From assembly GCA_945860705.1 (NCBI GenBank), contig CAMART010000004.1:1-64000 (forward strand): 64,000 nucleotides of DNA. Reading direction: 5' to 3'. Shown here piece after piece: positions 1 through 64,000 of the stretch (the first letter of the stretch is position 1; each line of letters opens with the position of its first letter). The DNA comes from Chitinophaga pinensis (GTDB taxonomy: Bacteria; Bacteroidota; Bacteroidia; Chitinophagales; CAMDFR01). The notes beneath the pieces were generated by a model. It made no database searches, was not told where the DNA came from, and saw only the letters and a program-made list of their open reading frames with translations. Both the position numbers and the translations under genes were made by a program.

Positions 1-360
1 ATGTTTACAAAAGGACAAGTAACTAGAATGCACAATCAACAAAGCACTAATAGAACTGCATTAGCTACCGCTAACAAATGCGTATCTACAGCTAGCATCA
101 ATGATGAAGAAAAAATAAAGTACAGCATATATCCAAATCCAACACAAGATGTATTAGAAATTTATCTTGGCAATGAACAGAATTTTAAAAAACCTACATT
201 AAGAATATCTGATGCTATTGGCAACAGTATTTTCGAAACGAATTTTGACAATACAAATTCTTTAACGATAGATGTATCTAAATACTCCAATGGTTCTTAT
301 TATGTCACTATAGAGGACAATCAACTAAAGACCTCTAAATTATTTACTATTTTACATTAG
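1..360 (+). CDS. C-terminal end of a secreted M43 (pappalysin-like) metalloprotease with T9SS sorting domain (5' truncated)
   Basis: The reading frame is open to the left edge, so the ATG at base 1 is probably internal. The first residues, MFTKGQVTRMH...NRTAL, match the segment that closes the catalytic domain of pappalysin-type (M43) zinc proteases, where the Met-turn region runs into FTxGQxxRM. The zinc motif itself lies outside the window. From about residue 38 follows a type A sorting domain: YSIYPNPTQDVLEIYL, then SDAIGN and a closing YSNGSYYVTIED...TSKLFTILH. The protein should be exported and released or anchored by the type IX secretion machinery. The sorting domain is clear; the protease assignment rests on one short motif. 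Confidence 0.7.
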   Translation: MFTKGQVTRMHNQQSTNRTALATANKCVSTASINDEEKIKYSIYPNPTQDVLEIYLGNEQNFKKPTLRISDAIGNSIFETNFDNTNSLTIDVSKYSNGSYYVTIEDNQLKTSKLFTILH

Positions 361-366
361 AAATAA

Positions 367-801
367 ATGAATATAAAAATCATCAATAAATCTAATAATC
401 CGCTACCTCAGTATGAAACCGAAGGCTCTGCGGGTATGGATATACGAGCTTTTATTTCAGAAGAAATAATACTGAATCCATTAGAACGAAAACTCATATC
501 TACTGGCTTACAGATAGAATTGCCTATGGGATATGAAGCACAACTTAGACCAAGAAGTGGTCTAGCAAACAAATTTGGAATCACACTACCTAACTCACCT
601 GCTACAATAGATAGTGATTATAGAGGCGAGATAAAAGTAGGATTGATCAATCTTTCAAACGAATCATATACGATAAAAAACGGTGATAGAATTGCTCAAA
701 TGGTCATTGCAAAGTATGAGCAAGTAGTTTTAAATGAAGTGGAAACATTAACAGAAAGTAATAGAGGAGCTGGTGGTTTTGGAAGCACAGGTATCAATTA
801 A
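367..801 (+). CDS. dut: dUTP diphosphatase (dUTPase)
   Basis: Hydrolyses dUTP to dUMP and pyrophosphate, keeping uracil out of DNA and supplying dUMP for thymidylate synthesis. All five motifs of the trimeric dUTPase family are present in order: AGMDIRA (about residue 22), [11 protein letters not shown] (about 62), [13 protein letters not shown] (about 80, with the catalytic Asp), GDRIAQMVI (about 112) and the C-terminal [10 protein letters not shown] that closes over the active site. At 144 residues it has the usual length. It starts 6 bp after the preceding stop and leads into the nucleotidyltransferase operon 147 bp downstream, a gene order I recall from other Bacteroidota. Confidence 0.97.
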
Positions 802-948
802 CAAATTCAACTTTCAGAGTAATTATCACTCTGTATCTTCCATATTTCAACATTTTTAGGCTAATAACTATTATAAAAAGCTGTTTTTAGTATCAAAAAT
901 ATTATGTAGGTTTGTTATTGATAAACAAATAAATAGCTCAAAAAATAT

Positions 949-1959
949 ATGAATATAGTAATACCTATGGCAGGATGGGGGTCAAGATTGAGACCTCATA
1001 CTCTTACAGTACCAAAACCATTAATAAAAATAGCTGGAAAAAGTATAGTACATAGACTTGTAGAAAATCTAAGCAAATCTGTAAGCGAACCTATAGAAGA
1101 AATCGCATTTATCATTCGTGAAGATTTTGGAAAAGAAATAGAAAACAATTTGCTAGAAATAGCTAAATCACTTAATACAAAAGGCATCATCGTATATCAA
1201 GATGAGCCACTAGGTACTGCACATGCTATCATGTGTGCGAAAGAATCACTAAGAGGAAATGTAATTGTGGCATTTGCCGATACTCTTTTCAAAACAGATT
1301 TTACACTAGACACAAATGCAGATGGTGTAATATGGGTAAGTAAAATAGATGACCCAAGTGCATTTGGTGTAATAAAATTAAATGAACAAAATATCATCAC
1401 TGAATTTGTAGAAAAACCAAAAGAATTTGTTTCAGATTTAGCAATTATTGGTATCTATTATTTCAAAGACGGAGCTTACTTAAAAGATGAACTACAATAT
1501 TTGCTAGATAATGATATAAAAGACAAAGGCGAATATCAGCTGACCAATGCTCTAGAAAACATGAAACAAAAGGGTTCTAAATTTGTACCTGGAAAAGTAG
1601 ATGAATGGCTCGATTGTGGAAATAAAAACGCTACCGTTCATACCAATTCTAGAATACTGGAGCACATTAAAAAAGATGAAAAGCTGGTTCATGATTCCGT
1701 TATTATTGAAAATAGTATTATTATACAACCATGCTATATAGGTGAAAATACGAAAATTGTAAATAGTGTAGTAGGACCACATACCAGTATTGGTGCAAAC
1801 ACATCTATACAAGATAGTCGTATATCTAATACAATCATTCAAACAAAATCTATTATATCTAATCAAGTAATTGAAAATAGTATGATAGGCAGTAATACAT
1901 CTATCTCAAGTTCAGCAAAAGATTTAAGTATAGGCGATTATAATCAAATCAGTATTTAA
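949..1959 (+). CDS. Sugar-phosphate nucleotidyltransferase with left-handed beta-helix C-terminus
   Basis: Predicted to transfer a nucleotidyl group to a sugar 1-phosphate, giving an NDP-sugar for cell-surface glycans. The N-terminus has the NTP_transferase signature MAGWGSRLRPHTLTVPKPL (residues 7-25), with the G-x-G-x-R loop and the Lys of PKPL. DEPLGTAHAIMCAKE (about 85) and VEKP (about 155) are further family motifs. From about residue 250 the sequence turns into hexapeptide-like repeats rich in I, V, S and N, a left-handed beta-helix. The stop overlaps the next start by one base (TAATG), so the TPR gene is translationally coupled. The exact sugar cannot be read from the sequence. Confidence 0.88.
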   Translation: MNIVIPMAGWGSRLRPHTLTVPKPLIKIAGKSIVHRLVENLSKSVSEPIEEIAFIIREDFGKEIENNLLEIAKSLNTKGIIVYQDEPLGTAHAIMCAKESLRGNVIVAFADTLFKTDFTLDTNADGVIWVSKIDDPSAFGVIKLNEQNIITEFVEKPKEFVSDLAIIGIYYFKDGAYLKDELQYLLDNDIKDKGEYQLTNALENMKQKGSKFVPGKVDEWLDCGNKNATVHTNSRILEHIKKDEKLVHDSVIIENSIIIQPCYIGENTKIVNSVVGPHTSIGANTSIQDSRISNTIIQTKSIISNQVIENSMIGSNTSISSSAKDLSIGDYNQISI

Positions 1960-3740
1960 TGTTTAAAAAGATAATATTATTTTCTTTTTGTTTTTTAATA
2001 GTTACTTCGCAAGTTGCCCATGCGCAGAAAGAGAAGAAATCTAAAAAAAGCAAGCGTAACAAAACAGAAAATACTATTAATAGTACTTCTACTCAAACAA
2101 AATTCACAGCTAGTGATATAGAAGAGAATAATTTATTTTTTGAAGCACAAAGATTAAAAGTATTAAACGATAATAAAGGGACTATCGATGCATTTGAAAA
2201 AGTAATAGCATTTAATCCGAAGAATCATGCATCCATGTTTGAATTAGCTAGGCTATACTATGCTAAACAAGAGGATGAAAAAGCATTGAAAAACATAAGT
2301 AATGCAATAAAGTTTGAACCAAATAATCTATGGTATAATCTAGTATATGCTCAAATACTTACTGTAAAAGAAAACTATAAAGAAGCTGTATTAATATATA
2401 ATAAAATACTAGAACTAGAACCAAGAGAACAAGCATACTATTATGATAAAGCAGGATTATTAGAAAACACTGGTGATATAAATAAGACTATTGATTTCTA
2501 TAATGAAATAGAAAAAATATTTGGTGTAGATGAATATGAAATAGACCAAAAAAAAAGACTCTATCTTTCTATAAATAAAATAGATAAAGCTGCTCAAGAA
2601 TTAGAAAAGTTAATCAATTATGATTCAACTAATGTAAACTATTATAACTATCTAGCATCATTATATGCAAGTAATAAGATGCCTGAAAGATCTATTCCTA
2701 TTTATAATTATATTTTAGAGAAATTTCCTGATAACTATCAAGCTTTATTAGCATTGGCAGATGAAGCATATCAAAAAGGCGATAAAAATAAAGCTATCGA
2801 GTACACTACTAGAGCATTCAATAATAATGCTATGAATATTGATTTAAAAATAAAAATTCTTAATCAGTATATTCAGTTTTATAAGTGGAAAAAAGAAGAA
2901 ATTTTAGATGCTTACAAACTTGCTATAGCTTTAAGAAATACTCACCCTAATGATGCAAAATCCTATGCTATAAGTGGAGACTTATATTATACTGGTGGGT
3001 TTGATAGTGCTGCTTTATATTATTATATCAAATCACTAGATTATAAAAAAGATATTTATTCTGTATGGCAACAGTCTATGCAACTAATGAGTGAAATGAG
3101 AAAATTTGATTTATTAAAAAAATATTCAGAAGAAGCAATTGATTATTTTCCCTCTCAAGCACTACCTTATTATTTTAATGGAATAGCAATGTATCAATTC
3201 AAAAGATACAGAGATGCAACTAATGTTTTAAATGAAGCATTGAAATTATCTAGTGACAATAAAACCTTAAAAGCACAAGTTTATTCTTTGCTTGGTGACA
3301 ACTATCACGAAATAGGCAATGATACCTATTCTGATTCTTGTTATGAAGAAGCTCTCAAAATAGACTCAAAAAATGCCTATGCATTAAACAACTATGCCTA
3401 CTTTTTATCTTTAAGAAAAGATAAATTAACTAAGGCAAAAGAATATGCACAAATGGCTATAACTCTAGAACGATTCAATTCAAATTATCTAGATACATAT
3501 GCATGGATATTATTCCAACTAGGTGAATATACCAAAGCTGAAGAGTACCAATTATCTGCTATTAGAAATAGTGATTTATCTGACCCTGTGCTATTTGACC
3601 ACTATGGTGATATCTTATATAAAAACAATAAAATAGAAGATGCTGTTCTAGCTTGGAAAAAAGCTAAAGAAAAAGGCTTAGTATCGAAAGTGATTGATAA
3701 AAAAATAAATGATAAAAAATGGTATGAAGATACACCTTAA
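1959..3740 (+). CDS. Secreted tetratricopeptide-repeat protein
   Basis: Begins with a signal peptide (MFKKIILFSFCFLIVTSQVAHAQ) and a very basic stretch (KEKKSKKSKRNK). The rest of the 593 residues is a run of TPR units, seen in phrases such as AFEKVIAFNPKNHASMFELARLYY, KALKNISNAIKFEPNN and DSCYEEALKIDSKNAYALNNYAYFLS. It should be a periplasmic scaffold with no enzyme activity of its own. It sits between a nucleotidyltransferase and DUF4292/EnvC genes with overlaps on both sides, so it probably works with envelope or peptidoglycan proteins. That link is inference from position; the TPR fold is clear. Confidence 0.88.
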   Translation: MFKKIILFSFCFLIVTSQVAHAQKEKKSKKSKRNKTENTINSTSTQTKFTASDIEENNLFFEAQRLKVLNDNKGTIDAFEKVIAFNPKNHASMFELARLYYAKQEDEKALKNISNAIKFEPNNLWYNLVYAQILTVKENYKEAVLIYNKILELEPREQAYYYDKAGLLENTGDINKTIDFYNEIEKIFGVDEYEIDQKKRLYLSINKIDKAAQELEKLINYDSTNVNYYNYLASLYASNKMPERSIPIYNYILEKFPDNYQALLALADEAYQKGDKNKAIEYTTRAFNNNAMNIDLKIKILNQYIQFYKWKKEEILDAYKLAIALRNTHPNDAKSYAISGDLYYTGGFDSAALYYYIKSLDYKKDIYSVWQQSMQLMSEMRKFDLLKKYSEEAIDYFPSQALPYYFNGIAMYQFKRYRDATNVLNEALKLSSDNKTLKAQVYSLLGDNYHEIGNDTYSDSCYEEALKIDSKNAYALNNYAYFLSLRKDKLTKAKEYAQMAITLERFNSNYLDTYAWILFQLGEYTKAEEYQLSAIRNSDLSDPVLFDHYGDILYKNNKIEDAVLAWKKAKEKGLVSKVIDKKINDKKWYEDTP

Positions 3741-4461
3741 CATACTTAGTGTTTTTATTATTATCAGTATGCTACTTTCTAGTTGTATTGCACATAGAAA
3801 TCACCCTAAAAAAAACAGCTCACAAATTAAAGAAATTGATTACAAAACTATTGATTGTAGAAGTGAATGTATTTTTAGAGACCAATTTAACGAACAAAAT
3901 TTCACCGCACATATTCGAATTCAAAAAGATCAAAAAATTTGGATTTCATTAACAGGCCCTCTTAGTATAGAAGGTGCTAGATTATTGATCACACCAGACA
4001 CTGTTTCTCTTATAGATAGAATAAATAAAAAATTCTATACAGGATCATATAGTGCATTTCAGACAAAATATAAAATACCGATTAGTTACTTTGATATTCA
4101 AAAGATATTAGTTGGAGATTTAAATATAGATTCTAAAAGAGATAATTGCTTGATTCAAGATGAATTACAAATTTGTACTCAAAAAAACGACTCAGTAATA
4201 TATACATTCTATTCTAATCCTAAAAACTATACAATTGAAAAAATACGTGTAAAAGATAGACTTAGTAATAGAAACTTGGATATTACTTTTGCAGGATATC
4301 AAATAATAAGTGGGAACCAATTTTCGTTTAATAAGAACTTTGAAATATATACTAATAATGAAATTGCTAAGTTGCAAATGGACTTTACAAAAGTGGAATA
4401 CGACAAAACACTTGAGTATAGCTTTAGCATACCAGAAACCTATGAAAAATTGGGCTTTTAG
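3724..4461 (+). CDS. DUF4292 family lipoprotein
   Basis: A 245-residue protein starting MKIHLNILSVFIIISMLLSSC. The lipobox LSSC predicts lipidation and outer-membrane or periplasmic anchoring. An in-frame ATG 15 bp earlier would only add MIKNG before the signal peptide, so the later start is preferred. The body (RDQFNEQNFTAHIRIQKDQKIWISLTGPLSIEGARLLITPDTV) matches the DUF4292 pattern, which is distantly related to LolB/LppX-type lipid-handling barrels. It overlaps the TPR gene by 17 bp and the EnvC gene by 20 bp, so the three are one translation-coupled unit. A role in lipoprotein or envelope assembly is plausible but not shown. Confidence 0.85.
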   Translation: MKIHLNILSVFIIISMLLSSCIAHRNHPKKNSSQIKEIDYKTIDCRSECIFRDQFNEQNFTAHIRIQKDQKIWISLTGPLSIEGARLLITPDTVSLIDRINKKFYTGSYSAFQTKYKIPISYFDIQKILVGDLNIDSKRDNCLIQDELQICTQKNDSVIYTFYSNPKNYTIEKIRVKDRLSNRNLDITFAGYQIISGNQFSFNKNFEIYTNNEIAKLQMDFTKVEYDKTLEYSFSIPETYEKLGF

Positions 4462-5788
4462 TATTGCTATATGCCTTTTTTCAATATGTGTGAATGCACA
4501 GAATAGTAAAAGCAAATCTACTACGACTACTACCACAACAAATTCTACTAAAAAAAATCTTGAAAATAAGTACACAAGCTTACTTAATGATATTAAATTA
4601 TTAGAAAAAAGTCTCGCAAAAACTACTACTCAAAAAAATGAATCGATGCAACAGCTACAAGCTGTGTCTAAAAAAGTAGAAATGCGTATTGCACTTATCA
4701 ATAATATTAATCAGCAAGTAGTAGCACTCGATAAAGACATATTAGAAAAAAACACTTCAATATCTCTGATGAGTAGTGATTTAAATAAGCTAAAATCAAG
4801 CTATGCAAATACATTGAAATTTGTATATAAAAATATGCCCAATGAGAGTATGCTTTCATATATACTAAATGCAAACAGTGTAAAAGATGCATATAATAGA
4901 TACTTATTATTTAAGAAATATACTGAGTATAATGAAAAACAGTCTCAGAAAATAATGAGTACTATTGAAAATTTACATGAAAAAATTAATTCTCTAAATT
5001 TGGCAAAAGAAGAGAAAACCAAAATGATGTCAAATGAGAAAGATCAAAAAGCAAAATTAGAAATTGAGAAAAAACAGAAAGATGAGCTAGTAAAAAAATT
5101 GATAAAAGACGAATCAAAAATCAAGGCTGCAGTAATCAAAAAGAACAATGAGGCTAAAGAACTCAATGCACAAATTCAAAAAATAATAGAAAAAGAAATA
5201 GCCGAAGCAAAAAAACGTGCAGATGCTTTAGCAGCGACAAATAAAGCAAAGGCTAAAACTACTTCAACTACAACACCTAAAACAACGACTACACCAAAAA
5301 CCACTACTACCAATCCTCCTGCAAAAACAAATGATGTAACTGTAAACTTAACTCCAGCAGAACTTAGTTTATCAAATGACTTTATAAGTAATCAAGGTAG
5401 ATTGCCTTGGCCAGTAGAAAAAGGTGCCATACTAAATAAATTTGGTAGACATCCACATGCATTTTTAAGTGAAGTAGTAGTAGAAAACAATGGTATAGAT
5501 ATCAAGACTACTGAAGGATCTTCTGTAAGAAGTGTATTTGAAGGTACTGTAATTAGTGTATTTTTCATGTCGTTCAATCAAAATTCTGTAATAATAAAAC
5601 ATGGAGAATACTTCACGGTATATTCCAATCTTAAAACAGTAAATGTAAAAATAAACTCAAAAGTAAGTACAAAACAAGTAATTGGAACCGCCTATACCAA
5701 TCCAAGCGATGGAATCACAAGCACACACTTAGAAATATGGAAAGGTAGAACAAAGATAGATCCTGCACTCTGGATAAGAGCTCAATAG
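4442..5788 (+). CDS. envC: EnvC-like murein hydrolase activator with degenerate LytM domain
   Basis: The start is placed at the ATG giving the signal peptide MKNWAFSIAICLFSICVNAQ; the frame is open further upstream but that part would be antisensical N-terminal sequence over the DUF4292 gene. After a poly-Thr stretch come long coiled coils (about residues 40-275) typical of EnvC, a second Thr/Pro linker (about 290-315) and a C-terminal M23/LytM domain. In that domain the usual HxGxD is NNGID and the HLH of the HLHFE motif is STHLEIW. One metal-binding His is therefore missing, as in EnvC and NlpD, which activate amidases instead of cutting peptidoglycan. It most likely helps daughter-cell separation. 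Confidence 0.88.
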   Translation: MKNWAFSIAICLFSICVNAQNSKSKSTTTTTTTNSTKKNLENKYTSLLNDIKLLEKSLAKTTTQKNESMQQLQAVSKKVEMRIALINNINQQVVALDKDILEKNTSISLMSSDLNKLKSSYANTLKFVYKNMPNESMLSYILNANSVKDAYNRYLLFKKYTEYNEKQSQKIMSTIENLHEKINSLNLAKEEKTKMMSNEKDQKAKLEIEKKQKDELVKKLIKDESKIKAAVIKKNNEAKELNAQIQKIIEKEIAEAKKRADALAATNKAKAKTTSTTTPKTTTTPKTTTTNPPAKTNDVTVNLTPAELSLSNDFISNQGRLPWPVEKGAILNKFGRHPHAFLSEVVVENNGIDIKTTEGSSVRSVFEGTVISVFFMSFNQNSVIIKHGEYFTVYSNLKTVNVKINSKVSTKQVIGTAYTNPSDGITSTHLEIWKGRTKIDPALWIRAQ

Positions 5789-5798
5789 AAGCGTAAAA

Positions 5799-6419
5799 TT
5801 AAGACTGAATATATACTACTGCTTTAGTTTCAAAAAACTCTTCTTTAAAAAAATCTTTAATTGGATATACTACAGAATATTTTTTATGTGCCTTAAGTTC
5901 TTCTTTCAAATCACCTCCTTTTAGGCAAAGTATACCATTAGGCAATTTGTGTTTATGTTTTTGGTGTATCAATTTTTGAGTCCAACGCAAAATATCATCT
6001 ACAGGAGCTACTGCTCTATTAGTTACAAAATCAAACTTTTCTTTAAGCGATTCTGCTCTTACTGAAAGTGCTTTTACATTTTTCAATTCCAATTTTTCAA
6101 TCAAATCATTCACCACCATTATCTTTTTACCAATTCCATCCACTAGAGTAAACTGACAATTGGGATAAAATATAGCTAATGGAATACCTGGAAAGCCACC
6201 ACCAGTTCCTACATCAAGAATACTTGTATTGGGTAAAAATTCTAGCACTTTGCATATAGATAGAGAATGCAACTGATGACTCACTTCAAAATTTTCGGTA
6301 TCTTTTCTGCTGATCAAATTTATTTTTGTATTCCAATCAAGTAATAATTCTTTGTGCTTTTCGAACAATTCAAGTTGCTTATCACTTAATTGAGGAAAAT
6401 AATTTTTGAGTATAGACAT
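5799..6419 (-). CDS. rsmG: 16S rRNA (guanine-527-N7) methyltransferase RsmG
   Basis: A 206-residue class I SAM methyltransferase that modifies G527 in the 530 loop of 16S rRNA. Family marks are HKELLLDWNTKINLISRKDTE near the N-terminus, the SAM-binding glycine loop ILDVGTGGGFPGIPLAIFYP (about residues 67-86), then VRAESLKEKFDFVTNRAVAPV. It is transcribed towards the EnvC gene and the two stops are 10 bp apart. Upstream on the same strand, 11 bp away, lies the ECF sigma factor, so the two may be cotranscribed. Confidence 0.96.
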   Translation of the reverse strand: MSILKNYFPQLSDKQLELFEKHKELLLDWNTKINLISRKDTENFEVSHQLHSLSICKVLEFLPNTSILDVGTGGGFPGIPLAIFYPNCQFTLVDGIGKKIMVVNDLIEKLELKNVKALSVRAESLKEKFDFVTNRAVAPVDDILRWTQKLIHQKHKHKLPNGILCLKGGDLKEELKAHKKYSVVYPIKDFFKEEFFETKAVVYIQS

Positions 6420-6430
6420 AGTATTTTTTC

Positions 6431-7063
6431 TTAGTCGAGGTATAGTGTATCCAGTCCTCTTTTTTTCATTTCAATCAAAAGTGCTTCTTTGGCTCTATTG
6501 AGTTGTCCTTTGAGTGTTCCAGAAAGCAAACCAAGTTCATTTGCGATTTCTTCGTATGATTTTTCTTGAAAAAATCTTAATTCTAATAATTCTTGATAAT
6601 TAGGTTTTAAAGTAGCTATACATTCTTTTAGTTTAGCATAAAACTGTTCTTTGACAAGTTGCTTGTCGGGTGTGATGGCTTTGTCTGCAATTTCTACGGT
6701 AACTGTTCTCTCTTCATCATCATCACTATTACTTCCAGAATCAACTTGTACTGTGATTCCTTTAAGTTTTTTATTTCTGAGAAAATCAATTGCAGTATTT
6801 GAGGCTATTTTATGAATCCAAGTACTAAAAGCAAAGTCAGTACTATATTTATCTAAATTTTTATAGGCTTTTAAAAATGTAGAAGACAAAACGTCTTCAG
6901 CATCTTCTCTACTATGTATTATCTTCAAACAAACCATATACAAAGAATCTTTATATTTCTTGTGTATCTTGTTCCATGATGCCTCATCACCCTCTTGCAA
7001 ATATTTTTGCACGAGTGAAGCATCTTCTAACATTCTTTCCGATGGTTGACTTTGTGTTACCAC
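6431..7063 (-). CDS. ECF-type sigma-70 family RNA polymerase sigma factor
   Basis: Directs RNA polymerase to an alternative promoter set. Region 2 is seen as HSREDAEDVLSSTFLKAYKNLDKY and FSTWIHKIASNTAIDFLRNKK. Region 4 follows as LKPNYQELLELRFFQEKSYEEIANELGLLSGTLKGQLNRAKEAL, a helix-turn-helix. Between them is an acidic linker (SGSNSDDDEER). The listed start is GTG and overlaps the glycosyltransferase stop by 7 bp; an ATG 30 bp further in (MLEDASLVQKY) is an equally reasonable start. No anti-sigma gene is adjacent. The regulon cannot be inferred. Confidence 0.92.
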   Translation of the reverse strand: MVTQSQPSERMLEDASLVQKYLQEGDEASWNKIHKKYKDSLYMVCLKIIHSREDAEDVLSSTFLKAYKNLDKYSTDFAFSTWIHKIASNTAIDFLRNKKLKGITVQVDSGSNSDDDEERTVTVEIADKAITPDKQLVKEQFYAKLKECIATLKPNYQELLELRFFQEKSYEEIANELGLLSGTLKGQLNRAKEALLIEMKKRGLDTLYLD

Positions 7064-8154
7064 TGTTTATTTTTCTTTATCAAATATAGTGGATGCAAAA
7101 GAATTTGATAGCATAAAAATAGGATGTCTAAAAACAGTACAGGGTATTTGCTTTTAAAATTGAGCTTTTCGGCACAATAAGTTTTTATTAACATACTACT
7201 TGTTAAATAGGCAAACAATAGCATGCAAGAAATTAGTATGAGTGTTTTAAAACAAAATAGTATACAAACCAAAGAAATACATAATAGTATCAAACTTAGT
7301 GGATATGCTGACAAGACAATTACTTCATCTATCGAATAATGGTACCCTGTAGAAATATGTCTTTTCTTTTGAATTATAAAATCATAAATATTTTCTTTAG
7401 AAGCTGAGAAAACAAATGAATCTGTCTCTACACATATTCTAGTATTTATCCTATTACTAGCATTATTTATAAATAAATCATCATCACCAGAAATGGTATT
7501 GATATTCAATACTTTCTCAATCACTGATAAATATAATGACTTGCTAAAAAGCATATTTCTACCTACACCCATATAGGCTCTTTTTGATAAAGCCATAGAC
7601 AAATAAAAGATACCTGTCATAAAATTTTCATATCTGCTAAAAGCATTTATAAAACTATTAGTATCATAAAATGGAGCATATCCTAAAACTATCTCTATCT
7701 CTTGATTTTTTATTTCTGAAGTCATTTTTTTTATCCATTGACTAGATGATGGTATACAATCAGCGTCACAAACTAAAATCCAATCGTATTTTGCCTGACT
7801 AATTCCAAATTGAAGTAATTCTTTTTTACCTTCTAATTTTTTTTTATATTGAAATAATCTTATTTGTTCGTTTTTAATATCTGATAGTGCTTCATAAGTT
7901 CCATCTGTAGAGAAATCATCAATAAAAATTATTTCAAAATCTGCATATTCTTGTTTTATTAAAATTGATACAAGCTTATTTATATTTGCAATTTCATTCT
8001 TACAACAAACTACAATGCTTACTGGAATTGACTTTTCGAAGTATTTATTTTGACTATCTTCTTCTTTTTTGTAAAAAGCTAACCTAGAAAATAGAAAAAG
8101 GTGGTACATTAGCTGTACGAAAATAGACGCTAAAAAAACACCAAAAACAATCAT
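7057..8154 (-). CDS. Membrane-bound family 2 glycosyltransferase
   Basis: A GT-A fold glycosyltransferase between an N-terminal membrane helix (MIVFGVFLASIFVQLMYHLFLF) and a C-terminal cluster of two or three helices. Motifs are SIVVCCKNE, FIDDFSTDGTYEAL (first Asp pair), VCDADC (the DxD-type site), SGDDDLF and QKKRHISTG at the Q/RxxRW position. Such enzymes extend surface polysaccharides or glycolipids on the cytoplasmic face. A TTG 48 bp upstream would extend it but would overlap the divergent tgt start, so the ATG is chosen. It is followed with a 7-bp overlap by the sigma factor. The substrate is unknown. Confidence 0.88.
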   Translation of the reverse strand: MIVFGVFLASIFVQLMYHLFLFSRLAFYKKEEDSQNKYFEKSIPVSIVVCCKNEIANINKLVSILIKQEYADFEIIFIDDFSTDGTYEALSDIKNEQIRLFQYKKKLEGKKELLQFGISQAKYDWILVCDADCIPSSSQWIKKMTSEIKNQEIEIVLGYAPFYDTNSFINAFSRYENFMTGIFYLSMALSKRAYMGVGRNMLFSKSLYLSVIEKVLNINTISGDDDLFINNASNRINTRICVETDSFVFSASKENIYDFIIQKKRHISTGYHYSIDEVIVLSAYPLSLILLCISLVCILFCFKTLILISCMLLFAYLTSSMLIKTYCAEKLNFKSKYPVLFLDILFLCYQILLHPLYLIKKNKQW

Positions 8155-8196
8155 TAAGAATTTTATTTGATTGAAATAAAAAAGTAAAAGTAAAGA

Positions 8197-9327
8197 ATGC
8201 AATTTGATTTAATACATAAAGATACAGAAAGTAAAGCAAGAGCTGGATTGATTACTACAGATCATGGCACTATAGAGACTCCTATATTTATGCCTGTAGG
8301 TACTGCTGGCACAGTAAAAGCGGTACACTTCAATGAACTAGAAACGGAGATACAAGCACAAATAATACTTGGAAACACCTATCACTTATATTTACGTCCA
8401 GGTCTAGAGGTAATAAAAGAAGCTGGAGGCATACACAAATTCAATACTTGGGAAAAACCTGTGCTTACAGACAGTGGTGGATACCAAGTATACTCCTTGT
8501 CTGATAGAAGAAAAATAAAGGAAGAAGGTGCCAAATTTAGTTCGCATATAGATGGTAGCAAACATCTTTTCACACCAGAAAATGTAATGGATACACAACG
8601 TATCATAGGTGCTGATATTATCATGGCTTTTGATGAATGTACTCCTTACCCTTGTGAGTATGGATATGCGAAGAACTCCATGCATATGACTCATAGATGG
8701 CTAAAAAGATGTTGTGAAAGATTTGATAGTACTGAACCACTATATGGATACAGCCAAACACTTTTTCCTATAGTACAAGGCAGTGTATACAAAGACTTGA
8801 GAAAAGAGAGCGCTGCATATATTGCATCTATGAATAGAGAAGGAAATGCAATAGGAGGCTTATCTGTAGGTGAGCCACACGAAGAAATGTATGAAATGAC
8901 TGAACTGGTTTGTGATATCTTACCAAAAGAAAAACCAAGATACCTTATGGGTGTAGGTACGCCTGCAAATATACTAGAGTGTATAGCTTTAGGAGTAGAT
9001 ATGTTTGATTGTGTAATGCCTACTCGAAATGCTAGAAATGGAATGTTGTTTACAAAGCAAGGCATCATCAATATCAGAAATAAAAAATGGGAAAAAGATT
9101 TTAGTCCAATAGATGAAGATAGCGAATGCAGTGTAAGTAGAAATCATAGCAAAGCATATCTTAGACATTTAGTCATATCAAAAGAATATTTAGCTGCTCA
9201 AATTTCATCTGTAAACAACTTAAGTTTTTATTTATGGCTTGTGAAAGAGGCAAGAAAACAAATTATAGCTGGCACTTTTGCTTCATGGAAAAAAACTACA
9301 CTAGAGGTGATTTCTAGAAGATTATAA
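8197..9327 (+). CDS. tgt: tRNA-guanine transglycosylase, zinc site largely lost
   Basis: Exchanges guanine 34 of Asp, Asn, His and Tyr tRNAs for preQ1 in queuosine synthesis. Recognised from TDSGGYQVYSL (substrate-binding Asp92), GGLSVGEPHEEMYEM and VDMFDCVMPTRNARNG with nucleophile Asp271. The C-terminal zinc site, normally CxCxxC plus a His, reads SECSVSRNHSKAYLRHL and SVNNLSFYLWL. Only Cys311 survives; the other two Cys are Ser and the His is Asn340. Length (376) and all catalytic residues are otherwise standard, so it is probably active with a reorganised subdomain. It is divergent from the glycosyltransferase with a 42-bp gap. Confidence 0.95.
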   Translation: MQFDLIHKDTESKARAGLITTDHGTIETPIFMPVGTAGTVKAVHFNELETEIQAQIILGNTYHLYLRPGLEVIKEAGGIHKFNTWEKPVLTDSGGYQVYSLSDRRKIKEEGAKFSSHIDGSKHLFTPENVMDTQRIIGADIIMAFDECTPYPCEYGYAKNSMHMTHRWLKRCCERFDSTEPLYGYSQTLFPIVQGSVYKDLRKESAAYIASMNREGNAIGGLSVGEPHEEMYEMTELVCDILPKEKPRYLMGVGTPANILECIALGVDMFDCVMPTRNARNGMLFTKQGIINIRNKKWEKDFSPIDEDSECSVSRNHSKAYLRHLVISKEYLAAQISSVNNLSFYLWLVKEARKQIIAGTFASWKKTTLEVISRRL

Positions 9328-9372
9328 TTTTTTAATCAAATACTAGCGAGCATTCATCTCACTTAGATTCTT

Positions 9373-9380
9373 TACATTTG
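9373..9380 (+). promoter_or_regulatory. TAnnTTTG (-7) promoter box of the lptG-like gene
   Basis: TACATTTG ends only 4 bp before the GTG start, so the transcript would begin at or next to the start codon. No TTTG is seen at the -33 position. Confidence 0.4.
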
Positions 9381-9384
9381 TATT

Positions 9385-10467
9385 GTGTTAAAAAAACTCG
9401 ACATATATATCATTAAAAAGTTTATATCCACTTTTGTGTTTATACTCATGGTATTGGTATCTATTGCTATAGTTATAGATCTTACAGAAAAAATAGCCAC
9501 TCTTATAGAAAAACATGTAAGTGCATGGGATATTATCACAAAATACTACTTGTATTTCATTCCATACATTGGCTCATTATTAGGTCCCTTTTTTATTTTT
9601 ATTGCTGTTATTTTCTTTACATCGCATATGGCAGGCAAGTCAGAGTTTATAGCTATGCTCAGTGCAGGTATCAGTTTCAACAGAATACTTTATCCCTATT
9701 TCATAGCAGCTACTATTCTAGCATTGATTATATATTTTGGCAATAATAAATACGTACCATTATCTAATAAAGCTCGTTTGGCTTTTGAAAACTCCTATAT
9801 TAACAAAATAAGATATAGCAATAATAAAAATGCGCATAGACAAATAGATGAAAACACCTATTTGTATGTAGATAATTATTCGCAAAAAGATAGTATTGGC
9901 TACAAAATGACTATTGAAAAAATAGTAAATGGAAAACTAATATATAAACTTCATGCAGATAGAATGGTTTGGCAAAGAGAGACTAAAAAATGGAGACTTG
10001 AAAATTATATGATAAGAACTTTGTCTGAAAACTGCCCTGATAAAATAGTGACTGGTCCTATAAAAGACACAATATTTGAAATAAACCCTAGTCAGATTTT
10101 TGCAAAATTTGTGCGAAATGATGAAATGACTACTCAAGAATTAAATGACAAAATTAAAGAATTGAGAATCACAGGTACCGAAGGATTGGTTTATTTTGAA
10201 ATAGAAAAATATAGAAGAACAGCTGCTGCATTTAGTATTTATATTTTTACACTCATAGCAGTAAGTATAGCTGCTAGAAAAGTAAGAGGTGGAATCGGTT
10301 TTCATTTGACTATGGGTATAGCTATGTGTGCAGCATTTGAGGTGTTGATGAAATTTACAACCACATTTTCTATCAATGCCAATCTGCCAGCTATCATTGG
10401 GGTATGGCTTCCAAATTTTATTTATATATTTATAGCTATATACTTTTATACTAGAGCGCAGAAATAG
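9385..10467 (+). CDS. lptG: LptF/LptG family lipopolysaccharide export permease
   Basis: A 360-residue YjgP/YjgQ-type inner-membrane protein of the ABC exporter that drives LPS to the outer membrane. It starts at a GTG with LKKLDIYIIKKFISTFVFILMVLVSIAIVIDLTEK, the typical family opening. Three N-terminal helices are followed by a periplasmic beta-jellyroll domain (about residues 130-270) and three C-terminal helices (about 275-355). This 3+3 layout is diagnostic. LptF and LptG are hard to tell apart; the opening LDxYIxKKF fits the copy usually called LptG in Bacteroidota. A promoter box lies directly against the start codon. Confidence 0.88.
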   Translation: MLKKLDIYIIKKFISTFVFILMVLVSIAIVIDLTEKIATLIEKHVSAWDIITKYYLYFIPYIGSLLGPFFIFIAVIFFTSHMAGKSEFIAMLSAGISFNRILYPYFIAATILALIIYFGNNKYVPLSNKARLAFENSYINKIRYSNNKNAHRQIDENTYLYVDNYSQKDSIGYKMTIEKIVNGKLIYKLHADRMVWQRETKKWRLENYMIRTLSENCPDKIVTGPIKDTIFEINPSQIFAKFVRNDEMTTQELNDKIKELRITGTEGLVYFEIEKYRRTAAAFSIYIFTLIAVSIAARKVRGGIGFHLTMGIAMCAAFEVLMKFTTTFSINANLPAIIGVWLPNFIYIFIAIYFYTRAQK

Positions 10468-10511
10468 TTATATCTAAAAAAACTTATTTATTTTTACAAA
10501 AAAATATCAAT

Positions 10512-11291
10512 ATGGAATTTAAATACATACTCGTAACACCTCAATATGCTGAAGAAATTGCATTAATACAAATCAATAGACCAAAAGAACTGAATGCTCT
10601 AAGTCTAGAAGTGATGGGCGAAATAAGAGATGCGATAAAAACACTCGACAATGATAAATCTGTTAAAGCAATTATACTTACTGGGAATGAAAAAGCTTTT
10701 GCTGCTGGTGCGGATATAAAACAAATGCAAGGAAAAGGTGCTATAGATATGCTGGCTATTGACCAGTTTACAACTTGGGATACTATCAAACGAACAAAAA
10801 AACCATTAATCGCTGCAGTATCTGGGTTTGCTCTCGGAGGAGGTTGCGAATTGGTGATGATATGTGATATGATCATAGCTAGTGAAACTGCTAAATTTGG
10901 GCAACCCGAAATCAATCTAGCTATTATGCCAGGTGCAGGTGGAACTCAACGTCTTACAAGAGCTGTAGGCAAAGCATTGGCTATGGAAATGGTATTGGCA
11001 GGTAGATTTATTACAGCTCATGAGGCACTACAAGCAGGACTTATCAATAAAGTAGTACCTGTAGAACTTTATTTAGAAGAAGCAGTAATATTAGCAAAAC
11101 AAATTACTCGTTTTTCTACGGTGGCAGTTCAATTGGCTAAAGAGAGCGTCAATCAAGCTTTTAATAGTACTCTAGACGAAGGTCTAGCGTTCGAAAGAAA
11201 AAATTTCTATATGTGTTATGCAAGTGAAGATCAAAAAGAAGGCGTACAAGCTTTTGTAGATAAAAGACCAGCTAAGTTTATAGGAAAATAA
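10512..11291 (+). CDS. Enoyl-CoA hydratase (crotonase family)
   Basis: Adds water across the double bond of 2-enoyl-CoA in beta-oxidation. The oxyanion-hole segment AFAAGADIKQM and the sequence FALGGGCELVMICDMIIASE carry the first catalytic Glu (Glu113); GQPEINLAIMPGAGGTQRL carries the second (Glu133). Both Glu are present, so true hydratase activity is expected. Length (259) is standard. The gene runs convergently into the HAD phosphatase with only 5 bp between stops. Short-chain substrate preference is likely but cannot be fixed from sequence. Confidence 0.93.
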   Translation: MEFKYILVTPQYAEEIALIQINRPKELNALSLEVMGEIRDAIKTLDNDKSVKAIILTGNEKAFAAGADIKQMQGKGAIDMLAIDQFTTWDTIKRTKKPLIAAVSGFALGGGCELVMICDMIIASETAKFGQPEINLAIMPGAGGTQRLTRAVGKALAMEMVLAGRFITAHEALQAGLINKVVPVELYLEEAVILAKQITRFSTVAVQLAKESVNQAFNSTLDEGLAFERKNFYMCYASEDQKEGVQAFVDKRPAKFIGK

Positions 11292-11296
11292 AAATA

Positions 11297-11956
11297 TTAT
11301 CTACCTATCATTGCTAAATTAAATTGAGCTAATGATTTTAACTTGATATCTGCAAGAATAAATTTTTCACTATCATATATGTGTTTTTCTGGAACTACAA
11401 TGCTATGCATACGTGCCGCCTTTGTAGCTACCATTCCAAAGATAGAATCTTCAAACACAACACATGCTGTAGGATGAATCTGTAATCTTTTAGCTGTTTC
11501 TAAAAACACTGCTGGATGCGGTTTGCCATGACTCACTTCCTCACCTGAGCTCACTACATCAAATACTTTTTCAATATCTAATCTCTTTAAAACAGTATGA
11601 ATAATTTTTTTGGAACTACTACTTGCTAATGCAAGTTTTATATTTTGATTTTTAAGTATTTTAATTACATCAAAAAAGCCTTCCATAGCTTCTCCTTTTT
11701 TTAAGATATAATTGCATACTGTTTCAATTATCTCATCACATACTTGTTGTTTAGTCTTATTTATCCATGGTTTATTTGCATACCAAACATCTACCACTTC
11801 ATCTATTCTTAGTCCAGTGGTAGCAGCACACATTTCATCGGTAGCATCAAACCCTACAGTATCAAATACATCAATCATAGCTAGTCTCCAATATGGTTCA
11901 GAATCAATAATTAAACCATCCATATCAAAAATAACCGCCTCTATGTTTTTTATCAT
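11297..11956 (-). CDS. hxpB: HAD-family sugar/hexitol phosphatase (HxpB/YniC-like)
   Basis: A beta-phosphoglucomutase-like HAD phosphatase. Motif I is AVIFDMDGLIIDSEPYW with the nucleophilic Asp, motif II LALASSSSKKII, motif III KPHPAVFLETAKRL and motif IV VVFEDSIFGMVATKAARM. The cap-domain segment TTGLRIDEVVDVWYANKPW closely resembles E. coli YniC (HxpB, 2-deoxyglucose-6-phosphate and hexitol phosphatase), which supports that subfamily. The ATG giving MIKNIEAVIFDMDG is preferred; an in-frame ATG 33 bp upstream would add a hydrophobic MSNLGLLLVLY. The natural substrate remains uncertain. Confidence 0.86.
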   Translation of the reverse strand: MIKNIEAVIFDMDGLIIDSEPYWRLAMIDVFDTVGFDATDEMCAATTGLRIDEVVDVWYANKPWINKTKQQVCDEIIETVCNYILKKGEAMEGFFDVIKILKNQNIKLALASSSSKKIIHTVLKRLDIEKVFDVVSSGEEVSHGKPHPAVFLETAKRLQIHPTACVVFEDSIFGMVATKAARMHSIVVPEKHIYDSEKFILADIKLKSLAQFNLAMIGR

Positions 11957-12030
11957 ATACAAAACTAATAATAAACCCAAATTACTCATTAGAATTTTGG
12001 AATCAAAATTTTGATGAGTTAGTTGGGCAT

Positions 12031-12121
12031 ATCCCGTAATAGTGTTTGTTTAAACAAATTTTTATTTGTTGAATTACAAACACTTTGACGGTTCAGCATT
12101 TCTAAAGGCTGAATCTGGGAT
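12031..12121. repeat. 90-bp structured dispersed repeat, copy A
   Basis: Bounded by ATCCC and GGGAT. Inside are an outer stem GTGTTTGT/ACAAACAC, an inner stem AACAAAT/ATTTGTT, and a second hairpin TTCAGC/GCTGAA, separated by GACGGTTCAG. A second copy lies inverted at 36351-36440. The arms of the inner stem and second hairpin differ between copies but still pair, so structure appears conserved. It may be a miniature transposable element or a REP-like sequence. It lies between the degQ and hxpB genes. Confidence 0.75.
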
Positions 12122-12150
12122 AAAGTCCGAGCAATTGCTCGGACTTTATC
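12119..12150. repeat. Perfect 32-bp palindrome (hairpin), possible terminator
   Basis: GATAAAGTCCGAGC joined to GCTCGGACTTTATC through AATT is identical on both strands. It lies 24 bp behind the degQ stop and could end that transcript, although no T tract follows on the minus strand. It overlaps the last bases of repeat copy A and may belong to it. Confidence 0.7.
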
Positions 12151-12174
12151 TCTATAATTTAATAATAACTATGT

Positions 12175-13701
12175 TTACATTTTAAATGCATAAAGAAAAC
12201 TAAATGGCTTGCCTGGATAAATGCCTTCAATAGTGATATTGCCTGTTTTTCCTCCAACAGCATTGACCATATCATCAGTAGAACTGATAGCTTGCTCATT
12301 TAAAAAAGTGATGATAAATCCATTTTGTATTTCTGTATATTGTTTTAGTTTGCCTTCTTTTATATTAGAAACTTTCACACCACCTTTTACTCCAAGTTTA
12401 GATGCTTCTTGTGGTGTAAGAGCTGTAAAGTCTGCCCCTAGTTGGTTGAGTATTTCTTTACCATTATCTACAGAAGAAGTATTATTAAATTTATTTTTAA
12501 GTACTACAATAGTAGATAAATTTTTTCCATCTCTTATATATTCTACATTTATTTTATCTCCAGGTCTATATTTACCTACTTGTTCTTGCAGTTCTGGCGA
12601 TGTTTTGATACCCACACCATTTATTTTTGTGATGACGTCCTTTGCTTTTATACCTGCATCTGCCGCAGCACTCTCTGACACTAAACTTTCTACATACACT
12701 CCTTCTACAGAATTTAGCTTGAGCTCTTTTGCTAGCGCATCGTCTACACTTCTGATAGTGACTCCTAAATATCCTCTTTGAACTGCACCAAAGCTCTTAA
12801 TATCTGTATAAACTTTGTAAACTAGATTGGATGGTACTGCAAACGAATACCCAGCATAGCTTCCTGTATTAGATGCTATAGCGGTATTAATCCCTATAAG
12901 TTGCCCTTTTAGATTTACTAAAGCACCACCACTATTACCTGGATTTACTGCAGCATCTGTTTGAATAAATGATTCAATAGCAGTATTTCCTCCTTTGGCA
13001 TTACCACCACCTAATAAATTTATATTTCTTCCTTTTGCACTGATAATACCAGCTGTGACAGTAGATGTGAGATTAAATGGATTTCCTACAGCTACACACC
13101 ATTGACCTACTTTTACAGAATCACTATTTCCAAATTCTACTATTGGAAGTTTTGTTTCTTCTATTTTTATTACTGCTAGGTCAAAATCCTTGTCTTTACC
13201 GATAAGTTTAGCAGTATAGGTTTTGTTATTATGAAGAGTCACTGTAATTTCATCTGCATCTTCTACTACGTGATTATTGGTAACAATATATCCATCTGTA
13301 GATATGATCACCCCGCTCCCGCTAGCTTCTTGAGGCTGATTTGGCATCATTCCTCCGCCATATGGGTCACCAAAAAACCTAAAAAATTCATCTCCAAATA
13401 AATCTTGGTACGGATTAGATCCTCTACCTCTATTAGCTACAGGCTTTGGATTTATTTTTGTTTTTATATGTACAACTGCATCGGTAGTTTTTTCTGCAGC
13501 TTCAGTAAAATCAAATGGAATGCCTCCGCCACCTACTGGTGATGCTGAAGGAGCTGGAATAGCTAGTGGTTCTGACAAGGTTTCATTAGATTTTTCAAAA
13601 GACAATAACTTACCATTTGAAAAGAATCTAAAAGATGCCATAGTAAAAAATGATGTAATGAGTGCAACACCCAAAATCAAACCTAAATTAAATCTTTTCA
13701 T
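12175..13701 (-). CDS. degQ: DegQ/HtrA-type periplasmic serine protease
   Basis: Protein quality control protease and chaperone of the periplasm. An N-terminal signal anchor (MKRFNLGLILGVALITSFF) is followed by a Pro/Gly-rich stretch and a trypsin-like domain. The triad is His144 (TNNHVVEDAD), Asp174 (DFDLAVIKI) and Ser257 (NPGNSGGALVN). A first PDZ domain starts near residue 305 (YLGVTIRSVDD...ADAGIKAKDVITKING) and a second, weaker one near 410. A glycine-rich flexible loop (NRGRGSNPYQD...GDPYGGGMMPNQP) sits in the LA-loop position that controls oligomerisation. At 508 residues it has the usual length of Bacteroidota Do proteases. Confidence 0.95.
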   Translation of the reverse strand: MKRFNLGLILGVALITSFFTMASFRFFSNGKLLSFEKSNETLSEPLAIPAPSASPVGGGGIPFDFTEAAEKTTDAVVHIKTKINPKPVANRGRGSNPYQDLFGDEFFRFFGDPYGGGMMPNQPQEASGSGVIISTDGYIVTNNHVVEDADEITVTLHNNKTYTAKLIGKDKDFDLAVIKIEETKLPIVEFGNSDSVKVGQWCVAVGNPFNLTSTVTAGIISAKGRNINLLGGGNAKGGNTAIESFIQTDAAVNPGNSGGALVNLKGQLIGINTAIASNTGSYAGYSFAVPSNLVYKVYTDIKSFGAVQRGYLGVTIRSVDDALAKELKLNSVEGVYVESLVSESAAADAGIKAKDVITKINGVGIKTSPELQEQVGKYRPGDKINVEYIRDGKNLSTIVVLKNKFNNTSSVDNGKEILNQLGADFTALTPQEASKLGVKGGVKVSNIKEGKLKQYTEIQNGFIITFLNEQAISSTDDMVNAVGGKTGNITIEGIYPGKPFSFLYAFKM

Positions 13702-13726
13702 ATTTTATTATTTTTAATTAATATTA

Positions 13727-13734
13727 CAAATGTA
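13727..13734 (-). promoter_or_regulatory. TAnnTTTG (-7) promoter box of degQ
   Basis: TACATTTG on the minus strand, 25 bp before the degQ start codon. No clear -33 TTTG. Confidence 0.45.
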
Positions 13735-13802
13735 TAAAGCTATAACGCAATAATTTTGCCAATGGGTTTATTTTTTATAAAGTTTAACAAATATTAAAAA
13801 AA

Positions 13803-14591
13803 ATGCCAAAATTTCATTTTTACAAATATCAGGGTACAGGCAATGATTTCATAATGATAGACGATAGAGATGATAGATTTGATATCACTAATTTTAAAAA
13901 TATAGAACAACTCTGTGATAGAAGATTTGGGATAGGAGGCGATGGGCTTATTTTATTAAGAAAACATGAAACTACCGATTTTGAGATGGTCTATTTCAAC
14001 TCTGATGGCAAGCAAAGTAGTATGTGTGGAAATGGAGGAAGATGTATTGTAGCTTTTGCAAATTTTCTAAGATTAATAACTGACAAAAAAACAATTTTTA
14101 CTGCTATAGATGGCATACATGAAGCAAAAATTGAAGGTTCAGATTTTGTACATCTGAAAATGAATGATGTTTTAGAAGTAGGCAAAGATGGAATTGATTT
14201 TGTGATGAATACTGGCTCACCTCATTATGTGAGAGAAGTTGTATCTGTAGAAGGTCTAAATGTATTTCAAGAAGGACAAAAAATAAGATATAATGACATC
14301 TATAAAGAAAAAGGAATCAATGTCAATTTTATAGAAAAAGTAGATAGTTCAAATTTCAAAATACGCACATACGAAAGAGGGGTAGAAGATGAAACTTATT
14401 CATGTGGCACAGGAGTAGTAGCATCTAGTATAGCTAGTAGTATTTTAGGTGATAAAAAAAATAATTCATTTACTATTCAATCCAAAGGAGGCGAATTAAA
14501 AGTAAATTTTGAGATAGAAAATAATAGCTTCAAAAACATATGGCTAAGTGGCCCTACCGTAAAGGTTTTTGAAGGTGATATCAATATCTAA
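13803..14591 (+). CDS. dapF: Diaminopimelate epimerase
   Basis: Converts LL- to meso-diaminopimelate for lysine and peptidoglycan synthesis. Two cysteines act as base and acid: Cys75 in SSMCGNGGRC and Cys201 in EDETYSCGTGVVAS. The opening FYKYQGTGNDFIMIDDR and RRFGIGGDGLI are further signatures, and the 262-residue length fits. The start is immediately preceded by an A-rich tract. It is convergent with ftcD with only 3 bp between stops. Confidence 0.97.
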   Translation: MPKFHFYKYQGTGNDFIMIDDRDDRFDITNFKNIEQLCDRRFGIGGDGLILLRKHETTDFEMVYFNSDGKQSSMCGNGGRCIVAFANFLRLITDKKTIFTAIDGIHEAKIEGSDFVHLKMNDVLEVGKDGIDFVMNTGSPHYVREVVSVEGLNVFQEGQKIRYNDIYKEKGINVNFIEKVDSSNFKIRTYERGVEDETYSCGTGVVASSIASSILGDKKNNSFTIQSKGGELKVNFEIENNSFKNIWLSGPTVKVFEGDINI

Positions 14592-14594
14592 AAA

Positions 14595-16268
14595 TTACAT
14601 CTTACTAGACACTATATCCAATATCTCTTGCTCCAATTTCTCTGTATTCAATTTGATTTCTTCTACTTGATTCATAATGGAAGTAAGGTATTCTTTATCT
14701 TTCAGTCCGCTAGCATTTATTTTTACATTGAGATAAGCTCCAAATACTGCAGTACGAATACATAATGCACCTACACCAGCATCACTTACGCTATTTGGGT
14801 TGCCATTTGCAGCCATTTCTTTTATCATTGGTAGAGCGCTATAGGCAGTTTTCATAACTTCAAAAGGAATTTCTATAGCGTATTTTGTAGCATCTTGTAT
14901 AGCTTTTGTTCTTGTTGATTTCTCTTCATCGGTAGTTTTTGGTAGTGAAAAAGCATCCATTATTTTATTAAAAGCATTCGTGTCTTCATCAACTAAAAAC
15001 AATAATTTATCTTTTATCTTTTGGCCTTGCTCTGCCCAGTCACTAAACTCTTTCCATCTATGATCCCAACCTACTTTATGAGAAGATAGATTGGCTACCA
15101 TAGTGCCGAGAGCTACTCCCATAGCACCTGCATAAGCTGCTATAGAACCTCCTCCTGGTGCAGGACTTTCACTAGCAGTTTCATCTGCAAAAGCTACAAG
15201 ATTCATATCTACTAATTTCTTTTTAGTAGTATCTTTCATTACATACTCAATGATTTTTTTCTGAGGGTCAAAAGGAGAAAGTTCATCTAAGCCCATTGAT
15301 TTGATAGCAATTTTTATCAATTCTGAATCACTTACACCGGTGCTTCTTTGTTGTTGTTCTAAAAAATATTTTCCTGCATCGAGCATACTTTTCAGTGGCA
15401 CAAGCCCAACTAATTCTGAACCAGTAACACGCATACCTCTATTGAATGCACTTTTATTACACTCATCAAAAGCAATATGTAATGGAGTATCGTTTATATT
15501 CGTAAGATTCATAGATACCTGTGCTATTCCATATTCTTCTATATACCAGCCTATACCTTTTACACTTTTGCAAGTACCAGGTATTCGTACATCTTCTCCA
15601 TTTGCATCTTTTATGGTTTTGCCTGCATCATCTTTTTTCACTCTTCCCTGCTCACGTATGTCAAATGCTACTGAATTAGCTCTACGAGTAGAAGTAGTAT
15701 TCAAATTGGTATTGTATGCTATCAATAAATCTCTTGCACCAATAGCAATATTTCCACTTTTTTCATTGAAAGCAGCAGGACCAAAATCAGGTTTCCAATC
15801 TGCTTCTTTTATTTTATCTGCTATACCTTCGTACTCACCACTTCTCACACTTGCTAGATTTTTTCTATGTGGTGCACTTGCAGCATATTCATATAGATAA
15901 GCAGGTATATTTAGTTGTTCACCTACCAGCTTACCTAGAGCTTTTGCACAAGCTATACAATCTTCCATTGTAGCATTTGCTATAGGAATAAATGGACACA
16001 CATCTGTAGCCCCAAAACGTGGATGCTCTCCTTTGTGTTTGCTCATATCTATCAACTCTTGTGCTTTTTTTATAGCATTGAATGCACCCTGAACTACTGA
16101 ATTTTCATCACCTACAAAAGTGATTACCGTTCTATTGGTAGCTTTACCTGGGTCTATATCTAATAATTTCACATCTGAAGTATTACTAATCGCATCAGCT
16201 ATCTGCTGTATGATAGCCATATTATTTCCTTCACTAAAATTGGGCACACATTCGATGATTTTTTTCAT
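14595..16268 (-). CDS. ftcD: Glutamate formimidoyltransferase / formiminotetrahydrofolate cyclodeaminase
   Basis: A bifunctional enzyme of histidine breakdown: it moves the formimino group from formiminoglutamate to tetrahydrofolate and then cyclises it with release of ammonia. The transferase half covers about residues 1-325, opening MKKIIECVPNFSEGNN with catalytic His82 in KHKGEHPRFGATDVCPF. The cyclodeaminase half begins near residue 365 with SESPAPGGGSIAAYAGAMGVALG. Fusion of both halves in one chain is as in mammals and many Bacteroidota. No hut genes are adjacent. Confidence 0.96.
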   Translation of the reverse strand: MKKIIECVPNFSEGNNMAIIQQIADAISNTSDVKLLDIDPGKATNRTVITFVGDENSVVQGAFNAIKKAQELIDMSKHKGEHPRFGATDVCPFIPIANATMEDCIACAKALGKLVGEQLNIPAYLYEYAASAPHRKNLASVRSGEYEGIADKIKEADWKPDFGPAAFNEKSGNIAIGARDLLIAYNTNLNTTSTRRANSVAFDIREQGRVKKDDAGKTIKDANGEDVRIPGTCKSVKGIGWYIEEYGIAQVSMNLTNINDTPLHIAFDECNKSAFNRGMRVTGSELVGLVPLKSMLDAGKYFLEQQQRSTGVSDSELIKIAIKSMGLDELSPFDPQKKIIEYVMKDTTKKKLVDMNLVAFADETASESPAPGGGSIAAYAGAMGVALGTMVANLSSHKVGWDHRWKEFSDWAEQGQKIKDKLLFLVDEDTNAFNKIMDAFSLPKTTDEEKSTRTKAIQDATKYAIEIPFEVMKTAYSALPMIKEMAANGNPNSVSDAGVGALCIRTAVFGAYLNVKINASGLKDKEYLTSIMNQVEEIKLNTEKLEQEILDIVSSKM

Positions 16269-16291
16269 ATTATTATCAATTATATTTTAAG

Positions 16292-16299
16292 CAAAGGTA
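16292..16299 (-). promoter_or_regulatory. TAnnTTTG (-7) promoter box of ftcD
   Basis: TACCTTTG on the minus strand, 23 bp before the ftcD start codon. Confidence 0.45.
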
Positions 16300-16350
16300 A
16301 ATATGTATGTGTTATATTAAAATAAAATATTCTCATTAAATCAATATAAA

Positions 16351-17151
16351 CTAGTTAAAATCAAAATCACTAGAATTTTTTATAAAAAAATCTTGTAATT
16401 TCATATCACTATTATTTTCCATCATATTTTCTACTTTTTTAATTGTAGAATCATTCTTATTTATAAGAAATATAAATGGATTTTTATTTTCGATATTAGT
16501 CTTTTTTTGATTACAATTATCACAGTCCAGATTTGTATAAATAAAATTATTGTCTATAAAATAATGATCTTTTAAAAAGACAACCGATTTAAAGTCAGTG
16601 CTACTTATTTCTAGCTGTTCCCAATTATCTGAAAACTGGTCTGAGTAAATTATAGTTTTATCTTTTAGTTTTGCAGTAAAATATATTTTGTCACTTACAG
16701 AAATATCTGCACTTAAGATTGTATTTAATAAAGATGATTTATGTAATAATATAAAAGGCATATTACTGATACTATTACTAAAATTTTCCAATTCTATTGG
16801 GGTATAATTATAATTTAAATCTGTACTCAGTTCATCTATTTTTATTTTTTTAATAAAATGAATATCTTCAACAGAGCTATATTCAGCAATTTGAATCGTA
16901 TAAAAGAAACCATCTTTAATATCCCAAGAAATATTTATATCTTTTTCATTGTTATTGATGGGTAATAATTTTAGTATGACTTGATCATATGCTTTATCTA
17001 AAGCTCTAATTTCTAAAACTATTTTTCCTTCCATATTAACTATTGAATAGGCATTTTTTTGATCTATGATTATTTTATTATTCATAGCCTTTTGACTATG
17101 CACATAAACAGAAATCAGCGATATAATGAATAATAACAAACTTTTTTTCAT
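16351..17151 (-). CDS. Hypothetical secreted protein
   Basis: A 266-residue protein not matched to a known family. The start is set at MKKSLLLFIISLISVYVHSQ, a good signal peptide; the open frame reaches 72 bp further but that extension lies across a terminator hairpin and the promoter box. The mature part is rich in I, K, N, D and S with many short beta-like segments (KIVLEIRALDKAYDQVILKLLPI, YFTAKLKDKTIIYSDQF). A CDNC motif in TNLDCDNCNQKK might form a disulfide or bind metal. There is no sorting domain, so it is probably periplasmic. Confidence 0.7.
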   Translation of the reverse strand: MKKSLLLFIISLISVYVHSQKAMNNKIIIDQKNAYSIVNMEGKIVLEIRALDKAYDQVILKLLPINNNEKDINISWDIKDGFFYTIQIAEYSSVEDIHFIKKIKIDELSTDLNYNYTPIELENFSNSISNMPFILLHKSSLLNTILSADISVSDKIYFTAKLKDKTIIYSDQFSDNWEQLEISSTDFKSVVFLKDHYFIDNNFIYTNLDCDNCNQKKTNIENKNPFIFLINKNDSTIKKVENMMENNSDMKLQDFFIKNSSDFDFN

Positions 17152-17165
17152 AAACAAATTTTCAA

Positions 17166-17173
17166 CAAATATA
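17166..17173 (-). promoter_or_regulatory. TAnnTTTG (-7) promoter box of the hypothetical secreted protein gene
   Basis: TATATTTG on the minus strand, 14 bp before the chosen start. Its place downstream of the hairpin at 17182-17212 means that hairpin is not part of this gene's leader. Confidence 0.45.
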
Positions 17174-17181
17174 TAAATAAA

Positions 17182-17212
17182 AAGAGAGAGGAAACCCAAT
17201 ATCCTCTCTCTT
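17182..17212 (-). terminator. Rho-independent terminator with no annotated gene behind it
   Basis: An 11-bp stem AAGAGAGAGGA/TCCTCTCTCTT with a 9-nt loop, followed on the minus strand by TTTATTT. The nearest upstream minus-strand gene already has its own terminator at 17496-17528, so this one should end a separate transcript. Confidence 0.6.
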
Positions 17213-17495
17213 ACATCAATCAAAACTATTTATTATATACCAAAGAATTAATATCTTTAGAAGATTAATACTTCTGAAAAATCCGCACTAATAACCATAA
17301 AGAATTGATTTTTAATTGAAATATTTAATTAGTTTGAGCAGTTAGTACACCTATACTTAGTATATATACTTAATATGAGTTTTACTGTCATAGCTATATT
17401 AAATTAGTTTATTCTCACCAAGGTGAAATTTATAATAATAAATTAATGTAAATATTTTACTATGATTTTTAAAATTTAGTAGTATAACGAAGCAA
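17213..17495. other. Gene-free 283-bp stretch between two terminators
   Basis: No recognisable gene. The minus strand has only tiny open frames, of 20 codons (starting MTVKLILSIY and ending RCTNCSN) and 13 codons. An inverted GGTG/CACC lies at 17416-17424. A small RNA or short peptide gene is possible given the flanking terminators, but nothing in the sequence proves it. Confidence 0.4.
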
Positions 17496-17528
17496 AAAAA
17501 AACTTATTGCATCGCAATAAGTTTTTTT
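17496..17528 (-). terminator. Bidirectional rho-independent terminator
   Basis: A perfect 15-bp stem AAAAAAACTTATTGC/GCAATAAGTTTTTTT with a 3-nt loop. It is 17 bp past the stop of the small lipoprotein gene on the minus strand and has T tracts on both strands. Confidence 0.85.
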
Positions 17529-17545
17529 ATAATTTCTGTTATTAA

Positions 17546-17956
17546 TTATCTATTGAGAGTAAATTCATATATCACTCCACCAATATCTGTAGTATATACA
17601 AGTTTATTTTTATCTACACTTATTATGGTATACAAATCTGTAGTTCCTGACAAATTGTATACATTGATACTTTTAGCATCTTCACTAATATTGTATCTAA
17701 AATTATTTGCAGTTCCATTCAGAGTCTGCACTCCAGTACAATTATCAGTAGATGCCTTACATACATCAAAATGCAAAGTAGCAGATGTATAACCTAATGT
17801 AGCTAAATCAACATTTACTCCAAATAATTTTACTGTAGAATAAGTCCAATGTCCAGCCATTTTATTGAGTGTTTGTTGTTCTTTTGAACAAGAAGTAAAT
17901 AGTAAAGCAATGATAAGTATAGATAATATACTTCCTGATTTTATTAGTTTTTTCAT
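17546..17956 (-). CDS. Small lipoprotein, lipocalin-like
   Basis: A 136-residue protein with a lipoprotein signal ending in LLFTSCSKEQQ (lipobox FTSC). The mature part begins with LNKMAGHWTYSTVKLFG, the short W-containing opening common to lipocalin-like domains of Bacteroidota lipoproteins, followed by alternating beta segments (ATLHFDVCKAST, NFRYNISEDAKSINVYNL, KLVYTTDIGGVIYEFTLNR). Two Cys (FDVCKASTDNC) may form a disulfide. It is a single-gene transcript ended by a strong terminator. Ligand and function are unknown. Confidence 0.75.
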   Translation of the reverse strand: MKKLIKSGSILSILIIALLFTSCSKEQQTLNKMAGHWTYSTVKLFGVNVDLATLGYTSATLHFDVCKASTDNCTGVQTLNGTANNFRYNISEDAKSINVYNLSGTTDLYTIISVDKNKLVYTTDIGGVIYEFTLNR

Positions 17957-18062
17957 AATACCTTATTTATTGTTTCTGTAAAAATACAAAAACTATGTTT
18001 TTTTTCAATATATTAAATCTAATCTAATCTTTGGAAGTACTTTTTTAGCATAAAAAAATTAG

Positions 18063-18070
18063 TAACTTTG
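18063..18070 (+). promoter_or_regulatory. TAnnTTTG (-7) promoter box of pdhC
   Basis: TAACTTTG, 22 bp before the pdhC ATG. A TTTG at 18030-18033 is too far (29 bp) for the usual -33 spacing. Confidence 0.45.
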
Positions 18071-18092
18071 CTTTTAAATAAATATTAAACTT

Positions 18093-19331
18093 ATGGCATC
18101 TGTTTTAAGGCTCCCAAGAATTACTGACTCAATGGAAGAAGGTGTAATAGCTTCTATAAAAATAAAAGTAGGCGATACAATAAAACCTGGCGACGTAATA
18201 GCAGACGTAGAGACTGATAAAGCTACCATGGAATGGGAAAGTTTTGTAAGTGGCACTGTACTGCATGTAACTGCTAAAAGTGGTGATACAATTCCCGTAG
18301 AAGGTATGGTAGCTATACTTGGAAAACCAGGTGAAGATTTTCAGGATTTATTGAATGGTGCAAATACAGCTCCAGCAAAAGTAGAGACAGCTAATACAGC
18401 ACCAACTTCAAGTACTACAGCTACTGCAGTTGCTCCAGCTCCTGTTACGATAGCGCCAGCGACTACAAGTACAGATAGTAGATTGAAAGCTAGTCCACTA
18501 GCAAAAACTATAGCAAAAGAAAACGGCGTAGATATCAGTCAAGTGCCTGGTAGTGGAGAAGATGGAAGAATAGTAAAAAAAGATATAGAGGCGTTTTTAA
18601 CCAATAAACCAAGTAATGCTGTAGCTAGTTCAATAGCAATATTAGGACAAGAAAGCTATACGGAAGTAGCTGTGACACAAATGCGCAAAACAATTGCAAA
18701 ACGTCTGGCTGAAAGCAAATTTGGTGCTCCACATTTCTACTTAACTATGGAAATATGCATGGATGAAGCAATGAAAGCACGTGAAGCGATGAACCAAACT
18801 TCTCCAGTAAAATTATCTTTCAATGATTTAGTGATCAAAGCAACTGCAATGAGTTTGAGACAAAATCCTGTAATCAATTCTTCATGGTTGGGAGATAAAA
18901 TCAGGTATAATAACCATATACATATAGGTATGGCTGTAGCAGTTGAAGAAGGACTTTTGGTTCCGGTAATTAAATTTGCAGATCAAATGAGCCTTAGCCA
19001 AATAGCTGGTGCGGCTAAAGATTTTGCAGAAAAAGCAAAAACAAAAAAACTTCAACCTCAAGAAATGCAAGGCAATACTTTTACTATATCTAACTTAGGT
19101 ATGATGGGTATAGAAGAGTTTACAGCTATCATCAATCCACCAGATGCATGTATTCTTGCAGTAGGTGGCATCAAAAAAACACTAGCTCTAAAAGATGGTG
19201 ATATCGTAGAATCAAATATCATGAAAGTAACACTCTCATGCGACCACCGAGTAGTAGATGGTATGAAAGGTGCGCAATTCCTTCAAACTCTAAAATCTCT
19301 ATTGGAAAATCCAGTAAGAATGTTGGTTTAA
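18093..19331 (+). CDS. pdhC: Dihydrolipoamide acetyltransferase, E2 of pyruvate dehydrogenase complex
   Basis: Transfers acetyl groups from lipoate to CoA and forms the core of the complex. Domains in order: one lipoyl domain with Lys43 in VETDKATMEWES, an Ala/Pro/Thr-rich linker (about 92-130), the E1/E3-binding domain (LKASPLAKTIAKENGVD...GEDGRIVKKDIEAFL) and the catalytic domain ending in SCDHRVVDGMKGAQFL with His385. The acetyl-type specificity follows from similarity to PDH E2 and the single lipoyl domain. E1 and E3 genes are not adjacent. It stands alone between a promoter box and a bidirectional terminator. Confidence 0.93.
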   Translation: MASVLRLPRITDSMEEGVIASIKIKVGDTIKPGDVIADVETDKATMEWESFVSGTVLHVTAKSGDTIPVEGMVAILGKPGEDFQDLLNGANTAPAKVETANTAPTSSTTATAVAPAPVTIAPATTSTDSRLKASPLAKTIAKENGVDISQVPGSGEDGRIVKKDIEAFLTNKPSNAVASSIAILGQESYTEVAVTQMRKTIAKRLAESKFGAPHFYLTMEICMDEAMKAREAMNQTSPVKLSFNDLVIKATAMSLRQNPVINSSWLGDKIRYNNHIHIGMAVAVEEGLLVPVIKFADQMSLSQIAGAAKDFAEKAKTKKLQPQEMQGNTFTISNLGMMGIEEFTAIINPPDACILAVGGIKKTLALKDGDIVESNIMKVTLSCDHRVVDGMKGAQFLQTLKSLLENPVRMLV

Positions 19332-19355
19332 AAAAAATAAATTATTTAAAGATAT

Positions 19356-19390
19356 AAAAAAGACAGTTAGTTTTCTAACTGTCTTTTTTA
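19356..19390. terminator. Bidirectional terminator between pdhC and the SDR gene
   Basis: Stem AAAAAAGACAGTTAG/CTAACTGTCTTTTTT with a TTTT loop. It serves both convergent genes; its arm includes the last codons and stop of the SDR gene. Confidence 0.9.
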
Positions 19391-20142
19391 TGAACATACA
19401 CGCTACGTTGAGCGGTAGGATATACTATTAGATTTTGAATATTTACCCGAGCAGGTCTACTAGCAACAAATACTGCTATATCTGCTATATCAGAGGCTTC
19501 AAGCGCTTCGTATCCTTCATATACTTTTTTGGCATTTGCTTCATCTCCTTTGAATCGCACTAAACTAAACTCCGTCTCTACTGCGCCAGGGTCAATACTG
19601 CATACTTTTATATTAGTATCTACTAGGTCAAGATTCATTGCTTCATTCAGTGCTTTCACTGCATATTTTGCTGCATGATATACATTCCCTCCAGGATAGA
19701 TGATATGACCGGCTGTACTGCCTATATTGATGACCAAACCTGTATTTTTCTTTATCATCATTGGCAAAATATACCTCGAAACATATAGTAAACCTTTCAC
19801 ATTGGTATCAATCATTCTTTCCCAGTCTTCTATGATGCCTTCTTGTATTTTATTTCGGCTCACTGCCAAACCAGCATTATTGATAAGGATATGAGGAACG
19901 ATGTCTAGATTTTCTAACTTAGATGCGAAGTCTTTCACCGCATCATGATCACGTACATCAAATGTATAGTAAAGCACGATGATATTGTATTTGTCTTCTA
20001 GTTCATCTTTTAGTATTATAAGCCTATCTTCTCTTCGAGCAGTTATTATTAGGTGATAGCCTTCCTGAGCAAACGCCACAGCGCAGGCTCTTCCTATACC
20101 CGAAGATGCTCCTGTTATTAGTACGTATTTATTTTTATGCAT
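19375..20142 (-). CDS. Short-chain dehydrogenase/reductase, YdfG-like
   Basis: A 255-residue classical SDR. The cofactor loop is YVLITGASSGIGRACA, NNAG follows at about residue 88, the catalytic Ser is in NIGSTAG and Tyr/Lys in VYHAAKYAVKAL. The C-terminal part (SIDPGAVETEFSLVRFKGDEANAKKVY and SRPARVNIQNLIVYPTAQ) matches the YdfG group of NADP-dependent 3-hydroxy-acid (serine/allo-threonine) dehydrogenases. An ATG 27 bp upstream exists but MHKNKYVLITG is the natural start. The stop lies within the arm of the shared terminator. Confidence 0.9.
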   Translation of the reverse strand: MHKNKYVLITGASSGIGRACAVAFAQEGYHLIITARREDRLIILKDELEDKYNIIVLYYTFDVRDHDAVKDFASKLENLDIVPHILINNAGLAVSRNKIQEGIIEDWERMIDTNVKGLLYVSRYILPMMIKKNTGLVINIGSTAGHIIYPGGNVYHAAKYAVKALNEAMNLDLVDTNIKVCSIDPGAVETEFSLVRFKGDEANAKKVYEGYEALEASDIADIAVFVASRPARVNIQNLIVYPTAQRSVYVHKKDS

Positions 20143-20232
20143 AATATTATGTTGTAAAATTAAAATCATTTAATTAAATCTATTTAATTATTTAAACTTC
20201 CTTATTTTTATAATAACGAAATACCTTATTTT

Positions 20233-21681
20233 ATGAAAAAACTTTTACTACTAGTAATTATAATTACTGGTTTACAAATGATTTCTATCAGTCAGCCCTA
20301 CTTGACCTCTACTACTTTTATAAAAACATATACAAAAGTACAAGTAGATTCTATTCTAGATTTTAATGGTCTTCCAAGCTTTTTTTTGAATAACAAGTTT
20401 ACGGTAGATATATACAAAATGAATTATAGATGTAAAGATGCGTTCGATACTTTAGTAGGTGCCTCGGGCTTATTAATTATACCAAGAGATTCTTGTGATT
20501 TGCCTATTTTAAGTTATTCGCATGGTACTATTAGTAGAAAATCAGATGCCCCATCAAGATTTAGAGGTTCTGAAACACTTATAGGTACAGTGATGGCTTC
20601 CAATGGATATATCTGCACTATGCCAGATTATCTTGGGCTTGGAGATGGACCAGGCTTGCATCCATACCAACACGCTAAAACTGAAGCATATGCTAATATT
20701 TATATGCTCAAAGCGCTCAAAGAATATTGTACTACAAATGCTATACCTCTCAATGGACAATTATTTTTAAGTGGCTATTCACAAGGTGGACATGCATCTA
20801 TGGTCACACATAGAATGATAGAAAAAGATTTTTCAAGCGAATTTACAGTGACGGCATCTGCACCTATGAGTGGCGCATATGATATGAGCGGTGTGATGGT
20901 AGATGTGATGCTGAGCGATTCTGTATATGCTGCACCAGCTTACTTACCTTATTTAGTGCTTTCTTGGAATCCTATTTATAATCTTTATGCAAATATTAGT
21001 GATGCTTTCAAAGTACCATATGACACTACACTACCGCCACTATTTGATGGTACAAGATCTTTGGGTTATATAGAAGCTCGTATGCCAAATGTACCAAAAT
21101 TAATTTTTGATAGTACTGAACTGTATAGGTTTACTATCGATTTGACTCACCCATTTAGGCTTGCTCTAAAAGATAATGACGCATATACCAATTGGACTCC
21201 ATCAGCTCCTCTACGTATGTATTATTGCACAGCAGATAGACAAGTAAACTATATGAATGCACTAGTAGCTCAAGACAGCTTAAAAGCACAAGGATGTACT
21301 ACATGTGATGCCTATTTAGTAAATGCATTGCTAGACCATCAAGAATGTGCGCAATTTGCACTAATCAATGCTAAGTCGTTTATGGATAGTTTGAAATATG
21401 ATGGATGTAGAAGTACGAGTATAAATAACCTTTCTAAAAATTCAAATGTAATCTCAATTTATCCAAATCCTACATCAGAAAGTGTAAGCATAGATTATGC
21501 TCTATTATCTTCTTATGAAGTGAACATACAAGATATAACTGGAAGAGTGGTATATAGCAATACTGCTTATGAAAATAATAATAAGATAAACACCAACTAT
21601 CTAGAAAGTGGTATGTACTCGGTATCTATCAAAAGTAAAAATCAGCTAATTAGAAATAAATTATTGGTAATAAGAAAGTAG
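20233..21681 (+). CDS. Secreted alpha/beta-hydrolase (lipase-like) with T9SS sorting domain
   Basis: Starts with a signal peptide (MKKLLLLVIIITGLQMISIS) followed by an alpha/beta-hydrolase domain. The nucleophile elbow is LSGYSQGGHASM (Ser183). The acid is probably the Asp of TADRQVNY and the base the His of LDHQECAQF. The segment TMPDYLGLGDGPGLHPYQHAKTEA resembles the secretory-lipase group. From about residue 405 a type A sorting domain follows (VISIYPNPTSESVSIDY...ESGMYSVSIKSKNQLIRNKLLV). The enzyme is therefore exported by T9SS, presumably to cleave esters outside the cell. It is convergent with the SIS gene, 2 bp between stops. Confidence 0.9.
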   Translation: MKKLLLLVIIITGLQMISISQPYLTSTTFIKTYTKVQVDSILDFNGLPSFFLNNKFTVDIYKMNYRCKDAFDTLVGASGLLIIPRDSCDLPILSYSHGTISRKSDAPSRFRGSETLIGTVMASNGYICTMPDYLGLGDGPGLHPYQHAKTEAYANIYMLKALKEYCTTNAIPLNGQLFLSGYSQGGHASMVTHRMIEKDFSSEFTVTASAPMSGAYDMSGVMVDVMLSDSVYAAPAYLPYLVLSWNPIYNLYANISDAFKVPYDTTLPPLFDGTRSLGYIEARMPNVPKLIFDSTELYRFTIDLTHPFRLALKDNDAYTNWTPSAPLRMYYCTADRQVNYMNALVAQDSLKAQGCTTCDAYLVNALLDHQECAQFALINAKSFMDSLKYDGCRSTSINNLSKNSNVISIYPNPTSESVSIDYALLSSYEVNIQDITGRVVYSNTAYENNNKINTNYLESGMYSVSIKSKNQLIRNKLLVIRK

Positions 21682-21683
21682 TA

Positions 21684-22295
21684 TTACTCTACTCTTTTAT
21701 CGTATGCAGCTCCCATAGATTTTTCATTAGTAGATTTTCCAAAAAGTTTTTTTACTATGTATTGAAAAATCATATGTAGTGACATCATGTGCAAGTCTTC
21801 TACTATCTGCATATCATTGATACCTACATAGACAGTTTTGTGTGCCATGTCTTTTATTTTACCACCTTTGAATCCACTGAAAGCTACAGTTTTTAGTCCA
21901 TTGTCATTTGCATATTGCATAGCTTTTACTACATTGGCAGAATTTCCGCTTCCGCTGATTCCTATAAATAAATCATTTTTATTTGCAAAATTTTTGAGTG
22001 GCTCTATAAAAATCTCATCATAAGAAATATCATTAGATATAGCCATCAATGCGGTCATATTATCATTGAGACAAATAAACCTGAAACGCTTGTCTAGTCC
22101 ATATGAAGCACCTTTGAGGTAGTCGCCAGTGATGTGTGACGCACTAGCTCCACTCCCACCATTGCCACATATAAAAATATTTCCTCCTTGCTCATAGCAA
22201 GCAAGTATCATGTTTCCAACTTCCTCAATAGCATCAAGGTCTAGCTGATGCATCATTTCTATCTCTTTGGCTATATATTCTTTAAAATGCGACAT
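21684..22295 (-). CDS. gmhA: SIS-domain phosphosugar isomerase, GmhA-like
   Basis: A 203-residue single SIS-domain protein. Signature stretches are IFICGNGGSGASASHITGDYLKG, GISGSGNSANVVKAM and the C-terminal EDLHMMSLHMIFQYIVKKLFG. These match sedoheptulose-7-phosphate isomerase (GmhA), the first step of ADP-heptose synthesis for LPS core. The related DiaA is an alternative, but it acts with DnaA and lacks enzymatic residues. No other heptose genes are beside it, so the name is likely rather than certain. Confidence 0.8.
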   Translation of the reverse strand: MSHFKEYIAKEIEMMHQLDLDAIEEVGNMILACYEQGGNIFICGNGGSGASASHITGDYLKGASYGLDKRFRFICLNDNMTALMAISNDISYDEIFIEPLKNFANKNDLFIGISGSGNSANVVKAMQYANDNGLKTVAFSGFKGGKIKDMAHKTVYVGINDMQIVEDLHMMSLHMIFQYIVKKLFGKSTNEKSMGAAYDKRVE

Positions 22296-22316
22296 GTTTT
22301 CATTATTTTATTACTA

Positions 22317-22324
22317 CAAAGATA
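22317..22324 (-). promoter_or_regulatory. TAnnTTTG (-7) promoter box of gmhA
   Basis: TATCTTTG on the minus strand, 21 bp before the gmhA start codon. Confidence 0.45.
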
Positions 22325-22368
22325 ATAAAGGGAAATAAGATAATTTGTGAAAATAGTATAATAAATTT

Positions 22369-22644
22369 CTAATTCTGTCCTTCATCATAATATACATGTT
22401 TTGTATTATTTTTAATTTCAAACCATTGATGTAAATGATATTGATCAGAATCAAATTTTTTTTCTTTTATATCCTCTTTTATAGGTAAATCATATTCTAA
22501 ACTATATGAATAATTTAATGGGAACATATCATAATAATATTCAAATGAAATATTTGTAGCTTTCTTATTAATTTTTGGAGCATTCACTGAAATTTCAAAA
22601 TATGTATATTCATCATATGTAAGTTTATTAAGTCTATAAAACAT
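22369..22644 (-). pseudogene. C-terminal part of a frameshifted membrane protein gene
   Basis: 91 codons from the first ATG, but the frame is open upstream of it (KYSLLCDKLTEDSND before MFYRLNKLTY) back into the 3' end of the preceding open frame. Read with one frameshift, the two halves make one protein: three membrane helices followed by this soluble, aromatic-rich tail (EYYYDMFPLNYSYSLEYDLPI). It has no signal of its own. No family recognised. I treat it as the second half of one broken gene. Confidence 0.5.
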
Positions 22645-22661
22645 ATCATTAGAATCTTCTG

Positions 22662-23024
22662 TTAATTTATCACATAATAAAGAATATTTAGTGGGTTATC
22701 ACCAATAATAGCTGTTAAATATGTAATATAAAAATACGATGAACACAAAAGTGTAATAAAAATTACATTTCGTATCTTTTTATAAAATAATATTTCATTT
22801 GATTTTTTCTTCAAATAATCATATGCATATGAAAAAAATAAATTGACAACAATAATAATTACATTTAAAGATAAAATATATATTTTTTGAGAATTATAAT
22901 CATAACTCATATCTAAAACAACTTTACAAGGAACAGAGATAAGCTTAGCTAATAAAAGCAATACTAATGTATTAATAAATAAAATTAATATTACAGTTAC
23001 TACTTTTTGATTATTGTTTTTCAT
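22662..23024 (-). pseudogene. N-terminal part of a frameshifted membrane protein gene
   Basis: 120 codons starting MKNNNQKVVTVILILFINTLVLLLLAKLI, with three hydrophobic helices (about residues 8-28, 50-70 and 86-108) and a short basic loop (YLKKKSNEILFYKKIRN). It ends in NILYYVIN just where another frame continues with KYSLLCDKLTED. The shift would fall near 22665-22695. No family recognised. It lies between gmhA and ftsY and has no partner that suggests a function. Confidence 0.55.
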
Positions 23025-23088
23025 GATACAAATTGATATAAATCAATGAGAACAAGATATAGAAAATCTATTTATATTGAAAATTTAT

Positions 23089-24042
23089 TTAACTAAACAA
23101 ACTATCTACAAATTCTTTTCTGTTGAATACTTGTAGTTTGTCTATGCCTTCGCCTACTCCAATAAATTTGATAGGAATTTTAAATTGATCTGAGATACCG
23201 AGTACCACTCCTCCTTTGGCAGTTCCATCTAGCTTGGTGAGTGCAATAGCTGTCACTTCTGTAGCTTTCATAAACTCTCGTGCTTGGATGATGGCGTTCT
23301 GTCCAGTACTTGCATCCAATACTAATAATACTTCGTGTGGTGCATCAGGAAAAACTTTTTTCATTACGTTTTTCACTTTGGTAAGTTCATTCATCAAACC
23401 TAGTTTATTGTGAAGCCTACCTGCAGTATCAATTATGATGATATCATTGCCACGAGCTTTAGCAGATTCTAGCGTATCATAAGCCACACTTGCTGGATCT
23501 GAACCCATTTGTTTTTTGATGATAGGCACATCTACGCGTTTTGCCCAAACATCTAGTTGTTCTATAGCTGCTGCTCTGAACGTATCTGCTGCACCAAGTA
23601 TCACATCTTTGCCTGCTAGTTTTAGTTGATAGGCCAATTTGCCTATTGTGGTAGTTTTGCCTACACCATTGATACCTACTACCATTATTACGTATGGTTT
23701 CACGCCATTACTTATATCAAACGAACTTAGATCTGATGTTTTATTTTCGAGTAAAAGTTCTTGAATCTCTTCTTTCAGCATTTTCATAAACTGACCTTCA
23801 CCCACATATTTATCTATAGCTACACGCTTTTCTATACGAGCAATTATTTTCACTACTGTTTCTAATCCTACATCTGCACTCATAAGTGCTTCTTCTACCG
23901 TATCGAGCAAGTCTTCATCTACGGTAGTTTTTCCTGCTACAGCTTTTGCTATTTTACTAAAAAAACCTTCTTTAGTTTTTTCTAAGCCTTTATTAAGATC
24001 TTCCTTATGCTCTTTTTTACTAAAAAAATCAAAAATTCCCAT
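23089..24042 (-). CDS. ftsY: Signal recognition particle receptor FtsY
   Basis: The membrane-associated GTPase that receives SRP-bound ribosomes. The NG domain is complete: GINGVGKTTTIGKLAYQL (P-loop), DTFRAAAIEQLDVWA, IIDTAGRLHNK and TKLDGTAKGG. The acidic N-terminal A domain of E. coli FtsY is absent; the protein opens MGIFDFFSKKEHKEDLNKG, usual for Bacteroidota (317 residues). It follows the rpmB-rpmG-DUF4295 genes on the same strand, a conserved arrangement, but a terminator and its own promoter box separate it from them. Confidence 0.97.
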   Translation of the reverse strand: MGIFDFFSKKEHKEDLNKGLEKTKEGFFSKIAKAVAGKTTVDEDLLDTVEEALMSADVGLETVVKIIARIEKRVAIDKYVGEGQFMKMLKEEIQELLLENKTSDLSSFDISNGVKPYVIMVVGINGVGKTTTIGKLAYQLKLAGKDVILGAADTFRAAAIEQLDVWAKRVDVPIIKKQMGSDPASVAYDTLESAKARGNDIIIIDTAGRLHNKLGLMNELTKVKNVMKKVFPDAPHEVLLVLDASTGQNAIIQAREFMKATEVTAIALTKLDGTAKGGVVLGISDQFKIPIKFIGVGEGIDKLQVFNRKEFVDSLFS

Positions 24043-24060
24043 ATGTTATAATATATTTTA

Positions 24061-24068
24061 CAAAGTTA
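24061..24068 (-). promoter_or_regulatory. TAnnTTTG (-7) promoter box of ftsY
   Basis: TAACTTTG on the minus strand, 18 bp before the ftsY start and directly behind the ribosomal-protein terminator. Confidence 0.5.
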
Positions 24069-24075
24069 AAATAAA

Positions 24076-24100
24076 AAAGCTTCTCGAAGTGAGAAGCTTT
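24076..24100 (-). terminator. Terminator of the rpmB-rpmG-DUF4295 unit
   Basis: A 10-bp stem AAAGCTTCTC/GAGAAGCTTT with a 5-nt loop, followed on the minus strand by TTTATTTT. Confidence 0.85.
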
Positions 24101-24144
24101 CCTATATCATTTTAGTTCATAATTAACCAAAAATAATTCAATTA

Positions 24145-24312
24145 TTATTTTTCAGCTAAAAATTCTTTTACTTTGTCTTTGTGTACTATTTTTTCATTGA
24201 AAGCGTAAGCACCAGTTTTTGGTGATTTGTATGCTTTGAACACTCTAACATAATCTTTAGAACCTTCTTGAGCCTTACGGTCTGTACGCGCGTTTTTCGA
24301 TACTTTAGCCAT
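24145..24312 (-). CDS. DUF4295 family small protein
   Basis: A 55-residue basic protein (MAKVSKNARTDRKAQEGSKD...VHKDKVKEFLAEK). It matches the DUF4295 family, found in Bacteroidota directly behind rpmG. Its size, charge and constant position next to L28 and L33 suggest a lineage-specific ribosome-associated protein; this is inference. The start ATG is 9 bp after the rpmG stop, and the gene is the last before the terminator. Confidence 0.93.
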   Translation of the reverse strand: MAKVSKNARTDRKAQEGSKDYVRVFKAYKSPKTGAYAFNEKIVHKDKVKEFLAEK

Positions 24313-24321
24313 GGTTTCTTA

Positions 24322-24510
24322 TTATTTTATTTCTTTGTGAATAGTATATTTTTTCATAACAGGATTGAATTTTTTCAATTCAATTCTATCTGGTGTATTT
24401 TTTCTGTTTTTTTCTGTAGAATATCTACTAGTACCTGGCAAACCACTTTCTTTGTGTTCTGTACATTCCAAGATTACTTGTAGTCTATTTCCTTTACTTT
24501 TCTTAGCCAT
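24322..24510 (-). CDS. rpmG: 50S ribosomal protein L33
   Basis: 62 residues with [42 protein letters not shown] and a basic end. Only one Cys (Cys16) is present, so this is the zinc-independent (C-minus) form of L33. It lies between rpmB and the DUF4295 gene with short gaps and should be cotranscribed with them. Confidence 0.97.
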
Positions 24511-24538
24511 TTCTCTGCTCTCCTATTAATTTATTTTA

Positions 24539-24778
24539 TTAGAAACTTATTTTACCTGCTTTTTCCAATTCTTTAAGGTAAGTGAAAATACCTTTTTTAT
24601 TGATTGTACGCATTGCTGAAGTACTTACCTTCATTTCAATATAATCATCTATCTCAGGAACATAGAATTTTTTATTCTGTAAGTTCGGATAAAATTTTCT
24701 TTTGGTTTTTCTATTTGAGTGAGAAACCTTATTTCCTGTCATCGGTCCTTTACCTGTTAAGTCGCAAAATCTAGCCAT
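24539..24778 (-). CDS. rpmB: 50S ribosomal protein L28
   Basis: 79 residues opening [22 protein letters not shown], the L28 signature, followed by [19 protein letters not shown] and [18 protein letters not shown]. It is the first gene of the small ribosomal unit with rpmG and DUF4295. A near-match promoter box (GATATTTG) lies about 23 bp upstream of the start. Confidence 0.97.
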
Positions 24779-24870
24779 GGTATATATCTTAAAAATTGAG
24801 GTGCAAATATCATACTTTTTTTTTAATTAAAAAAATAATATTTACAGTAAAATAATATTTATAATCTATT

Positions 24871-25521
24871 TTAGTGTCCAGTAGTGGTCAAAGTGTATCC
24901 AGCAGGGACATTGAACTGATTTGCATCTACTGATTTTTCACTTACAGATTGTGCCATATATTGAAAAATAATGTTTCCAGCCAACGATTTGGTAGTGCTT
25001 TCTAGTGGAAATCCATTAATTCCAGTCAAAGCCATTCCTTGAATTTCTGCATTTGTTTTGAAATAACTTGCATACGATCCGTATGGAATATCAATAGATT
25101 TTGCCACCCACATTTCGGTAATTGTAGACTGAGAATACACCATATATTTTTCACAAGCATATCCTAAAATAGTTTTAGTTTCTGTAGTTTTTTCAGTTCT
25201 ATATTCTGCTTTTTTCAGGTCTTCTATTTTACTAATATCTACTTGAAAATATTGATTTTTTCCATCTGAGCTTGGTGTATTGCTATATATAGTTAACGCT
25301 TTTGAGTTTTTTTCTGGAATAAAGCTTGTCACCAATAGTTTTCCATTGGCATCACGCATATTCATTGTCATTTTGGCTTGATCTTTTTTGAATAGCCAAC
25401 TGACTTCCTCTACTTTGAAATCTCCTCCATTGAAGTAAGTATATGATAGTTTTATTTCTCCATCAAAAGCAAAACTCATGATGCTTGAAAAAATTAATAG
25501 TATAAAAAATAGTTGTTTCAT
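24871..25521 (-). CDS. Secreted DUF4412 domain protein
   Basis: 216 residues with a signal peptide (MKQLFFILLIFSSIMSFA). The mature part fits DUF4412, a beta-rich family distantly like LolA-type folds: KKDQAKMTMNMRDANGKLLVTSFIPEKN, then TKTILGYACEKYMVYSQ and ITEMWVAKSIDIPYG. The GYxCxKY segment is the most conserved part of that family. It should be periplasmic. Function is unknown. It is probably transcribed behind the glycine-rich protein gene 19 bp upstream. Confidence 0.82.
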   Translation of the reverse strand: MKQLFFILLIFSSIMSFAFDGEIKLSYTYFNGGDFKVEEVSWLFKKDQAKMTMNMRDANGKLLVTSFIPEKNSKALTIYSNTPSSDGKNQYFQVDISKIEDLKKAEYRTEKTTETKTILGYACEKYMVYSQSTITEMWVAKSIDIPYGSYASYFKTNAEIQGMALTGINGFPLESTTKSLAGNIIFQYMAQSVSEKSVDANQFNVPAGYTLTTTGH

Positions 25522-25540
25522 ATTGTTTCTTTTCTTTTAA

Positions 25541-26989
25541 TTATGGTCCTACATTTCCTTTGATAAATGAGCTAGCATATGCACCATCTACGAGGCCAAT
25601 AAGTCTGTTTGAATTTCTTTTGATAGCATTTCCTGCTGGGCCACTCAAAGGACCAAAAGCTGGTACTAGTCCGCCTGGTATAGGTATAGGAACTGTAACT
25701 GTACCTACAAATGGTATACTTACACTTAAATCTAAATCCAAGTCTAAAAACCCTCTATTTCCTACTTGACCAAAACCACCGCCATTTCCACCACCTCCAC
25801 TTGGAGTGATAGTGAGTGTTGCTATAGATATAGAAATAGGAATAGGTGCGCTTGCACTACCTCCTAAGCCAGGAACTGAGAGTACCCCACCTGTAGCATT
25901 TGTACCATCTTCAAATACTCCAACACCTGAAGGAACTGTACCGCCTAGTCCATTTTCTGAACCTCCACCACCACCTAAGCCAGCTCCAAGTGTAAATGTA
26001 CCTCCAATAATAGGTATTGGAAATGAAAAACTTAGACCTACACTTCCTCCACCACTTCCACCACCAAAAATGTATCCATTGTTTAGCAATGTAGTTTTAC
26101 AAGTAAGATTCATAGCATTCCCCCCAGGGTTTCCAGGATTACCCGGTATACCTCCAGAAAAACTACCACCTATACCTCCATCTCCACCTTTACCTAATAT
26201 ATTTCCATTATTGATAAATCCTACATGTGAACGTGTATCTAAGTTTCCTGAGCTATATGCAGGATTTGATGTACTACCAGAACCTAAAGTTACTCCTGGT
26301 GCAACATCTACTATCACGCATATGGGAGTACCAGGACCTGGAAGACCGTTTGCCGATTGAAGATTGTAGTTTGCTGTACTACTATTTATATTTACACGAA
26401 TACATGGCTCTACTACAACATTATACACTAATAATCGAATATTGCTACCACATACTCCTTGTATGATGATAGGATATGTGCCTGGTGTACTAAAAATAGA
26501 CGCCGTAACATGCAAGCCTACTGAACCAAAACTATCTACAGCACTAGTATCAAGTGTAGCTGACATCCCTGCTGGCAAACCAGCAATGGTGAGTATATTT
26601 ATAGTTTGTGCAGAACCACCCGTTTGTCTTATATCTATAGTAGTAGAAACCGTATCTACCAATGTTCTATCTATAGTACCACTTGTAGAACTTAAAGTCA
26701 TCAAAAACTCACACTCATTGCAACTTCTTTGATATGCATTGAGCCAGCACTCGCCAGTATAATATTGCAAAAAACTATCTGTGGTATTGAAAATGACTAA
26801 GCCTTGAGCAGGATTGAATATCGCATTTCTTTCATTGGTACTTAATCTCGGAGGCAAAAACCCTTTGTTATGACTCTCTAAATGCAGTACTGCAGAAGAA
26901 TCTGGGATAAGTATGTTGATACCTACCTGTGCTGTAGACACTTTACAAAGTATAACAATAGTCGCTAATAAGAATATAATTTTTCTCAT
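25541..26989 (-). CDS. Glycine-rich secreted surface protein with Bacteroidota fibre-type N-terminus
   Basis: 482 residues with a signal peptide (MRKIIFLLATIVILCKVSTAQ). Directly after it comes VGINILIPDSSAVLHLES, then NKGFLPPRLSTNERNAI and GLVIFNTTDSFLQYYTGECW. This opening is shared by many Bacteroidota cell-surface and tail-fibre-like proteins. Residues 210-470 are a low-complexity glycine-rich region (GGDGGIGGSFSGG, GGGSGGGSVG, GGGGNGGGFGQVG) interrupted by short PIPI repeats, suggesting a glycine-rich structural or silk-like domain. No sorting domain is visible at the end. It is probably extracellular or outer-membrane associated; the role is unknown. Confidence 0.75.
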   Translation of the reverse strand: MRKIIFLLATIVILCKVSTAQVGINILIPDSSAVLHLESHNKGFLPPRLSTNERNAIFNPAQGLVIFNTTDSFLQYYTGECWLNAYQRSCNECEFLMTLSSTSGTIDRTLVDTVSTTIDIRQTGGSAQTINILTIAGLPAGMSATLDTSAVDSFGSVGLHVTASIFSTPGTYPIIIQGVCGSNIRLLVYNVVVEPCIRVNINSSTANYNLQSANGLPGPGTPICVIVDVAPGVTLGSGSTSNPAYSSGNLDTRSHVGFINNGNILGKGGDGGIGGSFSGGIPGNPGNPGGNAMNLTCKTTLLNNGYIFGGGSGGGSVGLSFSFPIPIIGGTFTLGAGLGGGGGSENGLGGTVPSGVGVFEDGTNATGGVLSVPGLGGSASAPIPISISIATLTITPSGGGGNGGGFGQVGNRGFLDLDLDLSVSIPFVGTVTVPIPIPGGLVPAFGPLSGPAGNAIKRNSNRLIGLVDGAYASSFIKGNVGP

Positions 26990-27014
26990 ATAATTAATTG
27001 AGAGTGGAAAGATA

Positions 27015-27022
27015 CAAAAATA
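27015..27022 (-). promoter_or_regulatory. TAnnTTTG (-7) promoter box of the glycine-rich protein gene
   Basis: TATTTTTG on the minus strand, 25 bp before the start codon. Confidence 0.4.
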
Positions 27023-27053
27023 ATGAAAAATATAAATGAATAAAAAATAAACA

Positions 27054-28349
27054 CTACTTATTCACTGCTATATTTATTAAAACTGCATTACCACCATTTA
27101 CGCTTGTTTCGAAATTGATTTTTTTATCAGCAGTATATTGTACATTTTGAATCAACTCACCATCCAATGCATCTTTAAATTTATCTGCATAAGTAGATTT
27201 TGAGCTCTTGTTTATAGCCTCATTTAACTTATTAAAATCTATAGGTGATTTGGTAAATACCACTGTGATATAGTCCTTTGTACCTTTATCATCTACCATC
27301 ATACTTTTATCTTTTGGAAACAATCGAGTTCCGGTAATACCACAATAAGGTGAATGTTTTGGAGTATATGGAAAAAGTACATAGCTACTTCCATCGGTTT
27401 CTTGTCCAAAAATATATGTATAACATTCGATACTATTGGTGACTTCTACTTTAAACTTAGTTCCAACGGGCACTTTGCTAGTTGTTTCAAAATTATTTTC
27501 TCCAGTTTTTTTCAGTGTGATATACGAGTTGTCTTTATTATTTACTATTCCAAAACTTACCGCATATTTATCAGCTTTTGCTTCGGCTACTTTACCCATT
27601 GGCCAAACTCCATAAGCCTCTTTTGCAAAATATTTAAAATCATTATATCTCACCCAACCAAAACCATTTTCACCCCAGTTTTTGCCCCAGCTATTCATTA
27701 TCTGAAAAGAACCGCCTTCTAGATTATCATCATAACCAACTATGCACATAGCATGTCCACCAAACCCACTCATTCCATAGTCTTCCTGTTTGGGTATCCA
27801 TACTTTTTGACCTTCCATTTCACGCATGAAAGAGCCACCAACCATCATACCTATTACTACAGGAGAGCCTTGTGAAATATGTTGACGCATAGCATTCAAA
27901 TCTGGTGTGTATTCATCACCATCCATAGTTAGCCTTGTAAAACCCTTTGTTTTATAGTTTTGAGCCATAGACTGCAAAGTAGTACCTGGTTGTTTTTGAC
28001 AATCTTCGTCATTATATGCAAATTTTGAAAATGGCACAGCTCCTTTATTCTGCATATAATCCATAGCATATTGAATATATGAACCTTGGCATTCTTCATT
28101 CAATTTTATTTGATTGTACAAAAATGATGGACTAAATCTTACTGAATTGGGATCTTGACCAGTACGTTGAGCTTCTAAAACAGTTCGAGCAGCATAAGCA
28201 CTACTCCATGCTACACAAGAACCTTGTTGTCCTTGGTTCATTATTTCAGGACAATATTTTTGTAAAGAAACTGATTCTGGAAGTGGATTTTTATCATTAT
28301 AAGCGAGTGGCTCATATACAGCCGCTTCATCATACACCGATTGTTTCAT
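27054..28349 (-). CDS. Papain-like (C1) cysteine protease with DUF4384 domain, 3' part of a frameshifted gene
   Basis: The peptidase domain has oxyanion Gln39 and nucleophile Cys45 in NQGQQGSCVAWSSAYA, His199 in GFGGHAMCIVGYDDN and Asn219 in IMNSWGKNWGENGFGWVRY. A DUF4384-like domain follows (about 285-400: YIFGQETDGSSYVLFPYTPKHSPY...KDKSMMVDDKGTKDYITVVF). The first ATG is not the true start. In this frame upstream residues read NFFGGGSAINNIASFATGCD, continuing the open frame at 28373-28594 across a run of six A. The original protein would be membrane-anchored with the protease outside the inner membrane. Confidence 0.85.
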   Translation of the reverse strand: MKQSVYDEAAVYEPLAYNDKNPLPESVSLQKYCPEIMNQGQQGSCVAWSSAYAARTVLEAQRTGQDPNSVRFSPSFLYNQIKLNEECQGSYIQYAMDYMQNKGAVPFSKFAYNDEDCQKQPGTTLQSMAQNYKTKGFTRLTMDGDEYTPDLNAMRQHISQGSPVVIGMMVGGSFMREMEGQKVWIPKQEDYGMSGFGGHAMCIVGYDDNLEGGSFQIMNSWGKNWGENGFGWVRYNDFKYFAKEAYGVWPMGKVAEAKADKYAVSFGIVNNKDNSYITLKKTGENNFETTSKVPVGTKFKVEVTNSIECYTYIFGQETDGSSYVLFPYTPKHSPYCGITGTRLFPKDKSMMVDDKGTKDYITVVFTKSPIDFNKLNEAINKSSKSTYADKFKDALDGELIQNVQYTADKKINFETSVNGGNAVLINIAVNK

Positions 28350-28372
28350 ATCACAACCCGTTGCAAAAGAGG

Positions 28373-28594
28373 CTATATTATTGATAGCTGAACCGCCACC
28401 AAAAAATTTAAAAACATAGATTTAATTATACCTGTTGAAAGTGGCAATGTAAATAAACCAAGCAAAGACAATAATATATAAACGATTCTTCCTCCTTTAC
28501 CTCCACCACCTGAGTTACCTCCACCACCTCTTCCTCTTGAAGGTATATCATTTTGAGAACTTTGATTCTCGTCATCCACCATTCTTATTGGCAT
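28373..28594 (-). CDS. N-terminal membrane-anchor part of the frameshifted papain-like protease
   Basis: 73 codons starting MPIRMVDDENQSSQND, then a Gly/Arg-rich stretch (RGRGGGGNSGGGGKGG) and one membrane helix (IVYILLSLLGLFTLPLS). It ends in an unrelated-looking LVAVQLSII after the A6 run at 28401-28406. As I recall, Bacteroidota C1 proteases of this type start with the same acidic, glycine-rich leader and helix, so this is most likely the missing first part of the downstream protease. Whether the shift is real or a homopolymer error cannot be told from one sequence. Confidence 0.6.
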   Translation of the reverse strand: MPIRMVDDENQSSQNDIPSRGRGGGGNSGGGGKGGRIVYILLSLLGLFTLPLSTGIIKSMFLNFLVAVQLSII

Positions 28595-28695
28595 AATCTA
28601 TTTTGTTTAAGTTTTAAAACATAAATATATAGAATGTTAAAATAATAATTAAAAAAAGTATTGATATTGATTCGCTAAAATGCATAAGAAAAGCC

Positions 28696-28703
28696 TAAAT
28701 TTG
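28696..28703 (+). promoter_or_regulatory. TAnnTTTG (-7) promoter box of the PorE-like gene
   Basis: TAAATTTG, 9 bp before the ATG at 28713. It favours that start over the in-frame ATG 33 bp upstream. Confidence 0.45.
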
Positions 28704-28712
28704 TATAGCAAT

Positions 28713-30689
28713 ATGTATTACAAATATTTTTTAATCTTACTTACAAGTATCCTTTTCATCAGCTCTTGCAAAACTAAGCAACTAGCTATCGATGGCACTA
28801 AAGCATATGAAAGCAAACAATATGCATTGGCTACTGAACTTTTGCCAAAAGAACTTTCTGCACTAAAAACTACAGAAGAGAGATACAACAAAACACTGAT
28901 GACTGCTCGTGCATTTGATGCATATAACAATCCATCTGATGCTGTAAAATGGTATGAAAAAACTTTAGAAATAAAAGAGACTGGCGATATACTTTTTGAA
29001 TATGCACTAGAACTGAAAAAAAACGAAGACTACAAAAAAGCAATTTCTGTTTTTGAAAAAATACTAGCAGAAGACAAAGATTTAGAACCTGAATGTAGAA
29101 GACACATAGAAATATCTCAACTTGCGCAAGTATGGATGAACGAAGCTCAAAGTGCCAAAGCTATAAATCTTGAAACCATTAATAGTAGTGCTAGTGATTA
29201 TGGTTCGTATAAATTAAAAAATGGCACAATTATTTTTACAAGTGATAGAACTGATGCAACTGGAGATAAAAAGTATACTTGGACACAAGAAAAATTTGGT
29301 GATTTGTATAGTACTTCAAAAAATGGCAACAACTATGAAGCACCTATAAAATTTAGCAATCTGAACACAAATTACTACGAAGGGACACCCTGTTTTACAA
29401 AAGATAACAATACAATGTATTTTACAAGATGCGGTAGTGATGGTATAAAAAACGACTACTGTTCCATATACAAAAGCACATTTGATGGAGTGAATTGGAG
29501 CGAAGCCGAAAAAATAAATCTCCTTCATGATTCATGTAATGTTGGTCAACCATTCTTGAGTCCAGATAATAAAATACTCTATTTTGTATCTGATGAAAAA
29601 GGAGGATTTGGAGGCAAAGATATTTATAGCGTACCTATCACAGCAGATGGTATGGGCGAAGTGAGCAATCTAGGCACCTATGTAAATACCGAATCAGATG
29701 AAATGTTTCCAACATTGGATAATACCAACACCTTATATTTCTCTTCTACTGGTCATAGTGGCTTGGGTGGACTAGACATATTTCGTGCTACAAAAGAAAA
29801 AAACATTTGGAAAAACATAGATAATATGCGCTATCCGATAAATAGTGGTGCGGATGATTTTTATTTGTTTATGGAAAAAACAAAACCTAGCAGTGTAGCT
29901 GACACATTATTGAAAAGTGGCTACTTAAGTTCATCTAGAAAAAATGGAAAAGGTTTTGATGATATTTATTCTTATGAGCTTTATCTAAAAAATAATTTTG
30001 TTTTGGTGGTAAAAGTTTTTGCAAAAAAATACGAAAATCCAGAAGATTCTAAAAGCAAAGTTATTGATATAGAATTGCTGAAAGATGCAAAAGTAGAACT
30101 GAGTAGTGAGCTAGTAAAGTCCTTATTAACTGATGAAAAAGGCTTAGCAAAATTTGATTTAGAAAAAGAAAAAAACTACTCAATAGTTGCCACTAAAAAT
30201 GGCTACTTGAAAAACACAGCTACAACTAGTACTATTGGCAAAATAGATGCTTCTAGAAATGAAATAGTGATACAAGTAGATATAGAATTGGAAAAAATAT
30301 TTAGCAATAAAGATATTGAAATATCTAATATCTATTATGACTTAGATAAAGCAACATTGCGTCCAGAATCGTTCCCAGCATTAGATACTTTATTAGCTAT
30401 ATTCAAACAAAATCCAGATATCACTGTAGAAATAGGCTCACATACTGACTCGCGTGGAAGCGATGCATACAACTTAAAATTATCGCAAGCACGTGCTCAA
30501 AGTGTGGTTGATTATTTGATAACTAAAGGAATAGAAACTGAAAGACTGATAGCAAAAGGCTATGGCGAAACAAAACTCCTCAACAACTGTGGCAATGATG
30601 TGAAATGTACTGAAGAAGAACATCAACGCAATAGAAGAACTACCTTCAGAGTTGTAGGCCAAAAAATAAGTATAGAGAGTAAGGAATAA
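28713..30689 (+). CDS. OmpA-family lipoprotein with TPR, WD40-like, CRD and OmpA domains (PorE-like)
   Basis: The start gives MYYKYFLILLTSILFISSC, a lipoprotein signal with lipobox ISSC. Domains in order: TPR-like helices (about 20-135), a PD40/WD40 propeller (about 150-390, blades such as GQPFLSPDNKILYFVSDEKGGFGGKDIY), a carboxypeptidase-regulatory-like beta sandwich (about 415-515) and a C-terminal OmpA peptidoglycan-binding domain (IGSHTDSRGSDAYNLKLSQARAQSV...NRRTTFRV). This order and the roughly 660-residue length match PorE, the T9SS lipoprotein of Porphyromonas gingivalis that binds peptidoglycan. Bacteroidota have several paralogues, so PorE function is likely but not proven. Confidence 0.85.
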   Translation: MYYKYFLILLTSILFISSCKTKQLAIDGTKAYESKQYALATELLPKELSALKTTEERYNKTLMTARAFDAYNNPSDAVKWYEKTLEIKETGDILFEYALELKKNEDYKKAISVFEKILAEDKDLEPECRRHIEISQLAQVWMNEAQSAKAINLETINSSASDYGSYKLKNGTIIFTSDRTDATGDKKYTWTQEKFGDLYSTSKNGNNYEAPIKFSNLNTNYYEGTPCFTKDNNTMYFTRCGSDGIKNDYCSIYKSTFDGVNWSEAEKINLLHDSCNVGQPFLSPDNKILYFVSDEKGGFGGKDIYSVPITADGMGEVSNLGTYVNTESDEMFPTLDNTNTLYFSSTGHSGLGGLDIFRATKEKNIWKNIDNMRYPINSGADDFYLFMEKTKPSSVADTLLKSGYLSSSRKNGKGFDDIYSYELYLKNNFVLVVKVFAKKYENPEDSKSKVIDIELLKDAKVELSSELVKSLLTDEKGLAKFDLEKEKNYSIVATKNGYLKNTATTSTIGKIDASRNEIVIQVDIELEKIFSNKDIEISNIYYDLDKATLRPESFPALDTLLAIFKQNPDITVEIGSHTDSRGSDAYNLKLSQARAQSVVDYLITKGIETERLIAKGYGETKLLNNCGNDVKCTEEEHQRNRRTTFRVVGQKISIESKE

Positions 30690-30717
30690 TTTTGAATTAT
30701 GAATTTTGAATTATGAA
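30690..30717. repeat. Heptamer tandem repeat behind the PorE-like gene
   Basis: Four 7-bp units, TTTTGAA and TTATGAA alternating twice, starting on the base after the TAA stop. Confidence 0.85.
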
Positions 30718-30824
30718 ATCAAAAGTTTTTTAATAGCTTATTTTAAAACAATTAATTACTAATCATATATCATTAAATCTACGAAAGAATAATATTATAG
30801 AAAAATCTCATTAATATCTAGCAT

Positions 30825-30887
30825 CTTAATACTTAATACTTGATTCTTGATACTTACTTCTTGGTTCTTGATACTTGATACTTAAAA
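30825..30887. repeat. Nine-unit heptamer tandem repeat (CTTGATA type)
   Basis: Nine consecutive 7-bp units beginning CTT: CTTAATA twice, CTTGATT, CTTGATA, CTTACTT, CTTGGTT, CTTGATA twice and CTTAAAA. It ends 3 bp from the stop of the downstream minus-strand crotonase gene. Confidence 0.9.
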
Positions 30888-30890
30888 AAC

Positions 30891-31670
30891 CTACCAAACA
30901 ATTTTTTCTTTAGCTAAGAATGAAGCGATGCCCTTTTTGCAATCTTTGGTGGCACGTGCTGTAGCATTCATTTCAGCTGCATAATTCAGCGCATCAAAAT
31001 CTTTCATGTTTTGAACTGCACTTATCATAGACTTGGTTATTTTCAATGAGTCGCCACTAGTCTCTTTACAAAGCTTTTGAGCAAATGAAAACACCTCATC
31101 TTGTATTGTATCTTTTGACACTACTTCATGAATGATGCCCATATCTTTTGCTGTTTGAGCTGTTATGAGTTTGCCAGTAAGTAATAATTCTTTTGCTTTG
31201 GTCTCTCCTATTTTTCTTAATAAAAAAACCATCACAATAGCAGGCACAAAACCAATCTTTACTTCGGTATATCCAAACTGTGCTTCTGGCACTGCAAATG
31301 TAAAATCTGCCACTGTAGCCAATCCACAACCACCAGCAATAGCATGACCTTCTACTTGTGCAATGATTATTTTATTGTGCATATACATGTGGTGGTAGAG
31401 CTCCTTTAGAAACTGAGAATCTGCTAGATTTTCTTCGTAGGTATTTTTTTGTAAACTCTGTAGATATTGCAAATCTGCACCTGCGCTAAATACTTCTCCA
31501 TTGGCACGAAGCACAATAACTTTTGTATCCTCATCTTCTTCTGCTAAAATAAAAGCATCTTTTAGTTCTGCTACAAACTGATGGTTGAATGCATTTCTTT
31601 TATCTACTCTATTGAGTGTGATATATCTCACTCGCTCTTTTACTTCACATTGTATATATTCGTAGTTCAT
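30891..31670 (-). CDS. Enoyl-CoA hydratase/isomerase family protein (methylglutaconyl-CoA hydratase-like)
   Basis: A 259-residue crotonase. Oxyanion-hole segments are GEVFSAGADLQYL and GHAIAGGCGLATVADF. Of the two classical Glu, the first is Gly116 and the second is Glu136 in GYTEVKIGFVPAIV. One-Glu crotonases with TEVKxGxxPA occur among methylglutaconyl-CoA hydratases of leucine breakdown, so that role is plausible. It differs clearly from the two-Glu hydratase at 10512-11291. No leucine-degradation genes are next to it. Confidence 0.88.
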   Translation of the reverse strand: MNYEYIQCEVKERVRYITLNRVDKRNAFNHQFVAELKDAFILAEEDEDTKVIVLRANGEVFSAGADLQYLQSLQKNTYEENLADSQFLKELYHHMYMHNKIIIAQVEGHAIAGGCGLATVADFTFAVPEAQFGYTEVKIGFVPAIVMVFLLRKIGETKAKELLLTGKLITAQTAKDMGIIHEVVSKDTIQDEVFSFAQKLCKETSGDSLKITKSMISAVQNMKDFDALNYAAEMNATARATKDCKKGIASFLAKEKIVW

Positions 31671-31691
31671 ATTTCATTTACTTTATGACTA

Positions 31692-31699
31692 CAAATTTA
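31692..31699 (-). promoter_or_regulatory. TAnnTTTG (-7) promoter box of the minus-strand crotonase gene
   Basis: TAAATTTG on the minus strand, 21 bp before the start codon. Confidence 0.45.
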
Positions 31700-31728
31700 T
31701 CTTGTTTCAGTAGATTAAATGAAAAATA

Positions 31729-32832
31729 TTATAAACTAATATTGATTTGACTAAATGTTGTTTTATCAGAAGTATTTGCGTCTCCCAATTGACCATGTTG
31801 ATTTTTGCCTGCTCCCCAAACTGTATTGTCATTTTTTATTATCAATACATGATCCATACCACAAGCCACTTCTTTTACATTACTTGCCACTTGGGTGTAT
31901 TGACTTACACTTGCTGTAGTAACATTTCCGTATGCACCAGATCTATTCTCACCTGTTACCCAAAGTGTATTATCGTTTTTTATAATCATTGAATAAACTC
32001 CACCTGTTTCTATAGATTTTACATTATTAGTTATTTGTTTAAATACATTACTGTTCGTGATTGTATTATCACCAAATTGACTTGAAGCATTATTGCCAGA
32101 TGCCCAAACTGTTCCATCTGTTTTCAAAACAACAGAGTGTAATAAACTTGAAGAAACATCTTTCACATTATTCATTATTTTTTTAAAATTAGTTACATTC
32201 ATAGTATTTGTAGTATCTCCTAATTGACCATAAAAATTAAATCCTGCAACCCATAAACTATTATCGGCCTTGATAACAAGCGAGTGATTACCTGCTGATG
32301 CTTTTATCACATCGTCCATTACTTGTATAAATGTAAATGAAGCAGTAGTAGTGCCATTACCCAACTCTCCATGCAGATTTGAGCCAGTAGCCCAAAGTGT
32401 ACTATCTTTTTTCACTATCAAAGAAAAATCATAACCAGACGAGATAGACATTACATTATTGGTTATATATCTTAAATCTCCTGATCCACTGAAATTATGA
32501 CCTAATTGCCCAGTATTATTTCTACCCGCAGTCCATAAGGTGCCATCATTTTTAAGTATAAAAGTAGAATTAAGAAAAGTAGATATGGCTATCACTCTAT
32601 CAGTAATATATTTAAAAGTATCACTATCTACAATACTACTATCACACAACTGGCCACTTGCATTTCTACCAGAAGCCCAAAGCGTTCCATTTGATTTTAA
32701 GATAAGCGAATGTGCATCACCTGCTACTATTGCTGGAGTAGTATTGATATAAGTGATATTATTATTGTCATCATTGTTTCTACAAGATACCGCTACGAAT
32801 AATACTAGGATAAAAAGAAATACATGTTTCAT
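31729..32832 (-). CDS. RCC1-repeat lipoprotein
   Basis: The start is at MKHVFLFILVLFVAVSC, a lipoprotein signal (lipobox AVSC); an in-frame ATG 27 bp upstream is less likely. The mature 350 residues are six to seven repeats of about 48-50 residues of the form HSLILKSNGTLWASGRNASGQLGD...FKxIxxNVKSIxxG, the RCC1 beta-propeller repeat. The protein should be a seven-bladed propeller anchored in the envelope. In one repeat the usual G of QLGD is C (QLCDSS). RCC1 propellers bind proteins or ligands; the partner here is unknown. Confidence 0.88.
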   Translation of the reverse strand: MKHVFLFILVLFVAVSCRNNDDNNNITYINTTPAIVAGDAHSLILKSNGTLWASGRNASGQLCDSSIVDSDTFKYITDRVIAISTFLNSTFILKNDGTLWTAGRNNTGQLGHNFSGSGDLRYITNNVMSISSGYDFSLIVKKDSTLWATGSNLHGELGNGTTTASFTFIQVMDDVIKASAGNHSLVIKADNSLWVAGFNFYGQLGDTTNTMNVTNFKKIMNNVKDVSSSLLHSVVLKTDGTVWASGNNASSQFGDNTITNSNVFKQITNNVKSIETGGVYSMIIKNDNTLWVTGENRSGAYGNVTTASVSQYTQVASNVKEVACGMDHVLIIKNDNTVWGAGKNQHGQLGDANTSDKTTFSQINISL

Positions 32833-32856
32833 AATTATTGTTTTTATTTGAATAGT

Positions 32857-32864
32857 CAAATATA
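32857..32864 (-). promoter_or_regulatory. TAnnTTTG (-7) promoter box of the RCC1 gene
   Basis: TATATTTG on the minus strand, 24 bp before the chosen start. Confidence 0.45.
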
Positions 32865-32960
32865 AGACGAATAGCAGAATAAATAATATCGTAAATTAAT
32901 AAGTTTGTGATAAAATTATTAATGAATCACTATTGATTTATATTATTTCAGTAGAATATT

Positions 32961-35033
32961 TTACAAACTAAAAATTATGGCTTTATCTGTTTTAGTTTCT
33001 TGGAAGCTGAAGTTTTTAAGTTCTTTTAGTTGCTCTATATACTTCATAGAATTACTACTATCAAATATCCATTTTTGTTTGGGTCTAATTTTGCTTAAAA
33101 TCATAGTAGTATCTATCGCTTTATTTCCAACTACAATATAATCATACTTATCCAAATTTACATTATTATTTATGGAAGTATTAATGATGGCGATATTTTT
33201 ACTTTCCCATGACAATTCAAAATTCTTGTCTTTAGTTATGGTATAATTCTCACGACTCACTCTACTGAAAATATGAAATGGTCGTACTTTAAATATATTC
33301 ATAGCTGTATCAATTTTAGAACTGTATACTTCGCTAGTGTTCCCTTGTATCAATTCTATGCGCTGGGTATTATTGATATTTAGTACTACTAGTTTTTCTT
33401 GTTTTGCAAATTGGTATTTTTCAAATATAAACCATACAAACACTACTAAAAGTAACGATTGAAACGCAATGAACCATTTTGTATTTTTAAGCTCTAGTGC
33501 TACAAAAAATAAGACAATAGTGATATATACTACTATGAGCTGACTAGTAGTAAAATACACTGGACGAAGTGAATTGAAAGGAATCTTATCGAAAAACAAA
33601 ATGATATAGTTGGCTAAAAGTAGCGTCCATTCTATTGGCATAGCTATATAGTGCAGTATAGTATCTGAGCCAAACAGACAGAAAAACATAAACACAAATC
33701 CAAGAGGCAATGCTAATGATATAATTGGAATCACTAATAGATTGGCAAATAAAAACAGGACAGGAAACTGATAAAAATAATACACACTTAATGGGAAAGT
33801 AGTCAACTGTGCACTCAAAGATGCAGCAGTCATATTCCAAAAATAATTCGCAATTTTATTTTTAAATGCAAACCAATTGTAAATCATAGGTTGAACATAA
33901 ACTATTCCTAACACCGCTATATAACTTAGTTGAAACCCTACATCAAAAATATATTTTGCATGAAAACATAATAATATAAAACAAGAAGCTGCTAGCGAAT
34001 TATAAATACTAATTTTTCTATCCAATGTACCTGCTAGTATCACGGTGGTGAGCATCACAGCCGAACGTAATACCGAAGGAGAAAATCCACTCAATAGCGA
34101 ATAAAACCAAATAAGTGCTAAACTAATAATTGCTTTTGTCCACTTTAGTTTTTTATTTTCTGATTTGATGAGCGAAAACAAAAAACTAATAATGATATAA
34201 AAAACTCCTACATGAAGACCAGAAACAGATAATACGTGTATTACACCACAACTTGCATACGCTTTGAGTAAAGTTGTATCAATCTCTTCTTCTATACCTA
34301 AAATCAAGGCTTTACAGACACCAACTACATCTGCATGAACCAAATGTTTTTCAAATTTGGAACTTATATGATGTCTTATATCGTATACCCAATGCGAAAA
34401 TCTACTACATTGTAAATGATTAACTACTATAAAATCTGAAGACTTTACAAAGCTTTGATAATAGATATCTTTATTGGCATAAAATATTTTTGCATCAAAC
34501 TCATGTGGATTTTTAGCTTCATTGATCACATTTATTTTTGATTGTATGGATACAATATCTCCATATTTTATGGCACTGTACGATGCGGTATCTTCAAAAA
34601 ATAAATTAATTGTACCATTAGTTTTATATTCAAGAGAATCTTGCTCTATAGCTATAACTTTAGCGGTGCATCTGACTCCTTTTTTAGTTTTTATGATATC
34701 ACTATTGAGCAATATTTTATAATTAGTTAGATTGTTTTCCGATGAAATGAAATTTGGAAAATAACTTTTTTGTTTATGTATATCTTGTAATGCTAGCATA
34801 CAAATACCTACAACACTGATAAACCCAAATGTAAAAAAAGAAATTAAATACTTATTTCTATACTGAAACTCATGATTTTTATAAAAAATTAAATAGATAG
34901 AAATAGACAAGAAAAAGAAAAAAGCACCTAAACAGACGAATAAGTTTAAATGGAAAATGGATTGCAGCAAAATACCTAAGATCACAAAAAGCAATATCCT
35001 AAAAAAAGGAGCATGCCCTATGAAATGTTTCAT
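32961..35033 (-). CDS. comEC: ComEC/Rec2 family DNA-uptake channel
   Basis: A 690-residue polytopic membrane protein. The N-terminal DUF4131 region has helices and an OB-like periplasmic part (about 60-200). The Competence domain follows with HVLSVSGLHVGVFYIIISFLFS and a long helix bundle (about 225-520). The C-terminal 150 residues lack the HxHxDH motif of the metallo-beta-lactamase domain found in longer ComEC proteins. It probably moves single-stranded DNA across the inner membrane in natural transformation. No other com gene is adjacent. Confidence 0.92.
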   Translation of the reverse strand: MKHFIGHAPFFRILLFVILGILLQSIFHLNLFVCLGAFFFFLSISIYLIFYKNHEFQYRNKYLISFFTFGFISVVGICMLALQDIHKQKSYFPNFISSENNLTNYKILLNSDIIKTKKGVRCTAKVIAIEQDSLEYKTNGTINLFFEDTASYSAIKYGDIVSIQSKINVINEAKNPHEFDAKIFYANKDIYYQSFVKSSDFIVVNHLQCSRFSHWVYDIRHHISSKFEKHLVHADVVGVCKALILGIEEEIDTTLLKAYASCGVIHVLSVSGLHVGVFYIIISFLFSLIKSENKKLKWTKAIISLALIWFYSLLSGFSPSVLRSAVMLTTVILAGTLDRKISIYNSLAASCFILLCFHAKYIFDVGFQLSYIAVLGIVYVQPMIYNWFAFKNKIANYFWNMTAASLSAQLTTFPLSVYYFYQFPVLFLFANLLVIPIISLALPLGFVFMFFCLFGSDTILHYIAMPIEWTLLLANYIILFFDKIPFNSLRPVYFTTSQLIVVYITIVLFFVALELKNTKWFIAFQSLLLVVFVWFIFEKYQFAKQEKLVVLNINNTQRIELIQGNTSEVYSSKIDTAMNIFKVRPFHIFSRVSRENYTITKDKNFELSWESKNIAIINTSINNNVNLDKYDYIVVGNKAIDTTMILSKIRPKQKWIFDSSNSMKYIEQLKELKNFSFQETKTDKAIIFSL

Positions 35034-35042
35034 GAATGCTTA

Positions 35043-35099
35043 GTTTAAAAGTTTAAAGTTTCAAGTTCAATGTTTATAGTTTATAGTTTCAAGTTAAAT
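35043..35099. repeat. Heptamer tandem repeat (GTTTNAA type)
   Basis: One 8-bp and seven 7-bp units: GTTTAAAA, GTTTAAA, GTTTCAA, GTTCAAT, GTTTATA twice, GTTTCAA, GTTAAAT. It lies between the comEC start and the acyl-CoA dehydrogenase stop. Confidence 0.85.
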
Positions 35100-35150
35100 A
35101 TATTTAGCATAATTGAAACTATTCAAAATTATTAATTCAAGAATTTTAAA

Positions 35151-36302
35151 TTACTTAAGTACATTTCGAGCTATCAGTTCTTTCATGATTTCATTGGTTC
35201 CTGCATAGATGCGTTGTACACGAGCATCTGCCCACGAACGAGCTACTTGATACTCCCATATATATCCATATCCACCATGTAGCTGTACGCACTCATCTGC
35301 TACTTCGCATTGTAGTTCACTGAGGTAATATTTTGCTGCACTCGCACCTGCACCATCGAGTTTTTTATCGCAGTGAAGTTCTACGCATCTATCTGCATAC
35401 GTTCTACCAACACTTATTTTTGTAGCTAATTCTGCTAATTTGAATCGAGTATTTTGTAATTCTGAAATAGGCTTTCCAAATGCGACTCTGTCTTTGGTAT
35501 ACTGCACTGTATGCGCAAATGCACATTCAGCTGCTGCAATAGCGCCAAGCCCAACTACTAATCTTTCTTGTGCTAGTTCTGTCATTAAATATACAAAACC
35601 TTTACCCTCTTCACCTATTAAGTTTTCTTTTGGCACTTTCACATTTTCGAAAAACAATTCGCAAGTATCTTGTGCATGGAGTCCAGCTTTCTCAAATGGT
35701 TTTCCTTTAGTAAAACCTGCCGCACTACTTTCCATAACCAATAAACTAATTCCTTTTGCACCTAGTGATGGATTTGTTTTTACAGCCACTACAGCTATAT
35801 CGCATAGATATCCGTTTGTAATAAATGTTTTAGAACCATTGACAAGGTAGTGATCGCCCATATCTACAGCAGTAGTTCGCATGCTCTGCAAATCACTGCC
35901 AGCTCCAGGTTCGGTCATAGCTACTGCTGCTATATATTCTCCTGTGACCATTTTTGGTAGATATTTTTGTTTGAGAACTTCTGTACCAAAATCTAAAATA
36001 TATGGACAAACTATATCGCTATGCAAAGGGTAACTGATAGCAGGACCAGCACAACCACTCAAAGCTATCTCTTCAGATATAATGGCGTTATATTTAAAAT
36101 CTTTGATACCTAGTCCGCCGTATTCTTCAGGCACTTGCATACAGAGTAGACCAGCTTCACCCATTTTGAGCCAAGATTCTCTACTCACCATTTTATCTTT
36201 TTCCCATTGAGCATTGTAAGGTACTATTTCTTTAGCTACTATTTCACGTACTGTTTGTTTAAACATTTCGTGCTCCTCATTATATATATTTCTTGCTAGC
36301 AT
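35151..36302 (-). CDS. Acyl-CoA dehydrogenase (long-chain type)
   Basis: FAD enzyme that makes the 2,3-double bond in acyl-CoA during beta-oxidation. Signatures are AAVAMTEPGAGSDLQSM and LHGGYGYIWEYQVARSWADARVQRIYAGTNEIMKELIAR. The residue at the MCAD catalytic-Glu position is Ala (YAGT), as in the long-chain enzyme whose C-terminus GTNEIMKELIAR is nearly identical; there the base sits in an earlier helix, here plausibly in LAQERLVVGLGAIAAAECAF. Length (383) is normal. Downstream is comEC, upstream the repeat island, so it is likely transcribed alone. Confidence 0.93.
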   Translation of the reverse strand: MLARNIYNEEHEMFKQTVREIVAKEIVPYNAQWEKDKMVSRESWLKMGEAGLLCMQVPEEYGGLGIKDFKYNAIISEEIALSGCAGPAISYPLHSDIVCPYILDFGTEVLKQKYLPKMVTGEYIAAVAMTEPGAGSDLQSMRTTAVDMGDHYLVNGSKTFITNGYLCDIAVVAVKTNPSLGAKGISLLVMESSAAGFTKGKPFEKAGLHAQDTCELFFENVKVPKENLIGEEGKGFVYLMTELAQERLVVGLGAIAAAECAFAHTVQYTKDRVAFGKPISELQNTRFKLAELATKISVGRTYADRCVELHCDKKLDGAGASAAKYYLSELQCEVADECVQLHGGYGYIWEYQVARSWADARVQRIYAGTNEIMKELIARNVLK

Positions 36303-36350
36303 TTTTTTGTATTGAAATATAAAGATAAGTATATCTTTAAAAAATGCATA

Positions 36351-36440
36351 ATCCCATATTCAATATTAGAAATACTGAACCGTCAATGTGTTTGTATTTC
36401 AATAAATCTTAATTTATTGAAACAAACACTAATACGGGAT
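36351..36440. repeat. 90-bp structured dispersed repeat, copy B (inverted relative to copy A)
   Basis: Bounded by ATCCC and GGGAT. On the minus strand it reads like copy A at 12031-12121: CCCGTATTAG, outer stem GTGTTTGT/ACAAACAC, inner stem CAATAAAT/ATTTATTG, GACGGTTCAG, and second hairpin TTCAGTAT/ATATTGAA. Confidence 0.75.
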
Positions 36441-36639
36441 AAACCCAACTAATACGCTAGAATAATCGTTCCTCATATCCTATCGTAATTTGGGTTAATC
36501 GCAATAAAAGTGTGGAAGTATTTTTTATTAAAGATGTAATAGTTCGATCCTATGGAGCTATGCATTGGTTTGCTATTTATTACAAATAGTATACCTCTAC
36601 GAGGTAAGGAAATTGGGATTAATACTAAATAAATATAAC
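36441..36639. other. Gene-free palindrome-rich stretch
   Basis: No coding capacity seen. It contains inverted repeats AACCCAA/TTGGGTT (36442-36448 and 36490-36496), CTATTT/AAATAG (36573-36589) and ACCTC/GAGGT (36593-36605). With copy B next to it this forms a 290-bp island of small hairpins behind the squalene epoxidase gene. Confidence 0.5.
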
Positions 36640-38130
36640 CTACTCCAAAACTCTACTAGTTATCTTCAATGCACCGTCTTTAAATTTCTGTGCATTTTCT
36701 GTTACTCTTCCTGTAAAATTAGTAGCTGTTTTTGTCACTGAGTTAGTTACTTTCAATGCGCTCTCTGTTACTTTCAGTGCGCCTTTAGTAACCATATCAG
36801 GATTTTCGTTGAGCATAAGTGGATTCAAAATTTCCAAAGCATTTTTTATCATGGTATATGCTTTACCTACGTTATTTGGTGTAGGAAACTTGATATTATC
36901 ATTCACACCAAAAAATGCAACAGATAGAAAATGTTTTAAGAGTGTAGTAAGTTCTCTATTCACAGCAGATAAAAGTGAAATAGGTTCTTTGTAGTAATCT
37001 TCACCTTTTTTTAAATATTCAAAACATGCTATTTTCAATTGTGGATCTTTTACTACTCCATACAATGCATCAGCCAATATATTTACTGTAGCATTGTTGG
37101 TATGATGTAGTTCATAGTATTCTTGTATTATATTATGAAGTTGTTTTGCATTATTCAAATCTATACCTAGTAATTTTTGACCAATACAATATATATCTGT
37201 AAGCGCTACAGTCATACCACCACCTGTGAGTGGATGGCGCATGTTGAGTGAATCACCAAGTAGTACCGCACCTTTTTTCAAAGTTGCTTGAGCAGGAACT
37301 AGCTGACTAGGCATTACTTTAAATTTACCTTCTTCTATTGCATCAAAATAGGCTGGCAGAATTTCTTCTGGAAGTTGTGGTGCAATTTTTTCTTTTAGAT
37401 AAGCAATAAGCTCTGGACTTTTTTTAGGAATTTCTTGACCCGGAAAATCAATCAGCATTCTGCATTCATTATTCGAAATAGGATATGCTAAAACTGGACT
37501 TGGCTCAGCTAAAATAACATGTCCATGATTTGGATAGGGTAAGTTTACATTTTTTAGAACTAAACCTAAAAAATACGAATTGATTACATTGGTAGCATTA
37601 GATAATTTTTGACGGAAAATTGAAAAAGCTCCATCACAAGCTACAGTAAGTGGCGCATGAATAAAATTTTCTGTCCCAGTTTTCTTATCTGTATATTTTA
37701 AACCGTATATATGTTCTTTGTCTTCTATAAAATCAGTGACTGTACCTTCAATAAACGTTACATTATCTAACGAGCGAATATAATTCCTAATAGAGCTAAT
37801 AAATTTTCCATATCTAAATCCTCTACCTTGAAAAACTTTTTCTGTATTTTGAGGATAGTGCAGTTGGATTCGTTCTTTATTTAAAAACAATCCATATCCA
37901 TCTACTTTCTGTGCATCTATTCCTTCAAGTAGATGCTCTAGTTTCATTTCTGTAAGCTTTTCTACACCGCCAGGCTGAAGCAATTCTCCAGTGATTCCAT
38001 CTTGTTCTATCAACAATTTTTCTATCACAGCTACCCGTTTGCCATTAGTTCCTAAATAAGCAGCTAAAACTCCTCCTGCAAGACCTGCTCCAATTATACA
38101 TACATCATATTCGTTATTTTCTGTGTTCAT
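36640..38130 (-). CDS. sqmo: Squalene monooxygenase (squalene epoxidase)
   Basis: Predicted to turn squalene into 2,3-oxidosqualene with O2, FAD and NAD(P)H. The FAD-binding fold opens DVCIIGAGLAGGVLAAYLG. Three blocks match eukaryotic squalene epoxidases closely: GELLQPGGVEKL (residues 48-59), GRGFRYGKFISSIRN (102-116) and LGDSLNMRHPLTGGGMTVAL (291-310). The last 49 residues form seven-residue repeats (ALKVTES, ALKVTNS and similar), probably an amphipathic helix on the membrane. The gene follows squalene synthase after 28 bp on the same strand. The family is clear; a different polyene substrate is possible but less likely given the neighbour. Confidence 0.9.
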   Translation of the reverse strand: MNTENNEYDVCIIGAGLAGGVLAAYLGTNGKRVAVIEKLLIEQDGITGELLQPGGVEKLTEMKLEHLLEGIDAQKVDGYGLFLNKERIQLHYPQNTEKVFQGRGFRYGKFISSIRNYIRSLDNVTFIEGTVTDFIEDKEHIYGLKYTDKKTGTENFIHAPLTVACDGAFSIFRQKLSNATNVINSYFLGLVLKNVNLPYPNHGHVILAEPSPVLAYPISNNECRMLIDFPGQEIPKKSPELIAYLKEKIAPQLPEEILPAYFDAIEEGKFKVMPSQLVPAQATLKKGAVLLGDSLNMRHPLTGGGMTVALTDIYCIGQKLLGIDLNNAKQLHNIIQEYYELHHTNNATVNILADALYGVVKDPQLKIACFEYLKKGEDYYKEPISLLSAVNRELTTLLKHFLSVAFFGVNDNIKFPTPNNVGKAYTMIKNALEILNPLMLNENPDMVTKGALKVTESALKVTNSVTKTATNFTGRVTENAQKFKDGALKITSRVLE

Positions 38131-38158
38131 TTTTTTTAATAAATTAATTTAAAAAAAA

Positions 38159-39349
38159 TTAAGAAACCATTCTATATATCAAATGCTGAAAGTCAAATGA
38201 TGGGTTATTCCAATCCATCGAACAAACTCGTTTGATATATTCTACTTGCGATTTTATTTTATTGTAATGTGGGTCGTTCGGGTTTAAATTGTTCTCGATT
38301 TTTATTGCACATTTTTTAAACTCAAACATGAGATTTTCCATATCATTGGTATAGTACATCAATTTTGCACCTAATCCTTTTCTTATTTTTACATTAGAAG
38401 TAAAGACTTCAGGATTGTTATACACTTTTGCCAATGTGGCAATAGCCATCACCTGTGGAATAGCACAAAATCTAAAGATTTGTCTATTTTTCAATTTGCT
38501 CATATAAGTAAGACAATCTGGTACATGCTGTAGTGCATTAGCTACTAGTTCATTCAAACAAGCCAACGAATTTGGTTCGTATGCTTTCTTTTCAAAGTTA
38601 CCAAGCACCGGCTCGTATTTGTTCCATACTTCTGTAGGCCAAAATATTCTACCAGATTCGAGATCTTCGTGATAGTCTCTGATGATATTTGTTTTTTGTA
38701 AAAACAAACCCATAGAATTGGAAAGTTCTTCTTCTGTTTGTAAGAAATTATTTTCTAAACCTGATGCAGAAAACAATCCAGACAAACCAATACCAACTAA
38801 GCCTGCTACATAGTGACAATACAAATCGTAATCGGCAATACTATTTACTTTTTTCTCAGCAAAATCTGCCATACCATTGCCCATACGCTTGGTGATATCA
38901 GATATTACTTCTCTATAAGCTGGTTTTAGATTTTTGTATAGTGCTATTACTTTTTCGAAATGTTTGAGCAAAATTCTGTAGTCTGCAGAGTCGCCTACAT
39001 TTTCAATATTCCAGCCATCTATTTCGCATTTTTCGAAGAATGTTCTAAGAAGTTCAAGTTTTGGTTCTTGTGCAAAATCCATATCATCTTCTATAGAATC
39101 GAGCCCTCTCAGTACTAAATAAAATACACAAACAGGGTCTCTGAGTTCTGCGGGAAGTTGTTGAATCACTACAGCAAAAGAACGAGATACTTTACTCAAA
39201 GAAACATAGCAAAAATCTCTATCATTGAGACCAGTGATGAGTGATTCTAAAGAATCTTTAGGCTGTTTAATTTTTTCTTTAAACTTGAGATTGTACATCG
39301 CCTTGATTTCCCAAGGGTGCATAAACGAATTGAAAAGCTCTTTAACCAT
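38159..39349 (-). CDS. sqs: Squalene synthase, eukaryotic-like (farnesyl-diphosphate farnesyltransferase)
   Basis: Joins two farnesyl diphosphates through presqualene diphosphate to squalene. Conserved blocks are FCYVSLSKVSRSFAVVIQQL, the first Asp-rich motif DSIEDD (84-89), YCHYVAGLVGIGLSGLFSAS and LFLQKTNIIRDYHEDLESGR with the second motif DYHED (225-229), followed by FWPTEVWNKY. These match human and fungal squalene synthase better than bacterial HpnC/HpnD or CrtB. The C-terminal membrane anchor of the eukaryotic enzyme is absent. It heads an apparent two-gene operon with sqmo. Confidence 0.92.
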   Translation of the reverse strand: MVKELFNSFMHPWEIKAMYNLKFKEKIKQPKDSLESLITGLNDRDFCYVSLSKVSRSFAVVIQQLPAELRDPVCVFYLVLRGLDSIEDDMDFAQEPKLELLRTFFEKCEIDGWNIENVGDSADYRILLKHFEKVIALYKNLKPAYREVISDITKRMGNGMADFAEKKVNSIADYDLYCHYVAGLVGIGLSGLFSASGLENNFLQTEEELSNSMGLFLQKTNIIRDYHEDLESGRIFWPTEVWNKYEPVLGNFEKKAYEPNSLACLNELVANALQHVPDCLTYMSKLKNRQIFRFCAIPQVMAIATLAKVYNNPEVFTSNVKIRKGLGAKLMYYTNDMENLMFEFKKCAIKIENNLNPNDPHYNKIKSQVEYIKRVCSMDWNNPSFDFQHLIYRMVS

Positions 39350-39389
39350 CTTAGTTAAAATTAATTTTTTTGTTTACATAATTAATTCA

Positions 39390-39406
39390 ATAGTTGTACC
39401 AACTAT
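39390..39406. promoter_or_regulatory. Candidate operator palindrome upstream of sqs
   Basis: Perfect 7-bp arms ATAGTTG and CAACTAT around TAC, 40 bp before the sqs start. Its symmetry and position fit a binding site for a dimeric regulator of the sqs-sqmo operon; no regulator gene is adjacent. Confidence 0.35.
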
Positions 39407-39560
39407 AGATAGGAGCATTTCGTAAAATGTTTGTATCGCTAAATTTAGGGGAAATAGCAATACGTAGAGTTTCGTTTCTGATGTAAAGATAAGTCGAATT
39501 AGCGAAACTACAAAATGATTTATACACAATTATTATTAGGTTAAGGCTTTGTTAAAATAC

Positions 39561-39568
39561 TATATTTG
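39561..39568 (+). promoter_or_regulatory. TAnnTTTG (-7) promoter box of lgt
   Basis: TATATTTG ends 4 bp before the lgt ATG, the same close spacing as in the lptG-like gene and recG. Confidence 0.4.
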
Positions 39569-39572
39569 TATC

Positions 39573-40442
39573 ATGAATTTACCTTTAGCTATACATTGGA
39601 ATCTTGATCCTGAAATTACTATTGCATCGCTATCATTTAGATGGTATGGTGTATGTTTTGCCACTGGCATTGCATTAGCTTTTTTTATAGTGAGCGACTT
39701 ATACAATAAATCTAAAATACCAGATAAGTATATGGTTTCGCTATTATATGTGGTAGTGATTAGTGCATTGATTGGAGCAAGACTAGGCGAAATTCTTTTT
39801 TACGACTTGGATTATTATATAGCTCATCCAGACGAAATCATAAAAATATGGCATGGAGGATTAGCTAGCCATGGTGCAACTTTTGCTATAATTATAGCAG
39901 TATTTTTTTATGCAAAATACATTATAAAAAAATCGTTTTTCTATGTAGGCGATAGAACGGTAGTTGGTGTAGCTATAGTAGCTGCTTTTGTTCGTATTGG
40001 CAATTTTTGCAATAGTGAAATAGTAGGAAAAGCTAGTGATGCTCCATGGGCAGTCATCTTTGATAGAAATATTACTGATGGTATCAGAGATACTTTTGGT
40101 AGACATCCCACACAGATATATGAAGCATTGGCCTATATTTTACTCTGTATATTTTTATACTTATATTCAAGAAAAAACATAGACAAGCTAAAAGCGGGAA
40201 CTATATCTGCATACTTTCTTATCGGTATGTTTACTTTTAGATTTTTGGTAGAGTTTTTTAAAGAAGTACAACAACCTTTTGAGAAAACACTAGTATTGGA
40301 TATGGGACAAATATTAAGCATCCCTCCTATTATATTAGGTTTTATTGCACTTTGGTATAGTAATAAGCAGCAAGAAGTAGAAAAATACGAACCAGAAATA
40401 ATAGAAAAAGTAGAACAAGAGATCATAAATAACAATCAATAA
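39573..40442 (+). CDS. lgt: Prolipoprotein diacylglyceryl transferase
   Basis: Adds diacylglycerol to the lipobox Cys of prolipoproteins, such as the several encoded in this window. Signatures are GARLGEILFYD, GGLASHGATFAI with the essential His, VRIGNFCNSEIVG with Arg and Asn of the active site, HPTQIYEAL and FRFLVEFFKEVQQPF. Seven membrane helices are visible. The ATG giving MNLPLAIHWNLDPEI is chosen; a TTG 24 bp upstream would run through the promoter box. The next gene, nupC, starts 3 bp after the stop. Confidence 0.95.
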   Translation: MNLPLAIHWNLDPEITIASLSFRWYGVCFATGIALAFFIVSDLYNKSKIPDKYMVSLLYVVVISALIGARLGEILFYDLDYYIAHPDEIIKIWHGGLASHGATFAIIIAVFFYAKYIIKKSFFYVGDRTVVGVAIVAAFVRIGNFCNSEIVGKASDAPWAVIFDRNITDGIRDTFGRHPTQIYEALAYILLCIFLYLYSRKNIDKLKAGTISAYFLIGMFTFRFLVEFFKEVQQPFEKTLVLDMGQILSIPPIILGFIALWYSNKQQEVEKYEPEIIEKVEQEIINNNQ

Positions 40443-40445
40443 AAT

Positions 40446-41909
40446 ATGGGTAAATTAATTGGACTTTTAGGCATAGTAAGCATTCTTGGAATAGCATTCT
40501 TAGTATCCAATAATAAAAAACGAATCAATTACAGATTGGTATTGAGTGGTTTGGGATTGCAATTAGCCCTTGCAGTGCTTATCTTGAAAGTACCAGTAGT
40601 TACTAAATTTTTTCAATTTTTGGGTCATGGTATGGAAAAAATAGAGCAGTTTGCGAGAGAAGGCATGATGTTCTGTTTTGGTGGAGTATTGCCAAATCCA
40701 CCAGCCTTAGCACCAATTTTTGGTGGAAATAATGCTTTTATATTCGCATTCAATATTCCTGCTACAATTATTTTGGTATGTGTGATAGTAGCTATACTTT
40801 ACCATTTCGGAATTATGCAAAGAGTGGTATCAATTATTGCAAAAGGCGTACATTTTATCATAGGTGCCAGTGGCTCTGAAACAGTATCGAATGTAGCATC
40901 TGCATTTGTAGGGCAAGTAGAAGCACAAGTGATGATACGTCCATATCTTGCTGGAATGACAAAGAGTGAACTGCTTACCTCTATGGCTGGCAGTATGGCT
41001 TGTATTGCAGGAGGTATTTTGATTGTATATGTAAATATGGGTGTACCTGCCGAATATCTAATAGCAGCATCATTGATGGCCGCACCTGCATCAATAGTTA
41101 TCTCAAAAATTGTTTTTCCAGAAACAGAAGAATCTCAAACTAAAGGTGAAGTAAAAGTAGAAGTAAAAAGTAGCTATTCGAATGTGATAGATGCCATATC
41201 ACATGGTGCAAGTGATGGCATGAAAATATCTATCAACGTAGTAGCCATGCTTATTGGGTTCATCGCTTTAATAGCATTGGTAAACTATATTCTAGGCAAA
41301 ATATCTATGCTTTGTGGAGCTACAGCACCTATCAACTTAAATACGATTTTTGGATATTTGTTTTATCCATTGGCATATGTAATGGGTGTGCCAAGTGCCG
41401 ATGTGCAAACAGTTGCTACTTTTATGGGGCAAAAACTAACAATGAATGAATTTGTAGCATATAGTAATATGACAGGTTTAATAAATGCAAAAACAAATTT
41501 TATCAATCTACTTCAAACTACAAAAGAAACTACACCTGCAATTAAACAAATTATAGCTCATATTGTTAGTAGTGGTAACTTTTCTTATAATGAAGCTTCT
41601 CAATTGATACAAGCTGGTGTTATGGATAAAGCTACATTAGTAAACTTAATAAATAATAAAACTATTTTGTTCAACGAATCTCAACATACATATACACTTG
41701 TAAATCCTATCAGTAAAAAAGCAATAACTATAGCATCTTTTGCTCTTTGTGGATTTGCCAATTTTAGTTCCGTAGGTATACAAATAGGTGGCATAGGTGA
41801 ACTAGCTCCAAATAGAAGAACAGACCTAGCAAAACTAGGATTAAAAGCCTTACTATGTGGTACTTTAGCTTCTTATCTTTCTGCTACTTTGGCTGGATTA
41901 CTTATGTAA
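40446..41909 (+). CDS. nupC: Concentrative nucleoside transporter (NupC family)
   Basis: Cation-coupled nucleoside importer. Family blocks are SGSETVSNVASAFVGQVEAQ, GGILIVYVNMGVPAEYLIAASLMAAP, HGASDGMKISINVVAMLIG, YPLAYVMGVPSADVQTVA and ALCGFANFSSVGIQIGGIGELAP. Between NEFVAYSNM (about residue 342) and ALCGFANF (about 431) lies an insertion of roughly 80 residues (NLLQTTKETTPAIKQ...NESQHTYTLVNP) absent from E. coli NupC, explaining the 487-residue length. It is hydrophilic and probably an added loop or helical hairpin. The gene directly follows lgt. Confidence 0.92.
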   Translation: MGKLIGLLGIVSILGIAFLVSNNKKRINYRLVLSGLGLQLALAVLILKVPVVTKFFQFLGHGMEKIEQFAREGMMFCFGGVLPNPPALAPIFGGNNAFIFAFNIPATIILVCVIVAILYHFGIMQRVVSIIAKGVHFIIGASGSETVSNVASAFVGQVEAQVMIRPYLAGMTKSELLTSMAGSMACIAGGILIVYVNMGVPAEYLIAASLMAAPASIVISKIVFPETEESQTKGEVKVEVKSSYSNVIDAISHGASDGMKISINVVAMLIGFIALIALVNYILGKISMLCGATAPINLNTIFGYLFYPLAYVMGVPSADVQTVATFMGQKLTMNEFVAYSNMTGLINAKTNFINLLQTTKETTPAIKQIIAHIVSSGNFSYNEASQLIQAGVMDKATLVNLINNKTILFNESQHTYTLVNPISKKAITIASFALCGFANFSSVGIQIGGIGELAPNRRTDLAKLGLKALLCGTLASYLSATLAGLLM

Positions 41910-41958
41910 GTTGAAAGTTCAAAGTTGTAAGTTTAAAGTTCAAAGTTGAAAGTTATTT
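41910..41958. repeat. Seven-unit heptamer tandem repeat (GTTNAAA type)
   Basis: GTTGAAA, GTTCAAA, GTTGTAA, GTTTAAA, GTTCAAA, GTTGAAA, GTTATTT, starting on the base after the nupC stop. Confidence 0.9.
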
Positions 41959-42011
41959 ATTAATTAATATACATAAAATATCTTACAAAAAAAAAATACA
42001 TAATTTATAAT

Positions 42012-42563
42012 ATGATAGCACCAATTCTCAAAAAAAACGATTCAGTTGCATATGGAGTAATAGCAACACTTTCCGTAGTAGTATTTGCTGTAGTTGTAGC
42101 ACTTGGCAAATTTAAATTAGTAGGAACTGATATTGGATTCCCTCCTCATTATTTTGCTACTGCCAATGCAGTAATCAATTCGATGGTTACTTTACTACTT
42201 GTAATAGGTTTATATTTTGTAAAACAAAAAAATTATATAGCTCACAAAAACACAATGATGTTTGCTATGGTACTATCCTCATTATTTTTAGTATCTTATA
42301 TTATGCATCATTTACTTACCTATGACACGCATTTTGGTGGAGAAGGATTTATCAAGTATATCTATTACTTTATTTTACTTACCCATATTCCTTTAGCTGC
42401 TATAGTTTTACCATTTATACTACTTAGTACCTACAGAGGGTTAACTAGTGATTTTGCCAAACACAAAAAAATAGTGCGTTATACATTTCCGATTTGGCTA
42501 TACGTTTCTATCACTGGAGTTTTGGTTTATATATTTATCTCGCCATATTATTCATTTACTTAG
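42012..42563 (+). CDS. DUF420 family membrane protein
   Basis: 183 residues with five membrane helices, opening MIAPILKKNDSVAYGVIATLSVVVFAVVVAL. It matches DUF420 (relatives include Bacillus CtaM/YozB, needed for heme-copper oxidase function): PHYFATANAVINSMVTLLLVIG, AHKNTMMFAMVLSSLFLVSYIMHHL and HIPLAAIVLPFILL, with several His in or near helices that could bind heme or copper. A role in cytochrome oxidase maturation is inferred from the family only. It lies 27 bp before lipA on the same strand. Confidence 0.87.
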   Translation: MIAPILKKNDSVAYGVIATLSVVVFAVVVALGKFKLVGTDIGFPPHYFATANAVINSMVTLLLVIGLYFVKQKNYIAHKNTMMFAMVLSSLFLVSYIMHHLLTYDTHFGGEGFIKYIYYFILLTHIPLAAIVLPFILLSTYRGLTSDFAKHKKIVRYTFPIWLYVSITGVLVYIFISPYYSFT

Positions 42564-42589
42564 TATTTTTGCATACAGAAAATAAATAA

Positions 42590-43456
42590 ATGAGCAATAC
42601 TACTGAAACAAAAGAACGTATCAGAAAACCAGATTGGCTGAAAGTGCCTATACCATCAGGTATAGACTATGTAGGAGTAAAAAAAGCTGTACATGACAAT
42701 AAGCTTCATACCATTTGTGAAAGTGGCAACTGTCCTAATCAAGCTGAATGTTGGAAAGCAGGAACTGCTACTTTGATGATACTGGGAAATGTATGTACTC
42801 GTTCTTGTCAGTTTTGTAATGTTGCTACAGGCAAACCTGAGGCTGTAGATATAGCAGAACCATACCGTGTAGCACAAAGCGTAAAAACGATGGGACTAAA
42901 ACATGTTGTATTGACTTCTGTTGATAGAGATGACTTAATGGATGGTGGGTCAAAAATATGGGCTGCTACAATTAGAGCCATCAGAAAACATGCTCCAGGT
43001 GTAACTATAGAAACTTTGATACCAGATTTTCAGGGAAAAGAAGACCAACTAAATAGAATCATAGATGTAAAACCTGAGATAGTATCGCACAATATAGAAA
43101 CTGTAAAAAGATTGACTCGCGAAGTGCGTGTACAAGCAAGATATGAGAGAAGTATGGAAGTACTAGCTTACTTAAAAAATGGTGGAATAGCTAAAACTAA
43201 AAGTGGGCTCATGCTTGGTATGGGCGAAACTGAAGAAGAAATATACGAAACATTTGATGACTTAAGAAAAGCTGGTGTAGAAATACTTACGATAGGTCAG
43301 TATCTTCAACCAACAAAAAAACATTTATCAGTACAAAAATATGTACATCCAGATGAGTTTGCAAAATACAAAGAAGTAGCATTATCAAAAGGATTTAGCT
43401 ATGTAGAAAGTGGTCCATTGGTTCGTTCAAGCTATCACGCTGAAAAGCATATATAA
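42590..43456 (+). CDS. lipA: Lipoyl synthase
   Basis: Radical SAM enzyme inserting two sulfurs into octanoyl groups on E2 and H proteins, for example on Lys43 of the pdhC product here. The auxiliary cluster motif is Cys43-x4-Cys48-x5-Cys54 (CESGNCPNQAEC) and the radical SAM motif Cys69, Cys73, Cys76 (CTRSCQFC). SGLMLGMGET and the final GPLVRSSYHA with the cluster-binding Ser complete the family pattern. Length (288) is standard. A bidirectional terminator begins at the stop. Confidence 0.97.
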   Translation: MSNTTETKERIRKPDWLKVPIPSGIDYVGVKKAVHDNKLHTICESGNCPNQAECWKAGTATLMILGNVCTRSCQFCNVATGKPEAVDIAEPYRVAQSVKTMGLKHVVLTSVDRDDLMDGGSKIWAATIRAIRKHAPGVTIETLIPDFQGKEDQLNRIIDVKPEIVSHNIETVKRLTREVRVQARYERSMEVLAYLKNGGIAKTKSGLMLGMGETEEEIYETFDDLRKAGVEILTIGQYLQPTKKHLSVQKYVHPDEFAKYKEVALSKGFSYVESGPLVRSSYHAEKHI

Positions 43457-43493
43457 TAAAAAGGTTCGATGCTTCGCATCGAACCTTTTTATT
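43455..43493. terminator. Bidirectional terminator between lipA and the sorting-domain protein gene
   Basis: A perfect 18-bp stem AATAAAAAGGTTCGATGC/GCATCGAACCTTTTTATT with a TTC loop, shared by the two convergent genes. Confidence 0.92.
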
Positions 43494-43507
43494 ATATCTA
43501 TCTAATG

Positions 43508-44782
43508 CTAATTTTTCAAAAATCGTTTAGTACTATTTTTACCATTAGAAGTAATAATCTCTACTATATACATTCCTGAAGAAAAATCTGAAATATCAAT
43601 TTCTGTATTTTCTAAACTAAAGTTTTCATGGCTTTGAATTTTTAGTCCTAGTGAATTATATATATTAATATTTAAAATTTGTACTTCTTTACTATCTATA
43701 GATAGATTTATTTTATCCGTTGCTGGATTTGGATATAGATTTATTTCTTCATCATTTGATATTACATTTTCAACAGAATTTACATTGCCATACTTAGCCC
43801 TTGCAAATGCGCTGTTATTTACTTCTACTTCGTAAGTATTAGTAGGCTGAGGCAATTCAAATGTATTTAGTAAATTTGAATCGATTTGATACGTATACAA
43901 CTTTCTCTCGTACAAAGTGTCATCGTATGCCACAAATACAAGACTATTGGTAGCTTGATCAAAACATCTATTAAATACTTCATAGCCCAATAAATCTGGA
44001 AGTGGCAATAATAATGATGTAGTAGCTGTGGAAGGATCTATCAATCCTATACTCATTGTAGGAGGTGCAGATACCGTATCGTATACTGGGAAGAGTGTGT
44101 ATATACGATTGTTTACATTGTCATATTCAAGACCTATATTGCCAGGCAAAAATATACCATTAAATGGTGTAATAGTAAATGAAAAAATAGAATCCGTAAC
44201 TGGAACAGAAACTAAATATTTACCAAAAGAATCTGCAATGGTAAAATGAAAAATATGTTCATTTGAATTAAAACAAGTGGCATCTGGAAAGTAGACAAAA
44301 TTACCTGGGCTAAACCCTGATGACCAAGGTAATAATCCTAAAGTATAATTTGAATCTGTGTACGGATCATACTTATAAATAAATACTTGATTTGATGCAT
44401 CTCCTTTGTAGTAATACATCATCCCCGTACTCATATCTGACTCTATACTAGGACTATAAAAAGAAGATATATCTACTATTTGTTGTACATTAGTAGTAGC
44501 ATCATACATCACTACATCACTAGTAGAGTCTACAAGCCCTCTAACATAATAAGTAGCATTGGTAGCATTGTATGTAGATGTGCCCATAGTAACAGTAAAC
44601 ATGGATGTACCTACAGAACTATAAATAGAAGGTGTTTGGTTATTCCATTCTATTATCTTTAGCGAGTCATTAACTAGTTCAACTCCTATAAGATTTATAC
44701 TTTGAGCATTTATACTTTTAGAAATAAAAAGCAATATTAAAATATTGAAGAATAATTTTGTTTTGTTTTGTATAGTTTTCAT
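43508..44782 (-). CDS. Secreted protein with T9SS type A sorting domain, function unknown
   Basis: 424 residues with a signal peptide (MKTIQNKTKLFFNILILLFISKSINAQ). The central region has repeated beta segments with VDSTSDVVMYDATTNV, GMMYYYKGDASNQVFIYKYD and RCFDQATNSLVFVAYDDTLYERKLYTY, suggesting a beta-propeller. The C-terminal 80 residues are a sorting domain (EEINLYPNPATDKINLSID...SGMYIVEIITSNGKNSTKRFLKN). It should be released or anchored at the cell surface. No catalytic motif is seen. Confidence 0.82.
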   Translation of the reverse strand: MKTIQNKTKLFFNILILLFISKSINAQSINLIGVELVNDSLKIIEWNNQTPSIYSSVGTSMFTVTMGTSTYNATNATYYVRGLVDSTSDVVMYDATTNVQQIVDISSFYSPSIESDMSTGMMYYYKGDASNQVFIYKYDPYTDSNYTLGLLPWSSGFSPGNFVYFPDATCFNSNEHIFHFTIADSFGKYLVSVPVTDSIFSFTITPFNGIFLPGNIGLEYDNVNNRIYTLFPVYDTVSAPPTMSIGLIDPSTATTSLLLPLPDLLGYEVFNRCFDQATNSLVFVAYDDTLYERKLYTYQIDSNLLNTFELPQPTNTYEVEVNNSAFARAKYGNVNSVENVISNDEEINLYPNPATDKINLSIDSKEVQILNINIYNSLGLKIQSHENFSLENTEIDISDFSSGMYIVEIITSNGKNSTKRFLKN

Positions 44783-44877
44783 TGTTTAAAATTTTATATG
44801 CAAATGTTGGTCATAAAGAATTAATAAAAAAGACAAGTTAATCTATGTTTTTGGATGTTTAAATACATTAATAATTG

Positions 44878-44908
44878 CTTAAACAAAATGAATTGTTTTT
44901 TGTTTAAG
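44878..44908. promoter_or_regulatory. Inverted repeat upstream of the helical-repeat protein gene
   Basis: 11-bp arms CTTAAACAAAA and TTTTGTTTAAG with a 9-nt spacer, 18 bp before the start codon. It could be an operator or a 5' UTR hairpin. Confidence 0.4.
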
Positions 44909-44926
44909 TAAAAAAGTAAAAAATAG

Positions 44927-46393
44927 ATGAGTCAACTAAAATTATTACACAAATTGATTCATAGCCTAAATAAAGGTGAAAAAAAATTATTCACTCAGCA
45001 GGCAGATAAACACCAATTTAAACAAGAAAAATATTTTTATGTATTATATAAAATTCTTGAAAATGAGAATATATTTAATGAAGATATAATAAGTAATAGT
45101 TATAAAAAAGAGACTAATAAATCTGATTTTACAGATGAAAAAAATTACTTACAAGAACAATTATTAAATACCATTTCGAATAATACTATTGAAAATAATA
45201 TAGAAGTATACATCCTTCAACTAATCGTAAAAATAAGAAGTTTAGAAAATAAAGGTCATATAGAGCTAGCACTAAAATGTATTCGCCAAGCGATAAAACT
45301 GTGTGAAGAAACCGAAAACTTTATATTGCTCCTTAGATGTTTAAATATTGAACAATCATTCTATCCATACTTACATGAAAACACTGAGAAAACTATCCAT
45401 GCACAAATTAAATACAATGATACTTTAGAAACATTAATAAGAATAAATCTACTTGATAAAACAATTTTGAATATTTCAAAAATATATGAAGAAGAAAATA
45501 AAATTGGTACCAATGAAAGCAATGATAAACTAATTGAACTTCTAAATCAGCTTCCAAGAGAAGAAAGTTATTTATTTAATAGAGAAAAGGCAAATTATCA
45601 TCAAATCAAATTTGCAGTATATTATAAAACACAAGATTATAAAAGCTCTTACTCGCATATAACTAACACCATCAAGTATATGAATAAGAATCTATACTAT
45701 ATATATGAGGATAAATGGATGTATATAACTGCTTTGATAAATGCAGCACATAATGCACTAAAATTAGATTTAAATGAAGACATAGATATTTATTTCAATC
45801 AAATTGATGAATTGATAATTAATGAGCTTTTTAAACAAAATACAAGTTTCATTGCTGAGGCAAAGAAATTATCAATGACTCATCAATTAATTATTTATTT
45901 ATTTCAAAAAAACTATCAAAAAATAATTTCTTTAGAAAAAGAGGCTACTAATTTATTTAGTACAACTGAGACTAGCACATACTTTACCAAACCTAGAAAT
46001 ATGAATATATGTTTTGCAATTGCAAATACAGCTATTAGCAATTACACGAAAGCATATCATTGGGCAATAGAAGAGATCAAAAATCCAAATAGTAGAGATT
46101 ATGAAATTTATACTTTGATATGTTATTTTGTAAAGCTCATTTATTTTATAGAAAATGAAATGATAGATAACTTTGATAGTGAATATTTAAGTGCTACAAG
46201 ATATATAAGAGGCAAGAAAAATTTTGCAGATAGCGATAAAAAATTATTAAAATTATTAGACAAGTTAAAAACAAAAAATAATTTATATAAAAATAAAACA
46301 CAAATACAGAAACATATATCACTATACTCAGATATGAATAACAATTATCTTTATCATTTTATTTTTGAATATATTCAGAAAAAAATAAAATAA
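44927..46393 (+). CDS. Hypothetical helical-repeat protein
   Basis: 488 residues, no signal peptide, almost wholly alpha-helical and rich in K, E, N and I. It opens SQLKLLHKLIHSLNKGEKKLFTQQADKHQFKQEKYFYVLYKIL, followed by DEKNYLQEQLLNTIS. This opening recalls a group of Bacteroidota proteins with the pattern LxKSLxKxEKRxF...YxxLFxxI, which have TPR-like repeats. Segments such as ALKCIRQAIKLCEETENFILLLRCLNIEQSFYPYL fit TPR helices. It is cytoplasmic and probably binds proteins. A strong terminator follows. Confidence 0.7.
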   Translation: MSQLKLLHKLIHSLNKGEKKLFTQQADKHQFKQEKYFYVLYKILENENIFNEDIISNSYKKETNKSDFTDEKNYLQEQLLNTISNNTIENNIEVYILQLIVKIRSLENKGHIELALKCIRQAIKLCEETENFILLLRCLNIEQSFYPYLHENTEKTIHAQIKYNDTLETLIRINLLDKTILNISKIYEEENKIGTNESNDKLIELLNQLPREESYLFNREKANYHQIKFAVYYKTQDYKSSYSHITNTIKYMNKNLYYIYEDKWMYITALINAAHNALKLDLNEDIDIYFNQIDELIINELFKQNTSFIAEAKKLSMTHQLIIYLFQKNYQKIISLEKEATNLFSTTETSTYFTKPRNMNICFAIANTAISNYTKAYHWAIEEIKNPNSRDYEIYTLICYFVKLIYFIENEMIDNFDSEYLSATRYIRGKKNFADSDKKLLKLLDKLKTKNNLYKNKTQIQKHISLYSDMNNNYLYHFIFEYIQKKIK

Positions 46394-46450
46394 AATAAAT
46401 TGGCATGATTTTTTCGATAAATTAATTGGTTATTTTTTCATGGGGTTGTT

Positions 46451-46485
46451 AAAGCTTGCTCATTCATTGGGCGAGCTTTTTTTTT
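46451..46485 (+). terminator. Rho-independent terminator
   Basis: Stem AAGCTTGC/GCGAGCTT (one G-T pair) with flanking TC/GG, followed by nine T. It ends the helical-repeat protein gene. Confidence 0.88.
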
Positions 46486-46556
46486 ATAAAAAAATACGAC
46501 CCCGCTAACGGTATAGTAGATGGAACTAATACTTATAATATTTACAATTTAATAAC

Positions 46557-48668
46557 CTAAGATATCCTACTCCAGACTGTCTTACTATTCTTATTACTGT
46601 TTAAATGATTCTTTAAACTTTGGTGTATATCTTTTTGAATGAGTGGGTCGTTTAAAAGTAACTCTTGTGCGGTTTCGCGAGCTAAAATCAATATTTGTTT
46701 ATCTTTACTTAAATCAGCCAATTTTAAATTCATTACACCACTTTGTTGTGTACCTTGTATATCACCGGGTCCACGTAGTTTTAAATCAAATTCAGAAATT
46801 TCAAAACCATCATTGGTATCGCACATAATTTTGAGTCGTTGTCTACTTTCTGTACCCAACTTATTTCCACTCATGAGTATACAGTAACTTTGATCAGCTC
46901 CTCTCCCAACTCTACCACGTAATTGATGCAATTGTGATAAGCCAAATCGTTCAGCACTTTCTATAATCATCACACTAGCATTAGGTATATTCACCCCCAC
47001 TTCTATCACAGTAGTAGCCACCATTATTTGTGTTTCATTTCTTATAAATCGTCCCATTTCAAAATCTTTGTCTTTGGCTTTCATCTTACCATGAACTATG
47101 CTTATTTGATATTGTGGCATTGGAAATTCTCTACTGATACTTTCAAAACCATCCATCAAATCTTTAAAATCCATCTTCTCACTCTCTTCTATCAAGGGAT
47201 AAACTATATAAATTTGTCTTCCTTTTTCTATTTCTTTTTTCATAAATCCAAAAACAGCTAATCGTTGTGAATCAAATTTATGAAGTGTCTGAATTGGTTT
47301 TCTACCTGGAGGCAATTGATCTATCACAGATACTTCTAAGTCTCCATATATAGTCATGGCTAAGGTACGTGGTATAGGAGTTGCAGTCATCACTAATACA
47401 TGAGGTGGCAAGGTGTTTTTACTCCAAAGTTTTGCTCGCTGTCCTACACCGAAACGATGTTGCTCATCTATCACTACCATACCAAGATTTTTAAACTGTA
47501 CCGTGTCTTCTATCAATGCATGCGTACCAATAAGTATATCTATTTCTCCTTCTAACAATTCCTTTAGTATAGCTTCTCGTTTTTTACCTTTTACACTTCC
47601 TGTAAGCAATCTTACTCGTATTGGCATATCTCCAAGAGCCAAACTAAATGACTCGAAATGTTGCTGTGCTAAAATTTCTGTAGGTGCCATCACAGCAGAT
47701 TGATATTGATTATCGAGTGCAATCAAACAAGTAATCAAAGCCACGATTGTTTTTCCACTACCTACATCTCCTTGCAGCAAACGGTTCATTTGTTTACCAC
47801 TCAGTGTATCTTTACGTATTTCTTTGAGTACTCGTTGTTGAGCTTCAGTAAGCTGAAAGGGCATTTTTTCTTTATAAAAAGTATTGAAATGTACTCCTAT
47901 CTTTTCTAAAACTATTCCTTTAAAAACGGTATCTCTTTCTACTTTAACTTGCAATATTTTTAATTGTATTAAAAACAATTCATCAAATTTTATTCGTGCT
48001 ATAGCACGCTGTAGCATAGAATCATTTTGAGGATAATGAATATTAATTAATGCTTCATAAAGTGAAAGCATTTTATATTTTTCGATAATATATGTAGGTA
48101 AATATTCAACAATATCTATTTCTTTTAATTCTGAAACTAAATTCTTTGTTATCCTACCTAGTCCTTTGCTATCAAGGCTTTTTAGTTTTAGTTTTTCTGT
48201 AGTAGAATAAACTGGTTGAAAAACTTGTGCGCTAGCTTCTCTAGTTTCAGCTAGTTCTATTTCTGGATGCGAAAAATTAAATCTACCATTGAAATAGTTT
48301 GGCCTACCAAATATTATATATTCTTTTTTAAGTACGAGCGATTTTTGAATCCAAGCTATCCCCTGAAACCAAATCAAATCAATACTTCCAGTATCGTCAC
48401 TTAAGGTGACTTGCAATCTTTTTTTTCCAGTATTAATGATTTGAATATTGCTAACAATACCTTTTAACTGTATAAAAGTTTCTTCACTTTGTACCTCTTC
48501 TATTTTATAAAACTTCGTTCTATCATAATATCTAAAAGGATAATGTGCTAATAAATCTTCAAAGGTATATATACTCAATTCCTTAGCCAATGATTCAGCT
48601 TTTTGTGGACCTACACCTTTTAGAAAAGTTATAGGTGTTTGAAGTTTTGGCAGTTGTGAGGAAGACAT
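46557..48668 (-). CDS. recG: ATP-dependent DNA helicase RecG
   Basis: Drives branch migration at stalled forks and recombination intermediates. The N-terminal wedge OB-fold is seen around FIQLKGIVSNIQIINTGKKRLQVTLSDDTGSIDLIWF. Helicase motifs follow: LLQGDVGSGKTIVALI (Walker A), VVIDEQHRFGVGQRAKL (DEQH), MTATPIPRTLAMTIYGDL, VATTVIEVGVNIPNASVM and QLRGRVGRGADQSYC. Length 703 is standard. A promoter box lies 4 bp before its ATG, as in the lptG-like gene and lgt. Confidence 0.97.
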   Translation of the reverse strand: MSSSQLPKLQTPITFLKGVGPQKAESLAKELSIYTFEDLLAHYPFRYYDRTKFYKIEEVQSEETFIQLKGIVSNIQIINTGKKRLQVTLSDDTGSIDLIWFQGIAWIQKSLVLKKEYIIFGRPNYFNGRFNFSHPEIELAETREASAQVFQPVYSTTEKLKLKSLDSKGLGRITKNLVSELKEIDIVEYLPTYIIEKYKMLSLYEALINIHYPQNDSMLQRAIARIKFDELFLIQLKILQVKVERDTVFKGIVLEKIGVHFNTFYKEKMPFQLTEAQQRVLKEIRKDTLSGKQMNRLLQGDVGSGKTIVALITCLIALDNQYQSAVMAPTEILAQQHFESFSLALGDMPIRVRLLTGSVKGKKREAILKELLEGEIDILIGTHALIEDTVQFKNLGMVVIDEQHRFGVGQRAKLWSKNTLPPHVLVMTATPIPRTLAMTIYGDLEVSVIDQLPPGRKPIQTLHKFDSQRLAVFGFMKKEIEKGRQIYIVYPLIEESEKMDFKDLMDGFESISREFPMPQYQISIVHGKMKAKDKDFEMGRFIRNETQIMVATTVIEVGVNIPNASVMIIESAERFGLSQLHQLRGRVGRGADQSYCILMSGNKLGTESRQRLKIMCDTNDGFEISEFDLKLRGPGDIQGTQQSGVMNLKLADLSKDKQILILARETAQELLLNDPLIQKDIHQSLKNHLNSNKNSKTVWSRIS

Positions 48669-48672
48669 AGTA

Positions 48673-48680
48673 CAAATATA
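48673..48680 (-). promoter_or_regulatory. TAnnTTTG (-7) promoter box of recG
   Basis: TATATTTG on the minus strand, 4 bp before the recG ATG. Confidence 0.4.
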
Positions 48681-48727
48681 ATGTAAATAATATTTTTAAT
48701 ATTATGGAAAGAAATTAATAATCCATG

Positions 48728-48735
48728 TAATTTTG
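48728..48735 (+). promoter_or_regulatory. TAnnTTTG (-7) promoter box of the pterin synthase gene
   Basis: TAATTTTG, 17 bp before the start codon. Confidence 0.4.
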
Positions 48736-48752
48736 TGTAAAATAAATTTTTC

Positions 48753-49166
48753 ATGTCAAACAAAATAGCAGTAGTTCGTAGAGCCCAATTTAATGCCGCT
48801 CATAGATTGAATAATCCTGATTGGGATGAAGCTAAAAACAAAGAAATTTTTGGTTTATGTAATAATCCAAGCTATCATGGACACAACTACGTACTTGAAG
48901 TAAAAGTAATAGGTGAAATAGACCCAATCACTGGGTATTGTATAGATTTAAAAATAGTAAAAGATATCATAGATAGTGAAGTGATTGATGCATTTGATCA
49001 TAAAAATTTAAACTTAGATACTAATGAGTTTAAAGAACTCAACCCAACTGCAGAAAATATAGCAAAGGTCATCTATCTAAAAATATCTAAAAAACTAGGA
49101 AGCGAATACCAAGTATTTATAAAACTATACGAAACTGAAAGAAACTGGGTGGAATATCCGGTTTAA
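48753..49166 (+). CDS. 6-pyruvoyl-tetrahydropterin / 6-carboxytetrahydropterin synthase family protein
   Basis: A 137-residue T-fold enzyme using 7,8-dihydroneopterin triphosphate. Zinc ligands are His17 (NAAHRL), His42 and His44 (SYHGHNY). The catalytic Cys36 sits in GLCNNPSYHGHNY, a C-x5-HxH spacing as in mammalian pyruvoyl-tetrahydropterin synthase; QueD of queuosine synthesis normally has C-x3-HxH. ELNPTAENIAKVIY and LYETERNWVEY carry the conserved Glu. It may therefore make a tetrahydropterin other than the queuosine precursor, though tgt is present in the window. Confidence 0.88.
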   Translation: MSNKIAVVRRAQFNAAHRLNNPDWDEAKNKEIFGLCNNPSYHGHNYVLEVKVIGEIDPITGYCIDLKIVKDIIDSEVIDAFDHKNLNLDTNEFKELNPTAENIAKVIYLKISKKLGSEYQVFIKLYETERNWVEYPV

Positions 49167-49171
49167 AACTA

Positions 49172-49199
49172 GTTCAAAGTTGAAAGTTGAAAGTTGAAA
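49172..49199. repeat. Four-unit heptamer tandem repeat (GTTNAAA type)
   Basis: GTTCAAA followed by three GTTGAAA, starting 5 bp after the stop of the pterin synthase gene. Confidence 0.88.
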
Positions 49200-49240
49200 G
49201 TTTTTATTGTTTCTAATTTTCAATATTTAATATCTAGAAT

Positions 49241-50845
49241 TTACATTCTCTCAATTTGTTCTTCCAAACTCATCATGCTATTTCCTTCCTTTTCAGGTAC
49301 ATGATGCATGGCATATTCAGCAAGTGCTGTGATGGACAAGCTTGGATTTACTCCAAGATTAGATGGAATGATAGAGCCATCTACTATATACATATTGTTA
49401 TATCCAAATGCTCTAAAATATTCATCTACCACTCCTTCTTCTTTGGTTTTACCCATGGGACAACCACCAATAATGTGTGCTGTTGTACTCATATTTAATG
49501 CTACTTCTGTAATCGCATTCATAGGAGTTCCATTCACTTTTTTGGCGTAGCGTCTCATCACTTCTTGTCCAATACCAATATAGGCTGGCACTTTATCATT
49601 ACTCAAATTTTTTATAGCTATACTACCTCCAAAAAAACTTTTCTTCCAAATCATTTTCATACTATTATCTAATGATTGCATTACCAATAAAATAATGGCA
49701 TTATCTGCAAACCCAAAATCAAAAAAGGTTCTTATAGTTTGTATTGGATGAATAATTAAATTTAATATCCATTTTAAAGTTCGTAAAAATGGTTTATTAC
49801 CATCTGTAGCCAAGGTGGCCAATTTGCCCATCACACCCGAACCATTACTATACTTTACTATTTCTATATGTGTATGATCATCTGGATTAAATATCGATGA
49901 AATGGCTACTCCATGATTGAGCTTTCCATCTGCCAATGCAATACCACAAAGCGATTCAGAATTGGTACGCAAACTCTCTCCAAGTTTATCAGATAGATTT
50001 GCTAAATTTTTAGTTTCATATTTTTCTTTTAATAATAAACCCATAGTACCTAATACTCCGCCAGCCATCACCAAACCTTTTGAATAAAATACTTTTCTAT
50101 CTTTTCGAAACCAAGAAGTACTACATTCTGTGGTAATTTCATACACATCATTTACATATTTAATACTGATCACTTCTCGTTCGGCTAAAATCTCTACTCC
50201 ATTTTTTTGTGCGAAATACAAATAGTTTTTATCTAAACTATTTTTGGCATTATATCTACAACCTACCATGCATCCTGCACATTCCGTACAGCCTGTCCTC
50301 TGTGGACCCAAGCCTTTAAAATATGGATCAATGGCGTTTTTTTTATCACCAAAATATACTCCTACATTTACTCCTCCAAACGAATCAATTCGATTCATAT
50401 CTTGAGCTACTTCTTTCAATACTTCATCTTCTCGATAATGTAGAGGTTGTTTCACGGTACCTAACATAAACTTAGCCTTTTCGTAAAATGGCAATAAAGT
50501 CTCTTTCCAATTTTTGATATGCGACCAACTTTTATTTTCAAAAAATGCATCACCCGGAACCATTTGAGTATTGGCATATACCAAGCTTCCACCACCTACT
50601 CCTACTCCACTTAAAATAAATACATTTTTGAAAAATGATAATTGCTGTATACCAAAACATTTGATGATGGGAAACCAAAAAAACTTATTGATACTCCAAT
50701 TGGTTTTGGGAAAATCTTTTTGTTCGTATTTTTTACCTTTTTCTATTACTAAAACATTATAGCCTTTTTCACTCAAGCGCATTGCAGAAACCGAGCCACC
50801 AAAGCCAGATCCTATTACTATATAATCGTAAATTGTTTTATTCAT
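49241..50845 (-). CDS. GMC-family FAD oxidoreductase, cholesterol-oxidase-like
   Basis: 534 residues. The FAD-binding loop is YIVIGSGFGGSVSAMRLSEKG, followed by GVGVGGGSLVYANTQM, both typical of the cholesterol-oxidase branch of GMC enzymes. The active-site region has TAHIIGGCPMG and, near the end, GVNPSLSITALAEYAM with the conserved Asn. It also contains Cys186, Cys189, Cys192 and Cys196 (CTECAGCMVGC), a CxxCxxCxxxC pattern that could hold an iron-sulfur cluster. The substrate is an alcohol or sterol-like molecule; a link to the squalene genes 10 kb away is speculative. Confidence 0.85.
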   Translation of the reverse strand: MNKTIYDYIVIGSGFGGSVSAMRLSEKGYNVLVIEKGKKYEQKDFPKTNWSINKFFWFPIIKCFGIQQLSFFKNVFILSGVGVGGGSLVYANTQMVPGDAFFENKSWSHIKNWKETLLPFYEKAKFMLGTVKQPLHYREDEVLKEVAQDMNRIDSFGGVNVGVYFGDKKNAIDPYFKGLGPQRTGCTECAGCMVGCRYNAKNSLDKNYLYFAQKNGVEILAEREVISIKYVNDVYEITTECSTSWFRKDRKVFYSKGLVMAGGVLGTMGLLLKEKYETKNLANLSDKLGESLRTNSESLCGIALADGKLNHGVAISSIFNPDDHTHIEIVKYSNGSGVMGKLATLATDGNKPFLRTLKWILNLIIHPIQTIRTFFDFGFADNAIILLVMQSLDNSMKMIWKKSFFGGSIAIKNLSNDKVPAYIGIGQEVMRRYAKKVNGTPMNAITEVALNMSTTAHIIGGCPMGKTKEEGVVDEYFRAFGYNNMYIVDGSIIPSNLGVNPSLSITALAEYAMHHVPEKEGNSMMSLEEQIERM

Positions 50846-50901
50846 AATTTATGGAAAAAAGTATTTGAAACATCTATATGTAAATATAAAATATAATTCA
50901 T

Positions 50902-51786
50902 ATGAAAAGTATATTATCTATTATCACATTAACATTTTTAATTGCATTAGGTTCTTGTAAAAACAATCAAAAAGAAATCAGTCAGAGCAATGATGAAATA
51001 TCTAATATAGCAATAGGAACTATATCAGAAGAAAAAAGTTCGAATAAAGCTGGAATACTAAATGAGTCACCTCCTGCATTATGTGAACCACCTTTGGAAA
51101 AAGACCAATTAAAAATACCAACCAAAATCATAAAAAATGCTTTTATGACCATGGAACTGAGCAATTACAATAAAGACAAACAAGCTATAATAGCATTGGT
51201 CACTAAATGTGGTGGCTTTATAAGTAATGAACGAGAAACGAATAATAATTATTCAATTAATAATGTATTAATAATAAAAATACCTGCTGAAAAATTTGAT
51301 GGCACTAGTGAAGGTATAGAAAATATTGGCAAAAAAATAGACTCAAAAGAAATAACACTTGAAGATGTGACAGCACAATATATTGATAATGCTTCAAGAC
51401 TAAAGACCAAAAAAGAAGTGCTCAATAGATATATGGAAATACTAAAAAAAGCGAATAATATAGATGATATTTTAGCTGTAGAAAATGAACTAAGAACTAT
51501 ACAAGAAGAAATAGAAAGTACAGAAGCTATACTATCTCAACTAGACAATCAAGTAGCTTATAGCACTCTTACACTTACATTATACAAAGAAACAGGTTAT
51601 GTAGCAAGCAAAAAATCATTCTTTAGCGAAATAGGCGATAGTATTTCTAGTGGTTGGCATGGACTACTAAGTGTATTGATAGAACTAATAAGTCTATGGC
51701 CACTATTCATTTTTATCAGTATCCTTGTAGTTTTTTGTTATAAAATGATAGTTAGAAATAGAGCGAAAAACATAGTAAAGAAATAA
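50902..51786 (+). CDS. DUF4349 membrane lipoprotein
   Basis: 294 residues with a lipoprotein signal (LTFLIALGSCKNNQ). The DUF4349 domain follows: IKNAFMTMELSNYNKDKQAIIALVTKCGGFISNERE, NNVLIIKIPAEKFD and EITLEDVTAQYIDNASRLKTKKEVLNRYMEIL. A coiled coil (about 185-215, ENELRTIQEEIESTEAILSQLDNQ) and one C-terminal helix (LLSVLIELISLWPLFIFISILVVF) with a basic tail complete it. It is an envelope protein tethered at both ends. Function unknown. It diverges from the GMC gene. Confidence 0.87.
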   Translation: MKSILSIITLTFLIALGSCKNNQKEISQSNDEISNIAIGTISEEKSSNKAGILNESPPALCEPPLEKDQLKIPTKIIKNAFMTMELSNYNKDKQAIIALVTKCGGFISNERETNNNYSINNVLIIKIPAEKFDGTSEGIENIGKKIDSKEITLEDVTAQYIDNASRLKTKKEVLNRYMEILKKANNIDDILAVENELRTIQEEIESTEAILSQLDNQVAYSTLTLTLYKETGYVASKKSFFSEIGDSISSGWHGLLSVLIELISLWPLFIFISILVVFCYKMIVRNRAKNIVKK

Positions 51787-51821
51787 TAATAAAAAAGTTT
51801 CGTTAATATTGTATACCAAAT

Positions 51822-52472
51822 ATGATATTACGAATAATACACAGTATCTTTTTTATTTGTGCTTTTAGTCAAATAAAATCACAGACTATCATTCAAGATC
51901 AGCTCTGGACAGATAATCAGTATCGTATCATCATGTATAGAGATAGTACCTTCAGTTTTTCTAAAATAGATGAACCGATGAAAGATATGATAGCTGGCAA
52001 ATGGATAGCAAGAAATGACACCTTCTATTTATATTCCAATGATGTGATACAACTATTACTATTTGGACTGTATGAGCAAGATAGTATGCACAAGCTCATC
52101 ACACATATAGACCCTCGTATCTATGACTCATACAGAGGAGTAAATATTCCAAAATATTTTTACCTTACAAAAACATACTACAATACTGGTGAAGTATGCA
52201 ATGCTTATTCTTTTGCTAGTTGCGAAGAAAATAAAAAATGTTTTTTAGACATCAATCATTTTAATGAGAAAGGACAAATAATATATCGGATGTATATCAA
52301 CCTAAAAACAAATAAAGCCAACTATTATGAATATACAACTAATAGTTTTGTAATGCCTAAAGAAAAAGTGATAGGACAATACAAAAATGGCAAGGCAATA
52401 GGCACTTGGTACTTCTTAGAGTGGAACAGCACCAATACAAAAATTATAAAAAAAACTAAAGAAAGAAAATAA
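51822..52472 (+). CDS. Hypothetical secreted protein with MORN-like C-terminus
   Basis: 216 residues opening MILRIIHSIFFICAFSQIKSQ, a signal peptide. The first half (WTDNQYRIIMYRDSTFSFSKIDEPMKDMIAGKWIARNDTFYLY) resembles short lipocalin-like domains that measure a response. The end, NEKGQIIYRMYINLKTNKANYYEYT and GQYKNGKAIGTWYFLEW, resembles the MORN-like repeats of YwqK-type proteins. No enzyme motif is seen. The RNase H gene starts 3 bp behind it. Confidence 0.72.
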   Translation: MILRIIHSIFFICAFSQIKSQTIIQDQLWTDNQYRIIMYRDSTFSFSKIDEPMKDMIAGKWIARNDTFYLYSNDVIQLLLFGLYEQDSMHKLITHIDPRIYDSYRGVNIPKYFYLTKTYYNTGEVCNAYSFASCEENKKCFLDINHFNEKGQIIYRMYINLKTNKANYYEYTTNSFVMPKEKVIGQYKNGKAIGTWYFLEWNSTNTKIIKKTKERK

Positions 52473-52475
52473 ATC

Positions 52476-53075
52476 ATGTCTACAGGAAAGTATTATGTAG
52501 TTTGGAATGGAAAGAAACCGGGTATCTATACTTCATGGGTAGACTGTCAGCAACAAATAAATGGATTTAGTAATCCGAAGTATAAATCTTATAAAACTAA
52601 AATAGAAGCAGAAACGGCTTATAATAATCCTGATTTAGCTTTCGCAAAAGATACGGATGAAAAAAACATCAACTATGATAGTATATCTGTAGATGCTGCT
52701 TGTGCTGGAAATCCTGGATTGATGGAGTATCGATGTGTATATACAAAAACAAAAGAAGTAGTTTTTGCTTCACCACAATATCCAGATGGTACTAATAATA
52801 TTGGTGAGTTTTTAGCAATAGTACATGCATTGGCTTTATGCAAAAAGAAAGAATCTAGTATCAGTATCTATACCGATAGCGCAACAGCTATGGCATGGGT
52901 TCGCAATAAAAAAGCAAAAACAAAACTTGAATTGACAAAGCATAATCAAATACTTTTTGAACTGATAGAAAGAGCTGAGAGATGGCTTCTTTCAAATACC
53001 TACAGCAACAAAATACTGAAATGGGATACCGCTAAATGGGGTGAAATACCCGCAGACTATGGTAGAAAAGGATAA
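52476..53075 (+). CDS. rnhA: Ribonuclease HI with N-terminal viroplasmin-type hybrid-binding domain
   Basis: Cuts the RNA strand of RNA-DNA hybrids. Residues 4-50 form the viroplasmin/RNase H1 N-terminal domain (KYYVVWNGKKPGIYTSWVDCQQQINGF...KSYKTKIEAETAY), which binds hybrids and is typical of eukaryotic RNase H1. The catalytic domain has Asp73 (SVDAACAGNPG), Glu111 (NNIGEFLAI), Asp134 (IYTDSATAM) and Asp194 (IPADYGRKG). All four metal-binding acids are present, so it should be active. Confidence 0.94.
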   Translation: MSTGKYYVVWNGKKPGIYTSWVDCQQQINGFSNPKYKSYKTKIEAETAYNNPDLAFAKDTDEKNINYDSISVDAACAGNPGLMEYRCVYTKTKEVVFASPQYPDGTNNIGEFLAIVHALALCKKKESSISIYTDSATAMAWVRNKKAKTKLELTKHNQILFELIERAERWLLSNTYSNKILKWDTAKWGEIPADYGRKG

Positions 53076-53113
53076 TGAATAATTTTGTCACTCCACGGCG
53101 TGATGAATTCTAA

Positions 53114-53260
53114 ATTTTAAATAAAAAAGTAGTTTTACAAATCTGGCATGGAAAAATTGAACATAATTTTGGAAATCTCACGAATGGGTATTATGTTTAT
53201 AATCTACTTATAGATGGTGTCACGGTTGATATCAAATTATTCTTAATTAATAATGACTAA
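53114..53260 (+). pseudogene. Remnant of a T9SS sorting domain (no start codon)
   Basis: An open frame of 48 codons without a start reads KKVVLQIWHGKIEHNFGN, then LTNGYYVYNLLIDGVTVDI and KLFLINND before a TAA. The NLTNGYYVYNLLIDG part has the shape of the last strands of a C-terminal sorting domain. The frame is closed by a stop directly upstream, so it is most likely a decayed 3' end of a lost secreted-protein gene. Confidence 0.5.
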
Positions 53261-53264
53261 TAAT

Positions 53265-53795
53265 ATGAAAACAAAATATTTTATTTATGTAATTGTACTT
53301 ATAGTAAGTACAATCATAATCAGTTACTCATGTAATAAAAACTGCGATAGTCCTAAATGCTTCTATATAAACGAACGTGCGAGTGTGAAACTGGGTAAAG
53401 AAATCACTATCATGGATACGACTCGTATGGTACTCAATAAAAAAGGCAAACTTGTACCTTATGAATACCATATTAAATATACAAAAGTTATACATGATGG
53501 TAGAGATTATGTTGCCTGTTCAGCATCTACTGGAGGACAAATAGAATCTGAAGCTCTCATTTATACCGATTCGTCATCTGTAACTGATACATTAGAATTT
53601 AGAGGTTGCACAACCGCAGATAAACCTATAACCAGGTCTAATTCAACAGCTCACTACTATACTGATACAGAAGTAGATCATAAAGTTATATATTTCTTGA
53701 GAAACAGACCTTTGGCAGTTAAAACAGATGTTTTGTTTAAGTGGAAAAAAGAAGATTATCCTTATACTTTAGAATTAATTCTAAAAGATAATTAA
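53265..53795 (+). CDS. Hypothetical exported protein
   Basis: 176 residues from the ATG giving MKTKYFIYVIVLIVSTIIISYSCNKNC, a signal peptide with a possible lipobox (SYSC); an in-frame ATG 12 bp upstream adds MTNN. The mature part is beta-rich with charged turns (ASVKLGKEITIMDTTRMVLNKKGKLVPYEYHIKYTKVIHDG) and four further Cys (CDSPKC, ACSAS, RGCTT). No family recognised. It lies directly behind the sorting-domain remnant. Confidence 0.65.
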   Translation: MKTKYFIYVIVLIVSTIIISYSCNKNCDSPKCFYINERASVKLGKEITIMDTTRMVLNKKGKLVPYEYHIKYTKVIHDGRDYVACSASTGGQIESEALIYTDSSSVTDTLEFRGCTTADKPITRSNSTAHYYTDTEVDHKVIYFLRNRPLAVKTDVLFKWKKEDYPYTLELILKDN

Positions 53796-53874
53796 TATGA
53801 AAAAAATAATTGATTTGTAAAATTATGATCTATTAAAATGTCATACTTTTACATCACAAAATCAATCACACAAT

Positions 53875-55128
53875 ATGAATATTCTTCTTCTTGGTTCTGG
53901 TGGTAGAGAACATGCACTTGCATGGAAAATTGCACAAAGTAGTCAATGTACCAAATTATTTATCGCACCAGGAAATACTGGTACAGCTCTCTGTGGAACA
54001 AATATTGTTATCAAAACTTCAGAATTTGAAAAATTATATGATTTTGTAAAAAACGAATCTATAGATTTCATAGTATGTGGACCAGAAGACCCTTTAGTAG
54101 ATGGAGTATATGATTTTTTTAAAGAAAGAAATATTCCTTTGATTGGCCCATCCAAAGCAGCCGCACAACTAGAAGGTAGTAAAGCTTTTTCTAAAAAATT
54201 TATGCAAAGACATGCTATTCCTACTGCAACATATTTGGAAGTGGATGCAACTAATCTAGAAGAAGGCCTACAACATATTGAAAACACTAGTGCTCCATAC
54301 GTACTGAAAGCAGATGGTTTGGCGGCAGGAAAAGGGGTGCTCATCATCCAAGACAAACAAGAAGCCAAAGATGCACTTGTAGAGATGATAAACCAAAATA
54401 AATTCGGTATAGCGAGTACTCGAGTTGTGATAGAAGAATTTTTAGATGGTATAGAGTTTTCTGTTTTTGTATTAAGTGATGGAAAATCATATAAAATTTT
54501 ACCAAATGCAAAAGACTATAAACGAATAGGCGAAGGCGATACAGGACTAAATACTGGAGGCATGGGAGCTATATCACCAGTGCCTTTTGTTACAGATGAA
54601 TTGATGGCTCAAGTAGAAGAAAAAATAATCATACCTACCATAAATGGTTTACAAAAAGATAATTTAGAGTACAAAGGATTTATTTATATAGGATTGATAA
54701 AAGTAGGTGATGAAGCAAAAGTAATAGAGTATAACTGTAGAATGGGCGACCCAGAAACAGAAGTGGTGATGCCTCGTATCAAAAACGATATATTAGATTT
54801 GTACAAAGCTGTAATCAATCAGACTTTAACTACTCAAACAATAGAAGAAGACGAACGTGCTTGTTGCACTATAGTATTGGCTTCTGGAGGCTACCCTGAA
54901 GATTTTGAAAAAGAAAAAATCATCCATGGACTTGAAACTAATTCGTTGATTTTTCATGCAGGCATCAAAAAAACAAATGATGATTATCTCACAAATGGTG
55001 GTCGTGTAGCAATGGTATCAGCTTATGGAAAAGATATCAAAGATGCATTAATAAATGCTAATGCTAGCGCAAAAAATATTTCATTTGAAAATATGTATTA
55101 CAGAAAAGATATTGGGTGGGAGTTTTAG
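53875..55128 (+). CDS. purD: Phosphoribosylamine-glycine ligase (GAR synthetase)
   Basis: Second step of purine synthesis: couples phosphoribosylamine to glycine using ATP. The opening MNILLLGSGGREHALAWKIAQS, the ATP-grasp segments YVLKADGLAAGKGVLI and EEFLDGIEFSVFVLSDG, and CRMGDPETEVVMPRI are diagnostic. Length 417 is standard. It is a stand-alone gene; no other pur genes are adjacent. Its stop is 13 bp from that of the convergent hemoglobin gene. Confidence 0.97.
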   Translation: MNILLLGSGGREHALAWKIAQSSQCTKLFIAPGNTGTALCGTNIVIKTSEFEKLYDFVKNESIDFIVCGPEDPLVDGVYDFFKERNIPLIGPSKAAAQLEGSKAFSKKFMQRHAIPTATYLEVDATNLEEGLQHIENTSAPYVLKADGLAAGKGVLIIQDKQEAKDALVEMINQNKFGIASTRVVIEEFLDGIEFSVFVLSDGKSYKILPNAKDYKRIGEGDTGLNTGGMGAISPVPFVTDELMAQVEEKIIIPTINGLQKDNLEYKGFIYIGLIKVGDEAKVIEYNCRMGDPETEVVMPRIKNDILDLYKAVINQTLTTQTIEEDERACCTIVLASGGYPEDFEKEKIIHGLETNSLIFHAGIKKTNDDYLTNGGRVAMVSAYGKDIKDALINANASAKNISFENMYYRKDIGWEF

Positions 55129-55141
55129 AACTAATTTTTAC

Positions 55142-55504
55142 TTATCCTTTATCCTTCATTTCTTTCATCTTACTTGCAAATGTATAGCCAATCAACTTGG
55201 CTCTATTGATAGCCATATCAGCTTTTACACCAGAAAATAATTGTTTCATGTTTTCTTCAAATAAAAACAACCATCTATCAAAATGTGTTTGGTCTATTTT
55301 TAGTGGAGCGTGTTTATCAAAAATATTTCCTCTAAAACTTCCTTCATCTAATACAGTAAAACACCAAAAATCAATCATGCGTGGCATATGATGCTCAAAA
55401 TCTACCTGTGCAAAATGTGGAGCAAGCAATTCATCCTTAAATACTTTATCATAAAAAGTATTGACCATCAAACTGACATCTTCTCTTGTTTCTATATCTT
55501 TCAT
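55142..55504 (-). CDS. Group III truncated hemoglobin
   Basis: 120 residues of the 2-on-2 globin fold. It opens with LMVNTFYDKVFKDELLAPHF (B helix with Tyr18), then HMPRMIDFWCFTVLDEGSFRGN and HAPLKIDQTHFDRWLFLFEEN. His74 is the proximal heme ligand, and Trp77 three residues later is typical of group III (Ctb-like) proteins. It probably binds O2 or NO and may serve in stress resistance. The start overlaps the stop of the cyclophilin gene (TAATG), so the two are translationally coupled. Confidence 0.9.
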   Translation of the reverse strand: MKDIETREDVSLMVNTFYDKVFKDELLAPHFAQVDFEHHMPRMIDFWCFTVLDEGSFRGNIFDKHAPLKIDQTHFDRWLFLFEENMKQLFSGVKADMAINRAKLIGYTFASKMKEMKDKG

Positions 55505-56154
55505 TATTTCTTTTTATTAAGTAAGATACAAGTTATTATTCTTACTTCTTTGAGTGGTCTATCATTTTTATTTGTAGGCACCATAGCTATTTTATCCAAT
55601 ACAGCAAAGCCTTTTACCAGTTCGCCATACACTGTATAGCTCATATCTAGTTGTGGTGTGCCTCCAAATTTTGCATATTCTATTCTATGTTCTTGTGGTA
55701 CATCATATCCCGATCTAGATTTTGCTTTTATATATGTAGAATCATTTGGGATTTTCCCTTGTACGATATAAAACTGACTAGCACTACTTGCTTTCTCTGG
55801 ATTCTCATCTCTTGCTTGCGCAAAAGCATATTTTTTATGATAGTATTTGGTATTAAATTCTGCAGGTATTGTATAGGGCAAATCACCATCACCCAAAAGT
55901 GCTGTCTCATTGGCATATTTTGAAGTAGGGTCACCTGCCTGTATCATAAAACCTTTGATAACTCTATGAAATAATAAACTATCATAGTGATGCGCTTCGA
56001 CTAATTTCAGAAAATTATCTCTGTGCAAAGGCGTTTCGTCATATAGCATTACATCCATACTCCCCATATTAGTAATAATACGAACAGTATATGTTTGTGA
56101 TTTTAGCGAGCTAAAAATCACAGCAACTAATAATATTAAAAATATCTTTTTCAT
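55504..56154 (-). CDS. Secreted cyclophilin-type peptidyl-prolyl isomerase
   Basis: 216 residues with a signal peptide (MKKIFLILLVAVIFSSLKSQ). The cyclophilin domain has ITNMGSMDVMLYDETPLHRDNFLKLV, LLFHRVIKGFMIQAGDP, SSASQFYIVQGK and YTVYGELVKGFAVLDKIA. It assists folding of periplasmic or outer-membrane proteins. The conserved Trp of cyclosporin-sensitive forms is absent, as in many bacterial cyclophilins. Coupled downstream to the globin gene; the metalloprotease gene lies 9 bp upstream. Confidence 0.93.
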   Translation of the reverse strand: MKKIFLILLVAVIFSSLKSQTYTVRIITNMGSMDVMLYDETPLHRDNFLKLVEAHHYDSLLFHRVIKGFMIQAGDPTSKYANETALLGDGDLPYTIPAEFNTKYYHKKYAFAQARDENPEKASSASQFYIVQGKIPNDSTYIKAKSRSGYDVPQEHRIEYAKFGGTPQLDMSYTVYGELVKGFAVLDKIAMVPTNKNDRPLKEVRIITCILLNKKK

Positions 56155-56163
56155 TATAAAAAA

Positions 56164-57966
56164 TTAAAACTTAATCAATTTGATAGAATTTGAATTCAAT
56201 TTATTTTCCAATTTTAATAGATAAATTCCTGCTGGTATTTTTTCACTACTGATAAAATTTATAGTATCATGTAATTCTTTTTCTAAGATTAAAGACCCAT
56301 CAATTGTATATAATTTTATTTTTAATATCTCAGATGACTTTATCATTAAATCTCCGGTGCCTTCTGCAAATCCTAAAGTATTGTAAATCGTAATATCCGA
56401 ATTAGTATTATTTTCTATTCCTGTGAAATCACAACTATTGCCGTAACTAGGATCAAGCAATCCTCTAAGTATAAATGAATGAACAATCTTGCAATAGTCA
56501 GCACCTGCATAGAGAAGCGTATCTGCATACAAATAATTTTTTGCAGCTTGTTCTAATGTAATATTATTGGCATTTGCATACATAGTTTGAATTGCTAATT
56601 TATTTCCTTTTTCTCTACCAAGTTTACCCTCTATTTCCCAAAGTGCACTACTCCATATACCTCCATTATGATAGATATTTCCATTGAGGTCTCTTGGATA
56701 TAAATTTATATTATCTACAAATCTTCCACTCCAGTATTCATTATGACCATCCCAATTGAAAACCCAATTGGCATTAAATGGATACAGACTCTTTGAATAT
56801 GAACAAGCAATATAATCACAAAATCCTTCATCTAGCGAAATACGCTCTGTACCAATATTGGTAAATGGTGATGCGTCATGTGAAACTGCATGACAATACT
56901 CATGTATGACAACATCTGCATCTTCTGCATCATCTACGCCTCCTTCACCAAATCGAAGACTAGGTGGACTAGTAGAGAATGTGAAAAAAGAATTATCTGC
57001 ACCGCCAATAGCATGTACATCACATGTAATAGGATAATTTACTAAAGCAAATCCTAAATCATTATTGATATAATCATGCATTGTATTGATGTGATAAAAT
57101 GTATTAAAATCTTCAAAGCCATCATCAAACCTATTAAACATAAAATCTCCATCAATAGAAGTAACCGGATTTTTTACTGGAGGATCTGCCTCTACAATAC
57201 TACAAAATGGACTATTTAAATAAAAAACACCCAAAGTATCTGTAGCACGTACACTTTTCAATTCTCTTTTTGAATCAAAATATACATTCGTACTATCTGC
57301 ATTATTTACAAATCTACCTCCGTAAGTATTATTCCCTACACTCAAAGGATCTGGATTGTATACATAACCTCTCACAATAGTATCATGTGCAAAATAAGAG
57401 TTTAAATCTCTTTGGTAAGTATTTATATGATTTACAAATACTGTTTCTGTATGTGCCCCCGAATAGGGATTTTTATATGTATACAATTGTGCAATTAACG
57501 GTATATTATTTTGAACTAGAACTATAGATTCTACTGTAGTAAAAATTAAATTATCTGTTGTGTTTTCATTTATCAAATCCGTACTCAAATTCCAATCTTT
57601 TGTATTTGCTATCGAGTAAGAAATATTGTATGTTTCATTACTCTTAGTTAGGTTTACTTTGATACTTGAATTATATATTTTTATTCCTTTATAATATTGG
57701 GCATACAAAAAATGTTTAGAATATGGACCTTTGTTTTTTGTAATAAGTCTTAACTCTGATTGACTTAATTCTTTAAAATTATTGATAAGAAATAATTGTA
57801 ATTCTTTTTCAATATCATCTGTAGCTAATTGATGTTTTTCGTTACTTGATTTAAACTCCAAAATATAAGGATTATTTTCAAGAACCCTTTCAGATTTTAA
57901 AGATTCTTGAGCAAATATACTTTTGCTTAAGAAAAGTATGTTTAATATAAAAATAATTGTTTTCAT
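56164..57966 (-). CDS. Secreted zinc metalloprotease (M36/M4-like) with T9SS sorting domain
   Basis: 600 residues with a signal peptide (MKTIIFILNILFLSKSIFA), an FTP-like propeptide (about 60-185) and a gluzincin domain. The zinc site is His355-Glu356-x2-His359 in VVIHEYCHAVSHD with the third ligand Glu380 in SLDEGFCDY. The order HEYxHAxS...DEGFCDY resembles fungalysin (M36) more than thermolysin. The C-terminal 75 residues look like a sorting domain with a less typical opening (TIYNTLGFAEGTGDLMIKS...PAGIYLLKLENKLNSNSIKLIKF). It shares a 4-bp ATGA overlap with the upstream IMPACT gene. Confidence 0.88.
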   Translation of the reverse strand: MKTIIFILNILFLSKSIFAQESLKSERVLENNPYILEFKSSNEKHQLATDDIEKELQLFLINNFKELSQSELRLITKNKGPYSKHFLYAQYYKGIKIYNSSIKVNLTKSNETYNISYSIANTKDWNLSTDLINENTTDNLIFTTVESIVLVQNNIPLIAQLYTYKNPYSGAHTETVFVNHINTYQRDLNSYFAHDTIVRGYVYNPDPLSVGNNTYGGRFVNNADSTNVYFDSKRELKSVRATDTLGVFYLNSPFCSIVEADPPVKNPVTSIDGDFMFNRFDDGFEDFNTFYHINTMHDYINNDLGFALVNYPITCDVHAIGGADNSFFTFSTSPPSLRFGEGGVDDAEDADVVIHEYCHAVSHDASPFTNIGTERISLDEGFCDYIACSYSKSLYPFNANWVFNWDGHNEYWSGRFVDNINLYPRDLNGNIYHNGGIWSSALWEIEGKLGREKGNKLAIQTMYANANNITLEQAAKNYLYADTLLYAGADYCKIVHSFILRGLLDPSYGNSCDFTGIENNTNSDITIYNTLGFAEGTGDLMIKSSEILKIKLYTIDGSLILEKELHDTINFISSEKIPAGIYLLKLENKLNSNSIKLIKF

Positions 57967-58592
57967 TCTATTGGCGTTATTTTCAAATTTACATGATATA
58001 AATCATTTATTGCACTAAAAAATGAATCTTTATCTTTTTTGTTGAGGCTTATTATCAATAGACATTCATTATCAAAATTCTGTTGCATGACGATAGCTTT
58101 ATATTTTTTTAAAAAAGCCATCATATCGTTGTAAGCTATAGTAGGAAACTCTATTTGATAAACCTCAACAATGTCTTTTTCTTCGATTTTGGAAATAGAA
58201 ATCACCTCAAAAGCGGCTTCTTTATATGCTTGAATCAAACCAGACACTCCTAATTTTGTACCTCCATAATACCGAACTACTGCTATCAATACATTTGTTA
58301 GCTCCTGCGAATCTATTTGACCTAAAATCGGTTTACCTGCTGTTCCATTTGGTTCTCCATCATCATTGGCTCTATAGTTATTTTTATCAAACCCTAATCT
58401 GTATGCATAGCAAACATGTGTGGCTTTATTATGTTGTTTCCATAGCTCATCTATATTCGCTTTCGCATCTTGTTCATTTTGTATAGGGAAAATACAGGCA
58501 ATAAATTTTGAAGACTTTTCTTTTGTCTCTATCTGATTTTGAATTGATATGGTTTTATAAGTAAACAAAACACAAGCTTTATTGAGTGGCAA
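57963..58592 (-). CDS. IMPACT/YigZ family protein
   Basis: 209 residues. The conserved core is SSKFIACIFPIQNEQDAKANIDELW, then DDGEPNGTAGKPILGQI and NVLIAVVRYYGGTKLGVSGLIQAY, the UPF0029 signature, with a C-terminal DUF1949 domain (about 135-205). YigZ binds nucleic acid; the eukaryotic relative IMPACT modulates translational control. Its exact role in bacteria is unsettled. It overlaps the EamA gene upstream by 14 bp and the protease gene downstream by 4 bp. Confidence 0.93.
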   Translation of the reverse strand: MPLNKACVLFTYKTISIQNQIETKEKSSKFIACIFPIQNEQDAKANIDELWKQHNKATHVCYAYRLGFDKNNYRANDDGEPNGTAGKPILGQIDSQELTNVLIAVVRYYGGTKLGVSGLIQAYKEAAFEVISISKIEEKDIVEVYQIEFPTIAYNDMMAFLKKYKAIVMQQNFDNECLLIISLNKKDKDSFFSAINDLYHVNLKITPIE

Positions 58593-59457
58593 AAATAATC
58601 GTGATTACAGCTATTATAGCCAAAATAAGCCCTACTATATTAAATTTATTTAGTTGCTCTTTGAAGAAAAACAATCCTACAATTGCTGAACTTATTACTA
58701 CACTTATATTAGCCAATGGAAACACAACTGTACTCTCCCAACCAGTTTTTAAAAGTGTTTGAAACAAAAAATAAATACTTAAATAATTGGGAATACCCAA
58801 TAAGATACCGCCTACTAAACTTTGTATTTCTAGTTTTTCTTTGTTTTTTATCATCATCACTACAGCAAAAATAAATCCTAAAATAGCTGCAAACATAAAT
58901 AGCATCACAGAGAATAATTCAAATCCACCATTATTGAAATATGTAAGCTGTGCATACTGTACCAAACTATCACAAGCACCACTGCCTATAAATACTGCTA
59001 TAGGTAATATTACTAACCATTTGGAAACAGTTTCTGATGTAGAACCAGACGATATAGAGGTTAGAATAACTGCAATGATGGCAAGAATAATACCGCCTAT
59101 TTTCAAAAAAGAACTAGACTCATTATATACCAATACTCCAATCAAAATTGGAAAAATAAACGCCAATTTCATAGCCATAGATGTAACAGACACACCTATT
59201 TTTTGACTAGTCAAAGCACTCAAATTAAATATAGTAATAAATAACAACCCTAGAATAAGTGCTATAGGAGTCCAATTTTGATTGAATCCTTTGAGAACTT
59301 CCATAGGAGATTGACTAGTGACTATACATCCAAAAACCACACAAGTTATATAATTTATTACTATTCCATGTAGTGTGTTCACCTTGTATTTTGGAAATAA
59401 TTTTAATATTACAATAAGAATTGTAGAGCAAAGAACTCCTAGTATTAAATAGATCAT
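58579..59457 (-). CDS. EamA/DMT superfamily permease
   Basis: 292 residues with ten predicted membrane helices in two EamA repeats. The second repeat ends TLLKTGWESTVVFPLANISVVISSAIVGLFFFKEQLNKFNIVGLILAIIAV, the typical EamA closing block. The first has SVTSMAMKLAFIFPILIGVLVYNESSSFLKIGG. Such carriers export or import small metabolites; the substrate is unknown. It overlaps ribD by 4 bp, so it belongs to the ribD-EamA-IMPACT-protease transcript. Confidence 0.87.
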   Translation of the reverse strand: MIYLILGVLCSTILIVILKLFPKYKVNTLHGIVINYITCVVFGCIVTSQSPMEVLKGFNQNWTPIALILGLLFITIFNLSALTSQKIGVSVTSMAMKLAFIFPILIGVLVYNESSSFLKIGGIILAIIAVILTSISSGSTSETVSKWLVILPIAVFIGSGACDSLVQYAQLTYFNNGGFELFSVMLFMFAAILGFIFAVVMMIKNKEKLEIQSLVGGILLGIPNYLSIYFLFQTLLKTGWESTVVFPLANISVVISSAIVGLFFFKEQLNKFNIVGLILAIIAVITIIFATQ

Positions 59458-60485
59458 ATGGTAGGTAGGTTTTGATAAAAATAAATAATATCCGTATTCG
59501 ATATTATTTTATTTATGGGTTTTAGCGTATGTATTGGTGCTTGCTCACCATCTTCTATAATTGTATCGGTTTGTATTTCTCTTATTTCATCATATAAATT
59601 CTCTTTTAGAAAAGACTGAATTACTTCTAAACCTCCTTCTATGATAATTGATTGTATATTTCTTGTATACATATCATGCATTATTTCTTTGAGAGTTTCT
59701 TTTTTTATAAAATGAATATGATTGTATATTTCATTTTTTAGTTTATTATATAAAAGTACGGGAGCAGTATCCAAAAATACATTTGAATGAATATCTAATT
59801 CTAAATTTGAATCTAGTATTACTCTTATAGGATTTTCTCCTGATATACTTCTTACATCTAGTTTAGGATTATCAAAAATCACTGTATTTTTACCTACTAA
59901 AATTGCATCTTCTTCAGCACGCCAAGCATGTGTGACATTAGAAGTTTCAGCGCTACTTAACCATGCTTGTTGTTTGTCTTTTCTAGAGAAATATCCATTT
60001 TTACTAATTGCATATTTCAAAATGATATAAGGTCTATTATACTTTTGAAAAACTATAAATCGTTTATTTAATTTAATAGCTTCTGGTTTCAATATATCTT
60101 GCAACACTTCTACTCCTGCACTTTTGAGCTTTTCAATACTTTGTCCAGCTACTTGTGGATTTGGGTCTTGTAGAGCTATCATTACTTTTTTTATTTCATG
60201 TTTTAATATCAAGTCTACACAAGGTGGCGTTTTGCCAAAATGAAAACAAGGCTCTAAATTGATATAGATGGTAGCATCTTTTATATTTTGTATATTTTGA
60301 TCGGATACACTATTGATACAATTCACTTCAGCATGTGCTTCACCGTATTTCTGATGATAGCCCTCGCCTATTATTTCATCATTATAAACTAAAACTGCTC
60401 CTACCAAAGGATTTGTTTTGGTTTTACCTTTTCCTAGCAAAGCTAATTCAAGGCAACGATGCATATATTTTTCGTGTATGTTCAT
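59454..60485 (-). CDS. ribD: Bifunctional riboflavin deaminase/reductase RibD
   Basis: Second and third steps of riboflavin synthesis. The N-terminal deaminase has His51 and Glu53 (GEAHAEVNC), then Cys80 and Cys89 in EPCFHFGKTPPC, the zinc site. The reductase domain starts near residue 150 (RPYIILKYAISKNGYFSRKDKQ) and contains AILVGKNTVIFDNPKLDVR and SIIIEGGLEVIQSFL. Length 343 is typical. It starts a four-gene minus-strand run and diverges from the GH3 gene across about 30 bp. Confidence 0.96.
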   Translation of the reverse strand: MNIHEKYMHRCLELALLGKGKTKTNPLVGAVLVYNDEIIGEGYHQKYGEAHAEVNCINSVSDQNIQNIKDATIYINLEPCFHFGKTPPCVDLILKHEIKKVMIALQDPNPQVAGQSIEKLKSAGVEVLQDILKPEAIKLNKRFIVFQKYNRPYIILKYAISKNGYFSRKDKQQAWLSSAETSNVTHAWRAEEDAILVGKNTVIFDNPKLDVRSISGENPIRVILDSNLELDIHSNVFLDTAPVLLYNKLKNEIYNHIHFIKKETLKEIMHDMYTRNIQSIIIEGGLEVIQSFLKENLYDEIREIQTDTIIEDGEQAPIHTLKPINKIISNTDIIYFYQNLPTI

Positions 60486-60517
60486 TTACGTTTGTAAAAT
60501 TAGTACTTTTACATACT

Positions 60518-62005
60518 GTGTCACTAAAATCTTTTATAGCAAAACAATGGGCGAGTCTTGTAGTATCAAAAATATACAAGCAACATAATAATGCCATAGA
60601 ACTTCAACGAGCATTACTCCAACTATTATTAGATAGTGCCAACAACACTCAATTTGGGAAAGAACATCATTTTAAAGACATCATAGACTATGACGAATAT
60701 AAAGAACAAGTACCAATTGCTAGCTATGAAGATATTCGCCCATACATAGAAAAAATAAAAGCAGGTGAGAAAGATATTCTCTGGCCTGGGTTACCTATTT
60801 ATTTTGCAAAAACAAGCGGAACTACTAGCGGAGAAAAATATATTCCTATCACAAAAGATTCTATTTCTCATCACATACATGCTGCTCGCAATGCGTTATT
60901 TCATTATATACACGAAACAGGTAAGACAGATTTTATTGATGGCAAAATGATTTTTCTACAAGGTAGTCCTATGCTTGAAAACATAAACAATATCAAGACT
61001 GGGCGACTTTCAGGCATCGTATATCATCACGTACCCTCTTATTTGCATAAAAATAGAAAACCAAGCTATGAAACTAATTGCATTGAAGATTGGGAAGATA
61101 AAGTAGATGCTGTAGTAGACGAAACTATCACAGAAGACATGCGACTTATTAGTGGTATTCCTCCTTGGCTAGTGATGTATTTTGAAAAACTAATTGAGAA
61201 GTCTAAACAGAAAAATTTAGCATCTCTTTTTCCAAATTTATCGCTACTAGTATATGGCGGAGTGAACTATCAACCCTATCAACGAAAAATAAAACTACTC
61301 TTAGGAAAAGAAATAGCTAGTATAGAAACCTATCCAGCGAGTGAAGGTTTTATAGCCTATCAAGATGTACAAAATAAAGATGGTTTATTGCTCAATCTAG
61401 ATGCATACATTTTTTATGAATTTATTGAGCTAGATAATTATTACAAAAATAAACTAGAACGCATCTCACTAAAAGATGTAGAACTTGATAAAAACTATGC
61501 ACTACTCATCACGAGCAATGCAGGTTTATGGGCATATATGATAGGTGATGTGGTTCAGTTTGTATCCCTCAAGCCATATAGAATAAAAGTTACAGGTAGA
61601 ACCAGCCAGTATATTTCAGCATTTGGTGAACATGTGATTATAGAAGAAATAGAAGCCGTGATGAATGATGCTATCAATAATTTTCATCTGCAAATAAATG
61701 AGTTCACAGTAGCCCCACAAATCAATCCAGCTGAGGGATTACCTTATCACGAATGGTTGATGGAGTTTGTAGTTTTTCCAAAAAACATAGAGGAAATAGC
61801 CACGTATATAGATACTAAACTACAAGAAAAAAATTCGTATTATAAAGATTTACGAATAGGAAATATTATCACTCAAGCAAAAATAACTGCAGTAGAAAAT
61901 AATACATTTAAAAACTATCTATCAAAAACTGGCAAGCTTGGAGGCCAAAACAAAATAGCACGAGTAAGAAATGATAGAAACTTTATAGATCAATTAATTA
62001 AATAG
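60518..62005 (+). CDS. GH3 family acyl-adenylating enzyme
   Basis: A 495-residue GH3 (auxin-responsive) protein. The GTG start gives VSLKSFIAKQWASLVVSKIYKQ, the usual family opening; the frame is open further but that region lies over the ribD 5' end. Motifs are YFAKTSGTTSGEKYIPITKDS (ATP-binding loop), LLVYGGVNYQPYQ, TYPASEGFIAYQD and YMIGDVVQFVSLKPYRIKVTGR. Plant members join amino acids to hormones; bacterial ones adenylate carboxylic acids of unknown identity. It is common in Bacteroidota. A heptamer repeat array starts at its stop codon. Confidence 0.92.
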   Translation: MSLKSFIAKQWASLVVSKIYKQHNNAIELQRALLQLLLDSANNTQFGKEHHFKDIIDYDEYKEQVPIASYEDIRPYIEKIKAGEKDILWPGLPIYFAKTSGTTSGEKYIPITKDSISHHIHAARNALFHYIHETGKTDFIDGKMIFLQGSPMLENINNIKTGRLSGIVYHHVPSYLHKNRKPSYETNCIEDWEDKVDAVVDETITEDMRLISGIPPWLVMYFEKLIEKSKQKNLASLFPNLSLLVYGGVNYQPYQRKIKLLLGKEIASIETYPASEGFIAYQDVQNKDGLLLNLDAYIFYEFIELDNYYKNKLERISLKDVELDKNYALLITSNAGLWAYMIGDVVQFVSLKPYRIKVTGRTSQYISAFGEHVIIEEIEAVMNDAINNFHLQINEFTVAPQINPAEGLPYHEWLMEFVVFPKNIEEIATYIDTKLQEKNSYYKDLRIGNIITQAKITAVENNTFKNYLSKTGKLGGQNKIARVRNDRNFIDQLIK

Positions 62006-62039
62006 TTACAAGTTTAAAGTTAAATGTTCAAAGTTATAT
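62005..62039. repeat. Five-unit heptamer tandem repeat (GTTNNAA type)
   Basis: GTTACAA, GTTTAAA, GTTAAAT, GTTCAAA, GTTATAT, beginning on the last base of the GH3 stop codon. Confidence 0.85.
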
Positions 62040-62060
62040 TAAGAAATTAGAATGTAAAAT

Positions 62061-62101
62061 CGAACTAACAACTTTGAACTTGTAACTCATAACTGTAAAC
62101 T
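62061..62101. repeat. Inverted heptamer tandem repeat facing the array at 62005
   Basis: On the minus strand GTTTACA, GTTATGA, GTTACAA, GTTCAAA, GTTGTTA, GTTCG. The GTTACAA-GTTCAAA pair matches units of the facing array, so the two can form a cruciform or hairpin between convergent genes. Confidence 0.8.
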
Positions 62102-62104
62102 GTT

Positions 62105-63214
62105 CTATTCAACCCAATCCGCCATAAACAAATTCGTATCTCTTGTTCCTTTATTGTTTCTATTAGAAGAGAATATGATTTTTTTACCATCAAATGAAAA
62201 CATAGGAAATGCATCAAAAGTCTTGTCATAACTTATTTTTTCAAGACTTGTTCCATCTGAATTGATCATATATAAATTAAAATTAAATCCTCTAGTGCTA
62301 GCATGATTACTCGAAAAAATAATTTTATTTCCACTAGGATGAAAGAAAGGCGCCCAATTGGCTTTCCCAAGTTTTGTGATTTGTTTTAAATCAGATCCAT
62401 CTATATTACAAGTATAAAGTTCCATATTTGTAGGCGCTACTAGTCCCGACTCTAATAATTCTTTGTATTCTTTTATATCTCCTTCTGATGTTGGTCTAGA
62501 TGCTCTGAATACTAACTTTTTGCCATCTGGTGAAAAGAAGGCACCACCATCATAACCAAGACCAAAAGTCACTTGCTTTGGATTAGTACCATCTATATTC
62601 ATAGTCCAAAGTTCTAAGTCGCCACTACGTGTAGAAGTAAATACAATCATATCACCTTTTGGAGATACTGTAGCTTCTGCATCATAACCAGGTGTATCTG
62701 TCAGTCTTTTGATGATTTTACCTTTAGAATTTGAAACGAAAATATCATAGGTATCATAGATATTCCAAAGGTATTTACCACCACTTCTAGATGCTTCAGT
62801 AGGGCAGGCTTTATTGCCCAGGTGTGTAGAAGCAAATAAAATATCTTTATTATTGGGCATATAATAAGAGCAAGTAGTTCTACCTTCAGCAGTACTGATT
62901 ATTTTTGGCATTTTCTTTTGAGTATCAAATCCCTTGATAGGCATAGTAAATATCTGATCACAACCTTGTGTCCATGCTTTATTATTGCTTTGGAAAGTTA
63001 TTTTTTTATTATCAAAAGAAAAATATGCTTCAGCATTATCTGCCGCAAAAGTAAGTTGTCTTACATTTTTAAAATGTTTTTCACTGGAGTACAAAATTGA
63101 ATCTGCAGGTGGTGCCATTTTTTTTGGACTAACAAATACTTTATGCAATTTAGTAAAAGACAATACAACAAAACATGATATAATAAGACTAATAAATAAG
63201 ATACTTTTTTTCAT
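62105..63214 (-). CDS. TolB-like WD40/PD40 propeller protein
   Basis: 369 residues with an N-terminal signal anchor (MKKSILFISLIISCFVVLSFTKL). Six PD40-type repeats follow, such as AEAYFSFDNKKITFQSN, AEATVSPKGDMIVFTSTRSGDLELWTMNIDGTNPKQVTF and WAPFFHPSGNKIIFSSNHAS, forming a TolB-like beta-propeller. It should sit in the periplasm. Without tol/pal neighbours it is not TolB itself; such proteins often bind or sense partners. The last repeat ends at the C-terminus (NLFMADWVE). Confidence 0.87.
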   Translation of the reverse strand: MKKSILFISLIISCFVVLSFTKLHKVFVSPKKMAPPADSILYSSEKHFKNVRQLTFAADNAEAYFSFDNKKITFQSNNKAWTQGCDQIFTMPIKGFDTQKKMPKIISTAEGRTTCSYYMPNNKDILFASTHLGNKACPTEASRSGGKYLWNIYDTYDIFVSNSKGKIIKRLTDTPGYDAEATVSPKGDMIVFTSTRSGDLELWTMNIDGTNPKQVTFGLGYDGGAFFSPDGKKLVFRASRPTSEGDIKEYKELLESGLVAPTNMELYTCNIDGSDLKQITKLGKANWAPFFHPSGNKIIFSSNHASTRGFNFNLYMINSDGTSLEKISYDKTFDAFPMFSFDGKKIIFSSNRNNKGTRDTNLFMADWVE

Positions 63215-63237
63215 AATAAAATATACTATTGAGAGTA

Positions 63238-63245
63238 CAAAGGTA
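63238..63245 (-). promoter_or_regulatory. TAnnTTTG (-7) promoter box of the TolB-like gene
   Basis: TACCTTTG on the minus strand, 23 bp before the start codon and directly behind the terminator of the next gene. Confidence 0.45.
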
Positions 63246-63263
63246 AAACTTATGACATAAAAA

Positions 63264-63285
63264 AAGCTACTATTTCTAGTAGCTT
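63264..63285 (-). terminator. Rho-independent terminator of the partial gene at the right edge
   Basis: A 9-bp stem AAGCTACTA/TAGTAGCTT with a TTTC loop, followed on the minus strand by TTTTTT. Confidence 0.85.
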
Positions 63286-63307
63286 CTTAATATGATATGA
63301 TATTATT

Positions 63308-64000
63308 TTAATTAACTAAAATAACTCCAGTATATAAATTATATGAAAAGAATAAAAATTTCTCATTGCCATAAGTTTCAAACTTACTATCACCTCTTAT
63401 CATATCAATATTATAATGAGAACTATGAAGTAAATCTTTTAAAATTTCTTTATCGATTATTAGATTCCCATCATCATCTGCTAAAATAGCAATTATTTTT
63501 TCAGAAGCTGGCAAATCTGGATTATCCATATTAAAACCTCCATCTCTAATGACAAAATAAACTCCATTAGAATTTGAAGGGTCTGCATTCCATTTGATTA
63601 TTAAATCTTCACTTTTATTTATTTTAACTTTATTATCAAGTATACTGCCATTTTCTATTGTAAAATTTGTAATAACTGGGGATTTTATAGAAGAGGAAAG
63701 CAATAATTCATTACTACTATTGTATATCTTCATATCAATGTTTTTTCCAAAATAGGGCAAAATTGAATTTACTTCACTTGTACTAGTATACTGCTTATAA
63801 ACAGCTTTATCTGTATGAGTACCTGTAGTATATTCTTTATCATCAAGTTTTACCTTAAAATTTTCTAAATCAGTACCTTTTAATTTCATACTTGCACTAA
63901 CAGTTATGTCTGGCAACCCGCCATTTTGTTCTCTACCTATAGTTTGATTGGCTAGTAATAAAAAACCACCTTGATTTTCAGTAAAAAAATTATCATATAC
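63308..64000 (-). CDS. Hypothetical protein, 5' end outside the window
   Basis: 231 residues visible; the frame is open to the right edge (VYDNFFTENQGGFLLLANQ at the border), so the start is missing. It is beta-rich with segments PDITVSASMKLKGTDLENFKVKL, NIDMKIYNSSNELLLSSSIKSPVITNFTIEN and LIIKWNADPSNSNGVYFVIRDGG, which look like two immunoglobulin- or fibronectin-like sandwiches. Many Bacteroidota exported lipoproteins have this composition, but the signal region is not seen. No family recognised. Confidence 0.7.
   Translation of the reverse strand, partial: VYDNFFTENQGGFLLLANQTIGREQNGGLPDITVSASMKLKGTDLENFKVKLDDKEYTTGTHTDKAVYKQYTSTSEVNSILPYFGKNIDMKIYNSSNELLLSSSIKSPVITNFTIENGSILDNKVKINKSEDLIIKWNADPSNSNGVYFVIRDGGFNMDNPDLPASEKIIAILADDDGNLIIDKEILKDLLHSSHYNIDMIRGDSKFETYGNEKFLFFSYNLYTGVILVN

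Follow-up and report, generated by a model that had tools for sequence, protein, structure and literature searches.

We consider it likely that the genome studied here carries a bacterial sterol pathway, in which the adjacent genes for squalene synthase (SQS) and squalene epoxidase (SQMO) form the entry module and an oxidosqualene cyclase (OSC) most likely makes cycloartenol. The host of the pathway is best read as a Bacteroidota of the Chitinophagales/Saprospirales type. The SQS-SQMO pair lies in the window, which is the whole stretch of 64,000 nucleotides that was analysed and belongs to a 139-kb contig of a genome (G000) of 2.94 Mb in 46 contigs, with a completeness of 100% and a contamination of 0.18%. 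In the proposed pathway, SQS would join two farnesyl diphosphates into squalene, using NADPH, SQMO would epoxidise squalene to 2,3-oxidosqualene, using O2 and FAD, and OSC would cyclise 2,3-oxidosqualene to a tetracyclic sterol, most likely cycloartenol, which presumably has a membrane role. We infer these three enzyme activities from the sequences, in which gene intactness, residues, co-occurrence, synteny and selection were observed directly. The genes of the pathway and the elements next to them are as follows.

36640..38130, minus strand: sqmo, squalene epoxidase (squalene monooxygenase), an FAD enzyme of 496 aa with matches to PF08491 and human SQLE.
38131..38158, minus strand: sqs-sqmo intergenic gap of 28 bp, from the ORF coordinates; gene order and short spacing recur in 58 of 59 loci.
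38159..39349, minus strand: sqs, one-enzyme squalene synthase (FDFT1/ERG9 type) of 396 aa with matches to TIGR01559 and human SQS.
39484..39514, minus strand: possible Bacteroidota-type promoter 5' of sqs (TTTG, 19 bases, TATCTTTA), a weak candidate picked by eye.
G000:C40:5453-7693, plus strand: OSC of 747 aa, the sole squalene/oxidosqualene cyclase in the genome.

The sqs product scored 472.8 bits against the NCBIfam model TIGR01559 (cut-off, 286.75), covering model positions 3-337 of 337, and matched human SQS (PDB 1ezf) with 49% identity (E 2.7e-94). The motifs DSIEDD, DYHED, YCHYVAGLVGIGLSGLFSAS and LFLQKTNIIRD named in the original prediction were all found in the ORF, and the alignment with human SQS showed that the Asp-rich DSIEDD and DYHED, FCAIPQVMAIAT and the VKIRKG block are kept. 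The C-terminal block of SQS serves the NADPH-dependent half reaction. No transmembrane anchor was seen in the protein, whose top hydropathy over 19 residues was 1.5. Assignment of SQS to HpnD or HpnC was rejected at 66.9 and 33.4 bits against cut-offs of 278.6 and 250.45, respectively, and assignment to CrtB was rejected with a model score far under the curated cut-off. A profile search of the genome found the HpnC/HpnD pair to be absent. The second SQS_PSY gene of the genome, on contig C14, is CrtB-like, adjoins a CrtI-like gene and scored 114.8 bits to HpnD (cut-off, 278.6). The possible promoter upstream of sqs was read against the Bacteroidota promoter consensus, TTTG / TAnnTTTG.

SQMO matched the Pfam family SE (PF08491; E 1.8e-84), and its best PDB match was human SQLE (6c6n), with 40% identity and SQMO residues 4-414 aligned (E 4.5e-89). 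The FAD GxGxxG, DG and GD/NMRHPLTGGGMT motifs are present, the previously noted GELLQPGG and GDSLNMRHPLTGGGMTVA were both confirmed in the ORF, and an alignment with 16 Bacteroidota homologues contained many invariant columns. Apart from the catalytic domain, the protein has only an amphipathic tail at its C-terminus (approximately residues 447-496). This tail, encoded at 36640-36792 of the window on the minus strand, has the character of an amphipathic helix with a period of roughly 11 residues, and its helical moment exceeded that of all 5000 shuffles. Among the homologues listed, the tail was present only in the window genome and its nearest relative, G313, and it is constrained (dN/dS 0.12). 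Judged from these features, it is perhaps a membrane or lipid-surface anchor.

As had been predicted, the two genes share a strand and are separated by 28 bp. A scan for SQMO covered 84,980 species genomes of bacteria and archaea, and the relatives it gave are described from the best 80 loci. The synteny set comprised 59 fetched loci with both SQS and SQMO, some of which are one contig fetched twice, and contained 42 distinct SQS proteins including that of the window. SQS and SQMO were co-strand in all 59 loci, and SQMO lay directly 3' of SQS in 58 of them, mostly within 160 bp; the adjacency is, therefore, not due to chance. The co-directional pair is predicted to be a co-transcribed operon. 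In one genome, G169 (L102:134-2677, minus strand), SQS and SQMO are naturally fused in a single 847-aa ORF, which suggests that squalene may pass between successive active sites.

In 34 of the 39 OSC-holding loci, OSC was the divergent neighbour immediately upstream of SQS, and genes read from their sequences as prenyl synthase, HMG-CoA reductase, GHMP kinases and type-2 IPP isomerase recurred as neighbours. In the window genome, OSC and the SQS-SQMO pair are on different contigs, which counts against the proposed reading, and the clustering of all three genes is seen in relatives. A large secreted-protein gene follows OSC in the window genome and SQMO in the congeners G337 and G325; this difference in position is a trace of a single ancestral cluster. 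The best explanation is that one Bacteroidota sterol island, with OSC divergent from SQS-SQMO and often with mevalonate genes, is ancestral and was later split in the genus of the window, among whose species the island is split in different ways. Two Fluviicola-type loci, L168 and L175, carry at about 8.9-19.8 kb nine contiguous co-strand genes from squalene synthase to a cycloartenol-type OSC, in the order SQS-SQMO-IDI2-HMGR-kinase-decarboxylase-kinase-prenyl synthase-OSC (the decarboxylase and kinase names were read from sequence), apparently a mevalonate-to-sterol operon. Taishania pollutisoli is one near relative that carries the island. A Fluviicola/Taishania-type sterol-mevalonate island with 79-94% protein identity also occurs in L164 (CP034120.1), a record titled Glaciecola amylolytica, in which the genes flanking the island look Bacteroidota-like; the record is either mislabelled or an instance of a striking transfer.

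The original prediction had noted that no cyclase is in the window and had proposed a search for oxidosqualene cyclase in the rest of the genome. The window indeed holds none, and the search found the OSC on contig C40, with the catalytic Asp motif WPITDCSAE (DCTAE/DCSAE type). OSC matched human LSS with E 3.5e-205 and squalene-hopene cyclase with E 1.9e-39, and it scored over the cut-off of TIGR01787 and under that of the narrow model TIGR03463. In the alignment with the human enzyme, H232, D455, C456, Y503, C533 and W581 are all conserved. A squalene-hopene cyclase, and with it hopanoids, was rejected as the lone cyclase of the genome is an OSC.

Of 249 sampled genomes of the order, 26 had SQMO, 25 had OSC and 25 had SQS; all three genes share one set of 25 genomes, and the 26th SQMO is a fragment at a contig end (Fisher p about 2e-33, kinship ignored). 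The three-gene pathway thus occurs in about a tenth of the sampled species of the order, in 9 genera, and in a class-wide sample of 295 genomes SQMO and OSC were found in one set of six (6/6). The dN/dS values against G313 were 0.03 for SQS, 0.08 for SQMO and 0.06-0.12 for OSC (two pieces), as compared with 0.03 for the neighbouring acyl-CoA dehydrogenase gene; a value for the P450, based on 23 codons, was left out of account. Although these values are rough, with synonymous sites almost saturated, they are low and show that SQS, SQMO and OSC are in use and under strong purifying selection.

The cyclised product may be modified further, which would extend the pathway proposed above and is compatible with it. 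The genes that bear on this point are as follows.

G000:C7:88995-90041 (= L225:8963-10045), plus strand in L225: ERG4/ERG24-family sterol reductase, full-length PF01222 match at 167-170 bits.
L004:1483-2811 (= G000:C36), plus strand: the single P450 of the genome, with plant CYP97 carotenoid hydroxylases and CYP102 as its nearest matches.
L247:1755-3566 (= G000:C15), plus strand: 603-aa ORF with an FA_hydroxylase domain followed by flavin reductase-like and 2Fe-2S ferredoxin-like domains.

The full-length reductase is a homologue of a bacterial Delta14-sterol reductase of solved structure, 4quv (E 1e-38), and strong ERG4/ERG24 matches were found in 20 of the 25 OSC-positive genomes of the order as against 17 of the 224 OSC-negative ones (Fisher p about 4e-15, confounded by kinship). 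The genome also has six FA_hydroxylase genes, which might take part. However, the reductase gene, which lies directly 3' of a thioredoxin reductase gene, is distant from the sterol genes, the reductase occurs in OSC-negative genomes too, and FA_hydroxylases are common and unspecific. CYP51, for which the original prediction had also proposed a search, was not found in the genome, whose lone P450 is closest to CYP97/CYP102, and the reductase, therefore, has no known Delta14 substrate. We regard modification by the reductase, and possibly by FA_hydroxylases, as a tentative extension that is rather less probable than its absence; the reductase may act on the cell's own sterol or on sterols from outside, and is a lead only. 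A broader proposal, that this mostly uncultured Bacteroidota lineage makes cycloartenol and converts it by a CYP51-free modification of the ERG24 family to sterols undescribed from bacteria, and that some cyclase-less relatives keep the reductase and may modify external sterols, is more speculative still. The P450 was rejected as a sterol-tailoring partner, since no more than three close species have a relative of it near an ERG24 gene, which is too weak; in combination with the CrtI/CrtB-like genes on C14, the P450 points to hydroxylated carotenoids. The 603-aa ORF on C15 has a gene for a Crp/Fnr-type regulator upstream.

As for the product of the cyclase itself, the product-steering sites of OSC read Y381 / H449 / I453, the signature of cycloartenol synthase, and all related OSCs covering position 453 have I there except one, which has V. 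Wei et al. 2016 (PMC4919349) found residue 453 to agree with the product in every bacterium they tested, and I453 went with cycloartenol without exception. The signature correlates with cycloartenol without proving it, and the product is, on these residues, most likely cycloartenol. The strongest functional anchor for the pathway is Fluviicola taffensis, a cultured Bacteroidota that, according to Wei et al. 2016 (PMC4919349), makes cycloartenol only and is without homologues of sterol genes downstream of osc. In Fluviicola-type loci, SQMO and OSC are seven genes apart, which agrees with the locus tags Fluta_3221 and Fluta_3214 of F. taffensis. Like the window genome, F. taffensis combines SQMO with a cycloartenol-type OSC, the SQS-SQMO pair is present in the Fluviicola-type genomes L168 and L175, and no CYP51 was found. 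Unlike in the window genome, where OSC is on another contig, the Fluviicola-type sterol genes stand in a single operon-like run with mevalonate genes, and the two OSCs are 51% identical. Furthermore, the window genome adds the ERG24-family reductase, which none of the five OSC-positive f31-family genomes in the class-wide sample has.

It is unlikely, but worth weighing, that the pathway is real and the main product of OSC is lanosterol, parkeol or a pentacyclic arborane-type triterpenol such as that reported for Eudoraea adriatica. OSC is 55-56% identical to those of two congeners as against 76% for SQS; it has diverged faster than SQS, and its product could, therefore, differ. Eudoraea, another Bacteroidota with SQMO beside a cyclase, also has a quite different OSC. 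Banta et al. 2017 are said to have found arborane as the product of E. adriatica. Its SQMO lies beside a divergent OSC as in the island described above, whereas its OSC is only 33% identical to that of the window genome and no SQS lies beside SQMO within the fetched locus. Against such a product, the Y381/H449/I453 signature is complete in the window genome, its OSC is nearer to the Fluviicola-type OSC (51%), for which a cultured relative makes cycloartenol, and the tree sets it clearly apart from that of the Eudoraea group.

The original prediction had derived 2,3-oxidosqualene from the pair, and hence either sterols or an unusual epoxy-isoprenoid. The first is supported by the complete OSC with intact catalytic residues and by the three-gene co-occurrence, and would make the pathway one to sterols; the second is not needed. 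It is very improbable that oxidosqualene or squalene epoxide goes to a non-sterol product while OSC serves something else: OSC is on a separate contig and a sterol tailoring cluster is not known in the window genome, but throughout the order the three genes are found together, usually adjacent, and the catalytic residues of OSC are intact.

The two enzymes had been called eukaryotic-like, and this holds for the enzyme type, not for the origin, as their closest relatives are Bacteroidota, they lie on Bacteroidota contigs and their GC matches. The best 80 SQMO loci were mainly of Bacteroidota or Methylococcales origin and included two records from Chlorobiota. The nearest SQMO relatives among them were MAGs titled Saprospirales bacterium and Chitinophaga, whose isolate names suggest a lake or reservoir source. 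Identities to the human proteins were 49% for SQS, 40% for SQMO and 44% for OSC, and those to Fluviicola and Taishania were 51-53%, 45-46% and 50-51%, respectively. In all three trees, the window proteins clustered with their own genus among bacterial homologues, in line with the check that had been proposed; the trees were made by a quick method with few eukaryotic sequences, which entered as lone long rows from human or plant, and they speak to grouping within bacteria. Wei et al. 2016 found that branching varies with sampling (PMC4919349). Contamination by a eukaryote or recent transfer from one, which might be suggested by the near-identical motif blocks and by SQS being about 49% identical to its human counterpart, is scarcely credible, and contamination is rejected, since the window lies on a 139-kb contig of a complete genome with little contamination, the genes have a GC of 33-34% on contigs of 31-32%, they occur in all three other congeneric genomes of the order sample (SQS identity, 76-91%), their ORFs lack introns, their operon arrangement is common to Bacteroidota and the two Chlorobiota records, and the proteins sit with their own genus in the trees.

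Beyond the Bacteroidota, SQMO also adjoins OSC in the methanotrophs (Methylococcales), which have been published to make demethylated sterols, and the OSCs are about 51% identical. Unlike in the Bacteroidota island, the methanotroph genes are in the co-strand order OSC-SQMO with no adjacent SQS found, and a P450 gene, about 23% identical to the P450 of the window genome, usually lies two places upstream. The eukaryotic SQS, squalene monooxygenase and lanosterol synthase belong to the same three families with conserved catalytic motifs, whereas the window SQS is without a visible TM anchor, the window SQMO begins at the FAD domain and the OSC has cycloartenol-type rather than lanosterol-type residues. 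The HpnCDE route of hopanoid bacteria leads to the same product, squalene, by different enzymes.

The pathway type is already known from a few bacteria, and the present case is a well-supported new example. No description of the pathway in this lineage was found in the open-access papers searched, which is itself weak evidence of novelty. Its distribution in the Bacteroidota is wider and more orderly than that given by the published examples consulted, Fluviicola and Eudoraea. Many bacterial SQS, SQMO and OSC sequences can now serve in tests of which way genes moved between bacteria and eukaryotes. Bacterial sterol synthesis matters for the question of how eukaryotic membranes arose and for the reading of fossil steranes, and cycloartenol-type lipids of environmental Bacteroidota are a testable source of biomarker signals.
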